The notes beneath the pieces are model-generated. The model made no database searches and was not told the origin of the DNA. It was given only the letters and a program-made list of their open reading frames with translations. Both the position numbers and the translations under genes were made by a program. 36,297 nucleotides of DNA from a virus, in IMG/VR virus record IMGVR_UViG_3300032116_000652, positions 1 to 36,297 of that record. One strand, given 5' to 3'. Below are positions 1 through 36,297 of the stretch, piece after piece (position 1 is the stretch's first letter; every line of letters begins with the position of its first letter).

Positions 1-221
1 TCAAGATTCCAATCAGCGAGCAGTTCGCTCCACAACGCATCGTTAGGCTCAACTTCAAGTGCGCCGGTAGTTATCTGCCCTTCGCTGCCATCCCAAGCGA
101 TACCGGATTCCCACCCCGCCGGAGCGGGAGTCGCTTTGCGATCCGATCGTCGTAGCGCAGCGTCGAGCGCATCAGGGTCTTGACCGGGAATAGAGATTGC
201 GTCGTCATACGAACCGGTCAC
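1..221 (-). CDS. Unknown phage protein, N-terminal 73 residues only (runs off the left edge)
   Basis: An open frame starts at a GTG (219-221) that overlaps the TGA of the preceding gene by four bases (GTGA), the coupling used throughout this genome, and stays open to the window edge. The visible part begins MTGSYDDAISIPGQDPDALD and continues with a GWESGIAWDG...ITTGALE stretch and a WSELLADWNL stretch. A Trp-rich lead of this kind reminds me of leaders of large enzymes in some actinophages, but no catalytic motif is in view and I assign no function. Its position downstream of capsid genes would also allow a structural role. It is truncated by the window, not broken. Confidence 0.7.
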   Translation of the reverse strand, partial: MTGSYDDAISIPGQDPDALDAALRRSDRKATPAPAGWESGIAWDGSEGQITTGALEVEPNDALWSELLADWNL

Positions 222-505
222 GTGTACGCCTCATCAGGGCAAGAACATGAACGCCGTCGATGCCGACCAAGAGAGTCGGGGCGCAAGGAAATGCCAAGCG
301 TTTCCTTGACGGCAGCAATGATCGGGGCGTGATTTAGAGTATCAACGGGAAGGTTGATGTAACCGACGAGCCGGGTGCGGTATTCACCGGGATCAAGTTC
401 AAGCACTACTCGACCAACCGAGCATCCTCGTGAATACCATTGATTGCGATGCCCTTCGATGAGTGAGGCGAGAGCGTCGGCGTCCGGAGTTGGTGGTTTC
501 GTCAT
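218..505 (-). CDS. Hypothetical protein of the head/connector region
   Basis: The frame encodes about 95 residues from the ATG at 505 (MTKPPTPDADALASLIEG...). A longer reading from a TTG at 565 would overlap the jelly-roll gene by 17 bases and has no Shine-Dalgarno site, so I prefer the ATG, which has a modest GGTAAGA upstream. The middle is strand-rich (GRVVLELDPGEYRTRLVGYI) and the tail is basic and Cys/Arg-rich (RHRRRSCSC). Position directly after capsid, connector-like and jelly-roll genes suggests a small virion or head-completion protein, but I recognise no family. Confidence 0.6.
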   Translation of the reverse strand: MTKPPTPDADALASLIEGHRNQWYSRGCSVGRVVLELDPGEYRTRLVGYINLPVDTLNHAPIIAAVKETLGISLRPDSLGRHRRRSCSCPDEAYT

Positions 506-548
506 GAGATCTATTCTTACCGAAGTAATGATCTCACCGGGGTGATAG

Positions 549-1097
549 TCACCTGACAGCGCCAACCTGCGTAACCGTCAGGATCACGGATGGGACAGCC
601 GGTCTCGTTGGAGAACTGCTGGTCCCTTCGGATTTCAGCCGCATCGACGCATCGGGAGAGGACCACATGAGTTGAACGTATTGACCAGCGGTGAACGTGT
701 AAACGAAGTTCCATGCTGCAATGACTCGCTCATTGCTCCCTCGAAGGGTGAGGTCAGTCGCCGACCTCGGGACATCCGCTCCATCTGTCCGCAACCAAAT
801 CGTCACATCGTCAGGGCCGGCATCGGTCTTGTCGAGTTGCGCTGAGAACTGGACGTTGTATGTGCCGGGATTAGCGATCACGATCCGACTTGTCGGCGAG
901 CCGACAGACACCCCGAACGATTCTTCGGTGGTATTGAAGGTCATGGCGGTGGCGGTGTTGGCCGTGATCGTCTGAGTCGTTGAGTCAGAGAACACTCCGT
1001 AGTACCCGAAAGCAAAGCCGGTTTCGAGAGCATCGGTGGCGCTCTGCCAGTTGCCTTTGTCGGAGTTCTTGAAGAACTGCCGATCATCAAACGCCAT
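549..1097 (-). CDS. C1q/TNF-like jelly-roll structural protein
   Basis: 182 residues. After a short lead that contains FFKNSDKGNW, the protein has the alternating pattern of a C1q/TNF-type beta jelly roll: a Thr/Ala-rich strand region (TTQTITANTATAMTF, about 40-54), then SRIVIANPGTYNVQFSAQLDK (about 70-90, written here as separate strands IVIANPG and YNVQFSAQL), and a terminal VILTVTQVG strand. Proteins of this type in phages are usually virion surface or tail-associated proteins that form trimers and may contact the host surface. It lies two genes downstream of the major capsid gene, which fits a virion component. The family assignment comes from pattern recognition of the GTYNVQFS strand; a tail-fibre tip is an alternative. 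Confidence 0.65.
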   Translation of the reverse strand: MAFDDRQFFKNSDKGNWQSATDALETGFAFGYYGVFSDSTTQTITANTATAMTFNTTEESFGVSVGSPTSRIVIANPGTYNVQFSAQLDKTDAGPDDVTIWLRTDGADVPRSATDLTLRGSNERVIAAWNFVYTFTAGQYVQLMWSSPDASMRLKSEGTSSSPTRPAVPSVILTVTQVGAVR

Positions 1098-1118
1098 GAG
1101 AATCTCCGCCGGTAGTCA

Positions 1119-1358
1119 CTACGATGATGGGTTCTTCGTTGATGCCCGTTTCTTGACGGGCTTCTTTGCCGGCGTTGCCTTTACGGGCTCGACGACGGCT
1201 TGATCCTCAACGGGGATTGCTACGAGATAGCCACGATCAACGAGTTGAAACGCGTTACGCCATTCCGTAACGTCAACGATCTCGCCGGGATTCATGCGAA
1301 CCCCATCAGCGTCGAACGGACGACGAACTCGATGAGGGCCTACGGGTGCAACGGCCAC
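1119..1358 (-). CDS. Small connector-like protein with Lys/Ala-rich tail
   Basis: 79 residues starting at GTG with AAGGAG placed nine bases upstream. The N-terminal half (HRVRRPFDADGVRMNPGEIV followed by DVTEWRN and LVDRGYLVAI) resembles short phage proteins that carry a small beta domain, found between capsid and head-completion genes. The last 20 or so residues are basic and low-complexity (KKPVKKRASTKN) and may contact DNA. It follows the hairpin that closes the capsid gene. The head-tail connector role is inferred from position and size only. Confidence 0.65.
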   Translation of the reverse strand: MAVAPVGPHRVRRPFDADGVRMNPGEIVDVTEWRNAFQLVDRGYLVAIPVEDQAVVEPVKATPAKKPVKKRASTKNPSS

Positions 1359-1384
1359 TAGGACACTCCTTGTAAACAGACGAA

Positions 1385-1425
1385 TCTCCCGCCTACGCCG
1401 AGGGGATGGCAGCGTAGGCGGGAGA
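1385..1425 (-). terminator. 14-bp perfect hairpin after the major capsid gene
   Basis: Arms 1385-1398 (TCTCCCGCCTACGC) and 1412-1425 are perfectly complementary with a 13-base loop. In the direction of transcription the hairpin follows the capsid stop codon by 11 bases and is followed by a T-containing stretch (ATTCGTCTGTTT) rather than a clean U tract. It probably acts as a partial terminator or attenuator that lowers expression of the downstream connector genes relative to capsid. Confidence 0.75.
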
Positions 1426-1436
1426 GAATGTCAGGG

Positions 1437-2414
1437 TCAGGCTACGGCAGTACCGAAGAAGAACCCAAGGTCAGGTGCGGTCACCTTGTTGGCGAATGCA
1501 AGTTCGCCTTCAACGCGATCAGCCTTGAGGAACTCCATGCGGATGCGGCTAACGCCGATCGTTGCGCCAAGCCCACCGGAAACTCCACGCCATGCGAACG
1601 TGTAGCCAGCAGACGGAGTCATGAGGCCGGGGTTCGGTGCGGAGTAGGTAAGAAGGGCAGACTTGCCGGTGTTGAACGCGTAAGCGGCGGTTGCGCCTTC
1701 AGCGTTGGTTGCACGAACCGACGACGACACAAGGACACGCTCAACATCGAACAGGCGAGCCATGATGTCAGTTGTGATGACGTTCGAGGACGTGTACTTG
1801 ATACGGTCGACAAGGTCCGGGTGGTTACGCAACTTGCGGTACACCTGATAACCGAGGACGAGCGTGTTCGGCATAAAGCCGGTGGTGCCGAGAACGGTTT
1901 CCTTGCCGGCTTCGATGTCCTCAATGGGATCGGAGTTGGCGTAGTCGCTCCACTGCTTGAACTCGTTCGTCGAGGGGGTACCAGCAACGCCGGCCCAATC
2001 GGTTCCCCAAACGCCAGTCGTGATGAAGTCAGAAACAAACTGAACTTCTTGACGAAGAAGGAGTCGGGAGGTGACGAATTCGGTCGCTTCACGATCCGGG
2101 ACGAGCGGCGTGTCGCTGTTCGCACGGGTCTGATCGCCAACGTCCTTGTGGAAAGCCCACACGTCAGCGTTGTATGACGAGGTTGTCAGGTTGTAACCGG
2201 AGCCGGCGGACTCGGTTGCGTCTGCTCGACGCTGAGCCTCGTCACGGAACCAATCGTTCTTCGTGTAGACAAAGAACTTGTCTGACTTCTTGTCGACGGG
2301 GATCACCGGGAAAATCTTGTTCGCGATGAAGTTCTCTTGCGCCTGAAGATAAGCGATTGAGATGTTCGTCAACGGAGCGTCGACGTGAACCTGATTCAAG
2401 TTTGGCTGTGGCAT
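1437..2414 (-). CDS. Major capsid protein (HK97-type fold)
   Basis: 325 residues forming the capsid shell. The N-terminal part contains IANKIFPVIPVDKKSDKFFV then YTKNDWFRDEAQRRADATES, a pattern typical of one family of HK97-fold major capsid proteins in which a short N-arm leads to the E-loop and there is no long cleaved delta domain. The central spine-like region is about 190-260 and the C-terminus ends in short strands (GFFFGTAVA). Upstream neighbours are a decoration protein and a scaffold, the usual order. A strong hairpin follows the stop. Nothing is missing, and the length is normal for the family. Confidence 0.92.
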   Translation of the reverse strand: MPQPNLNQVHVDAPLTNISIAYLQAQENFIANKIFPVIPVDKKSDKFFVYTKNDWFRDEAQRRADATESAGSGYNLTTSSYNADVWAFHKDVGDQTRANSDTPLVPDREATEFVTSRLLLRQEVQFVSDFITTGVWGTDWAGVAGTPSTNEFKQWSDYANSDPIEDIEAGKETVLGTTGFMPNTLVLGYQVYRKLRNHPDLVDRIKYTSSNVITTDIMARLFDVERVLVSSSVRATNAEGATAAYAFNTGKSALLTYSAPNPGLMTPSAGYTFAWRGVSGGLGATIGVSRIRMEFLKADRVEGELAFANKVTAPDLGFFFGTAVA

Positions 2415-2428
2415 TAGTCAGTCTCCGA

Positions 2429-2827
2429 TCACGCAGCGCGACTTGGCGCAGCGCAGTTGACGATTGCGGACATGATGTCGCCCGATGCAGCACTCGAAAG
2501 TGGCGAGGCAACAACATACTTGGTGGTATCGGTGCCGGCGGCAAGCGGAGTTGCGGTGCCGGTCGAGGTTGTACCGAGCAAGAAATGAGTCCCTTGCGTG
2601 ATGGTTGCACCAGCCTTCAATTTGGTGCCACCTACCACAAGGATTTCGGCTTCCTGTCCGGAGGTCGGTGCGTTCTGAAGAACACCAATCGGGATGTCAG
2701 TTGCTGCTGCAACGGCGACGACCTGATTGCTGGAGTTCTGCTTCACGAATGTGTACTGGAGCGCCGAAAGATCAGCGCCAGCGACGCGAGTGATCTTGAC
2801 GGCGTATGCGGAGATTTCGTATGCCAT
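2429..2827 (-). CDS. Capsid decoration (cement) protein, DUF2190-like
   Basis: 132 residues, small, Ala/Gly/Thr-rich and predicted to be all beta. The order of features matches DUF2190-type capsid cement proteins: an AVKITRVAGADLSALQYTFV opening, a DIPIGVLQNAP turn, EAEILVVGGTKLKAGATI strands and a terminal region that mentions TTKYVVASPLSSA. Such proteins bind the outside of the shell and stabilise it after expansion. The gene sits between scaffold and major capsid with only 14 bases before the capsid start, so it is made from the same transcript. Its family is fairly clear from the VLQN.P..G..A.I...G motif. Confidence 0.82.
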   Translation of the reverse strand: MAYEISAYAVKITRVAGADLSALQYTFVKQNSSNQVVAVAAATDIPIGVLQNAPTSGQEAEILVVGGTKLKAGATITQGTHFLLGTTSTGTATPLAAGTDTTKYVVASPLSSAASGDIMSAIVNCAAPSRAA

Positions 2828-2829
2828 GT

Positions 2830-3618
2830 TCAGGCACCCTTCTCGGTGAGGTGACGGAGATACAGTTCAGGGTTCTGCTCGGCGACCTTTACGAACGCCT
2901 GCTCGAACGTGGGTGAAATGCCGGCTTCAAGAGCCGACTTCGCTAGACCTTCCAGCGTCTCGTAGGCATCGCTACCTTCGGGACGACCGGCCTTGCCGAT
3001 CTCAGCGAAAATGCCAGCGCTTTCAGCCTGCGCGTTAGCGGCGGAAAGCACCGTCTCGACGGCACCGGCAAGGTCCGAATCAATGTCTGCGACCTTACGC
3101 AGCATCGGTCCAACCTCAGCGGCATCGATTGAAAGTGAAGTCCACTCGGCAGCCTTAGCGATAGCGGCCTCGTCGGCGCGTGCTGCACGCTCCTTGCGGA
3201 GTTCGTCTTCGGTTGCTGCTGCCTTGGCAAGTGCTTCAGTAACAGCGGCCTTCTGATCGTCGAACATCTTGCGAAGCGATTCGGGAACGGACTTCATCAG
3301 TTCGTCCTCGACATCTTCGACAGCAGGTTCGGTTTCAGCGTTGGCGTGGAGTGCCGCTTCAAGTTCGGCAATGCGCTCGTTCGCCTTGGCGAGTTCTTCG
3401 GCCAGCGTGTTGTCGACCTCAACCTCAATGGTTTCTTCAGGCATTGATGCCTCCGTGTTGTCGGGGTGGCCAGTAGCGGCCTTGATTGCGTCGAGGATTT
3501 CTTTTGCGTCGTTGGAGTCGGTCGCCTTCATGACCATCCATCCCTCACGAAGATGGGCTGGGTGGTCAACGCCGGATGTTTCCTCAATCGTCATACTTAC
3601 GAGTTTGGGCATCTTCAC
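2830..3618 (-). CDS. Capsid scaffolding protein
   Basis: 262 residues, acidic and Ala/Glu-rich with predicted coiled coil at about 72-98 (LAEELAKANERIAELEAALH) and again at about 115-160. The first 30 residues contain SGVDHPAHLREGWMVMK, a sequence like the core end seen in prohead protease-scaffold fusions, followed by a long linker and a C-terminal helix ending LYLRHLTEKGA. That combination, together with its place immediately before decoration and capsid genes, indicates the internal scaffold used for procapsid assembly. It could in part be a remnant of a protease-scaffold fusion; the active XkdF-type protease here is encoded 5 kb upstream. The start has GTAGGAGTG upstream and is the first gene behind the promoter at 3693-3720. 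Confidence 0.82.
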   Translation of the reverse strand: MKMPKLVSMTIEETSGVDHPAHLREGWMVMKATDSNDAKEILDAIKAATGHPDNTEASMPEETIEVEVDNTLAEELAKANERIAELEAALHANAETEPAVEDVEDELMKSVPESLRKMFDDQKAAVTEALAKAAATEDELRKERAARADEAAIAKAAEWTSLSIDAAEVGPMLRKVADIDSDLAGAVETVLSAANAQAESAGIFAEIGKAGRPEGSDAYETLEGLAKSALEAGISPTFEQAFVKVAEQNPELYLRHLTEKGA

Positions 3619-3663
3619 TCCTACAGCAGAGAACGAGCCGCCGGCGACGTTGCGGTTGCAACG

Positions 3664-3683
3664 CGAGACGACCCGGAGTCTCG
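3664..3683 (-). other. Small hairpin in the capsid operon leader
   Basis: A perfect 6-bp inverted repeat, CGAGAC (3664-3669) and GTCTCG (3678-3683), with an 8-base loop, lies just downstream of the predicted transcription start and 45 bases before the scaffold start codon. It may stabilise the 5' end of the capsid mRNA; it could equally be chance. Confidence 0.4.
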
Positions 3684-3692
3684 ACGACTGAA

Positions 3693-3720
3693 AGAGTATC
3701 AGCGACGAAACCTACGTCAA
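3693..3720 (-). promoter_or_regulatory. Sigma-70/SigA-type promoter for the scaffold-capsid operon
   Basis: Reading the minus strand, TTGACG (3720-3715) is followed after 16 bases by TACTCT (3698-3693). TTGAC is the canonical -35 and TACTCT fits the TAnnnT form of actinobacterial -10 boxes. Transcription would start near 3686, giving a leader of about 70 bases before the scaffold ATG at 3618. It is the best host-type promoter I can see in the window and stands between the endolysin gene and the capsid genes. Confidence 0.7.
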
Positions 3721-3758
3721 GCAATGGCATAGCGATCTAGATAATCGCGTTAGGACCT

Positions 3759-4514
3759 CTACGAGTTCTCAAAGAACTTGCGCATATCGTTTACCTTGAA
3801 CCAATCGCACCAAGGTCCACCACCGGGAACCGATTGCCACGATCCCCACAGTTCGCCATACGCTGCGAGTTGCACGACGAGGCGACCGTCTGCGGCTTGC
3901 TCAGCGAGCAGGTTCGAGCCGGAGATACCACCACGGAGTTCAACCCACGGGCCAATAGGTCCCTTCGGTGTTCCTGACCAGCAGCCAACAACTTGACCGC
4001 CTTCAGTCAAAGCGATGTATTCATCGCGTCCATCAACATTCTTGAAATGAAACATGGTCTTATCTTTCGTTGTGCTGGGGCTTGGGGTTGGGGCGATTGC
4101 ATATGGTGGTCGAGCGATCTCAGCCATGCCGCCACCATCAAACGGGAACCAAAGGTCTTTCACGCGTGACCCGTTGACATTGCCGTTTCTTGTCCACGCC
4201 CCGGATTCGGTCAATCCGATAATCATGGCGACGTGGTCGTATCCGCCCGGAGTTGATCCCCATTCAAACGCGACAAGATCGCCCGGTAGAGCGGTACGGA
4301 CATTGTACGAGTTGCGGCCTTGCGCTCGATAGTCATCGAAACACGCAGACACCCACGCATAACGAGTCGGGATGCCGCATGAGGAAAGCGCCATGCTTTG
4401 GAACGCCATACACCAAGCAGTTCCCCGGCTAAGGGGATACCAAGCCCAAGTCTCGTCGCCACCTTGATTGAGGCGAGCGCCTTCAAATGCAAGTACCTCG
4501 TCGGCGGTAGTCAT
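3759..4514 (-). CDS. Endolysin: CHAP amidase/endopeptidase plus C-terminal repeat (lectin-like) domain
   Basis: 251 residues. Residues about 10-125 form a CHAP domain: GTAWCMAFQS carries the catalytic Cys35, GYDHVAMIIG the catalytic His94, and RNGNVNG (109-115) the third polar residue. ALPGDLVAFEW before the His is the usual CHAP strand. A Pro/Ser/Thr-rich linker (about 140-152) joins it to a C-terminal module with a WSGTPKGPIGPW block and a GELWGSWQSVPGGGPW block, the repeated W..W pattern of PLL/tectonin-like beta-propeller lectin repeats, probably for cell-wall binding. It cleaves peptidoglycan for host lysis. There is no signal peptide, so release needs a holin; one-helix mini-proteins lie just upstream. 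The start overlaps the preceding stop (ATGA). Confidence 0.88.
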   Translation of the reverse strand: MTTADEVLAFEGARLNQGGDETWAWYPLSRGTAWCMAFQSMALSSCGIPTRYAWVSACFDDYRAQGRNSYNVRTALPGDLVAFEWGSTPGGYDHVAMIIGLTESGAWTRNGNVNGSRVKDLWFPFDGGGMAEIARPPYAIAPTPSPSTTKDKTMFHFKNVDGRDEYIALTEGGQVVGCWSGTPKGPIGPWVELRGGISGSNLLAEQAADGRLVVQLAAYGELWGSWQSVPGGGPWCDWFKVNDMRKFFENS

Positions 4515-4648
4515 GCTTCTACGCCTTCGAGGTTGGGGTGGGGCTCGCCGGGTGGCGGATCAAAGTGTGGGATTAGGCCGGCAGCGTCAGGGTTCGGAAT
4601 CGCATCGGTGTCGGCGTAATCAACTTCGGGTGATGGTTGATCGGTCAT
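4511..4648 (-). CDS. 45-residue acidic, proline-rich small protein
   Basis: An ATG at 4648 opens a 45-codon frame ending in a TGA that overlaps the endolysin start (ATGA). The product is acidic and Pro/Asp-rich (MTDQPSPEVDYADTDAIPNP, then FDPPPGEPHPNLEGVEA) and looks unstructured. The strict overlap with the endolysin supports that it is translated, but there is no strong Shine-Dalgarno site. No function assigned. Confidence 0.55.
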   Translation of the reverse strand: MTDQPSPEVDYADTDAIPNPDAAGLIPHFDPPPGEPHPNLEGVEA

Positions 4649-4674
4649 GCAGCGAATGTATCACCATCAACGAT

Positions 4675-4767
4675 TCAGTAAACGGAGAAGATGTACCACG
4701 CCCATGTACCACTAAGAATCAAGATGGCGATAACGCTGACAAGTACCCAAAGGTTCTCAGTGTTCAC
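4675..4767 (-). CDS. 30-residue one-helix membrane mini-protein (holin candidate)
   Basis: A GTG start at 4767, with AGGA eight bases upstream, opens 30 codons ending TGA at 4675. Nearly the whole product is one hydrophobic helix: after MNTENL comes WVLVSVIAILILSGTWAWYI. It is too short for standard gene calling. It lies two genes before the CHAP endolysin, where phages commonly place holins, so it is a holin or pinholin-type candidate. Its very small size also allows a spanin-like or regulatory membrane peptide. Confidence 0.6.
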   Translation of the reverse strand: MNTENLWVLVSVIAILILSGTWAWYIFSVY

Positions 4768-4777
4768 GTTGCGAATC

Positions 4778-5086
4778 CTAGCCAACTTGCTGCTCTAGTT
4801 CTTCGTCGAGCCACCAATGCGGACCCCATAGTTCCGCCGGGTGATGACCGATAATGACGGCGGCCCGGTCTGCCCGTTCGACGGGAACGCCTTCGGCTCG
4901 CCATCTACGCAAAGTGCGTGGGCCGATGTGAAGGGTTTCGCAGATTTCCTTTTCCTTCACGCACATCTTCGAGTTTTCGCACCCGGAGCAATACCGGCAA
5001 CCCCCGTCGATGTGGATAGGCCGTCCGGTGATGGCAACGATCTTGTCTAGGAGCGGTTGCGCTGACAGTCGTGCGTTTGAGGTCAT
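4778..5086 (-). CDS. Cys-rich helix-turn-helix DNA-binding protein
   Basis: 102 residues. A Cys cluster (GGCRYCSGCENSKMC, with Cys30, 33, 36, 42, and Cys49 shortly after) precedes a MerR/Xis-like helix-turn-helix (EICETLHIGPRTLRRWRAEG, about 47-66). The C-terminus has Trp-rich PAELWGPHWW. The arrangement suggests a metal- or Fe-S-bound transcription regulator or a small excisionase-like factor. It is translationally coupled (ATGA) to the preceding gene. Family unknown. Confidence 0.7.
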   Translation of the reverse strand: MTSNARLSAQPLLDKIVAITGRPIHIDGGCRYCSGCENSKMCVKEKEICETLHIGPRTLRRWRAEGVPVERADRAAVIIGHHPAELWGPHWWLDEELEQQVG

Positions 5087-5277
5087 GGCGCTGTTTGTGC
5101 TGCTTCGATGAGGGCATCGAGCAGGACGATCGTGGTGCCTAGTGTGTCAATCGTTTCTTGCCGTACGTTCGGGTCAAGTGTTCCGCCGGCGGTGTCGTCC
5201 GTTAGAAGCCGAGCAAGTCTGTCTTGGCAGGCTCGACGAACTACGCGTAGAGAGAAAGGTGAAAGTTCAAGATTCAT
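5083..5277 (-). CDS. Small hypothetical helical protein
   Basis: 64 residues, predicted helical, with a basic N-terminal segment (SLRVVRRACQDRLARLLTDD) and a C-terminal helix (TLGTTIVLLDALIEAAQ). It ends in an ATGA overlap with the Cys-rich HTH gene downstream, which suggests the two are made in a fixed ratio. I do not recognise the family. Confidence 0.6.
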   Translation of the reverse strand: MNLELSPFSLRVVRRACQDRLARLLTDDTAGGTLDPNVRQETIDTLGTTIVLLDALIEAAQTAP

Positions 5278-5292
5278 TGTTATCCCCGTCTG

Positions 5293-5676
5293 TCAGTCTT
5301 CGTCCATAAACGAAACGTTGAGTGCTTCAATGAGATCATAGACAATCCAGCACAGCACCTTGCGCGCCATGTCCGTTAGCGTCTCGCCCTTCTCGGCGGC
5401 ACCTTCAATGCCCATCTCTGCTGCGTACTGATAAGCGCAAAGATCGGTGAAGACTCGCCAAACTTCATAATCAGAAACAGGCACGGTCGTCGAGGCTACG
5501 TCCCTCATTAGGTAACTGAAGTCGTCGTAGTCGTGACGGGTTTCTTCCCAAGTCTCGGCGATGTGGATTAGGAACTCTGCGCCGGGGCTTGTGTGGCCGT
5601 CGGGTTCGGCGATGTGCTCGACGAGTCGTTTGAGAATGAACGCCTTCTTGAGTTCGTCTTTCGTAAGTGTGCTCAT
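5293..5676 (-). CDS. Hypothetical acidic protein
   Basis: 127 residues, acidic and helical (MSTLTKDELKKAFILKRLVE at the start, VYDLIEALNVSFMDED at the end). A good AAGGAG stands nine bases before the ATG, preceded by the ACCACCACAA sequence seen before many starts in this genome. It opens a sub-operon behind the hairpin at 5719-5763. No family recognised. Confidence 0.7.
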   Translation of the reverse strand: MSTLTKDELKKAFILKRLVEHIAEPDGHTSPGAEFLIHIAETWEETRHDYDDFSYLMRDVASTTVPVSDYEVWRVFTDLCAYQYAAEMGIEGAAEKGETLTDMARKVLCWIVYDLIEALNVSFMDED

Positions 5677-5718
5677 AGTGTTGCTCCTTGTGGTGGTCGG
5701 CGGTGTAGCCGAAGGGTG

Positions 5719-5763
5719 GTAGAACGCTAGCGCGTGCGGCTAGCGGCGTTGCGGTGGTTCTAC
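5719..5763 (-). terminator. Nested inverted repeats between small-gene blocks
   Basis: An outer pair, GTAGAAC (5719-5725) and GTTCTAC (5757-5763), encloses an inner perfect pair, CGCTAGC (5725-5731) and GCTAGCG (5739-5745). The structure begins at the stop codon of the gene ending at 5760 and ends 43 bases before the next start. No U tract follows. It may be a terminator, an mRNA-processing site or a stability element. Confidence 0.5.
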
Positions 5764-5960
5764 GATTCGGTCGTCGAGCGAGCGCCGGCGATTAGGCGTT
5801 CGATGCCGGCCCAGTATTCGCCCTCTAGGGCTACGAGCCATTCCGGGGCCGGTACTACCGGCGGATAGGTTCTAGGACGCCTGAGGGCTACTGAGGGCTG
5901 CGTAGCGCCGGGGTTCGTAAGGTCGGGGCCGGCGCTAGCCGCTACACCATCCGGGCGCAC
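5760..5960 (-). CDS. Small hypothetical protein with Pro-rich start
   Basis: A GTG at 5960 has GGAGG seven bases upstream and overlaps the previous gene by 19 bases. The 66-residue product has a Pro/Ala-rich N-terminal half and a more protein-like end (PEWLVALEGEYWAGIERLIA). Its DNA is more GC-rich than its neighbours and full of CTAG/GCCGG runs like the intergenic elements, so part of the coding sequence may be derived from such a region. No family recognised. Confidence 0.5.
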   Translation of the reverse strand: MRPDGVAASAGPDLTNPGATQPSVALRRPRTYPPVVPAPEWLVALEGEYWAGIERLIAGARSTTES

Positions 5961-6244
5961 GAAACGACCTCCGGGTTGGCGACCATTACGTCATGTGGAT
6001 TGATGTCCTCGACCGGGACTCCGCAACAACCGGTCCATTCGTCATCGCCCATGAACACAAGCAAATGTGTCGTTGGAATTGAAAGTAGATTGCGGTCGAT
6101 TCGTTCATGCCGGGAACCGACCTGCACTTTCGCAACCTTCGAGTGCGGATGGATGTAGAGCAGGATTCCAACACGACCGTCCGGCATTCGAACTACTCGA
6201 CGATGACGGGCATCGGTGGGGCGAGGCTTGCGGGTCGCCGGCAT
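5942..6244 (-). CDS. Hypothetical protein with small beta-barrel-like core
   Basis: 100 residues from an ATG that overlaps the preceding membrane mini-gene by ATGA, with AGGCGA upstream. The frame could be read from 6496, but the longer N-terminus is a shadow of the mini-gene in another frame. The core RRVVRMPDGRVGILLYIHPH then KVAKVQVGSRHERI looks like an SH3/KOW-type barrel, and a later segment (MGDDEWTGCCGVPVEDINPH) has adjacent Cys residues. A nucleic-acid-binding role is possible, but I assign none. Confidence 0.65.
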   Translation of the reverse strand: MPATRKPRPTDARHRRVVRMPDGRVGILLYIHPHSKVAKVQVGSRHERIDRNLLSIPTTHLLVFMGDDEWTGCCGVPVEDINPHDVMVANPEVVSCARMV

Positions 6245-6390
6245 CACGTCGCCTTTAGCGTGGCAGCGCTGATTGCTCCAACCGCTACGCCGACGGCTAG
6301 CCCTACCGCTAGACCGAACGCAACAGCGACGGCCGCTGTAGTGCAACTGACGAGGATCAGTAGGAAGCGGGCTTGCCTTCGCCCGGTCAC
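6244..6390 (-). CDS. 48-residue Gly/Ala-zipper membrane mini-protein
   Basis: A GTG at 6390 overlaps the preceding TGA (GTGA), and the TGA at 6244 overlaps the next ATG (ATGA), so the frame is locked on both sides. After a basic MTGRRQAR the product is one long hydrophobic segment with small-residue heptads (AFGLAVGLAVGVAVGAIS), a glycine-zipper pattern known to drive helix packing in membranes. It is a second candidate for a holin or membrane effector of the lysis region. Confidence 0.65.
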   Translation of the reverse strand: MTGRRQARFLLILVSCTTAAVAVAFGLAVGLAVGVAVGAISAATLKAT

Positions 6391-6611
6391 GACAGGAACC
6401 TTCCGGGTGCGAGGTCGTCGAGCGTGTCAAGGAACTCGTCTTCGGCGAGGCCGGGTGGGAACTGTTCGAAGTCGGATAGAACCCAGTCGCCGGCATCGTT
6501 GCCGATGAGATGACGTTGCGATGGATGTCGTTTGTCTGCTTTGCGTTCGACCGCAGTCAATCCGGTTTCGGGGTCATAGGCGAAACGCCAATGCCGATAG
6601 GTGAAGATCAC
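6387..6611 (-). CDS. Hypothetical acidic protein (74 residues)
   Basis: The GTG at 6611 has AAAGGAGG six bases upstream, which decides the start; the longer reading from 6749 runs across a membrane mini-gene and is a shadow there. The product starts MIFTYRHWRFAYDPETGLTA, then a basic middle and an acidic end (LAEDEFLDTLDDLAPGRF). Coupled by GTGA to the next mini-gene. Family unknown. Confidence 0.6.
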   Translation of the reverse strand: MIFTYRHWRFAYDPETGLTAVERKADKRHPSQRHLIGNDAGDWVLSDFEQFPPGLAEDEFLDTLDDLAPGRFLS

Positions 6612-6712
6612 ATGCCCTCCTTTATGACGGCACGGACGGCGGCGATGATGACGGCCGCTGAGAATCCGCAGATAAGGATTTGGCTGCCACGGGTAATGAG
6701 CCAAGTCGTCAT
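6608..6712 (-). CDS. 34-residue one-helix membrane mini-protein
   Basis: The ATG at 6712 overlaps the stop of the zinc-motif gene (ATGA), and its own TGA overlaps the next GTG start. The product MTTWLITRGSQ continues with one transmembrane helix (ILICGFSAAVIIAAVRAVI) and a charged end. Both overlaps and the good downstream ribosome site support reality. Function unknown; a membrane peptide of the lysis or superinfection-exclusion type is possible. Confidence 0.6.
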   Translation of the reverse strand: MTTWLITRGSQILICGFSAAVIIAAVRAVIKEGM

Positions 6713-6915
6713 GCTCGCTCCATTCCACGGGCTCGACCACAGCGTTCATGGCAGATAACGGATTCGAAGTCGGCGTAACGGTCGGCGTAATGAAACATGT
6801 CTGCCTCCGGGATGCCGTCGGTGAACTCTTTGCCGCAGATTTCGCAGCAGGAGTCGTCGGAAGTCCAATACTTCTTGAACGGGTGATCGGTGGTGATACG
6901 GACTGCGGTAGTCAT
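6709..6915 (-). CDS. Small zinc-ribbon-like protein
   Basis: 68 residues. CCEICGKEF near residue 23 and a second pair in VICHERCGRARG near the C-terminus give a C-x2-C...C-x3-C arrangement suited to one zinc ion. No HNH catalytic residues are visible between them. The start has GAAGGAG upstream behind an ACCACCACAA stretch. A nucleic-acid-binding or adaptor role is likely but unproven. Confidence 0.6.
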   Translation of the reverse strand: MTTAVRITTDHPFKKYWTSDDSCCEICGKEFTDGIPEADMFHYADRYADFESVICHERCGRARGMERA

Positions 6916-7427
6916 GCTGCTGCTCCTTCGTTGTGGTGGTTAGTGATGAAATAGCGTGCGTCTCGTAACGTGTTGAACGTGTCGCCGGTGGAGATTAGTT
7001 CTACATCGCCATGCTCTTCGTCGAGTTCGTAGCGTGCGAGATTCCAGTAGGGACGACCTTCGCTGTCCTCCTGTACCGACACTACGAGCGTTCCGCACAC
7101 CGGATCGCCGGTCGTGGTTTCGTACCACCCGGCTCGAACCTTGTGTAGCCGAACCATACTCGGCGACCTACGGGCTCGACGAGCGGGTGGGACATACACG
7201 CGCACGTTCGATGTTAGGTAGTAGGCACGGTCGTAGGTGTTGACTCCCCCGTCGTGAGTGAGGGAGTAAGTCACCATGACCTTGTGTTGCAGATAAGGAG
7301 TCACAGCGACGACTTCGGCACCGAGCCAACACTTCCTGAAGTCGCTGCTGCGGTCGACTTTGATCATGCCGACAGTCAAATCCGCTGCTTGAATTGTTTG
7401 CACCTCGTCGAGGTTTACCGTCTTCAT
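6912..7427 (-). CDS. Hypothetical two-part beta protein
   Basis: 171 residues. The first half (QTIQAADLTVGMIKVD... VVAVTPYLQHKVMVTYSL) and the second half (GTLVVSVQEDSEGRPYWNLA...DARYFITNHHN) each look beta-rich, separated by a basic linker (PPARRARRSPSMVRLHKVRA). It shares an ATGA overlap with the zinc-motif gene. No recognised family. Confidence 0.65.
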   Translation of the reverse strand: MKTVNLDEVQTIQAADLTVGMIKVDRSSDFRKCWLGAEVVAVTPYLQHKVMVTYSLTHDGGVNTYDRAYYLTSNVRVYVPPARRARRSPSMVRLHKVRAGWYETTTGDPVCGTLVVSVQEDSEGRPYWNLARYELDEEHGDVELISTGDTFNTLRDARYFITNHHNEGAAA

Positions 7428-7654
7428 GAGTTTGCTTCTTTCCGGTAGCGACGCGCCTTGCGAATGATGAACTCAATCGCCGGCGAGTCAATCTTTGATC
7501 CGAGGTCGATGCCGGCCCAACTCTCTAGCCGGTCAATGAAGTCGAATCGGTTGATCGGCTCGTCGAGGTAATACCCCTCAACGATTCCGTATGCGTGTTC
7601 AAGGATTTCGTCGGTGACATCTTCCTTGGAGGTGACTTCGATCGGGGCGCTCAT
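7424..7654 (-). CDS. Small hypothetical acidic protein
   Basis: 76 residues from the ATG at 7654 (TGATG overlap with the upstream stop). It starts MSAPIEVTSKEDVTDEILEH and ends with a basic helix (EFIIRKARRYRKEANS). Charge is split, with an acidic front and basic tail. Unknown function. Confidence 0.6.
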   Translation of the reverse strand: MSAPIEVTSKEDVTDEILEHAYGIVEGYYLDEPINRFDFIDRLESWAGIDLGSKIDSPAIEFIIRKARRYRKEANS

Positions 7655-8061
7655 CACAGGGCCACCGTTGAGACGAGCGCCGTGCGGCGACCTCGAACAG
7701 TGCGGAACGTGATCGCCCATTCGGTTTCGTCGACCGGGGCCGGCGGAGCGAGTTTGTCTCGCAGTCCCTTCATCGATCGAATGTGCTGGGCTCCGGAGCG
7801 GCGACACTCGTCGGGACCATCTTCCATCTGATCGGTCCATCGGTTGATGATGTCGTCGATGTCGTCGAGTGCATCGGTCATCGATGAGATGTGGAGGTAG
7901 GTGGACTTGCCTTCGGTGGTGATCGTTCCCCAAACCGGGAGTCGATCCGGGTCGCCGTTGGTTTCGTTGATCTCGTTCTGATCTTCGTTTACTTCGAGCC
8001 GGTACTGGATTTCGTTGGCTTGGAGTTTCGTGATCTTGATTTTGATTTCGTTGGTGGTCAT
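7654..8061 (-). CDS. Hypothetical protein with coil and basic tail
   Basis: 135 residues from the ATG at 8061, which has AAGGGGAA upstream and starts with the ACC-ACC codons typical of this genome (MTTNEIKIKITKLQANEIQY). It continues with an acidic helical segment (MTDALDDIDDIINRWTDQME) and a C-terminal strand region (WAITFRTVRGRRTALV). A longer frame to 8157 exists but lacks a ribosome site. No family recognised. Confidence 0.6.
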   Translation of the reverse strand: MTTNEIKIKITKLQANEIQYRLEVNEDQNEINETNGDPDRLPVWGTITTEGKSTYLHISSMTDALDDIDDIINRWTDQMEDGPDECRRSGAQHIRSMKGLRDKLAPPAPVDETEWAITFRTVRGRRTALVSTVAL

Positions 8062-8090
8062 TTCATTCCCCTTGGTTGTGTTGGTTGATT

Positions 8091-8309
8091 TCACTTGCAG
8101 GATTCGCATCCGGTGCCGAGCATGTGGAGCGCTCGACCAGCGGACATGGTCACCCACGAACCCCGTGGCGTTTCGATGAAAGTCATTTCGATAAGATCGT
8201 CGATCAGTCGATCAACTTCGTTGTTGAGGTAGTTGCCGCCGTGTCCGTTTCGACCGCAGGCGACTTCGCCGTTGTCGTTGATGAAGAGCATCTGCTCGGT
8301 GGTGTTCAT
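8091..8309 (-). CDS. First gene of leader-element array 1, hypothetical
   Basis: 72 residues beginning MNTTEQMLFINDNGEVACGR and ending LGTGCESCK, a CxxC-type tail. It directly follows leader element copy 1, whose AAGGAG sits seven bases before the ATG. The middle (VDRLIDDLIEMTFIETPRGS) reads like a short winged helix or helical hairpin. It may be a small regulator, but this is only position-based. Confidence 0.65.
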   Translation of the reverse strand: MNTTEQMLFINDNGEVACGRNGHGGNYLNNEVDRLIDDLIEMTFIETPRGSWVTMSAGRALHMLGTGCESCK

Positions 8310-8412
8310 GTGACTCCTTAGGTAGCGCCGGGCTCGTCCCCGGTACCCACTACCTTAGCCGGTCGGCCTAGCCGGTGCCACAACCCAAGAACGCCGCCAC
8401 AGTAAAGGGATC
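8310..8412 (-). promoter_or_regulatory. Leader element copy 1
   Basis: Read on the minus strand: TACTG box with its T at 8404 (95 bases before the ATG), 24 bases after that box a CGGCTAGG, then after five bases CGGCTAAGG, then a hairpin (inner arms 8328-8332 and 8339-8343; outer GGTAG 8321-8325 with CTACC 8350-8354), then TAAGGAG and the start at 8309. The layout is shared with copies 2-4. TAAGGT within the second box fits an actinobacterial TAnnnT -10 hexamer, so the element may hold a promoter plus structured leader. The upper part overlaps the terminator 8388-8425. Confidence 0.8.
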
Positions 8413-8425
8413 GTGGCGGCGTTCT
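8388..8425 (-). terminator. 13-bp perfect hairpin after the Dps gene
   Basis: AGAACGCCGCCAC (8388-8400) and its exact complement (8413-8425) enclose a 12-base loop. It lies 53 bases past the stop of the Dps gene and closes the portal-protease-Dps operon. No strong U tract follows on the minus strand (TGGGTTGTGG), so it may be an intrinsic terminator of the U-poor actinobacterial kind. Confidence 0.75.
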
Positions 8426-8477
8426 ATGAGGGGGTTGGCAAGGTAGGTCCGGCGCTACGCCGGAGCGGGCTCGACGA

Positions 8478-9026
8478 CTAAGCGATCGACGCAGACAACT
8501 GCCAACGCCACTTGTCGTGCTGATCAATACGTTCGGCGATGAAGTTCTCAACGCCTTCCGACTCCACGTCGCCAGCGACTTCGTATGCCATCTTCAACGA
8601 CGCAAGAACAACATCGTTCGCAGCGAGCAAATCCGCAGCAAGATCAGCCGGCAACGGAGACGCAACCGGAACATCGACGATCGTGCGAAGCGCCATAAGT
8701 TCAGGCAAACGGAACGGAGCGACGCCGCCCGATTTCAGGATGTTCTCAGCGACCCCATCTACCGAGCCATAAACGTCCTCGTAGATAGCGCCGAACAGTT
8801 CGTGATACTGAGCGAAGTCGGCTCCACGGACATTCCAATGAAACCCCTGCGCACGCAAACTCATCGAGATCACATCGGCAAGCAATACGCGTAGAGCGGA
8901 GATAAGCATCTGCGGATCGACGGGCATTTCGTCCTCGACGTCCATCATCTCATGTTCCGCTTTTGATACCGACCCACGTTGCGCTACAACTTGCCGGCCT
9001 TCATTGCGATTCACCCAAACGGTCAT
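8478..9026 (-). CDS. dps: Dps-family ferritin (DNA-binding/iron-storage protein)
   Basis: 182 residues. The intersubunit ferroxidase ligands of Dps are all present with the correct spacing: His63 in GFHWNVRG, His75, Asp90 and Glu94 (VDGVAENI). About 40 extra residues precede the four-helix bundle and might bind DNA or the virion. Dps assembles into dodecamers, oxidises Fe(II) with hydrogen peroxide and can coat DNA. In the phage it could protect DNA during infection or be packaged. It overlaps the protease gene by four bases (ATGA) and is the last gene of the portal operon, so it is probably expressed late with virion proteins. Confidence 0.9.
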   Translation of the reverse strand: MTVWVNRNEGRQVVAQRGSVSKAEHEMMDVEDEMPVDPQMLISALRVLLADVISMSLRAQGFHWNVRGADFAQYHELFGAIYEDVYGSVDGVAENILKSGGVAPFRLPELMALRTIVDVPVASPLPADLAADLLAANDVVLASLKMAYEVAGDVESEGVENFIAERIDQHDKWRWQLSASIA

Positions 9027-11173
9027 AACACACCTTCCTCGGTTTCAAGATCAATCATTACTCGTTCGCCACGGCCACCTATCGAGTAGCCGCGAATCTT
9101 TCCTTGACGGACAAGGTCCCACGCCCAAGGTTCCCAAACAACACCCATGTAGACGGTGCCGGCAGGGAACTCATGATCGGTTACTTTGCCATCTGCATCA
9201 GACATAGGGACAACAACCGGCATCGGCCACGTCAGCGCTTCAACCCATTCGCCTGCAACTACGTCGAGGTTGTGTTGCAAACGGATCTGCCGGTCGGAGT
9301 TTCTAACGTAATCCCAAAGAGCCTGTTGGAGTTGCTCCGAGTCAGTCCACTCGCCATGAGCGTCATACGAATCGGGGACGTACCACGGGCCGAGCGTGTA
9401 TCGACGTTCCTCAGACTTCATGAACACGCCGGCAGTCTTATCTAACGGATCAATGACCGTTAGCGTCGAGACCTTATGGCCAACGCTTTGATCGGTTGCC
9501 ATCCAACCTTGAGAAGTGCGACGCCAAACGTTGATAAGGACCGCTGGGTCATCTTCGCTTCCGTTGACGGTAAACGTGGAATCGGGAATGTTTAGTTTGC
9601 CCTCGGTGACGATTCGGGTGATCTTTCCGCGTGCGGTTCCACCTGACGATCCCCACGAAACGAACGAGCCGACCCGCACGTCTTCGGCTTTGCTAATCAC
9701 CGGTGGTGTCGGCTGTCGTCGAGTACGTCGCGTACTTGACCCCATAGGCACATCAACGTGAACTTCCGAAACGGTCGGAGATTTCTCAACGCTGTCAAGA
9801 ATGCTGCGTGTCCATGAGATTGCCGGGTCGCCACCCCACGCTGCCCACGCAACACGACCGGCGGACGGGTAGTTATCTTCACCCGGCGACCACCCTTGAC
9901 CCTGCTTATCTACAGCATGGCGAGCGAGGTAGGACGACATGCGTTGGATAATGTCAAGCGATACGGCTCGACCAGCGGCTAGGTCGGATGCGCGTCGACG
10001 GCCAACCGGTGTGAAGTTGTCGCCGGCGTAGCCTTCTTCGATCCAGCGGACTGCGCGTTGCGCTTCTTCCTGCACGCCCTTTGGTGGCGTGTACATCTCC
10101 GCTTTCTTGAACCGTTCTATCTCCGCTAAGCGTTGTTCGGCTTCGGGGAGTGTTGCATAACACCCAAAGGAACGGGAGCCATCAGCGGAAGTGACGCAAT
10201 AACCCTCGTCGGTTTCAACGATATCTTTCATGAAAGACATCTCAACGTCGAGTTCTTCGTCGGGGAGTTCAGGGCCGAGTAGCCGGGTGCGCTCGGGGAT
10301 TACCCACAAACGACAGATGCCTTCCGGCATGATCGCACCTTCGACCCAGTAGCAGCCTGCGGTTTCAGGGCAATACGCAACACAGTTAGCACATGCGAGA
10401 TTGTCGTCAGCGAATGGTGACGGCTCCATGTAGTGCGCTTCGTCGGCGGTGAAGTAGCCGGCAGTCTCGACGATCTCGTCGATAGAGGCAGCGAGCATCG
10501 CTGAGCGAACGGTTAGGTCGCCGATGTCGGCTCCGTGATCGTGTTCGTGTTCATAGTCGTAGGCATGCATTTCGTGAGCCATCTTGCCTACGACCCCATT
10601 GCAAATCGTGCCTTCTTCGGGCGCCGGTCCACCACAGATGCGGCAGCGCAACACGCCTTTACGCGTAGTCCAAACGGCACGCTCGAACGCGTGCGGCGCA
10701 CGGGCGGCGATGCGTTTGCGGTTTCGGGCGATGGCTGCGTTTTCCTGCTCGAAGGAAAGACCTTTGCCGAATACGGAACGGAAGCGACCTAACAACCCAA
10801 CACGCTGCTGCGGATACGATTGTGTGTCGTCGTATTCCTCGTCATCAGCGTCGGCGTATTCATCGTCGCCGTTCCAGTCGGGTTCAGGAAACTGCACCTC
10901 CGTGTGTTCGGCGGGTGCGGGTGGTTCGTCATTTACTTCGGGTGCGGTGGTAGGCACCCACCCCTCATCGTCGTCTGATGGCATTAGCACGACCGAGTAG
11001 CCGTCATCGGTAAGGACCGATGCGATATCTACTGTTCGAGCGCCAAGCGAAACGATGGCGTCAACCTTTGAAGCGAGGTCTGAAGGCAGGTTCGTTGCCG
11101 ACGTAAGCGAGGTCAAAGGCACGTTACGAACGATGTCAATGACCTGTGGGGTTTGTTTGCTTTGTTCTTCCAC
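9023..11173 (-). CDS. Multidomain prohead protease (XkdF-type C-terminus) with Cys-rich and Tudor-like domains
   Basis: 716 residues, unusually large. Regions in order: N-terminal part with acidic low-complexity linker (about 68-118); zinc-ribbon-like CRIC...C (Cys177, 180, 191); a high-potential iron-sulfur-like cluster CANCVAYCPETAGC...GICRLW (Cys261, 264, 268, 274, 287); a module found in other phage head proteins (SSYLARHAVDKQGQGW... about 412-458); a Tudor/DUF2945-like barrel (VRVGSFVSWGSSGGTARGKI, about 499-570); and an XkdF serine-protease-like domain (about 590-712) with RLQHN (His634) and GYSIGG (Ser697). The C-terminal domain would mature the prohead. The GTG start has GGAGG upstream. 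Its neighbours are MuF and portal upstream and Dps downstream. Confidence 0.8.
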   Translation of the reverse strand: MEEQSKQTPQVIDIVRNVPLTSLTSATNLPSDLASKVDAIVSLGARTVDIASVLTDDGYSVVLMPSDDDEGWVPTTAPEVNDEPPAPAEHTEVQFPEPDWNGDDEYADADDEEYDDTQSYPQQRVGLLGRFRSVFGKGLSFEQENAAIARNRKRIAARAPHAFERAVWTTRKGVLRCRICGGPAPEEGTICNGVVGKMAHEMHAYDYEHEHDHGADIGDLTVRSAMLAASIDEIVETAGYFTADEAHYMEPSPFADDNLACANCVAYCPETAGCYWVEGAIMPEGICRLWVIPERTRLLGPELPDEELDVEMSFMKDIVETDEGYCVTSADGSRSFGCYATLPEAEQRLAEIERFKKAEMYTPPKGVQEEAQRAVRWIEEGYAGDNFTPVGRRRASDLAAGRAVSLDIIQRMSSYLARHAVDKQGQGWSPGEDNYPSAGRVAWAAWGGDPAISWTRSILDSVEKSPTVSEVHVDVPMGSSTRRTRRQPTPPVISKAEDVRVGSFVSWGSSGGTARGKITRIVTEGKLNIPDSTFTVNGSEDDPAVLINVWRRTSQGWMATDQSVGHKVSTLTVIDPLDKTAGVFMKSEERRYTLGPWYVPDSYDAHGEWTDSEQLQQALWDYVRNSDRQIRLQHNLDVVAGEWVEALTWPMPVVVPMSDADGKVTDHEFPAGTVYMGVVWEPWAWDLVRQGKIRGYSIGGRGERVMIDLETEEGVL

Positions 11174-11258
11174 TAGAGCCTCCGGCGAGTAATGCTACTT
11201 CATCGAATGTGGTTGAGCATTTGGCTGCAACGGCTAATGCGCACCGGTGAACGTAATG

Positions 11259-12164
11259 CTATTCGCCGGGGATAAGAACAGCGGTGCATCGGCACGACGG
11301 GTGATCCGGCGGCATAGATTCGCCGTTAGAGAAGTCATCGTCGAGGGGTACCATTTCCCCGTCGAGGGATTCGCAGTCAGGACAAGCATCTCCTTCAGCA
11401 ATCCATTCCTTCTCGGAAGTGGCTCGGTTGATTAGCCCGGAGTCAGCGGCCTGCTCCCACGAAATCGCTCGACCCTGATTAGCGGCGGTCATTACTTCAG
11501 TCCTAGCGATCATTTCGCCACGCGATCGAAGCAGTCGATCCCGATACTTTCCAGCCACCCTGTTTGCTGCATCCATAGCGTCAGACGGGCTGTATCCCTG
11601 CGTAAGAAAGTCATTGAAGTTTCGGTCGTAGGTTTTCGTAACAGCCTGCGCCCAACGATCATGCAACCCAACGGTCTGTGAAAGTTGTCGAGCGATCTCG
11701 CGTGGATCAATCTGATTTACGAAAGAGTTCGTGATGAGGCTACGGATTTCACTTCGTATGCTGTCGCTAACTTGTACAACTAACTCGCCGGAGCGAGCCG
11801 CCGCCCAAGATGCTGCGCGTGGATCGGTGACGTTGAACGTGTACTTGCCTACAGCGGCAGCAAGGTTCTTAGCCTCGGCTTTGCCGGTTTGCGTTATCTG
11901 CTGCAACAGTACGCTGCGAGTGTCAGACATACGGAACCCGAACGCACCCCAATCGAATGCTTGTACAGCGTTCGAGACTGAACCCGAACTAAGCGCACGG
12001 GAAAGCGCCGGCGTTTCAATGCCTGCCGTTAGATCGCCGACAGCCTTAGCGAACGTGTCTGCGATCTTACGCTCAGCAGCCGTCAATCGGTTTGTGCCGA
12101 TCGGACGCGCAGGGATAACCCTGCCACCCGCTTTTCGTATGAAACGGACTGACGAGGCAGCCAC
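11259..12164 (-). CDS. MuF-like head morphogenesis protein
   Basis: 301 residues. The C-terminal third has the diagnostic MuF features: RGEMIARTEVMTAANQGRAI (about 218-237), then GDACPDCESLDGEMV and PPDHPSCRCTAVLIPGE, with paired Cys residues that probably hold a metal. The N-terminal part is helical (about 25-215). MuF proteins are minor head proteins at the portal and can be injected with DNA. It lies directly after the portal gene, the canonical place. No toxin domain is fused to its C-terminus. Confidence 0.9.
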   Translation of the reverse strand: MAASSVRFIRKAGGRVIPARPIGTNRLTAAERKIADTFAKAVGDLTAGIETPALSRALSSGSVSNAVQAFDWGAFGFRMSDTRSVLLQQITQTGKAEAKNLAAAVGKYTFNVTDPRAASWAAARSGELVVQVSDSIRSEIRSLITNSFVNQIDPREIARQLSQTVGLHDRWAQAVTKTYDRNFNDFLTQGYSPSDAMDAANRVAGKYRDRLLRSRGEMIARTEVMTAANQGRAISWEQAADSGLINRATSEKEWIAEGDACPDCESLDGEMVPLDDDFSNGESMPPDHPSCRCTAVLIPGE

Positions 12165-12166
12165 GG

Positions 12167-13495
12167 CTATTCGCCTGAGTCTCCGAGGCCGGGGACCAAC
12201 GTGGACAGAGGCGCTGATTGATCCGCCGGCGGTAGACCGGCAAGATCACGCACCCAACTTTCAAGTGTTTCGTCGGGAACGATTGCTCCGGCTTGCGAAA
12301 GTTTGAGTACGAACTCGGCGATGCCGGCAAGATCAGTTGCACCGATGTCGGCGTAAGTGAGTTTCGGGCAACGAGCGGTATCCATACCGTTGAGTTTCAG
12401 TAGTCGAGGAATAGCGTGATCGTTGAACACGTCGGTAATCCCGCTAGCCCAAGCATCGATAGCCTGCGTAAACAGGTCAATCTTTGATGTGCCGAGCGCA
12501 AACGAACCAACATTGCTGTGGCCGAGCAGAATGAAGTCGGCAAGGACTGTCATCGCAATTCGTTGATCGTATCGAGCGATGATCTTGTCGGTATCAAACT
12601 GGCGTTGACCGCCGGACGAAAGCAGTTCTAAGCGGAAGAGTTCACGTCCGGCTTCGTCGTAGGCGAGCGGAAAGACAACGCCTTCCTGTTCGTTGCGTTT
12701 GATCCCTTGAACGATGTCGGTGATTGCTGATAGCGCTGAGCGTTGCGCTTCGGTTGCGTTACTTGCAAGCAATGACGGTGGCACATAGGCGATAGGTAGA
12801 CCGGCGAGATCGCGTTCCATTCCTACCGCTTCGAACTCTTCGATGCGGCGTTTGTAATACCACGGGCGGAACGCGTTGCGGAGAATCGAACGGCCTTCAG
12901 GGTTTGCCTTCGCTACGGTCGTGCGAAAGAGCAGCGCCTTCTCCATGGGAATGGTGGCGTGAACTCCGGTCGATGGGTCCCATTGAACCATCGCTTCGAG
13001 GGCACCGTCTTTGCCGAATATCCATTGCCAGCGACTCTCTTGCGCTCGATAAGCGATTTTACGCCAACCGATTCGACCGTCGTTGTAACGAGACTTCTTA
13101 GTCGGGTCCGTTTGATCCGGTCCAAGTCGTCGCTTGTAAACAAGTTCGTGGAACGAGAATCCGAATGGAAGCATCGTCAAGATTCCTTGAAGCAACGCTC
13201 CCCAAGATTCGTTTAGATCATGGCGGCATGACTCGACGAATTGCGCTACGTCTTCATCTGCCGGCGTGGAGTTGCCGTCTTGATCGGTGTAAGGATCGAC
13301 ACGCCATTCTACGTGTAACAGCAGTTTCTCAATAGCGAATAGCAACGCACCCACAATCGGGTCGTTGTCGCTCATCTCTCGCCAAGCATTGACTGCGTTG
13401 GTTCCTCGAAGGGCGGAGAGTTGATCGTCGATGATGAAACCACCGACGCGGCGTAGGCCGGTAGTTCCAAGTTCTGTCATGTTTTCGTCGGCCAC
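12167..13495 (-). CDS. Portal protein (DUF935/Mu gp29-like)
   Basis: 442 residues forming the dodecameric DNA entry/exit ring. Typical features are the early NDPIVGALLFAIEKLLLHVE helix, the FGFSFHELVYKRR segment, the YRAQESRWQWIFGKDG strand, and the core AGLPIAYVPPSLL...YDQRIAMTVLADFILLGH with GSFALGTSKIDLF, characteristic of DUF935-like portals. The size is normal. The GTG start overlaps the last base of the WhiB stop, and the MuF gene follows after two bases. Expression is therefore linked to WhiB and the acidic protein upstream. Confidence 0.9.
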   Translation of the reverse strand: MADENMTELGTTGLRRVGGFIIDDQLSALRGTNAVNAWREMSDNDPIVGALLFAIEKLLLHVEWRVDPYTDQDGNSTPADEDVAQFVESCRHDLNESWGALLQGILTMLPFGFSFHELVYKRRLGPDQTDPTKKSRYNDGRIGWRKIAYRAQESRWQWIFGKDGALEAMVQWDPSTGVHATIPMEKALLFRTTVAKANPEGRSILRNAFRPWYYKRRIEEFEAVGMERDLAGLPIAYVPPSLLASNATEAQRSALSAITDIVQGIKRNEQEGVVFPLAYDEAGRELFRLELLSSGGQRQFDTDKIIARYDQRIAMTVLADFILLGHSNVGSFALGTSKIDLFTQAIDAWASGITDVFNDHAIPRLLKLNGMDTARCPKLTYADIGATDLAGIAEFVLKLSQAGAIVPDETLESWVRDLAGLPPADQSAPLSTLVPGLGDSGE

Positions 13496-13782
13496 TAGCG
13501 AAGTCTCCTGCTATTGATGGCGGTAGATGCTTGTCTAATGCTAGTGCCGTCTTCGATCGCTGACATGATCTGTGTGCGCTCGTCGCGTGGATGCCCACCC
13601 CACACGCCGAACGGCTCGTCGAGGTGATCTGTTAGGCAGCGGATTCGTACCGGACATTCCTTGCAAATGCCCCTCGCTTTGTTGACCGTATCCCGTCCGA
13701 AGAACACGCTCAATGGGATGCGTTCTTTGCGGCACGTTGCCCCAACCCACCAGCCGGGTGCGGCCACGAAGGGCAACCTCAT
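13495..13782 (-). CDS. whiB: WhiB-family Fe-S transcription factor
   Basis: 95 residues. Four Cys in WhiB spacing (Cys17, and CKECPVRIRC giving Cys40, 43, 49) should ligate a 4Fe-4S cluster, and EPFGVWGGHPRDER is the family's G[V/I]WGG turn. WhiB proteins bind the sigma-A subunit and modulate host transcription; phage versions, such as that of mycobacteriophage TM4, interfere with host WhiB2. The family is limited to Actinobacteria and their phages, the best host clue in the window. It is sandwiched between an acidic protein and the portal with one- and four-base overlaps, so it may control or be co-expressed with the late genes. Confidence 0.93.
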   Translation of the reverse strand: MRLPFVAAPGWWVGATCRKERIPLSVFFGRDTVNKARGICKECPVRIRCLTDHLDEPFGVWGGHPRDERTQIMSAIEDGTSIRQASTAINSRRLR

Positions 13783-13985
13783 TCGGCGAGTTCACCCTCG
13801 GCCATTGCCAACGCAATGATGCGCAGCGCTTCTCGTTCTGTGAAGCCACCGTCGAGTAACGCTAGATAGATTTCGTGCAACGCGACGCAAGCCTCAACTA
13901 GAGGCGGTAGGTCTCCGTCTTCGGTTTCATCTTCGTACTCGTCGTAGTCGTCGTCGAGTTCGTCGTCGTAGTCGTCTTCGGCCAT
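13779..13985 (-). CDS. Highly acidic small protein upstream of WhiB
   Basis: 68 residues. The first 27 are almost only Asp/Glu/Tyr (MAEDDYDDELDDDYDEYEDE), followed by an amphipathic part (LPPLVEACVALHEIYLALLD) and a short helix (FTEREALRIIALAMAEGELA). The acidic front resembles DNA mimics. There is no Shine-Dalgarno site, but TACAAT stands eight bases before the ATG, which would put the transcription start at the ATG (leaderless mRNA). It overlaps WhiB by ATGA. Confidence 0.65.
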   Translation of the reverse strand: MAEDDYDDELDDDYDEYEDETEDGDLPPLVEACVALHEIYLALLDGGFTEREALRIIALAMAEGELAE

Positions 13986-13993
13986 AACGAACG

Positions 13994-13999
13994 ATTGTA
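13994..13999 (-). promoter_or_regulatory. Possible -10 box for a leaderless late/WhiB operon transcript
   Basis: TACAAT on the minus strand (13999-13994) is separated from the ATG at 13985 by eight bases, the spacing expected if transcription starts at the ATG. No good -35 hexamer is found 16-18 bases upstream. The absence of a ribosome site supports a leaderless start. Confidence 0.45.
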
Positions 14000-14038
14000 G
14001 CGGCGAGCGTTGACGGGGATTAGGGATGGGTGACGACC

Positions 14039-14112
14039 GGGGAACCTTAGCGACATGAAAAACGCTTTGACTCGTTGCGCTGATGACAGAAGCACTAACG
14101 AGCAGGTTCCCC
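14039..14112 (-). repeat. Distant inverted repeat upstream of the WhiB operon
   Basis: GGGGAACCT (14039-14047) and its complement AGGTTCCCC (14104-14112) are separated by 56 bases in the 168-base gap 13986-14153. The gap otherwise shows no gene. It contains CCTTC/GAAGG and GCTAAGGT, similar to the leader box. It may be an operator or a large cruciform; chance is possible. Confidence 0.4.
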
Positions 14113-14153
14113 TTCACCCGAAGGATCACGGGCTAGGTCGTCGAGACTCAATG

Positions 14154-14435
14154 TTATGAACGGCGAGCGGCGATGATTACGTTGGCTAGAACTTTCGTTC
14201 GGTCCATCTTCAAGGCGGTGGCGGTAGCGGAGACGAGGCGGTTGCGCCGGCGGTAAAGCGCCGGAACCTTGGCGAGATCGCCGGCCTTCATAGCGGCCTG
14301 CAAGGCCCTGTGCGCTTCTACTAGCGGTCCTAGCCGCCTACCTAGCCGGATACGGGCCTGCGGCCCCTGAGCGTAGCCATAGGGCTCGACGAGCGGGGTG
14401 GGTAGGGGAAGGCGGTGGTGTCGGGTTGTAGGCAT
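14154..14435 (-). CDS. Small basic helical protein
   Basis: 93 residues from an ATG with GGCGGA upstream. The C-terminal 60 residues look like a real helical domain (EAHRALQAAMKAGDLAKVPA, YRRRNRLVSATATALKM, DRTKVLANVIIAARRS); the N-terminal part is Pro/Arg-rich and coded by GC-rich sequence that includes a tandem CGGCTAGG pair like that of the leader elements (about 14333-14352). Unknown function; basic charge suggests nucleic-acid contact. Confidence 0.6.
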   Translation of the reverse strand: MPTTRHHRLPLPTPLVEPYGYAQGPQARIRLGRRLGPLVEAHRALQAAMKAGDLAKVPALYRRRNRLVSATATALKMDRTKVLANVIIAARRS

Positions 14436-14444
14436 CTGATCCGC

Positions 14445-14660
14445 CTACAGGCCGTACCGGGACAGTTCCACGGCCTCGTCCCGTGCGGCGATCCAAGACT
14501 GAAGGTACTCGGTCCACTCGTTCGAGTCGGTGTCGGGTTCACGACCTTCGTCCTCAACGAAACAGTCGTAGGCGAGTTCTACATCCGCCTCGCTGTATTC
14601 GTCCGGGTCGGGCTCGTACCAAGAGTCCGGTCGTCCGACGATGTGTCCGTATGCGCTCAT
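14445..14660 (-). CDS. Small acidic hypothetical protein
   Basis: 71 residues from the ATG at 14660, which has GAAAGGAA upstream; a longer frame to 14741 lacks one. Acidic and Trp/Tyr-rich (SWYEPDPDEYSEADVELAYD, EWTEYLQSWIAARDEA). Probably a small soluble helical protein. No family recognised. Confidence 0.6.
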   Translation of the reverse strand: MSAYGHIVGRPDSWYEPDPDEYSEADVELAYDCFVEDEGREPDTDSNEWTEYLQSWIAARDEAVELSRYGL

Positions 14661-14695
14661 GTGTTTCCTTTCGGTGGTTGGTTGTAGAGGTTGAG

Positions 14696-15112
14696 TTAGG
14701 CGACCGGGAATCGAAATGCGGCAGCCGATGATGGTGTCCAAAGGTCGCCGTGGTTGTCGTCGATCATTAGACCGTCGTCGAGTAGGCGAGTGATGTTCGC
14801 CTCGGTCAAGCCACGGGTGTTGCCTTGAGCGTCGGTCGTGCAGATCACCGCCGGTCCTACGAGTTGCCGTCCCGTCATGAACGATGCGACGAGGTTGAAG
14901 CCGAAGTCATTTCGGAACAGTCCTTCCTCGTTGACCCAAACATCGCAAGCAAATCCCATCTGATCTTCGGTCTGTGCAACGCACTCGACGTATCCGCCGA
15001 CGAGCGACTGGAGATCGGCGAGTGTTTGTTTGGTCGGGGCGATGAGTAGAGCATCACCGTATTCGGTGATGTAGACCCAAGAGCCGGATCGGTTAGTGGT
15101 GGTGGTGGTCAT
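14696..15112 (-). CDS. DUF3846-like phage protein
   Basis: 138 residues. After a Thr-rich start (MTTTTTNRSG) the protein has the DUF3846 arrangement: LADLQSLVGGYVECV, then DVWVNEEGLFRNDFGFN, ASFMTGRQLVGPAVI and a C-terminal LTEANITRLLDDG. DUF3846 proteins are frequent in small-gene regions of actinophages and of some plasmids; the function is not known. AAGGAGA precedes the ATG, and a 11-bp hairpin lies upstream. Confidence 0.75.
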   Translation of the reverse strand: MTTTTTNRSGSWVYITEYGDALLIAPTKQTLADLQSLVGGYVECVAQTEDQMGFACDVWVNEEGLFRNDFGFNLVASFMTGRQLVGPAVICTTDAQGNTRGLTEANITRLLDDGLMIDDNHGDLWTPSSAAAFRFPVA

Positions 15113-15137
15113 GATTCTCCTTGGTGGGGATAATGCA

Positions 15138-15166
15138 GAAGCGCCGCCATTTGCAGGCGGCGCTTC
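15138..15166 (-). terminator. 11-bp hairpin between small genes
   Basis: GAAGCGCCGCC (15138-15148) and GGCGGCGCTTC (15156-15166) pair perfectly around a 7-base loop. It lies between the stop at 15192 and the start at 15112, so it is an intercistronic terminator or processing site. Only a short, T-poor tail follows. Confidence 0.65.
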
Positions 15167-15191
15167 CGTTGGGGGAACTGGGCTCGACGAG

Positions 15192-15641
15192 TTACTTCGT
15201 GACTCCGAAGCAGACCTTGCGGAGATCGGCGGCGAAGAGGTTGGCGAGGTCTTGATCTTCGAACTCCATCACGAGGATCAGGGCGTAGATGTTCTTTTGG
15301 ATTGAGTTGACTGCGTGCTGCCAGTCGGCGTATGCGCTTTCGATTCGCTGCGCTGGGTTTGCAACCCACTCGGCGGACCGGGGGCTGAAGCCGTCGGCGA
15401 TTTCGCCACGGATCTTCGCTGCGTAGGAAGTGAGACTTTCCGACTCGACGACCATCGTGCGATGAGCGGATTCGATGTCCCATCCGGCACGAATGATTTC
15501 TTCGAAGAGATGTTCGGCGACTTTGCTGCTGTAAAGGTCGAAGCCGCACTCGACGATCGCTGCCCGGAGGTCTTCCTTGACGATGATGTGTCCGTTCGTG
15601 ATGCTGCTGCGGTTTGCGGTGGTAGCGGTGGTGGTTTCCAT
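15192..15641 (-). CDS. First gene of leader-element array 2, hypothetical
   Basis: 149 residues following leader copy 2. The start is METTTATTANRSS, again ACC-rich at DNA level. The rest is helical (KEDLRAAIVECGFDLYSSKV, HLFEEIIRAGWDIESAH, QRIESAYADWQHAVNSIQKN). No membrane segment or catalytic motif. Unknown family. Confidence 0.65.
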   Translation of the reverse strand: METTTATTANRSSITNGHIIVKEDLRAAIVECGFDLYSSKVAEHLFEEIIRAGWDIESAHRTMVVESESLTSYAAKIRGEIADGFSPRSAEWVANPAQRIESAYADWQHAVNSIQKNIYALILVMEFEDQDLANLFAADLRKVCFGVTK

Positions 15642-15743
15642 GTTGTCTCCTTGGTAGGCCGGGGCTGTTCCCGGTAGCCACCAACCTAGCCGGCTGCCCT
15701 AGCCGCCGCAACTGCCGCCAAACGTCGCCCCAGTAGCGGTATC
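15642..15743 (-). promoter_or_regulatory. Leader element copy 2
   Basis: TACTG box with T at 15735 (94 bases before the ATG at 15641), 24 bases, CGGCTAGG, five bases, CGGCTAGGT, then a hairpin with inner arms 15659-15663 and 15670-15674 and a CCAAGGAGACA ribosome site. Same order and spacing as copies 1, 3 and 4. The 138-base gap 15642-15779 holds nothing else that I can identify. Confidence 0.8.
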
Positions 15744-15779
15744 GCAGCCGCCGGCGTCGAGCCGCCCTAGCCGTAGGCC

Positions 15780-16013
15780 CTACCGACCGAGGCGCTTCCA
15801 GCGGTAGGCGTTAGCCCCATTCACGGCCCACCAAAGTGGAGCCATCGCCGCCGCTCCCCATCGCTCAAACAGCACCGCGACGACAACCCACGGGATCGAA
15901 TGACCGAGCACGATCAACCATCCCCACCATCGACCTGATCCAACAATCCATTGACCTGCAATGCCAACGACTTCGAATGCAAGAAGAATCCACCACCACG
16001 ATTGTTCGCTCAT
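15780..16013 (-). CDS. Small three-helix membrane protein
   Basis: 77 residues, Trp-rich, with three hydrophobic segments: WWWILLAFEVVGIAGQWIV (6-24), WWGWLIVLGHSIPWVVVAVLF (29-49, given as WWGWLIVLG and SIPWVVVAVLF), and AAMAPLWWAVNGANAYRW (55-72). The NAYRW ending resembles the short PnuC-like membrane proteins found in many actinophages; a full PnuC transporter would be more than twice as long. It overlaps the methyltransferase stop (ATGA). Function unknown. Confidence 0.7.
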   Translation of the reverse strand: MSEQSWWWILLAFEVVGIAGQWIVGSGRWWGWLIVLGHSIPWVVVAVLFERWGAAAMAPLWWAVNGANAYRWKRLGR

Positions 16014-16924
16014 CGTCGAGCATCATCGCCGGTAACGACGGCAAGAACACTTGCGGCGAGTAACGGTGGCACCGCATTGCCGATCTGCTTGAACTGCGAA
16101 GTCTCGTTACCTTGCACCGGATACCCATCGGGAAAGGATTGCAATCGCAACGTTGAAGCCGGAGTCAATCGCTCGACGACTATCCCGTCGACGGTGATGT
16201 GCCATTGTCCGCCGGACTTGCCGGTAATCGTTTTCGATGGCGACGTCCACGGGTCGAATGTTTGCGCGGTACTGCGATCACCTCGCACCTTCCACCGCTG
16301 ACCGGTATTGACTTGCGCTCCACGCATTACCTCTGCGTTCCAATCAAGAGCAGCGGCCATAGGAACCCACGGTTGCAATCTTCCACCGAACAGGTCTTCC
16401 TGTGGATTGTGATTGTGCGTCGGCGTAGGTGGTCGAGCACGATCGGGGTCGGTATGCGCTATGAGGAATGAACGTTCACGGGCTTGCGCTACGCCATAGT
16501 CGGCAGCGTTCAATACGCCGGCCCAAGTTGCGTAGCCCCAACCTTGCAATGTTTCTTGGAAGTCCATCCACACGGGAAGCGCTTGCGGGACTTGTTCGCA
16601 CGCAATCCATTGAGGCCGTATCGCTTCGGTCCATCGAAGAACTTCATGGATCAACTGTCCACGTTCACCTTCGAGGCCGGCTTTCGTTCCGGCCCAAGAG
16701 AAGTCTTGGCAAGGCGGCGATGCGATAAGCCCGGTTGCACCGGTGAACCGAGCGCAGTCGTATGTTGCGACATCGGTTTGGATTGTCTTATGGCCGGCAG
16801 CGCAACGGGTTGCACACGCATCGGCATCCCATTCCAATCCGATCTCGGTGGCGTGCAAGCGCTCGTCGAGTAGGCGTAACCCTTCCGACCAGCCACCGGG
16901 GCCGGCGAATAGATCAACGATCAT
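16010..16924 (-). CDS. dcm: DNA (cytosine-5) methyltransferase
   Basis: 304 residues with the C5-methyltransferase motifs in order: I, DLFAGPGGWSEG (4-15); IV, ASPPCQDFS with catalytic Cys72; VI, ACEQV with Glu110 (EQV in place of the more usual ENV); VIII, QARER (147-151); and X, QIGNAVPP (280-287). The target recognition region lies about 155-270. It transfers methyl from S-adenosylmethionine to C5 of cytosine, and most likely protects phage DNA from host restriction. No cognate nuclease lies next to it, so it appears to be an orphan enzyme. It is in a block of unknown small genes. Confidence 0.92.
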   Translation of the reverse strand: MIVDLFAGPGGWSEGLRLLDERLHATEIGLEWDADACATRCAAGHKTIQTDVATYDCARFTGATGLIASPPCQDFSWAGTKAGLEGERGQLIHEVLRWTEAIRPQWIACEQVPQALPVWMDFQETLQGWGYATWAGVLNAADYGVAQARERSFLIAHTDPDRARPPTPTHNHNPQEDLFGGRLQPWVPMAAALDWNAEVMRGAQVNTGQRWKVRGDRSTAQTFDPWTSPSKTITGKSGGQWHITVDGIVVERLTPASTLRLQSFPDGYPVQGNETSQFKQIGNAVPPLLAASVLAVVTGDDARR

Positions 16925-16930
16925 TGCCGA

Positions 16931-17128
16931 TCAATCCTTGATTACGGGTTCGTACTCGTAGATGTCGAAGGCCACGCCTAGTGTTTCTTCGTCGGCGGAC
17001 CCTGCCATCCAATCCACGAGAACTCGCATAGGTTCGCCGGGAGCGATTTGGATCATTAGCCCTCGAACCATAAGCGGGTCGATGTTCAATGCTGCGCACA
17101 CGGTCAGGCCCAACTGGTTGCTTGCCAT
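16931..17128 (-). CDS. Small hypothetical protein before the methyltransferase
   Basis: 65 residues from the ATG at 17128 that overlaps the upstream stop (TAATG). It contains LGLTVCAALNIDPLMVRGLM and ends in an acidic AFDIYEYEPVIKD. The form looks like a compact alpha/beta protein. Other starts up to 17185 exist but would run through the mini-gene upstream. No known family. Confidence 0.6.
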   Translation of the reverse strand: MASNQLGLTVCAALNIDPLMVRGLMIQIAPGEPMRVLVDWMAGSADEETLGVAFDIYEYEPVIKD

Positions 17129-17235
17129 TAGAACGGACCTTCGCTCGGCCCGTCCATCGGGCCTTCCATGCGTGAGCCTACCCACACAAGCACGACGGCT
17201 ACCGCCAGCAGGGCGAGGATAAGCGGCACGTTCAT
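17128..17235 (-). CDS. 35-residue one-helix membrane mini-protein
   Basis: The ATG at 17235 overlaps the stop of the preceding gene (ATGA), and the TAA overlaps the next ATG. The product has a single helix right after the start (PLILALLAVAVVLVWVG) and a small hydrophilic tail (MEGPMDGPSEGPF). Locked by overlaps on both sides, so probably real; too short for ordinary gene finding. Function unknown. Confidence 0.65.
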   Translation of the reverse strand: MNVPLILALLAVAVVLVWVGSRMEGPMDGPSEGPF

Positions 17236-17441
17236 GCTTGCGGTGGAAAGACTCTTACGGACATAGCGCAAACATCATGCGAATCAATCTCGTCGAGCGC
17301 AGCCTGTTCGATTTCGTCAACGGAGAGCGGTGCGTGATCGTGCGCTGCACAGAACATCCCCGAAGTGAAACCGTTCATGAGGCCGGTTTGCATCCACCGG
17401 CGGAATAGTTCAGCGTCACTTACTTCTGTGTCTTCGCTCAT
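17232..17441 (-). CDS. Small acidic hypothetical protein
   Basis: 69 residues from the ATG at 17441, which overlaps the stop of the upstream gene (ATGA). The sequence has a helix (DAELFRRWMQTGLMNGFTSG) followed by a His/Cys region (MFCAAHDHAPL) and an acidic helix (VDEIEQAALDEIDSH). A metal site is conceivable from FCAAHDH. Family not recognised. Confidence 0.6.
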   Translation of the reverse strand: MSEDTEVSDAELFRRWMQTGLMNGFTSGMFCAAHDHAPLSVDEIEQAALDEIDSHDVCAMSVRVFPPQA

Positions 17442-17704
17442 GGTTGCGGCCACCGTGCATACACAACGATCTCGTTATCCGACACGCGTCGAGAGTACGC
17501 TTCGACTCCGACTTGCCGTAAGAAGTGCGCGTATGGCGACACACGGTTGAACGTAGGGCCGGAGCGGACAAGCGCCCATTCGCCGGGACGGGCTCGAAGG
17601 TCGGTAGCGACTCGATCTTCCCATCGGCTTCGGGTGCTTGACTTGCGGTGTGTTTCGGGTGGTGCGTCAACAAACTGAATGTTTGCGCTTGTTTCGGTAG
17701 ACAT
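17438..17704 (-). CDS. Hypothetical protein of a common small phage type
   Basis: 88 residues. The second half (RPGEWALVRSGPTFNRVSPY, then GVEAYSRRVSDNEIVVYARW) is the EWALV...VYAR pattern seen in short actinophage proteins of unknown role. The N-terminus is polar. GAAAGGAA precedes the ATG. Beta-rich C-terminal domain probable. Confidence 0.65.
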   Translation of the reverse strand: MSTETSANIQFVDAPPETHRKSSTRSRWEDRVATDLRARPGEWALVRSGPTFNRVSPYAHFLRQVGVEAYSRRVSDNEIVVYARWPQP

Positions 17705-17721
17705 GAAACTGCGTTTCCTTT

Positions 17722-17740
17722 CTTCACGTTAGGCGTGAAG
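17722..17740 (-). terminator. Hairpin spanning a stop codon
   Basis: CTTCACG (17722-17728) and CGTGAAG (17734-17740) pair perfectly, and the TAA of the gene ending at 17729 lies in the 5-base loop. The AAAGGAAA ribosome site of the next gene begins immediately after the hairpin. It could couple or limit translation between the two genes. Confidence 0.5.
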
Positions 17741-18001
17741 GTTAGCCGCAGGTTCGCACCAATCCCCTGCACCGAAAGTCTTACGCAGTTTGCGCAGTCT
17801 CTTTTGATCTTCGGTCCACGTCACACGAATGTATTCGTTGCATGGTTGGCTAAGGATTTCATCGGCGTGACCGATTTGCCATGCGATCACACCGAGGATG
17901 CGGGAGTGTTCCGCTTCGGTGAGTTCGACGCAGTAGAGGCGACGGGGCTCGACGACGGGTTCCGTCTCCCCGGACGGTGGGTTGTTAGGTTCCGTGCTCA
18001 T
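17729..18001 (-). CDS. Hypothetical protein with helical core
   Basis: 90 residues. A Pro/Glu-rich start (MSTEPNNPPSGETEPVVEPR) leads to a helical core (LTEAEHSRILGVIAWQIGHA, DQKRLRKLRKTFGAG). TGAGGGGC precedes the ATG. Function unknown. Confidence 0.6.
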   Translation of the reverse strand: MSTEPNNPPSGETEPVVEPRRLYCVELTEAEHSRILGVIAWQIGHADEILSQPCNEYIRVTWTEDQKRLRKLRKTFGAGDWCEPAANLHA

Positions 18002-18007
18002 AGCCCC

Positions 18008-18196
18008 TCAGTCGCTTTCGTTGGCCGTCAGGCGGTTGGTAGTACCGGCAGCACCGGGGACAGCCTTCAGGAGCCTTGCAGCCTCGTCGAGCCAGCCTTG
18101 GCGGATCGCCTCGTTGTCTGTCCGCTCGGCGGCGGCGAGCAGCACCCGCAGGCGAGCGCCGGCGGCGGCGTTGATGTCAACGGTTTCAAAGTTCAT
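18008..18196 (-). CDS. Small helical hypothetical protein
   Basis: 62 residues from the ATG at 18196 (ATGA overlap with the upstream gene). Helical and Ala/Arg-rich (AAGARLRVLLAAAERTDNEA, WLDEAARLLKAVPGAAG), similar to a short helix-hairpin. No family recognised. Confidence 0.6.
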   Translation of the reverse strand: MNFETVDINAAAGARLRVLLAAAERTDNEAIRQGWLDEAARLLKAVPGAAGTTNRLTANESD

Positions 18197-18522
18197 AGCG
18201 AAACCTTGTGACCACCGAAGTCGACGTTGACGAAACATGAAGCGAGGTACACCGTCTCGTCGAGTTCGTCTGCGTAGACATAAGCGACTTCACCTTTGAC
18301 CCATCGTTTCTGTCCACGAATGAACGTGCGTCGAACGATGTAAGCGTCGCTGCCTCTGTGGTATTCGACTTCGACTCGATAACCCTTACCGACTTCGAAG
18401 GTGAGGGTGACGGGTCCGGTGCGCCTAACGCGTCCACCCGAAACGGCGAGGACGGTCATGCGGCTGATTTGGCTGAGCATCGTATCAATGATGCGGTCGT
18501 CTTCGGTGGTCGTGATGGTCAT
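18193..18522 (-). CDS. Hypothetical beta-rich protein
   Basis: 109 residues from the ATG at 18522, which overlaps the upstream stop (ATGA). The product starts MTITTTEDDRIIDTMLSQIS, then beta strands (VTLTFEVGKGYRVEVEYHRG, AYIVRRTFIRGQKRWVKGEV) and VYLASCFVNVDFGG. Strand composition suggests a small barrel. Unknown. Confidence 0.6.
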   Translation of the reverse strand: MTITTTEDDRIIDTMLSQISRMTVLAVSGGRVRRTGPVTLTFEVGKGYRVEVEYHRGSDAYIVRRTFIRGQKRWVKGEVAYVYADELDETVYLASCFVNVDFGGHKVSL

Positions 18523-18746
18523 GCTCGGCTCCATTCGTTTGCTGGACACATGAGGCCCTTGCCGCAATCACAGTTGAGTGCCTCGACGGTAACGGTGATG
18601 ATCCATTCGTTTCGACGGATCTTGAGCGGTCCGCCCTTCGCCCACACCTTGCCGGCTCGGTCACGTTCCCGTGCGGTAATGAGGCCGGCCTTGTGCGATT
18701 CCCTGAGTAGGTCGCTGACGGCGAATGGTTTCAGAGTGGTAATCAT
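18519..18746 (-). CDS. Small hypothetical protein with C-terminal Cys motif
   Basis: 75 residues from the ATG at 18746 with CAAGGAGA upstream. Helical start (MITTLKPFAVSDLLRESHKA), basic centre (ARERDRAGKVWAKGGPLKI) and a Cys-containing end (LNCDCGKGLMCPANEW, three Cys). A zinc or Fe-S site is possible but incomplete. Longer reading to 18803 lacks support. Confidence 0.6.
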   Translation of the reverse strand: MITTLKPFAVSDLLRESHKAGLITARERDRAGKVWAKGGPLKIRRNEWIITVTVEALNCDCGKGLMCPANEWSRA

Positions 18747-18799
18747 GTCGTTCTCCTTGACGGTGGTGGTTTGGTGGTTTGCGTGGTCGTCGAGCGGGT

Positions 18800-19045
18800 T
18801 CATGATTGAGCCGCTTCCATCTCACGACGGTGGTCGGCTTTCGCCTGTTTGTAGTCGTTGTAGTAGCCGATGAACTCGTCGTACTGATCGACCGGAACTT
18901 GCGTGCTGAACACTTGAGCGATCGTCACTACGAGTGCGTGCTGCTCCATTGATCCGCTTTGCAGCGTGTCGCTGATCTCTTGAAGCGTGAGCAACTGCAT
19001 TGCGGTTTGCTTGAGTTGGGTGCTGGTCTTGGTGGTGGTGTTCAT
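18800..19045 (-). CDS. Small hypothetical helical protein
   Basis: 81 residues from the ATG at 19045 with GAAGGGAA upstream. Thr-rich start (MNTTTKTSTQLKQTAMQLLT) followed by helices (EISDTLQSGSMEQHALVVTI) and a charged end (DYKQAKADHRREMEAAQS). The ACC-rich codons after the start match other genes here. Function unknown. Confidence 0.6.
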   Translation of the reverse strand: MNTTTKTSTQLKQTAMQLLTLQEISDTLQSGSMEQHALVVTIAQVFSTQVPVDQYDEFIGYYNDYKQAKADHRREMEAAQS

Positions 19046-19104
19046 TGGTGTTCCCTTCGTGGTTTGGTTTGGTTGATGTTCGAGGTTTGCGTTACGGGTG
19101 ACGG

Positions 19105-19602
19105 TCATGCTTCGACCGCCGGCTTGTAGCGAGCGAGTGCTTCTTTTGCATCGCGTTTGCGGTCGAAGTTGTCGCTTATCTGCCACGGCACTTTGCGCTC
19201 GCCGGTGATCGCATCGACGAAGATCCATGACACCCAAATGCGACCGCCGGGGGTCGGGCATCCTTTCTTGTGGAAGCGATCACATAGCGGGTGGTCGCAT
19301 ACAAGGCCGACTCCATCACGATCCCATTCTTGCTTGATGAGTTCGAATGTCGGCTCGACGGTGTGTCCGTTGGCGAACCGAACGGCTGCGGCAAGGAGCG
19401 CAAGTGACTTGCCTTCGAGTCGGAAGGTGGGGTCGATCCACATGGACTTGGCGAGGCGGAAAACCTCGCTGCTCATTACCGGGCGGCGGCGGTCGTATGC
19501 ACCGCAGATGTCTTTGACTGTTTCCCAAGCGATCTGTTCACTTACGCCGGCGGCGTTGCTGAGATTCGTGATCGTGGTTGATCGAAGTTCGGTGGTGGTC
19601 AT
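19105..19602 (-). CDS. Hypothetical protein with a Cys/His cluster
   Basis: 165 residues from the ATG at 19602 with AAGGAAGA upstream. It has a helical N-terminal half (TITNLSNAAGVSEQIAWETV) and, at about 105-118, CDHPLCDRFHKKGC, a Cys-rich motif that could bind zinc. It ends in a charged helix (NFDRKRDAKEALARYKPAVE). No known family. Confidence 0.65.
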   Translation of the reverse strand: MTTTELRSTTITNLSNAAGVSEQIAWETVKDICGAYDRRRPVMSSEVFRLAKSMWIDPTFRLEGKSLALLAAAVRFANGHTVEPTFELIKQEWDRDGVGLVCDHPLCDRFHKKGCPTPGGRIWVSWIFVDAITGERKVPWQISDNFDRKRDAKEALARYKPAVEA

Positions 19603-19616
19603 GATCGTCTTCCTTA

Positions 19617-19877
19617 TCAAGCGTTGTCGGTGGTGGATTCGGCGATGTACTGCAACTCGGCACGATCTTCTTTCGCTGCGTGAAGAAGTGCGCAGGTTCG
19701 ATCGATCTCGTCGCCAAGGCTTTGGACTTCGCCGAGTGAGTTGATCATTCCGCCTTGGACGAGTTGGCTCATGAGGTTGTTCATTCGCCGAGCGAGGATC
19801 GCTGCGTCGTCGTAGAGTTTGGCTTCGAGCCGGTTGATCTTCTTGTCTTTCTGTTCGATAAGTTCGTTGATGGTCAT
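19617..19877 (-). CDS. Small coiled-coil protein
   Basis: 86 residues from the ATG at 19877 with CCAAGGAGACA upstream. A charged coiled coil (LIEQKDKKINRLEAKLYDDA) opens the protein, followed by LGDEIDRTCALLHAAKEDRA. Probably dimeric. A longer frame to 20048 is a shadow of the next gene. Function unknown. Confidence 0.6.
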   Translation of the reverse strand: MTINELIEQKDKKINRLEAKLYDDAAILARRMNNLMSQLVQGGMINSLGEVQSLGDEIDRTCALLHAAKEDRAELQYIAESTTDNA

Positions 19878-19906
19878 GGTTTGTCTCCTTGGTTTGTGGT
19901 GGTTGG

Positions 19907-20110
19907 TTATCGGGCGGCTCGACGAGCGGCGGCGAGGTCTTCTAGAAGGCAACTTTCGGTCAACTTGAGGCCGGCGATCCGTGCGCTGCATCGTGCGGCG
20001 ATGCGATCGTCGCCGTCGCCGAGTGCGATTGTCTTCGTGGTGTGACACATTTTGATTTCGGTGCGAGTGAGTTCGATGCGATCGAGAATGGTTTTGATGT
20101 TGGCTTCCAT
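19907..20110 (-). CDS. First gene of leader-element array 3, hypothetical
   Basis: 67 residues from the ATG at 20110, directly after leader copy 3 (AAGGAGACA). A helical protein (IKTILDRIELTRTEIKMCHT) with an Arg/Ala-rich end (SCLLEDLAAARRAAR). Its predicted helix pair resembles that of the coiled-coil gene downstream, suggesting distant duplication. Function unknown. Confidence 0.6.
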   Translation of the reverse strand: MEANIKTILDRIELTRTEIKMCHTTKTIALGDGDDRIAARCSARIAGLKLTESCLLEDLAAARRAAR

Positions 20111-20213
20111 GATGTCTCCTTGGTTAGCCGGGGTCGTTCCCGGTAGCCCCAACCTTAGCCGGTCGGCCTAGCCGGTGGGGAATCCGGCAGAATCCGGCCC
20201 CAGTACCGGCATC
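20111..20213 (-). promoter_or_regulatory. Leader element copy 3
   Basis: TACTG box with T at 20205 (95 bases before the ATG at 20110), 25 bases, CGGCTAGG, five bases, CGGCTAAGG, hairpin (inner arms 20128-20132 and 20139-20143; outer GGTT 20122-20125 with AACC 20151-20154), CCAAGGAGACA. Same plan as the other copies. The rest of the 191-base gap (20214-20301) is GC-rich with GCGGCGG runs and no gene visible. Confidence 0.8.
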
Positions 20214-20301
20214 GGGGCGGCGGTATTACGGCAAGGGCTGGCCGGGGCGTAGGCGGCGGCGGCGCTACCGGCGGCGGCTCGACGAGCGGCGGCGGACCTA
20301 A

Positions 20302-20532
20302 TCAGCAATCAGGATGGAAATGATTCGCAGTCGTAATCGTTTCAGCATGATCGTTCCGGTATCCCGGTACACGCTCATTTGCAATGTCGTTTTGACCTGC
20401 TTTCGGCATGATCGTGCGGCAGTCGTTGCACCGGTACGTCAAGTTGTCGCTAGTCGTGCCGTCATGACCGAAGTCGTCGAGCGGTAAGTAACGCCAACAC
20501 TTTGCGCAGCGCTTCGTGTCGTGAGCGTTCAC
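20302..20532 (-). CDS. Zinc-ribbon protein
   Basis: 76 residues. Two CxxC pairs (KRCAKCWRYLPLDDF and YRCNDCRTIMPK) about 23 residues apart form a zinc ribbon of the type found at the start of HNH nucleases and of some phage transcription factors, but no HNH follows. The GTG start overlaps the last base of the Rpf-like gene's TAG. Probably nucleic-acid-binding. Confidence 0.7.
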   Translation of the reverse strand: MNAHDTKRCAKCWRYLPLDDFGHDGTTSDNLTYRCNDCRTIMPKAGQNDIANERVPGYRNDHAETITTANHFHPDC

Positions 20533-21122
20533 TAGAGCCAGCCGAACTTACGGCTACACCCCGGCCACGCCTTCCACCCGGATGAGGCAAGGACGCGTTC
20601 GGCGACAACGATCTGCTGCTCTCGGCTCGCTTCCCACGGGTCCGGTGCGAACTCGCCGCCACCGAAAGACAACCATGTGGAGTAACTGCGTTGGTGCATG
20701 AACTGAAGTCCGCCACCGAAGCCGTTGCCGGTGTTCGTTGCCCAGTTGCCGCCGGCTTCGCATTGGGCGAGTTGATCCCAACGGGAACCGTCACCGGGGT
20801 CAAGATTCGGAGCGGGTGTTTCACGTGAAACATCAACGACCGGAGCAACCGTGGTGTCCGGCGTTATGTGCTCGACGAGTTGCGCTAATGCTTCAGCGGC
20901 GGCGGCGTTAGCGTCGAGCCCGGTTCCGTAGTCAAGCGCTTCAACGTGCGAGGGGTCATCGCTTTCCGATGGACACATACCGGACTGGTAGATCAAACAT
21001 CCGGCGGTTGACGTTGGTGCTTTTGTGATGGTGAGGGTTGGTGCTGCATTGCTATCGCTAACAATGGCGAGGATTACAACCACGATGCAAGCGACGATGA
21101 CAAAGACGAATAGCCGGAACAT
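20532..21122 (-). CDS. Rpf-like secreted lysozyme/transglycosylase
   Basis: 196 residues. Residues 4-21 form a hydrophobic signal anchor ([18 protein letters not shown]). A Ser/Pro/Thr-rich spacer leads to a resuscitation-promoting-factor domain at about 114-194: [20 protein letters not shown] with the presumed catalytic Glu122, [31 protein letters not shown] and [14 protein letters not shown]. Rpf enzymes cut peptidoglycan glycan strands and occur in Actinobacteria. In phage it may help cell-wall passage during entry or modify the wall before lysis. GGAGGG precedes the ATG. It lies immediately after the terminase genes. Confidence 0.9.
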
Positions 21123-21277
21123 CGGCCCTCCAAGGTCAAGGAACGGTGGCCGGCGCTACACCGGCGATACGACCGCTGTGCGGTCCTGCGTAGGTTGTCG
21201 AGGGGTAGCGTAGCCCCACCGGGGAGGCAAGCCCGCTCAGGGGCGTTGAGGGCTCGCTAGGAGCGGGACTAGGTCGG

Positions 21278-21907
21278 CTACAAGGCCGATAGGCCACCTA
21301 GGTCGAAGTCGTTGCCCTTCATGAATCCAAGCGGCGCTACGTCGGGGATAATGCCGGACCCCATGCCAGTGAGTCCTAGCGACGTTATTGCCCATACCAA
21401 CGCGTCGAGGCGATCCGGGGACTCGCTGCTGGATTGAGTCCAAGCAGTCAATTGATCCTCAAGGACAGAGAAGCGCAACGGACTGCCGACATGATGAACT
21501 CGACCTTGTTCGTAGAGCGCTGCTACCGGCTCGGCTCTCGCTCGTTTTCCAACGCGTGCGGTAACTCTCGTTACCGGCAAGCCTGCCCGTTGAGTTCTAA
21601 GCACTTGCGTTACGAGGTCGCCGCCTTGGTTTCCTTCGGCAATGACCCGGTCGGCCTGCCAGTCATCGAACATTTCCACGACCCGGCGAGCCCATTCGTC
21701 GACGGTAGGGCGTGCTGTGGATTCGATTGTTGCGTCGTCGAGGACGTAGGCGTGGCCGGGACACGGATCGACCCTGCACGTTTCGGGTTGGTGTGGACCG
21801 ATGCCGGCGACGATGATGCCGGTTTCGTCTGCGTTCTCGCCTGAAGTCATAGCCGGATCGACGCCTACTACGACACGCGTTAGGTCTGATCGTGCGATAA
21901 AGATCAT
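21278..21907 (-). CDS. Terminase large subunit, nuclease half
   Basis: 209 residues, an RNase-H-fold nuclease: RVVVGVDPAMT with Asp17, ADETGIIVAGIG, IAEGNQGGDLV with Glu91, KRARAEPVAALYEQGRVHHV and SPDRLDALVWAITSL with Asp165/Asp168. This is the C-terminal domain that in most phages is fused to the ATPase. Here it is a separate gene that starts in the ATGA overlap with the ATPase gene. It cuts concatemeric DNA when packaging starts and ends. There is no slippery heptamer at the junction, so I infer two subunits rather than a programmed frameshift. Confidence 0.9.
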   Translation of the reverse strand: MIFIARSDLTRVVVGVDPAMTSGENADETGIIVAGIGPHQPETCRVDPCPGHAYVLDDATIESTARPTVDEWARRVVEMFDDWQADRVIAEGNQGGDLVTQVLRTQRAGLPVTRVTARVGKRARAEPVAALYEQGRVHHVGSPLRFSVLEDQLTAWTQSSSESPDRLDALVWAITSLGLTGMGSGIIPDVAPLGFMKGNDFDLGGLSAL

Positions 21908-22848
21908 GTTTCGTTATCCACCCATTGCGCACGGAGCCGATCGATTTGTTCGAGCGACCATAGAGCGCCTTCAACGTCAGTAAGCATTTCGCCGTGCAAC
22001 TCCTGCCTGCCGATACGGGTGCCTTCGTAGGCGGTTAGCACTTGGCTGCGGAACGACGGTGCGAGGTTGTCTAGGTTCGCATAAGTCGTATCGGTGGTAG
22101 TGATCGTCGTGGGGCGCTCGATCAACTGTCGCATCAAACGGATCGGCTTTGGAGTCGTGGTCATCAGGCAGCGAGGGTCCTGTCCGATACGCAAACCGAG
22201 CATGAGGTTGTTCCAAGACGTGTCGAGCGCATCACCCTTAGTTGCATCCGGCCACGCTGCTGATTCATCAACCCATGCGGCATCGTGCTGCGGTCCACGC
22301 AACTGCGACGGGGCATCCGCCGAATAGGTGAACGCTTGCGCACCGTTAGGCCATACGAGCCGGCGCTTCGTCGGTTGATGATCGGGGCGTGGGAGCGGAT
22401 CGGAACAAGCCATAATCCCTGAGTCCCCATAGATCATAACGTCTCGAACATCTGCACGGGTTCGACCTACGAGCGCTATGCGACGCTTCCCGTGATTCCA
22501 TACTTGATCGAGAATCCATTCGGAACCGGCACGGGTCTTGCCGGCACCACGACCACCGGAGAACAACCACACCAACCATTCCCCTTCGGGTGGTCGTTGC
22601 GCTGGACGAGAATGACGGCACTCCGGTCCATGATCCGACGAGTCGATCGGATGTTCACACCAATGCCAACCGACGTGCGGCGATCCATCGCAATCCGGGT
22701 CAGGACAATAGAAACGACGAGTCGTATCCGTCTCGACGGAATCTAGTTCCGCTGCAACAGCAGCCCGTTCCGCATCAGACAAGCGAGCGAGCACACGCCG
22801 CCGTTGCGATGCGGGTAATCCCCGAAGGCGATCAAGAGTCGTCGTCAT
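21904..22848 (-). CDS. terL: Terminase large subunit, ATPase half
   Basis: 314 residues. An N-terminal Cys/His knuckle (Cys48, 53, 64, 77) as in other actinophage terminases leads to the ATPase: Walker A SGGRGAGKTRAGSEW (97-111) and Walker B AAWVDESAAW (190-199), then the MTTTPKPIRLMRQL coupling motif. It ends at GRQELHGEMLTDVEG...LRAQWVDNET, just where fused proteins continue into the nuclease. It powers DNA translocation into the prohead through the portal. The small subunit gene lies upstream and overlaps it by 17 bases. Confidence 0.92.
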   Translation of the reverse strand: MTTTLDRLRGLPASQRRRVLARLSDAERAAVAAELDSVETDTTRRFYCPDPDCDGSPHVGWHWCEHPIDSSDHGPECRHSRPAQRPPEGEWLVWLFSGGRGAGKTRAGSEWILDQVWNHGKRRIALVGRTRADVRDVMIYGDSGIMACSDPLPRPDHQPTKRRLVWPNGAQAFTYSADAPSQLRGPQHDAAWVDESAAWPDATKGDALDTSWNNLMLGLRIGQDPRCLMTTTPKPIRLMRQLIERPTTITTTDTTYANLDNLAPSFRSQVLTAYEGTRIGRQELHGEMLTDVEGALWSLEQIDRLRAQWVDNET

Positions 22849-23260
22849 CGTCCGCTGTGTCAGCGATTAGTTCAGCGATCCGTTTGTCGAGTAGGTCAAC
22901 GTCAACTTGCACGGGACCGCCATTAGGTCCGGTAACTTCGGTGCGTTGATAGCGGCCCCACCGGTGCGAGTGTGATCGTTCAAGGAACCAAGCCGCTGCT
23001 TGCCACGTTCCGTTCTGTGCAGCCTGTTGGATTAGTGCAACGGATCGCACCTCGGCAGCCGCTCTAGCGTTTTCTACTGCCTCTCGGAACTCTCGGAGTT
23101 CTTTCGGTGCGTTGTCGTCGAGCGCGTCGGCCATCCATCGGTAGAAGGTCGGTTCGCTGATGCCGGCGTAGCGTGCGGCAGTCTCTTGATAGTTCCCGGC
23201 TTGGAGTGCTTGAACGATTTTCTCTTGGACTTCGGGTGTGAGTTTCGTTGGGCGTGACAT
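22832..23260 (-). CDS. Terminase small subunit
   Basis: 142 residues. The N-terminal HTH (LTPEVQEKIVQALQAGNYQE, AARYAGISEPTFYRWM) recognises the packaging site; a helical region (ELREFREAVENARAAAEVRS) drives oligomerisation, and a terminal WGRYQRTEVTGPNGGPVQVD peptide followed by an acidic tail (IADTADDDDDS) probably contacts the large subunit. Its place immediately upstream of the ATPase is standard. Confidence 0.9.
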   Translation of the reverse strand: MSRPTKLTPEVQEKIVQALQAGNYQETAARYAGISEPTFYRWMADALDDNAPKELREFREAVENARAAAEVRSVALIQQAAQNGTWQAAAWFLERSHSHRWGRYQRTEVTGPNGGPVQVDVDLLDKRIAELIADTADDDDDS

Positions 23261-23280
23261 TAGGTTCCTTTGACCGGGTT

Positions 23281-24075
23281 CTAGTCGAACACCATAACGT
23301 CAGGGTTAGCGTGCTGTTCTGTTGTGTTGTCGATCTTTGTGCCGTCTACCCATGTGCGGTTGAGCATGGGGTGGGTTTCGTCTTCCGGTCCCCAGTCTGT
23401 GTCGGGGTGGAATGCGATGACGTTGAGGTTGTCGCCGGAGTCGGCGGTGTGGAATGAGTGAACAACGTCTTTGGGGATAATCCACATCATGCCGGGGAGT
23501 AGGTCGAGGCGGTTGCCGTCTCCGTCGATGCAGTAGCCGGCACCGGAAGCGATTGCGCCGCACCGGACTGACGGGTGTGTGTGCGCTGTTTGATGGATTC
23601 CCGGTGGGAAGTGTAAGAGGTTTAGGCAGGGGTCGCCGAGCCGTGGTGGCGAAATGAGCAGGGTATCGGAGCACCTGTCGATGTAACGCAAGCGGCCCTT
23701 CGGCTCGACGGGTCCACCGATGGTGCGGAGCGGCACGAAGTCGGTTGTGTGAATGGCGACTAGGCGTGCAGGCTCATCGGGGTTGAACAGGAATGTAACC
23801 GGAGCGCTAACAGCGAAGTATTGACCGGCGACGAGTGTGACTGGTTCGAGGTTGTGGGTGTAGTCGCGCATCATGACCGTACCTTCGCTGACATACCCGA
23901 ATACAGCGCCACGCGTTTCAATGATCGTGGCGTCGGTTGCCGGTGCGTGTTCTTCGGAAACCGTCTCGAATCCGTAGAGGGTTGATTCGCGTAGCGATCC
24001 GTCCGGCATCGTGTCGGTGACGGTGAGTAGAGGCCCGAAGTATTCGGTCCACGTTTGGAACTTGTCGATGATCAT
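23281..24075 (-). CDS. Bicupin-like protein
   Basis: 264 residues. The C-terminal half has a cupin: HTHPSVRCG with His165 and His167, and WIIPKDVVHSFH with His206; the acidic residue usually four to five positions after HxH is Cys172 here. A degenerate first cupin seems to occupy about 55-115 (VFGYVSEGTVMMRDY...PVTLVAGQYFAV). Cupins are dioxygenases, isomerases or ligand sensors, and I cannot tell which this is. It overlaps the ATP-pyrophosphatase gene by ATGA, so it probably acts in the same pathway as the PAPS/ParB island. Confidence 0.75.
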   Translation of the reverse strand: MIIDKFQTWTEYFGPLLTVTDTMPDGSLRESTLYGFETVSEEHAPATDATIIETRGAVFGYVSEGTVMMRDYTHNLEPVTLVAGQYFAVSAPVTFLFNPDEPARLVAIHTTDFVPLRTIGGPVEPKGRLRYIDRCSDTLLISPPRLGDPCLNLLHFPPGIHQTAHTHPSVRCGAIASGAGYCIDGDGNRLDLLPGMMWIIPKDVVHSFHTADSGDNLNVIAFHPDTDWGPEDETHPMLNRTWVDGTKIDNTTEQHANPDVMVFD

Positions 24076-24758
24076 TCGGTGATACTCCTTGTTGTAGCGA
24101 ATCTTTCTGGGGTGATAGACGGGTCGAGGCTATTAGCGAGCCGCCACGCCTGTTCGTAACCGCCTACGAGTTTGTGTTTGAGGTTGAAGAACGGTCCGTT
24201 GCCTACAAGTTGGCCGTGGACGTTGTGATAAATCCACGGCTTCGGGATACCGACTTTGTCCATGTACGCCCAAATGTGTTCATGCTTCCACGCTCGAATA
24301 GGGTGAAACGATCCGAGATGACGGGTCTTGTAGAGCATGTGCGGCACCGTGTTCTCTTGCGTCCGGCGACCGAAAACAACCATGTCATGTCCGTTCTCGG
24401 TGGCGTAGTCGCGCATCGTGGTGTGCTGTCTTTGCGCAAACCACTTTAGTCTGATCCGGCTATCCGTAGCGAAAAGGTATTGGGGGTTGTGTCGAAGCCA
24501 GTCGTCGTCGCGCCGTTTTTCCCATGAGATAGTTAGCCCCATGTTTGCTGCGATGTTTTGTACGTCTGCGGCCTGCCGTTCGTAGTAATGCGAAACTTCA
24601 CATGCGCCGATCGTGATGCCGTGGAGCGCCATTAGGTGTGCCATAACGATGGAGTCTTTACCGCCGGAAAACGCAAGCACAGGATTAGAACAAGTGACTA
24701 ATGCCGAATCAATGTCGATATGGGCTTGAGCGATTAGTTCGTCGAGGTCTGCGGTCAC
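24072..24758 (-). CDS. ATP-pyrophosphatase (PAPS-reductase-like fold)
   Basis: 228 residues with the PP-loop AFSGGKDSIVMA (SGGKDS at 31-36), an ACEVSHYYERQAADVQN strand and VFGRRTQENT...HPIRAWKHEHIWAYMDK, as in PAPS-reductase-like proteins. It lacks the C-terminal ECG(L)H cysteine motif of real CysH enzymes, and the only Cys (23 and 53) are near the N-terminus. So it adenylates a substrate but is unlikely to reduce PAPS. It overlaps both neighbours (ParB upstream, cupin downstream) by four bases. Candidate roles are nucleic-acid modification or a signalling nucleotide chemistry. Confidence 0.82.
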   Translation of the reverse strand: MTADLDELIAQAHIDIDSALVTCSNPVLAFSGGKDSIVMAHLMALHGITIGACEVSHYYERQAADVQNIAANMGLTISWEKRRDDDWLRHNPQYLFATDSRIRLKWFAQRQHTTMRDYATENGHDMVVFGRRTQENTVPHMLYKTRHLGSFHPIRAWKHEHIWAYMDKVGIPKPWIYHNVHGQLVGNGPFFNLKHKLVGGYEQAWRLANSLDPSITPERFATTRSITE

Positions 24759-25291
24759 GACTCAACCTGCTTGTCCGTGTCCGGTTTCCATGACTCCGAG
24801 AAGTCTTCGCTTGCGCCGCGTTCGATCATCTGTCCACGCATAAGCAGCCTTGTCACTTCTTCTGAGTCCATACCGAGCCGTGCTTTGAGGTCTTCCGGGG
24901 AAACGTCATACACGTTTACGAGTTCATCAACGATGTCAGCCATACGGACAACGTGATGTTTGCCGCGTGCTCGATTATGTCTAATCGTCGCCATCCGCTG
25001 ATGAGCGGGATCGGGGTCAATGATTACGACCGGCACCAAGTTGTTGGTCAACGCTCCAACGTCTTTGCGCCCCGAAACCGTCCAGCGATGAAAGCCGTCA
25101 ACGATTTCGTAACGTCCGTTATCGACCGAACGAGCGACGATAGGTTGCGTCCACCCCGACTCTAGGATCGACTGTGCTAGCAACCGAAGTTCGGGAGAGG
25201 CAACGTGATTCGGGTTGTAGTCGTTTGCCTGTAGGAGTTCCCGGTCAAGCCATTGGACGTTAGATATCGGTTGTTGATCGTGGTGCGACAT
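24755..25291 (-). CDS. ParB/Srx-fold protein, IbrB-like
   Basis: 178 residues: LQANDYNPNHVASPELRLLA, SILESGWTQPIVAR, IVDGFHRW (63-70), ATIRHNRARGKHHVVRMADI, then a helical end (EDLKARLGMDSEEVTRLL). This pattern is that of IbrB, the ParB-like partner of the PAPS-reductase-like protein IbrA in enterobacteria, where the pair was reported to co-activate eib genes. The centromere-binding HTH of chromosomal ParB is absent. The GFHR motif is the CTP/ATP-binding pocket of the fold. Coupled to both flanking ATP-pyrophosphatases. Confidence 0.85.
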   Translation of the reverse strand: MSHHDQQPISNVQWLDRELLQANDYNPNHVASPELRLLAQSILESGWTQPIVARSVDNGRYEIVDGFHRWTVSGRKDVGALTNNLVPVVIIDPDPAHQRMATIRHNRARGKHHVVRMADIVDELVNVYDVSPEDLKARLGMDSEEVTRLLMRGQMIERGASEDFSESWKPDTDKQVES

Positions 25292-26546
25292 GAGTGCCTT
25301 CCGGGTCGTCGAGTATTGGGATGCGTTTCGGTAGCCATGATGCGCCTTGATCGCGCAACTCTTGGGCTTCCTTCGCGTAACGGACCTTGAACTTTTCGTA
25401 CTTGTTGTATCCGGGAGCGAGGCTAGCCATGATGCGTTTCTTTAGGTCCGCTGTTTGTGCAGCCTTAGCAAGAATACGCCAAGACACACCCGTCAATGGG
25501 TGACGGCTGCTAATGAGGATTGGGTCCTCAACCTTTTTGTAATGGAATCGAATGAGGCCTTGCACGGAACGTGCCGCAGCAACCCTCATTTCATTGTCGG
25601 TATGTTGATCGATGATCTCTCGAATACGTTCTTGCGGTGTTTGATCTTTACCTAGAACGAACGGGCCATAAGCGCCATAAAGTTCGGTGTTCGCATAACG
25701 ACTCGCTGCCGCAGCACCGGGGACTCGGTCAACCATTTTGTCCCATAGTTCAGGATACGCTTCATGCCATTCATGTAGGCCACGCAACGGTTCGTCACCG
25801 TATGGCGGAGCGCAGCGTTGCGACGCATGTCCCACCCCCATCATTTCAAGGATGTCGTAATACCGGTTGTAGTCCCAACCGAGTTTCTTCGGCGCAGTCC
25901 AAACGTCAGACGTAGTCCAGTCGTACACCGGATATGCCTTCACGATCCAAGGAGCAGTCTTCCACGGCGGCGTAATCCAGTTATGCAATCGGCTAGAAAC
26001 TGAAACCGCTTTCAGTCGCGTGAGCGATTCTTGCGCTCGAATACCTAGAACCGCTGCTGTACGACCGTATTCGGGACCTACAACGTATGGAACTAGTTCG
26101 TCGATAGGAGCCCGATGCTCGTCGGTGTCGAGGTCTAATCCTTCGATTTCAGTTATCGCTTCAGGCGGAAGGTCACGCACCCATAGGTGTTTGTCTTCCG
26201 AGGCCCACGGGAACCAATACCCTGAGTCCATGGCGGCTCCGTTGCGGTGTCGTAATGGGACGCAATACCATCGAAGATCGACTTCAGGCATTTGGCTAAC
26301 ACGCCTTACATAATCTTCGGTGTCGGGTGCTATGGCCTCTTCGTCGAAGAAGATCGTCAGCAGCGGAAGCCGGTTGAGCCTAATCGCCGCTTCAAGGCAC
26401 AGGTTGAACACGGCAGTAGAATCTTTGCCTCCTGAGAATGAAACGAACACTGTGTCGTATTCATGGAACAGGAGATCAACGCGAGCGCGTGCCGCTTCGA
26501 GCACATTCCCATCGTCTGCTGTGCGTTTGAACTCAAACTGCGACAT
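25260..26546 (-). CDS. IbrA-like ATP-pyrophosphatase (DUF3440/PAPS-reductase-like)
   Basis: 428 residues with the PP-loop SFSGGKDSTAVF (SGGKDS at 38-43) and the DUF3440 signature GHASQRCAPPYGDEP (Cys245) followed by LHEWHEAYPELWDKMVDRVPG and YANTELYGAYG. That matches IbrA-type proteins rather than CysH. It precedes the IbrB-like ParB gene with a 32-base overlap, the same pairing as in enterobacterial ibrAB. The biochemical reaction is not known. Role in host gene activation, DNA modification or defence is possible. Confidence 0.85.
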   Translation of the reverse strand: MSQFEFKRTADDGNVLEAARARVDLLFHEYDTVFVSFSGGKDSTAVFNLCLEAAIRLNRLPLLTIFFDEEAIAPDTEDYVRRVSQMPEVDLRWYCVPLRHRNGAAMDSGYWFPWASEDKHLWVRDLPPEAITEIEGLDLDTDEHRAPIDELVPYVVGPEYGRTAAVLGIRAQESLTRLKAVSVSSRLHNWITPPWKTAPWIVKAYPVYDWTTSDVWTAPKKLGWDYNRYYDILEMMGVGHASQRCAPPYGDEPLRGLHEWHEAYPELWDKMVDRVPGAAAASRYANTELYGAYGPFVLGKDQTPQERIREIIDQHTDNEMRVAAARSVQGLIRFHYKKVEDPILISSRHPLTGVSWRILAKAAQTADLKKRIMASLAPGYNKYEKFKVRYAKEAQELRDQGASWLPKRIPILDDPEGTHVAPRSTTDI

Positions 26547-27177
26547 TATTCACCGCGTAGATGAGCGCATCGGTCATTGTGGGAATGTCATTTTCAGACA
26601 TTAGGCGGCGCAATCCTTCAGCGAGTTCCGCTTTCTGTTCGCTTGACACCATAAAGGTCATCGGCGCTAGGGCTACCTCTACCGATTGCAAGGTATCTAG
26701 TGAAGCGGCCTCGCCTTCAATGTCGTCGAGGAATGAGGATTCGTCTGCGCTTCGCATTCCGGTGGTGCGAAGTAGCGCATTTAGATCAACGTCAGTCCAA
26801 CCCGTGCCATCCAAAGAACCGATAGAGCCAAGGAGTTTGGCGAGAGACTCGTTGTCGTAGCCGGCAAGGTCGCTTGTTCGATTGTCGGCGAGCAGGATTC
26901 TTTTGGCTGTCTTCGCATCAACGTCAACATAGGTGACCGGGATTTCCGTCAAGCCGACTTGCTTAGCCGCCTGCCACCGATGAAACCCTGCGAGGATGTG
27001 ACCGGTCGATTTGCGCACGATTACGGTGCCGTAGAAGCCGTGCGCTCGAATAGATTCAACGATCGCATCGACGTTGCCTACGCGCGCGTTGTCGGGATGT
27101 GCTTTCAACGCGTCGATTGGCACCAACACGTTTTCGGTATTGACGATTTCCACAGGTTCTCCTATTTCTTTGTCCAT
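26533..27177 (-). CDS. ParB-fold protein (single domain)
   Basis: 214 residues from the ATG at 27177 (a longer reading to 27246 lies in the neighbour's frame). ParB motifs: PIDALKAHPDNARVGNVDAI, HILAGFHRWQAAKQVG, ILLADNRTSDLAGYDNE, then GTGWTDVDLNALL and a C-terminal domain (MTFMVSSEQKAELAEGLRRL). It is clearly paralogous with both domains of the next upstream gene. No DNA-binding HTH is seen. It overlaps the IbrA-like gene start by 14 bases. Confidence 0.85.
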   Translation of the reverse strand: MDKEIGEPVEIVNTENVLVPIDALKAHPDNARVGNVDAIVESIRAHGFYGTVIVRKSTGHILAGFHRWQAAKQVGLTEIPVTYVDVDAKTAKRILLADNRTSDLAGYDNESLAKLLGSIGSLDGTGWTDVDLNALLRTTGMRSADESSFLDDIEGEAASLDTLQSVEVALAPMTFMVSSEQKAELAEGLRRLMSENDIPTMTDALIYAVNNVAV

Positions 27178-28352
27178 GTTCCGGGTGGAAGTTGTAATCG
27201 TTGTGCAACGGTTTCGTGCGGATCTTCCCCGACGTAACGTGCCCATTCATCAAAGACGTCTCGACGTACCGTGAACCGGAAACGATCAACGATGATGCGG
27301 GTTGGCCCACCTACCGTTCGTGTTGGCTTGCCGCTAGCGCCGCTCAGTAGGTCGTCAAGGTCGTCGAGGTCGTATCCGGTACCGGAAGGGTCCCCTACCG
27401 ACCGAAGTAGCGTGATAAGCGTTTCATCGTCGTAGCCGGCGAGGTCACTAGTCCGGTTGTCAACGATAACAATCCGTGCCGCTTCGTCTTCATCTACGTC
27501 GACGAACGTAACTGCCACTTGATCCCAACCGAGCATCATTGCTGCACGCAAAGTGTGATTGCCGACTAGCACCGTCATCGTTGGCTGATTGACAACGATT
27601 GGACGGTACTGTCCATTCACGCGCAGGGACTCTGCTATTGCGCCAACGTCACCTTGTCGAGCGTTATCGGGAAAGAAATGTAGTTGCTCTATGGGGATAG
27701 AGGTGGCGTTTGCTGTGGATAAGCGGACGGGAGTAGTTTCCGGGTCTGATCGCTGAGCCGGTGGTTCAGGGAAACCTAACAAGTCCCGAATAGTTGATTC
27801 GGGTTTGCGTGGAAGTCGCTCAATAGGATCGGCCCAAGCCTCGAACGCATCTCTATCTACCGTGAGTTTGATTGATGAGACTGCTATCTCTGCATCTTGT
27901 TCTACATCGGGCTCGGCGGATGCTGCTGTTATGCCGTCTCCACCGATGCGGGATGGTGCGGGATGGAAAACTCCATCTACGTCGTCAAGGTCACCGCGAG
28001 TGAAGCCGGTGTCGTCGAGGGTCGGCAAAGAGTGCAGTAGTTCGGACAGAGCGCCGTCGTCGTAGCCGGCAAGGTCGGCGGTTCTGTTGTCTGCGAGGAC
28101 GATGCGGCGCTCGCCGGCTTCATCTACGTCAACGAATACTGCGGCGATTTTGCGCCAACGCAATCGTTTCGCTGCCTGCCAAGTGTGATTGCCTGCGAGT
28201 ATGTGATTCGTTCGAGTAGAGACGACGATGGGACGGAACTGTCCATGAGCGCGCAAACTGTCGGCGATGGCATCAATGTTGCCGCGTCGAGGGTTGCCCG
28301 GATAGGGCGCAACCGAGCCGATCGGCACAAGTGATAGATCCGTGGCGGTCAT
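27162..28352 (-). CDS. Tandem ParB-fold protein (two complete domains)
   Basis: 396 residues made of two repeats of about 200. Repeat 1: SLVPIGSVAPYPGNPRRGNI, HILAGNHTWQAAK (50-62), VLADNRTADLAGYDD (85-99), DDTGFTRGDLDDVDG, then IKLTVDRDAFEAWAD (161-175). Repeat 2 has the same order: PIEQLHFFPDNARQGDVGAI, TVLVGNHTLRAA (260-271), VDNRTSDLAGYDDE (297-310), GTGYDLDDLDDLL and FRFTVRRDVFDEWAR (358-372). The GxHR Arg of usual ParB pockets is replaced by T-W/T-L (GNHTW, GNHTL), so nucleotide use may differ. A duplicated gene from an ancestor like the downstream one. Confidence 0.88.
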   Translation of the reverse strand: MTATDLSLVPIGSVAPYPGNPRRGNIDAIADSLRAHGQFRPIVVSTRTNHILAGNHTWQAAKRLRWRKIAAVFVDVDEAGERRIVLADNRTADLAGYDDGALSELLHSLPTLDDTGFTRGDLDDVDGVFHPAPSRIGGDGITAASAEPDVEQDAEIAVSSIKLTVDRDAFEAWADPIERLPRKPESTIRDLLGFPEPPAQRSDPETTPVRLSTANATSIPIEQLHFFPDNARQGDVGAIAESLRVNGQYRPIVVNQPTMTVLVGNHTLRAAMMLGWDQVAVTFVDVDEDEAARIVIVDNRTSDLAGYDDETLITLLRSVGDPSGTGYDLDDLDDLLSGASGKPTRTVGGPTRIIVDRFRFTVRRDVFDEWARYVGEDPHETVAQRLQLPPGTWTKK

Positions 28353-28398
28353 AACAAACGCAGCCTAGCGGCTAGGCGAGACGCTTTAGGTGATAGTG

Positions 28399-29721
28399 CT
28401 ACAACCCTCGTTGCGTGAGTCGTATCAAAAGATCAGCGAGGATTGAGTTTGACTCGTCATCGGTTTGCGCTCCATCGGTAGCGGCATCAACGATCATGCG
28501 TTTGGCGGTGATTAGGTCAGCGATGTCTTCGTCAATCGTGTCGGCACAAATGGCTACCCACGCAGTTACCGAGTCTTCTTGGCCTATGCGGTGGCAGCGA
28601 TCAGCGGCTTGATCCATGCCCGCTGGAGTCCAATCCTGCTCGACGAATAGCACGTCTGAAGCAGCCGTAAGTGTTAGCCCTACTCCGGCGGCTTTGATTG
28701 AGCACACGATGACTTGCTGCGATGGATCATTTTGGAATGCGTCAATCGATGCTTGCCGGCTAGCGCCGGTAATCCCTCCGGTAATGCGTAGTTGTCCTGC
28801 GAACTTGTCTGCCAAACGGTCGACGTGTTGACGATGATGAGCGAAGATAACAAGTTTGGATTCTGACGCGATGAAGTTTTCGATCCAAACGTCTATCGCC
28901 TTCTGTTTAGCCTCGGCGGCAAGTCGCTTTAGTGCGCTTACTGCGACTAGATGCTCCGCCGCTGACGTTCTTATTGACTGTTCCCACGCGCATCGGCTCG
29001 CTTCGGCATCGGTAGCGCCGGCGTCGAGCGCCGCTTGTCTTGCTTTCTCTGCCAAGAACGTCACTATGTCCCGTTCCGCTTTGCGGTATTCCTGCATCAC
29101 CGAAGGTTCGCCCTCGACGATGATCGTGGCCCACCGTTTCGGTGGGAGTTCGGTGAGAACGTCAATCTTCCGGCGACGTAGATACGCGCTAGCGCGTAGA
29201 CGGCGGTTGAGTTCCGGCAGGTTGGATTGACCGGCGTAGCGGCGGCGGAACTGTCTAGCCCCACCGAACTCGTCGAGCCGATGAAGGACTCGTAGTTGCG
29301 TAATGAGTTCATCGGGATGGTTGACTACCGGCGTACCTGAAAGACATAGGCGAATAGCGTCGTCTCGCAACCTGTCTGAAAGTCGTATGGCTGCTTTCGT
29401 TCGCTGAGTTGCACCGTTCTTGAGATAGTGCGACTCGTCGAAGATAAGAGCGCTAATGCCGTCTAGCGAATCAACCCAAGCGTCGAGTATGTCGTAGTTC
29501 AGAATGTAGACATCGGCGATAGGCAGTTCGTAGGGCCGGACTCCGTCCACAATGACCGCTGTGCGGTTCGGGAGCCAAGAACGGGCTTCCCTAGCCCAGT
29601 TGAGTTTGAGGGACGCAGGGCAAACCACAGCCGCCGGGAACGCATTAGTAGCGGCGAGTACGGCTAACGCCTGAACAGACTTGCCAAGGCCCATCTCGTC
29701 GGCGATTAGAACTCCGGACAT
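28399..29721 (-). CDS. SNF2-family helicase, ATPase half
   Basis: 440 residues that start almost directly at motif I (MSGVLIADEMGLGKS) and contain the rest of the SNF2/SMARCAL1-like motor: VVCPASLKLNW (Ia), ALIFDESHYLKN (II, DESH 95-98), CLSGTPVVN (III), VIFAHHRQHVD, SIKAAGVGLTLTAA (V) and DRCHRIGQ (VI). The sequence that should precede motif I (the pfQraGv region and the HARP domains) is on a separate gene at 32213-32842, 2.5 kb upstream. No strong ribosome site precedes the ATG. It probably works with that half as a two-part annealing/branch-migration helicase in replication or recombination. Confidence 0.88.
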   Translation of the reverse strand: MSGVLIADEMGLGKSVQALAVLAATNAFPAAVVCPASLKLNWAREARSWLPNRTAVIVDGVRPYELPIADVYILNYDILDAWVDSLDGISALIFDESHYLKNGATQRTKAAIRLSDRLRDDAIRLCLSGTPVVNHPDELITQLRVLHRLDEFGGARQFRRRYAGQSNLPELNRRLRASAYLRRRKIDVLTELPPKRWATIIVEGEPSVMQEYRKAERDIVTFLAEKARQAALDAGATDAEASRCAWEQSIRTSAAEHLVAVSALKRLAAEAKQKAIDVWIENFIASESKLVIFAHHRQHVDRLADKFAGQLRITGGITGASRQASIDAFQNDPSQQVIVCSIKAAGVGLTLTAASDVLFVEQDWTPAGMDQAADRCHRIGQEDSVTAWVAICADTIDEDIADLITAKRMIVDAATDGAQTDDESNSILADLLIRLTQRGL

Positions 29722-29781
29722 AAGTATCGGTGGATCGTCTCGCTAAAGGGTCTGCATGTGTGCGCTATCAATGATCGCAAC

Positions 29782-30129
29782 TCAACACGACGCCCACCCA
29801 CAGAAGTACCATTCGTTGTCGCCGGACTTGATCGCCACCGCCGGTCCCCACTTGCTGTCATAAGCGGAAAGAAGTCGGGACGTAGTTTCATCGCCGAACA
29901 ACTTCCGCATCGGTGCAGAGTCATCGTCGAGGTGTGAGTTGATTGCAGCGTCGAAGTCGTTGAGTGTTTTGTCAACCGGTAGCGAGAACTCGACGAACCC
30001 TTCCTTCTCAGCGATGCTGCCTGAGTAGCCGCTATGTCCGTGATCGTAGTAGGCACGTTCGAGCGCATCGGTAAAGGCTTGTAGCGCTGTCGTACCATGG
30101 CCGTAGGCTTCAAAAGTACAGGCTCCCAT
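29782..30129 (-). CDS. Hypothetical protein in the helicase-splitting cassette
   Basis: 115 residues from the ATG at 30129. The start MGACTFEAYGHGTTALQAFT and AYYDHGHSGYSGSIAEKEGF belong to a small phage protein type I have seen in several phage genomes, without known function. It is the last gene of the cassette before the SNF2 half. AC-rich leader and a weak GAAAGAGA site precede it. A longer frame to 30435 is a shadow. Confidence 0.65.
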   Translation of the reverse strand: MGACTFEAYGHGTTALQAFTDALERAYYDHGHSGYSGSIAEKEGFVEFSLPVDKTLNDFDAAINSHLDDDSAPMRKLFGDETTSRLLSAYDSKWGPAVAIKSGDNEWYFCGWASC

Positions 30130-30169
30130 AATCGCATCTCTTTCTGTTGTGGTGGTTGTTTGATGATGG

Positions 30170-30679
30170 TCAGTACCAGCAGTAAGAACCGTCGGCGTTT
30201 TCGGCGACCCAGCGGAGCCACCACGCAGCGTATTCGCATTCATTCTTGTGAGTGACCGAAACAGCCTCGACGCCGGTTTCGATGTAATCAAACTTCGATG
30301 GATCATCAACCCATTCGATTCCGGCGATCGCATCCTCAATAGTTTCAGCAAGGTCGAGGCATTCTGCTGCTGACTTGTACGTTCCATCAGCATTTGAACC
30401 GTAGAACGACATTCCTTCGCTTTCGTCATACGCAATGCCGAGCACCTTTTCTAGCAACGAGTTGCCGTATTTACCTCGATACCAGCATGGTGATCCGAAG
30501 ATGCCGTGAACCGCTCCGGTTTCGGGACGACCCTTTGCAACATTGAATGGACATCCGCACGCTTCCGCTGTTTCGGCGCAATCAACAACGCCTTCGGGAT
30601 CGCCATCAACGTAGATCGCTGTCTTTTGCGTTACGCACGGAAGTTTCGCTGGAAGATTATCAAGTCCCATTCTGCTCAC
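30170..30679 (-). CDS. Hypothetical Cys-rich acidic protein
   Basis: 169 residues starting at GTG (GTGA overlap) or at ATG 30670. It has several Cys (VVDCAETAEACGCPFNV, GSPCWYRGKYG, a terminal SYCWY) and an acidic helix (CLDLAETIEDAIAGIEWVDD). No known family. The first Cys group could hold a metal. Confidence 0.6.
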   Translation of the reverse strand: MSRMGLDNLPAKLPCVTQKTAIYVDGDPEGVVDCAETAEACGCPFNVAKGRPETGAVHGIFGSPCWYRGKYGNSLLEKVLGIAYDESEGMSFYGSNADGTYKSAAECLDLAETIEDAIAGIEWVDDPSKFDYIETGVEAVSVTHKNECEYAAWWLRWVAENADGSYCWY

Positions 30680-31179
30680 CCGATTCCGTTGTAGGGATAG
30701 AAACCATTGAGGCCGGCGGCTCGAACAAACTCGTCGTGCTGTTCGTTGAGAAACTCAACGCACCGATCGCCGAACTGTAAGGGACTTTCGTCGCTCTCCC
30801 AGTCGTAGTTGACGGTGAAGCCGAGCCCAAGGCTGTCCTTTAGGCTCAGTTCTTCGTCCCATGCATAGGCCCTGTGGTCGACGTCGCTGAAGTAGCCGGG
30901 GCCGATAAACCATGACGGGACTTGATCGCCGGCATCGTTACGCACCCACGGTGCGACGTAGATGACGGCAACGTCGCTGCCTACGTTGGCGATCATGGCG
31001 GTGTAGCCGGCGTAGGTGAGGGCGCTGAGGATTTCATCGAACTCGACGAGGTTATGCACTTGTGGTGCTTCGGTGATCCGTTCGATTGCGTCGTCAATAG
31101 CATCGATGTCAATCTGACTGAGGATTTCTTGCACTTGGTTGAGTGCGGAGATGAGCGCTTTGTGATCTTCGGGATTCAT
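30676..31179 (-). CDS. Hypothetical acidic protein
   Basis: 167 residues from the ATG at 31179, overlapped by the previous stop (ATGA). A helical start (ALISALNQVQEILSQIDIDA, DAIERITEAPQVHNLVEFDE), then beta strands (AMIANVGSDVAVIYVAPWVR) and a Trp/Tyr-rich end. Function unknown. Confidence 0.65.
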   Translation of the reverse strand: MNPEDHKALISALNQVQEILSQIDIDAIDDAIERITEAPQVHNLVEFDEILSALTYAGYTAMIANVGSDVAVIYVAPWVRNDAGDQVPSWFIGPGYFSDVDHRAYAWDEELSLKDSLGLGFTVNYDWESDESPLQFGDRCVEFLNEQHDEFVRAAGLNGFYPYNGIG

Positions 31180-31559
31180 GATCCTTGTGCCTCCGTGTGC
31201 TTTTGCAGGCTGGCCATGAGGCGAGCGTTGACTCGACGAAAGGCGTTGCGGCGGCGGATCTGATTGCGCTTCTCGTCCCATTCGTCTCCGGCTCCACCTT
31301 CGTTGCAGGAATCGGTGAGAAGATCGAGCATGAAGCCGACCCAGTAAGCGAGTGCTTGAACTGACTCAATCGTTGGGCATACGAACTCGTGATGAAGTCG
31401 TGTTCCGCTCTTGGGTGGAGTCGTGCGTGTCGTTACGCCGGCGAGCGCTGCTGCTTTCGCTGACTCGCTAGCGAGCGGTCCGCAAGCCTCGACGAACTCT
31501 TCTGAGACGAGTCGGTTGCGGATAATGAGCGTTGGCTCGGTGGTGGTTGTGGTGGTCAT
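31176..31559 (-). CDS. Hypothetical protein with Thr-rich start
   Basis: 127 residues from the ATG at 31559 (MTTTTTTEPTLIIRNRLVSE). Helical, with a middle FVCPTIESVQALAYWVGFML and a basic end (RRRNAFRRVNARLMASLQKH). AAGAAGGGAAA and an AACCAAACC leader precede it. Unknown function. Confidence 0.65.
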   Translation of the reverse strand: MTTTTTTEPTLIIRNRLVSEEFVEACGPLASESAKAAALAGVTTRTTPPKSGTRLHHEFVCPTIESVQALAYWVGFMLDLLTDSCNEGGAGDEWDEKRNQIRRRNAFRRVNARLMASLQKHTEAQGS

Positions 31560-31605
31560 TGCAGTTTCCCTTCTTGATTGGTTTGGTTTGGTTTGTAGAT
31601 CGTGT

Positions 31606-32151
31606 TCAGTCTTTGACCGGGGTGGAGTCCCATACGGTTCCGACCCATTCGGTATTGCCGAAGTCGTTCTGCGCTTCGGTGCGTGCATCTTCCGGTGAGT
31701 ATGCGACGACGTTTACGTCGAACGTTTCGCCATTTGCGTCTCGAAGTGTGACGTAGAAGTTGCGGCGGAGTCCAGCCTTCCGGTTGGCGTTTTGCACGGC
31801 TGCGGCGATCTCCTTACCTCGCTCGTCGGTGGGCGGCGCTACGAACAGGCGATACTGCTCGACGACCTCCGATGCCATTCCGTGCCATCCGTACTGGAAG
31901 TCTTGAACCCAAAAGTCGTGTCCGTTGTTGACGGCGAGGACGATTCCCCGAAGTGTGAACTGTGCGAACGTGCAACCGTCGTCATCGAAAGTTTCGATGA
32001 GGCCCTTCCGCTTGAGGTCGGTGAGGTGTCCCTTCTTCTCTGGTCGTCCGTCGAAGTCGATGAGTGGGGTTCCGCTCCAGTTGCCTGCGTCCTTTGCAAG
32101 TTCCTCGAACAGTTGCGCTGATCCGGTGGTGAGTGTCGTGGTGGTGGTCAT
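31606..32151 (-). CDS. First gene of leader-element array 4, hypothetical
   Basis: 181 residues following leader copy 4. MTTTTTLTTGSAQLFEELAK leads to a winged-helix-like segment (HLTDLKRKGLIETFDDDGCT), then a central domain (VVEQYRLFVAPPTDERGKEI) and a strand-rich C-terminal segment (RNFYVTLRDANGETFDVNVV). A small DNA-binding regulator is possible. It is the first gene of the cassette that lies between the two helicase halves. Confidence 0.65.
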   Translation of the reverse strand: MTTTTTLTTGSAQLFEELAKDAGNWSGTPLIDFDGRPEKKGHLTDLKRKGLIETFDDDGCTFAQFTLRGIVLAVNNGHDFWVQDFQYGWHGMASEVVEQYRLFVAPPTDERGKEIAAAVQNANRKAGLRRNFYVTLRDANGETFDVNVVAYSPEDARTEAQNDFGNTEWVGTVWDSTPVKD

Positions 32152-32258
32152 GGTGTCTCCTTAGTAGGTAGCCGGAGCGGGCCTCCGGTACCTACCACCC
32201 TAGCCGCTAGCCCTAGCCGGCTCCAGTAGTCGGGTATCCGGCCCCAGTAGCGGGTTCC
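32152..32258 (-). promoter_or_regulatory. Leader element copy 4 (inside the helicase gene end)
   Basis: TACTG box with T at 32249 (98 bases before the ATG at 32151), 24 bases, CGGCTAGG, five bases, CGGCTAGGG, and the strongest hairpin of the set: GTAGGT/ACCTAC (32164-32169, 32190-32195) and CCGGAG/CTCCGG (32172-32177, 32183-32188). CTAAGGAGACA follows. Its upstream part is read as the last 17 codons of the HARP gene, and the TAG of the first CGGCTAGG is that gene's stop. This suggests the element was inserted into the helicase gene. Confidence 0.8.
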
Positions 32259-32842
32259 GGGGCCGGTAGCCGGCCTAGAGCCCGTAGGGCGTAGGCGACC
32301 CCGGCTCGCTGGAACGGCAGAAGCACGCCGCCTAATCCGGGGACATCGAAATCCGCATCCGCCGCCGACGAAGCGATGATGCGCTCAAGTGCCTCGCGTG
32401 TTTCGTCGAGCACATCGTCTGCGGAATGATCGACGATCGCTCCGGTAGCAATAACGAAATCACTTACCGATGAAGATGCATCTAGATCAACCCGCCACGC
32501 TTTGCGTTTGGGATTCCATCTACATCCCGGCAGTTCCTTTACCCTCACCAACAGGTTGCGGTCATAGTCGAACGTAATGCTGAACGCATGATCTTCAATA
32601 GCAACCGTCGGTCCTAGTGGCGGTTCGGCGTCGGGCACGGTCTGTACTTCTGCGGCTAACCGGAAGTCGTGCTTTCGTCCGTACTCGACGACGGTCCTCA
32701 CGGAAGTTAGCGGCGCATACCAACACCTATCAGCGGACGACCATTGCCTTCCGGGGATTGAACGTATGTCTGCTACGAGAAGCGGGTCGTAGTCGAAGCG
32801 AATAGCAAAGGCCTCGCCTATTACGTCGATACTGCGTTTCAC
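32213..32842 (-). CDS. SNF2 helicase, N-terminal (HARP-like) half
   Basis: 209 residues from a GTG at 32842 that overlaps the upstream TGA (GTGA). Two repeats with the HARP-type pattern are visible: FAIRFDYDPLLVADIRSIPG...WSSADRCWYAPL and FSITFDYDRNLLVRVKELPG...WNPKRKAWRVDL. After an acidic helix comes FDVPGLGGVLLPFQRAGVAY, the Q-motif region that in whole SMARCAL1-like helicases runs on into motif I. The last residues (RLPAPEPATGAGYPTTGAG) are low-complexity and are coded by leader element 4. So it is a truncated gene whose second half is at 28399-29721; it may still be functional in trans. Confidence 0.85.
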   Translation of the reverse strand: MKRSIDVIGEAFAIRFDYDPLLVADIRSIPGRQWSSADRCWYAPLTSVRTVVEYGRKHDFRLAAEVQTVPDAEPPLGPTVAIEDHAFSITFDYDRNLLVRVKELPGCRWNPKRKAWRVDLDASSSVSDFVIATGAIVDHSADDVLDETREALERIIASSAADADFDVPGLGGVLLPFQRAGVAYALRALGRLPAPEPATGAGYPTTGAG

Positions 32843-33246
32843 TCGTCGAGGTCTCCACCGCAATGAGGGCAGGAGGTTGGCCGGCGGCGATTACGGTTCG
32901 GCTCTTCAATGTCACGTTCTGATCGATAACGAGGGATTACATAGACCTTGCATGCGGTCCGTTTCGCCGTCAATCGAAGCACATGACCGTCGATGTGCAG
33001 ATTGGTTAGAGCGCCGGAAAGAGTTCCGTGGTGATGATCGGGGAACTTTTTGCGTATCTCGGCGATAGTCATTCCATAGAACCCTGAAGATTCCACGGCT
33101 TTGAGTATTGACCGCTGTGTTGTTGAGGTGATGCCGTTTGCGTCGTTACGCTCCGCCCGTTCGAGCGAAGTGTCTGTCCCTGACCATCCCGATGTTCCGG
33201 CATAAGGGGTCGCCGGAAGTGGTTCATCATCGAAAAGGCTGTTCAT
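32839..33246 (-). CDS. Winged-helix protein with C-terminal zinc knuckle
   Basis: 135 residues. A disordered lead (about 1-40) precedes a winged helix (TTQRSILKAVESSGFYGMTI, AEIRKKFPDHHHGTLSGALT, LHIDGHVLRLTAKRT) and a terminal RRPTSCPHCGGDLDE knuckle. AAGGAGAAA precedes the ATG. DNA-binding regulator or replication cofactor is likely. It lies between RusA and the HARP half. Confidence 0.7.
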   Translation of the reverse strand: MNSLFDDEPLPATPYAGTSGWSGTDTSLERAERNDANGITSTTQRSILKAVESSGFYGMTIAEIRKKFPDHHHGTLSGALTNLHIDGHVLRLTAKRTACKVYVIPRYRSERDIEEPNRNRRRPTSCPHCGGDLDE

Positions 33247-33632
33247 TTTGGTTTCTCCTTGTGTGGTGGTCCTGCAATAGTAAGAACTAATGCGTCTCGC
33301 CCGATCATGGGCGCAAGGTAAGTGATAGTGCGAACGATGTCAGGAGTGTCGTCGAGCAACAGTCCTGCATCGACTAGTCCGTCAACCGCTGCTTTGACGG
33401 CCGGGTGACACGCCCCGGTGTCTTGCAAGCCTCTACGGTTGCCGAGCCACGGTTGCGCCGTGATTACGCACCATTCCAGACGAGGAACTCGCTGTTCGGA
33501 CGCTAGCCAAGCGAATCCTGTTCGCCATTCTTTTGTAAGACGCGCGCGTTCCCATCGATTCTTGCCTCGTTCGAAGTTCGTTGTCCAAGGTCGAGCCGGG
33601 AACTCAAACGTCCAAGTTGGATAATCGCTCAT
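33243..33632 (-). CDS. RusA-like Holliday junction resolvase
   Basis: 129 residues from the ATG at 33632 (ATGA overlap with the HNH gene). Matches the RusA pattern: FPARPWTTNFERGKNRWERA, then GLQDTGACHPAVKAAVDGLV, DAGLLLDDTPDIVRTITY and ALVLTIAG. The Asp residues of GLQD, VDGLVD and DDTPD provide the metal site. It would cut branched DNA before packaging. Placed in the replication block beside the HNH nuclease. Confidence 0.82.
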   Translation of the reverse strand: MSDYPTWTFEFPARPWTTNFERGKNRWERARLTKEWRTGFAWLASEQRVPRLEWCVITAQPWLGNRRGLQDTGACHPAVKAAVDGLVDAGLLLDDTPDIVRTITYLAPMIGRDALVLTIAGPPHKEKPK

Positions 33633-34078
33633 GATTCTCTTTCCCATGACCATCGCCGGAATCCACGTTGATGGGATTCTTCGGGGTGCGTTTCAATCAT
33701 GTCGTGACAATAGCGACAGACAACTAGGTACTCGGAGCGATCTCCACCGACGATGCGACCACCCTGCGATCGGGGAAGGATTTCATGTACGTCAACCGAT
33801 CGTCGAGTACAACCGTCGTCCCAGCGGGCTTCGCAGGTAGGTGTTTCTTGCAATAGTCGTGCTACGAGCGCTCGCCGTTCGACATACATCTTTGAGGTTT
33901 TCGCTGAACGATGTTTGAGCGGTTTACGTTGCGGTCGCCAAGGTTCTTTCGCCTTCAGCGGGGTGCGTCGAGTGAGCGACGAATACTTCTTTGCGTTTGA
34001 TTTCGGTTTGTCCGGGCAAGTCATAGCGTGATAGTCGAACTCTTCAGCACCACAGTTCGCACAACGAGGACTCGTCAT
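33629..34078 (-). CDS. HNH endonuclease
   Basis: 149 residues from the ATG at 34078 (ATGA overlap). An N-terminal zinc ribbon (SPRCANCGAEEFDYHAMTCP) and basic linker (KKYSSLTRRTPLKAKEPW) lead to the HNH core: TCEARWDDGCTRRSVDVHEI, LPRSQGG, YLVVCRYCHDMIETHPEE. His in VDVHEI and in CRYCHDMIE are the catalytic/metal residues. Such enzymes work in phage recombination, packaging or homing. A frame to 34243 lies in the neighbour's shadow. Confidence 0.82.
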   Translation of the reverse strand: MTSPRCANCGAEEFDYHAMTCPDKPKSNAKKYSSLTRRTPLKAKEPWRPQRKPLKHRSAKTSKMYVERRALVARLLQETPTCEARWDDGCTRRSVDVHEILPRSQGGRIVGGDRSEYLVVCRYCHDMIETHPEESHQRGFRRWSWERES

Positions 34079-34578
34079 AACGGCAACGCTACTGTCGGTA
34101 TCGGCTCGGCAAAAGCATGGAAACCGAGTTGCCCCGGATTCCCTAGCATTAGATGATCGAGTCGTTTCTGTGTTTCCGCATACATTCGAGTGAACTGCGC
34201 TCGCAGGGTGTCCATGTTCGTTGAGTTGCATAGATTCCACCACCCGAAGATGCGCACCGTTTCCGTAATCGCCGGATGCGAGAAAGTCGGTGGAGCGTTA
34301 CGACCGGCAATGTTTGACTGCTCGACGATCTCTCCCCACGCTTCTGACGGCGACGGCGCTAACACCCCTAGTCGCGATGCGTATGAGCGGCGGATCGTAG
34401 CGACGGTGGGCCAACGATCTTCTACGAGGATCAACGCCTTGACGGTATCAAGCGTTAGTTTTGCGTTGAGGTCAGCGAGCGAGTCGGCGTACACCGCAAC
34501 AGTTTCTACGCTTGCCGGCCATTGCGGATACGCCGCTGCTATCACCGCAACTACATGTGCTGCTTCCCTTGCGTTCAT
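34075..34578 (-). CDS. G39P-like helicase loader/inhibitor candidate
   Basis: 167 residues. The N-terminal half (AREAAHVVAVIAAAYPQWPA, VYADSLADLNAKLTLDTVKA, DRWPTVATIRRSYASRLG) matches the short helical domain of phage replicative helicase loaders/inhibitors such as SPP1 G39P, with the wPt.a.i motif; the C-terminal half (WGEIVEQSNIAGRNAPPTFS, WWNLCNSTNMDTLRAQFTRM) is helical. It directly follows the replication protein with an ATGA overlap, which supports the role. Assignment by pattern and context. Confidence 0.65.
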   Translation of the reverse strand: MNAREAAHVVAVIAAAYPQWPASVETVAVYADSLADLNAKLTLDTVKALILVEDRWPTVATIRRSYASRLGVLAPSPSEAWGEIVEQSNIAGRNAPPTFSHPAITETVRIFGWWNLCNSTNMDTLRAQFTRMYAETQKRLDHLMLGNPGQLGFHAFAEPIPTVALPL

Positions 34579-35390
34579 TGCTGTTCCCCTATCTCGTCGA
34601 GCCTGTCTAAGAACGCCCGAACACCGTCGATACCCTTTGGTTGCTTCTTGCTCCTAGAGGCGTGCAAACGTAGGCGGTCATACTGCCGGCGTAGCGCCGT
34701 TGGTGAAAGTACGTTGGCTCGCCAAAAGTCGTCGGCCTGACACCATTCGATAGCGTTCTGTATTTGCGATGGTGTCCGCCCGTCGATGCGCATCATTCGG
34801 TCAATCGTTTGTATCCACTTAGCGGTTACGGTCGGTCGCTTCGATCCGTTCGCTTCGATGCGATCTGCTAGCAGGTTCGCTAATCGAGTCGCATCGCTTT
34901 CGTCGAACATAGAAGTAACTGCCGTAATCTCTGAAGTAATCTCTGTTGTAATCTCCTGTATTGACTCGCCCACTTGGGCTATTCGAAGTTCCGGGATCGG
35001 CTGTTCGACCTGCCCGTTTGGGCTTATCGAACTGCCCATACGGTCCGATCGCTGTTTACTGGCATCCGAGGCGATAACAGGATGTTCGTAGTTGATCCGA
35101 TACCACTTCCTGCGCTGCCATCGCACCTTTTCCGGCTGGCACGAAACGACAACGCCTATGCCTTCGAGCCGTGCGATCGCCGCTCGCACTTGCTTAGCGG
35201 TAACTCCGATCTCGTTAGCCCATTCGTCGGTGGTCTTGTAGACCCACATGTGACCGTAAAGTTCGTTGCTTGTTCGTGACATCCAGTAATGCAATTGCTG
35301 TAGAACCGCAGCATCCGTGATCTGTCCTAACGCTCGAACAAGCGAAGGTTGTACGACGATGCAGGGTTCGTTGAGTAGTAATCCCGTCAA
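34575..35390 (-). CDS. Phage replication initiation protein (winged helix)
   Basis: 271 residues starting at TTG 35390, which has GAAAGG seven bases upstream. A longer frame to 35651 runs through the terminator hairpins and has non-protein-like composition, so I reject it. N-terminal winged helix (PSLVRALGQITDAAVLQQLH, WVYKTTDEWANEIGVTAKQV, RAAIARLEGIGVV) binds DNA; a polar linker and a C-terminal domain (WIQTIDRMMRIDGRTPSQI, AIEWCQADDFWRANVLSPTA) as in DnaD/O-like replisome organisers follow. It should recruit the host helicase with the downstream loader. Confidence 0.8.
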   Translation of the reverse strand: MTGLLLNEPCIVVQPSLVRALGQITDAAVLQQLHYWMSRTSNELYGHMWVYKTTDEWANEIGVTAKQVRAAIARLEGIGVVVSCQPEKVRWQRRKWYRINYEHPVIASDASKQRSDRMGSSISPNGQVEQPIPELRIAQVGESIQEITTEITSEITAVTSMFDESDATRLANLLADRIEANGSKRPTVTAKWIQTIDRMMRIDGRTPSQIQNAIEWCQADDFWRANVLSPTALRRQYDRLRLHASRSKKQPKGIDGVRAFLDRLDEIGEQQ

Positions 35391-35516
35391 CGAGAAACCT
35401 TTCGTGTGGTGGTGCCGGGGACGATAACGCTTCGAAGGAACGCACGATCGTCGTCGAGGATGCGATACGATGATCTTCGTTGCTATTTGACTTCCGTGGT
35501 GGTGGGTCAGATAGCA

Positions 35517-35553
35517 AACGGGTCGGGGAGCATTATCTGCTTCCCGACCCGTT
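35517..35553 (-). terminator. 16-bp terminator hairpin after the annealing-protein gene
   Basis: AACGGGTCGGGGAGCA (35517-35532) pairs with 35538-35553 with one G-T mismatch and a 5-base loop. On the minus strand it is followed by TTTGCTATCT. With the two smaller hairpins at 35603-35637 it closes the upstream gene. The gap 35391-35660 contains these hairpins; between 35391 and 35516 I see no convincing promoter, although one for the replication operon is expected. Confidence 0.8.
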
Positions 35554-35602
35554 AGTACGCTGAAGCGCCGTCGCTGGTATTCGTCTTGGTTGTAGCGGGT
35601 GG

Positions 35603-35637
35603 CGTAGGGCCGAAGCCCTACGGAGCCGCACACGGCT
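35603..35637 (-). terminator. Two tandem small hairpins, one with UUCG loop
   Basis: CGTAGGGC (35603-35610) pairs perfectly with 35615-35622; on the transcribed strand the loop is TTCG closed by C-G, the very stable cUUCGg form. AGCCG (35624-35628) pairs with CGGCT (35633-35637). Both lie just after the stop at 35661 and probably help terminate or protect the 3' end. Confidence 0.6.
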
Positions 35638-35660
35638 ACTGAGGGGTCCATGGGAAGGCG

Positions 35661-36278
35661 TTATGCCGGCGTTGGGGACACGAAGGTCGGGGCCATTTTT
35701 TCCCACTCGGCGACGAACTCCGTTACTTGGTCGAGCATCTCATCGGTAATCGTTCCGGGGTGGCCGAACCGTTCAGCGAATCCTTGCTTTGCCGCTAAGC
35801 GTGCAGGTGCAGGTTCGATACCGTTGAGCCGTTCTACAACATCGGCCATAGGGCCGGTGATGTTTGCGCTCGACGAGTCTTTTCGTTGCGGTTGGCTTTG
35901 CCGTTTCTTGGCCGGCGTAGGTGCTGGTGCGTTGCGATCGTTCTCGCGCAACATAACTTCGTGGCGAGACGCCATTGAACGGGAAACTCCGATACCGCAC
36001 GCTGCGATTGCTCGTCCGATTGCGGAGGTTTCGGCGTTCATCATCTCAGAATCTTTCGTGTATGGCGTGCGACCGGGGAATGTTTCCCAAGCGGAAGCCG
36101 TACACGGGCATGGATCGTCAGCGGTGCGGTACACCGCCGCTGTTACTTCGATGAAGTGGCGATCGCCGATGACGCGTACTTCCGGCGGCGAACATACGAT
36201 CCGCCCTTCCGGGTGGTTCTTGTAGAACCGCTCGACGCGTTCGGGAACTGTGACGTAGTCGGTAAGGTCAAATGCCAT
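35661..36278 (-). CDS. Erf/Rad52-like single-strand annealing protein
   Basis: 205 residues. The N-terminal half (MAFDLTDYVTVPERVERFYK, GDRHFIEVTAAVYR) and the diagnostic MMNAETSAIGRAIAACGIGV (about 78-97) occur in phage annealing proteins of the Erf/Rad52-like group. The second half is a Lys/Arg/Ser-rich linker (AKKRQSQPQRKDSSS) and a short C-terminal domain. It pairs complementary single strands in phage recombination. A GAAGGAG site lies nine bases before the ATG; its promoter is outside the window. RecT-type is an alternative. Confidence 0.7.
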   Translation of the reverse strand: MAFDLTDYVTVPERVERFYKNHPEGRIVCSPPEVRVIGDRHFIEVTAAVYRTADDPCPCTASAWETFPGRTPYTKDSEMMNAETSAIGRAIAACGIGVSRSMASRHEVMLRENDRNAPAPTPAKKRQSQPQRKDSSSANITGPMADVVERLNGIEPAPARLAAKQGFAERFGHPGTITDEMLDQVTEFVAEWEKMAPTFVSPTPA

Positions 36279-36297
36279 GATGTTGCTCCTTCGTTTG

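Follow-up and report, generated by a model that had tools for sequence, protein, structure and literature searches.

A SMARCAL1-like phage helicase encoded in two genes, with a block of small phage genes at a recurrent seam

Introduction

How does a phage come to encode a single helicase as two separate genes with a block of small genes between them, and can the two products still act as one enzyme? This question is raised by a metagenomic virus contig (IMG/VR record IMGVR_UViG_3300032116_000652), of which we analyzed positions 1 to 36,297; we refer to this whole stretch of 36,297 nucleotides as the window. An initial annotation of the window had read the locus as the imprint of a cassette that inserted into a core SNF2/HARP helicase gene and thereby split it, with the halves now possibly forming a two-subunit enzyme. 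We favor another order of events, to which we assign a probability of roughly two in three: the helicase gene would have been split in an ancestor, the cassette would have landed in the seam later, and the two chains would assemble as one enzyme.

Results

To characterize the locus, we examined the genes in their order on the minus strand, which is a small gene (32839-33246), the N-terminal half of the helicase (N-half), the fourth copy of a leader element, five small genes (s1 to s5), the C-terminal half (C-half), and a ParB-like gene (27162-28352). The N-half (32213..32842, minus strand) has a GTG start that overlaps the stop of the upstream gene (GTGA), and it encodes two HARP-like repeats, a long helix, and a Q-motif helix (LPFQRAGVAYAL). 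The Pfam HARP family matches all 10 of 10 N-half homologues (best 3e-12), whereas the match of the window's own N-half (2.6e-4) falls under Pfam's cut-off. The best PDB match of the N-half is 4o66, the HARP domain of SMARCAL1 (E 5e-4), and its structural model shows two beta-beta-alpha-beta-beta-alpha units followed by the long helix and the Q-motif helix. Based on the Pfam matches of the homologues, the 4o66 match, and the two repeats in the model, the protein carries two N-terminal HARP domains, as the initial annotation had proposed. The C-half (28399..29721, minus strand) begins MSGVLIADEMGLGKS and runs from Walker A onward through both RecA lobes. Its matches to Pfam SNF2-rel_dom (E 4.6e-25) and Helicase_C (E 2.8e-13) are both over the cut-off, its PDB sequence matches are SNF2 ATPases, and the alignment contains the SNF2 motifs GLGKS, DESH, SGTP, and DRCHRIGQ, placing it in the SNF2 family. 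All helicase motifs remain intact in the window's N-half and C-half alike. The C-half is preceded by a 60-nt spacer (29722..29781, minus strand) that lacks a clear ribosome-binding site at the usual distance. The two genes are thus complementary halves of a single SMARCAL1-like helicase (two HARP domains and an SNF2 ATPase), of which fused homologues exist; here the initial annotation was correct, including in its coordinates and description. A megablast search of GenBank phages with window positions 12000-36000 gave no match.

The initial annotation had suggested looking for an uninterrupted helicase in related phages and asking whether the halves fit one fold, and both checks came out in its favor. 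In L002, L084, and L085 the helicase is uninterrupted, with both parts continuous (FQRAGVAYVLRAGGDVLIADQMGLGKT; PFQRAGVAYVLRAGGDVLIADQMGLGKT) and the insertion exactly absent, so that an intact homologue exists here as it does for the split genes of T4-type phages. Across the approximately 128 distinct fetched sequences that we scored, 118 were fused and nine were split. The fused helicases comprised 85 without and 33 with a linker, and this linker, of about 10-31 residues, lies at exactly the split point. In an AlphaFold2 model of the fused L084 helicase (mean pLDDT 84.8; 26 sequences), for which SNF2 ATPases are the nearest solved structures, the seam falls within a single fold, at a three-residue loop (residues 185-187) flanked by the Q-motif helix (173-184) and strand beta-1 (188-191) of RecA lobe 1. 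The cut, which is followed by this Walker-A strand, thus lies inside the folded RecA lobe 1 and not between domains, and the loop appears to be tolerant, given that other relatives carry a peptide linker there. In addition, we observed homologous helicases with a LAGLIDADG intein near Walker A (GLGK...HN, then T), which places the intein within a few residues of the seam (L135:2688-5627 and L183:5001-8100). A separate group (L110:6001-8445, and also L111-L115) carries about 150 extra in-frame residues in RecA lobe 1, between EGTTKPN and IIIICNYDI, which have no Pfam match and mark a second insertion-tolerant loop.

We found the same-point split in seven further lineages, represented by ten contigs (L003, L082, L083, L019, L170, L172/L173, and L178/L179/L188), which brings the number of split lineages including the window to at least eight. 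Every split C-half begins at the same residue (M/V-x-GV), and what lies between the halves differs among lineages: a 14-codon open reading frame (ORF) in L170, L172, and the L178 group, with a similar ...TPLEF... in L170 and L178/L188; a 38-codon ORF in L003; 46 codons in L083; and two ORFs of 61 and 69 codons in L082. In L019 (4501-6183) the halves overlap by 4 nt (GTGA). We found no HARP match upstream in this contig, and its C-half forms a long branch in our tree; L019 is possibly a reduced form of the helicase. The stops and starts in the split relatives mostly overlap (ATGA, GTGA), which suggests translational coupling, and the ORFs of 14 and 38 codons may serve such coupling instead of being genes. 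Coupling of the halves through such an overlap is not evident in the window.

What separates the halves in the window is leader copy 4 and the five small genes (29782-32151), an arrangement already described in the initial annotation and borne out by an nhmmer match to the leader (32143-32263, minus strand, E 5e-25) and by five ORFs. The leader copy (32143..32269, minus strand) consists of a CGGCTAGG repeat pair, a CCGGAG..CTCCGG inverted repeat, an AAGGAG ribosome-binding site, and the start of s1. The homology of the N-half to its relatives stops at ...RALGR (CGG at 32272-32270), and the leader begins immediately after. Alignment with the N-half ends of L083 and L082 and with the other leader copies indicates that the last 18 codons of the N-half (LPAPEPATGAGYPTTGAG) and its stop (32213..32269, minus strand) are derived from the leader. 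The initial annotation had recognized this origin and had counted 17 residues rather than 18. The leader-derived tail is disordered in the model (pLDDT under 50). We found no sigma-70-like site in 28300-33300 that would let the leader be read as a promoter. The consensus fold of nine leader copies is weak, with changes on both sides in only two pairs, and we therefore claim no RNA structure for it.

Further leader copies lie on the minus strand of the window at 8301..8426 (copy 1), 15633..15754 (copy 2), and 20103..20227 (copy 3). A sister phage (L161/L306; 77-82% DNA identity) has three leaders, located at the sites of copies 1-3, and the contig L307, which overlaps the end of the window, has two. 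Comparison with the sister phage shows that the slot behind the leader is a place of gene exchange. Specifically, the one gene directly behind leader 1 in the window (MNTTEQMLFINDNGEV..., 8039-8300) is precisely missing in the sister phage (L306 1-140), and at the leader-3 site the sister phage carries a leader with s1 that is 84% identical in DNA, over 396 nt, to leader 4 and s1 of the window.

Three of the small genes have relatives elsewhere. The s1 gene (31606..32151, minus strand; 181 aa) has its sister-phage homologue (82-83%) behind a different leader, and a partial homologue in a Pseudomonas phage. Homologues of s4 (30170..30670, minus strand; 166 aa) occur at 34-42% in five other phage contigs, and those of s5 (29782..30129, minus strand; 115 aa) at 36-40% in Gordonia and Rhodococcus phages. 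Homologues of s4 and s5 are adjacent in an unrelated phage (L311:6001-6999), and the stretch fetched from it shows no match to the helicase. For s2 (31176..31559, minus strand; 127 aa) and s3 (30676..31179, minus strand; 167 aa), which overlaps the s2 stop (ATGA), we found no homologue, and these two are supported as open frames alone, whereas s1, s4, and s5 are also supported by homologues elsewhere. Searches of Pfam and PHROG, extended for s1, s4, and s5, gave no convincing family match that would indicate a function for s1-s5. We found no nuclease match among them in Pfam or PHROG, and thus no homing endonuclease between the halves, and no integrase or transposase. The relatives of s1, s4, and s5 in other phages suggest that the block was assembled from ordinary phage small genes.

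Around this locus we made several further observations. Beside the helicase, 24072-28352 holds two PAPS-reductase-like genes (24072-24758 and 25260-26546) and several ParB-like genes, in one of which the ParB unit is duplicated. Contig L307 (13 kb, tail genes) shares 125 identical bases with the end of the window (36173-36297), and over its first 3.5 kb it matches L308, a contig covering the start of the window. From these overlaps, the genome is probably circularly permuted and near 51 kb, with six leaders. The start of the window (1-972) is mosaic: a contig with 99.5-100% identity to the window elsewhere drops to 87% over 1-523 and has no match over 524-972.

To reconstruct the order of events, we built a tree from both halves. 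One clade (support 97/93) unites the window, L083, and the pair of L082 and the fused L084, and a second clade holds the split L003, L019, L170, L172, and L178/L179/L188 together with the fused L215 and L086. The tree requires at the fewest four changes between split and fused. A single origin of all split rows was rejected by the AU test (p 0.0003); a grouping of the window, L082, and L083 without L084 was not rejected (p 0.16). Because the fused L084 nests in the window's clade, the gene must have become re-fused there if the clade's ancestor was already split. This bears on the explanation that the leader and small-gene cassette entered an intact helicase and itself split the gene, with the other lineages splitting independently. 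The fused L084, L002, and L085 are common to the window's clade, the rejected single origin and the four or more changes mean that independent splits or re-fusions occur, and the first half closes with leader sequence, all of which fit such an insertion. However, L083 and L082 are cut at the same residue with other, much shorter content, and the first half of L083 ends (...MGR and stop) exactly where the window's leader begins: GGCCGG is followed by TGA in L083 and by CTA in the window, which continues CTACCGG. A blind insertion would have had to hit the same codon and to leave the C-half start at the same residue as in the other split lineages. We therefore consider it unlikely that the cassette made the cut, and we part here from the initial annotation, also in view of the same-residue splits with other contents in the second clade. 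Read most simply, these sequences indicate that the gene had probably been split by the time the window's small genes arrived. A split that arose independently in the window is a less probable alternative.

Do the separate halves still make a working enzyme? We compared the split pair L178 and L188 and found dN/dS values of 0.043 for the N-half and 0.047 for the C-half, against 0.12-0.17 (N) and 0.04-0.08 (C) in fused controls. By this measure both chains are under purifying selection while separate in L178/L188, and the value of about 0.045 in both halves makes a working two-chain enzyme likely in this pair. These values come from relatives, as the contig that is 99.97% identical to the window ends at window position 26476, before the helicase. 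A dead helicase, whose decaying halves persist for lack of time, would agree with the missing ribosome-binding site of the C-half and with the long branch and missing HARP match of L019, but we regard it as quite improbable given the intact motifs in both window halves, the low dN/dS of both halves in split relatives, and open frames that are intact in eight lineages. That an intron, an intein, or ribosome bypass reunites the halves, before translation or in its course, has precedents in phages, and inteins do occur near Walker A in the relatives L135 and L183. Each half of the window's helicase, however, has its own start and stop; the window has no Rfam match at gathering thresholds, and thus no catalytic intron by this search; the halves and s1-s5 have no intein (Hint/splicing) or homing-endonuclease match; and the spacing of the halves varies across lineages, from an overlap of 4 nt to a gap of about 2.5 kb, in different frames. 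We consider such rejoining highly improbable. Finally, the leader copies are repeats in a metagenome contig, at which an assembler could have joined distant regions, but the same seam recurs in independent contigs, and the longest exact repeat of the cassette is 15 nt to the rest of the window and 19 nt to the adjoining L307, making repeat-driven misassembly unlikely; an assembly artefact is scarcely credible. Taken with the relatives' selection, the intact motifs, and the precedents of nrdA and gp43, the window's two chains most likely assemble into one enzyme, and we infer that this enzyme works.

Discussion

We propose that in an ancestor the helicase gene was cut at the RecA lobe 1 loop that links the Q-motif helix to strand beta-1, leaving two adjacent reading frames whose seam would then become a slot for the coming and going of small phage genes. 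In the window's lineage, a leader-headed block (leader 4 and s1-s5) would have attached precisely where the first half ended, so that the N-half now reads 18 residues into the leader. The most likely route would be recombination between leader copies and their ACC-rich start regions, which we suggest because the first gene after the leader is exchanged at neighboring leader sites as well. In the assembled enzyme, the first chain would contribute DNA binding through its two HARP repeats, together with the Q-motif helix, and the second chain would contribute Walker A through motif VI. We put forward only tentatively, with more doubt than confidence, the full picture: an SNF2-family ATPase would work as two chains, one of which supplies the HARP domains and the Q motif in trans to the other, which carries Walker A; it would have been split repeatedly at one loop; and the seam would be a small-gene slot filled without nucleases by leader recombination. 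The helicases form a natural series (fused without a linker, fused with a linker, overlapping, and with a micro-ORF or one, two, or five genes between the halves) that allows the study of how a conserved enzyme gets cut and of how the cut serves phages as a site for new genes. If the separation of the Q motif from Walker A is functional, it would amount to a natural design for an SNF2 motor in two parts.

Our findings can be compared with three known systems. In T4-like phages, genes in pieces include Aeh1 nrdA, split by mobE, the T4 topoisomerase genes 39/60 with mobA, and gene 43A/43B of Aeromonas phage 25, and in the tested cases the halves act as one enzyme, as for Aeh1 nrdA and for 43A/43B, which co-purify and are active (PMC2988022). 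For gene 43 of phage 25, an element invading an already split gene has also been considered (PMC2988022), a direct parallel to our account in which the split came first. As in the window, foreign DNA separates the two reading frames into which a core replication or nucleotide gene is cut. Unlike these cases, the window has no homing endonuclease there, the intervening genes vary by lineage, and the helicase is cut inside a RecA lobe, at the same residue in no fewer than eight lineages. The SMARCAL1/HARP (HepA-related) annealing helicases share the arrangement of two HARP repeats followed by an SNF2 ATPase; the window's enzyme differs in that it is phage-encoded, is in two chains, and has an N-half whose HARP match is under Pfam's cut-off. 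The leader resembles the SAS/ESAS elements of cluster K mycobacteriophages, of which there are 11-19 SAS per genome, in being a short repeated element with inverted repeats right before the start codons of some genes (PMC3203893). However, it differs in sequence, its consensus reading ...CTACCAAGGAGACACCATG and lacking the 13-bp start-codon repeat GGGATAGGAGCCC of SAS/ESAS, and it is longer (about 125 nt), with six copies known; moreover, its downstream gene is exchanged between sites, and it forms part of a coding region. Overall, phage genes in pieces are already known, and what is less usual here is that the cut is recurrent, that it lies inside a RecA lobe, and that small genes free of nucleases fill it.
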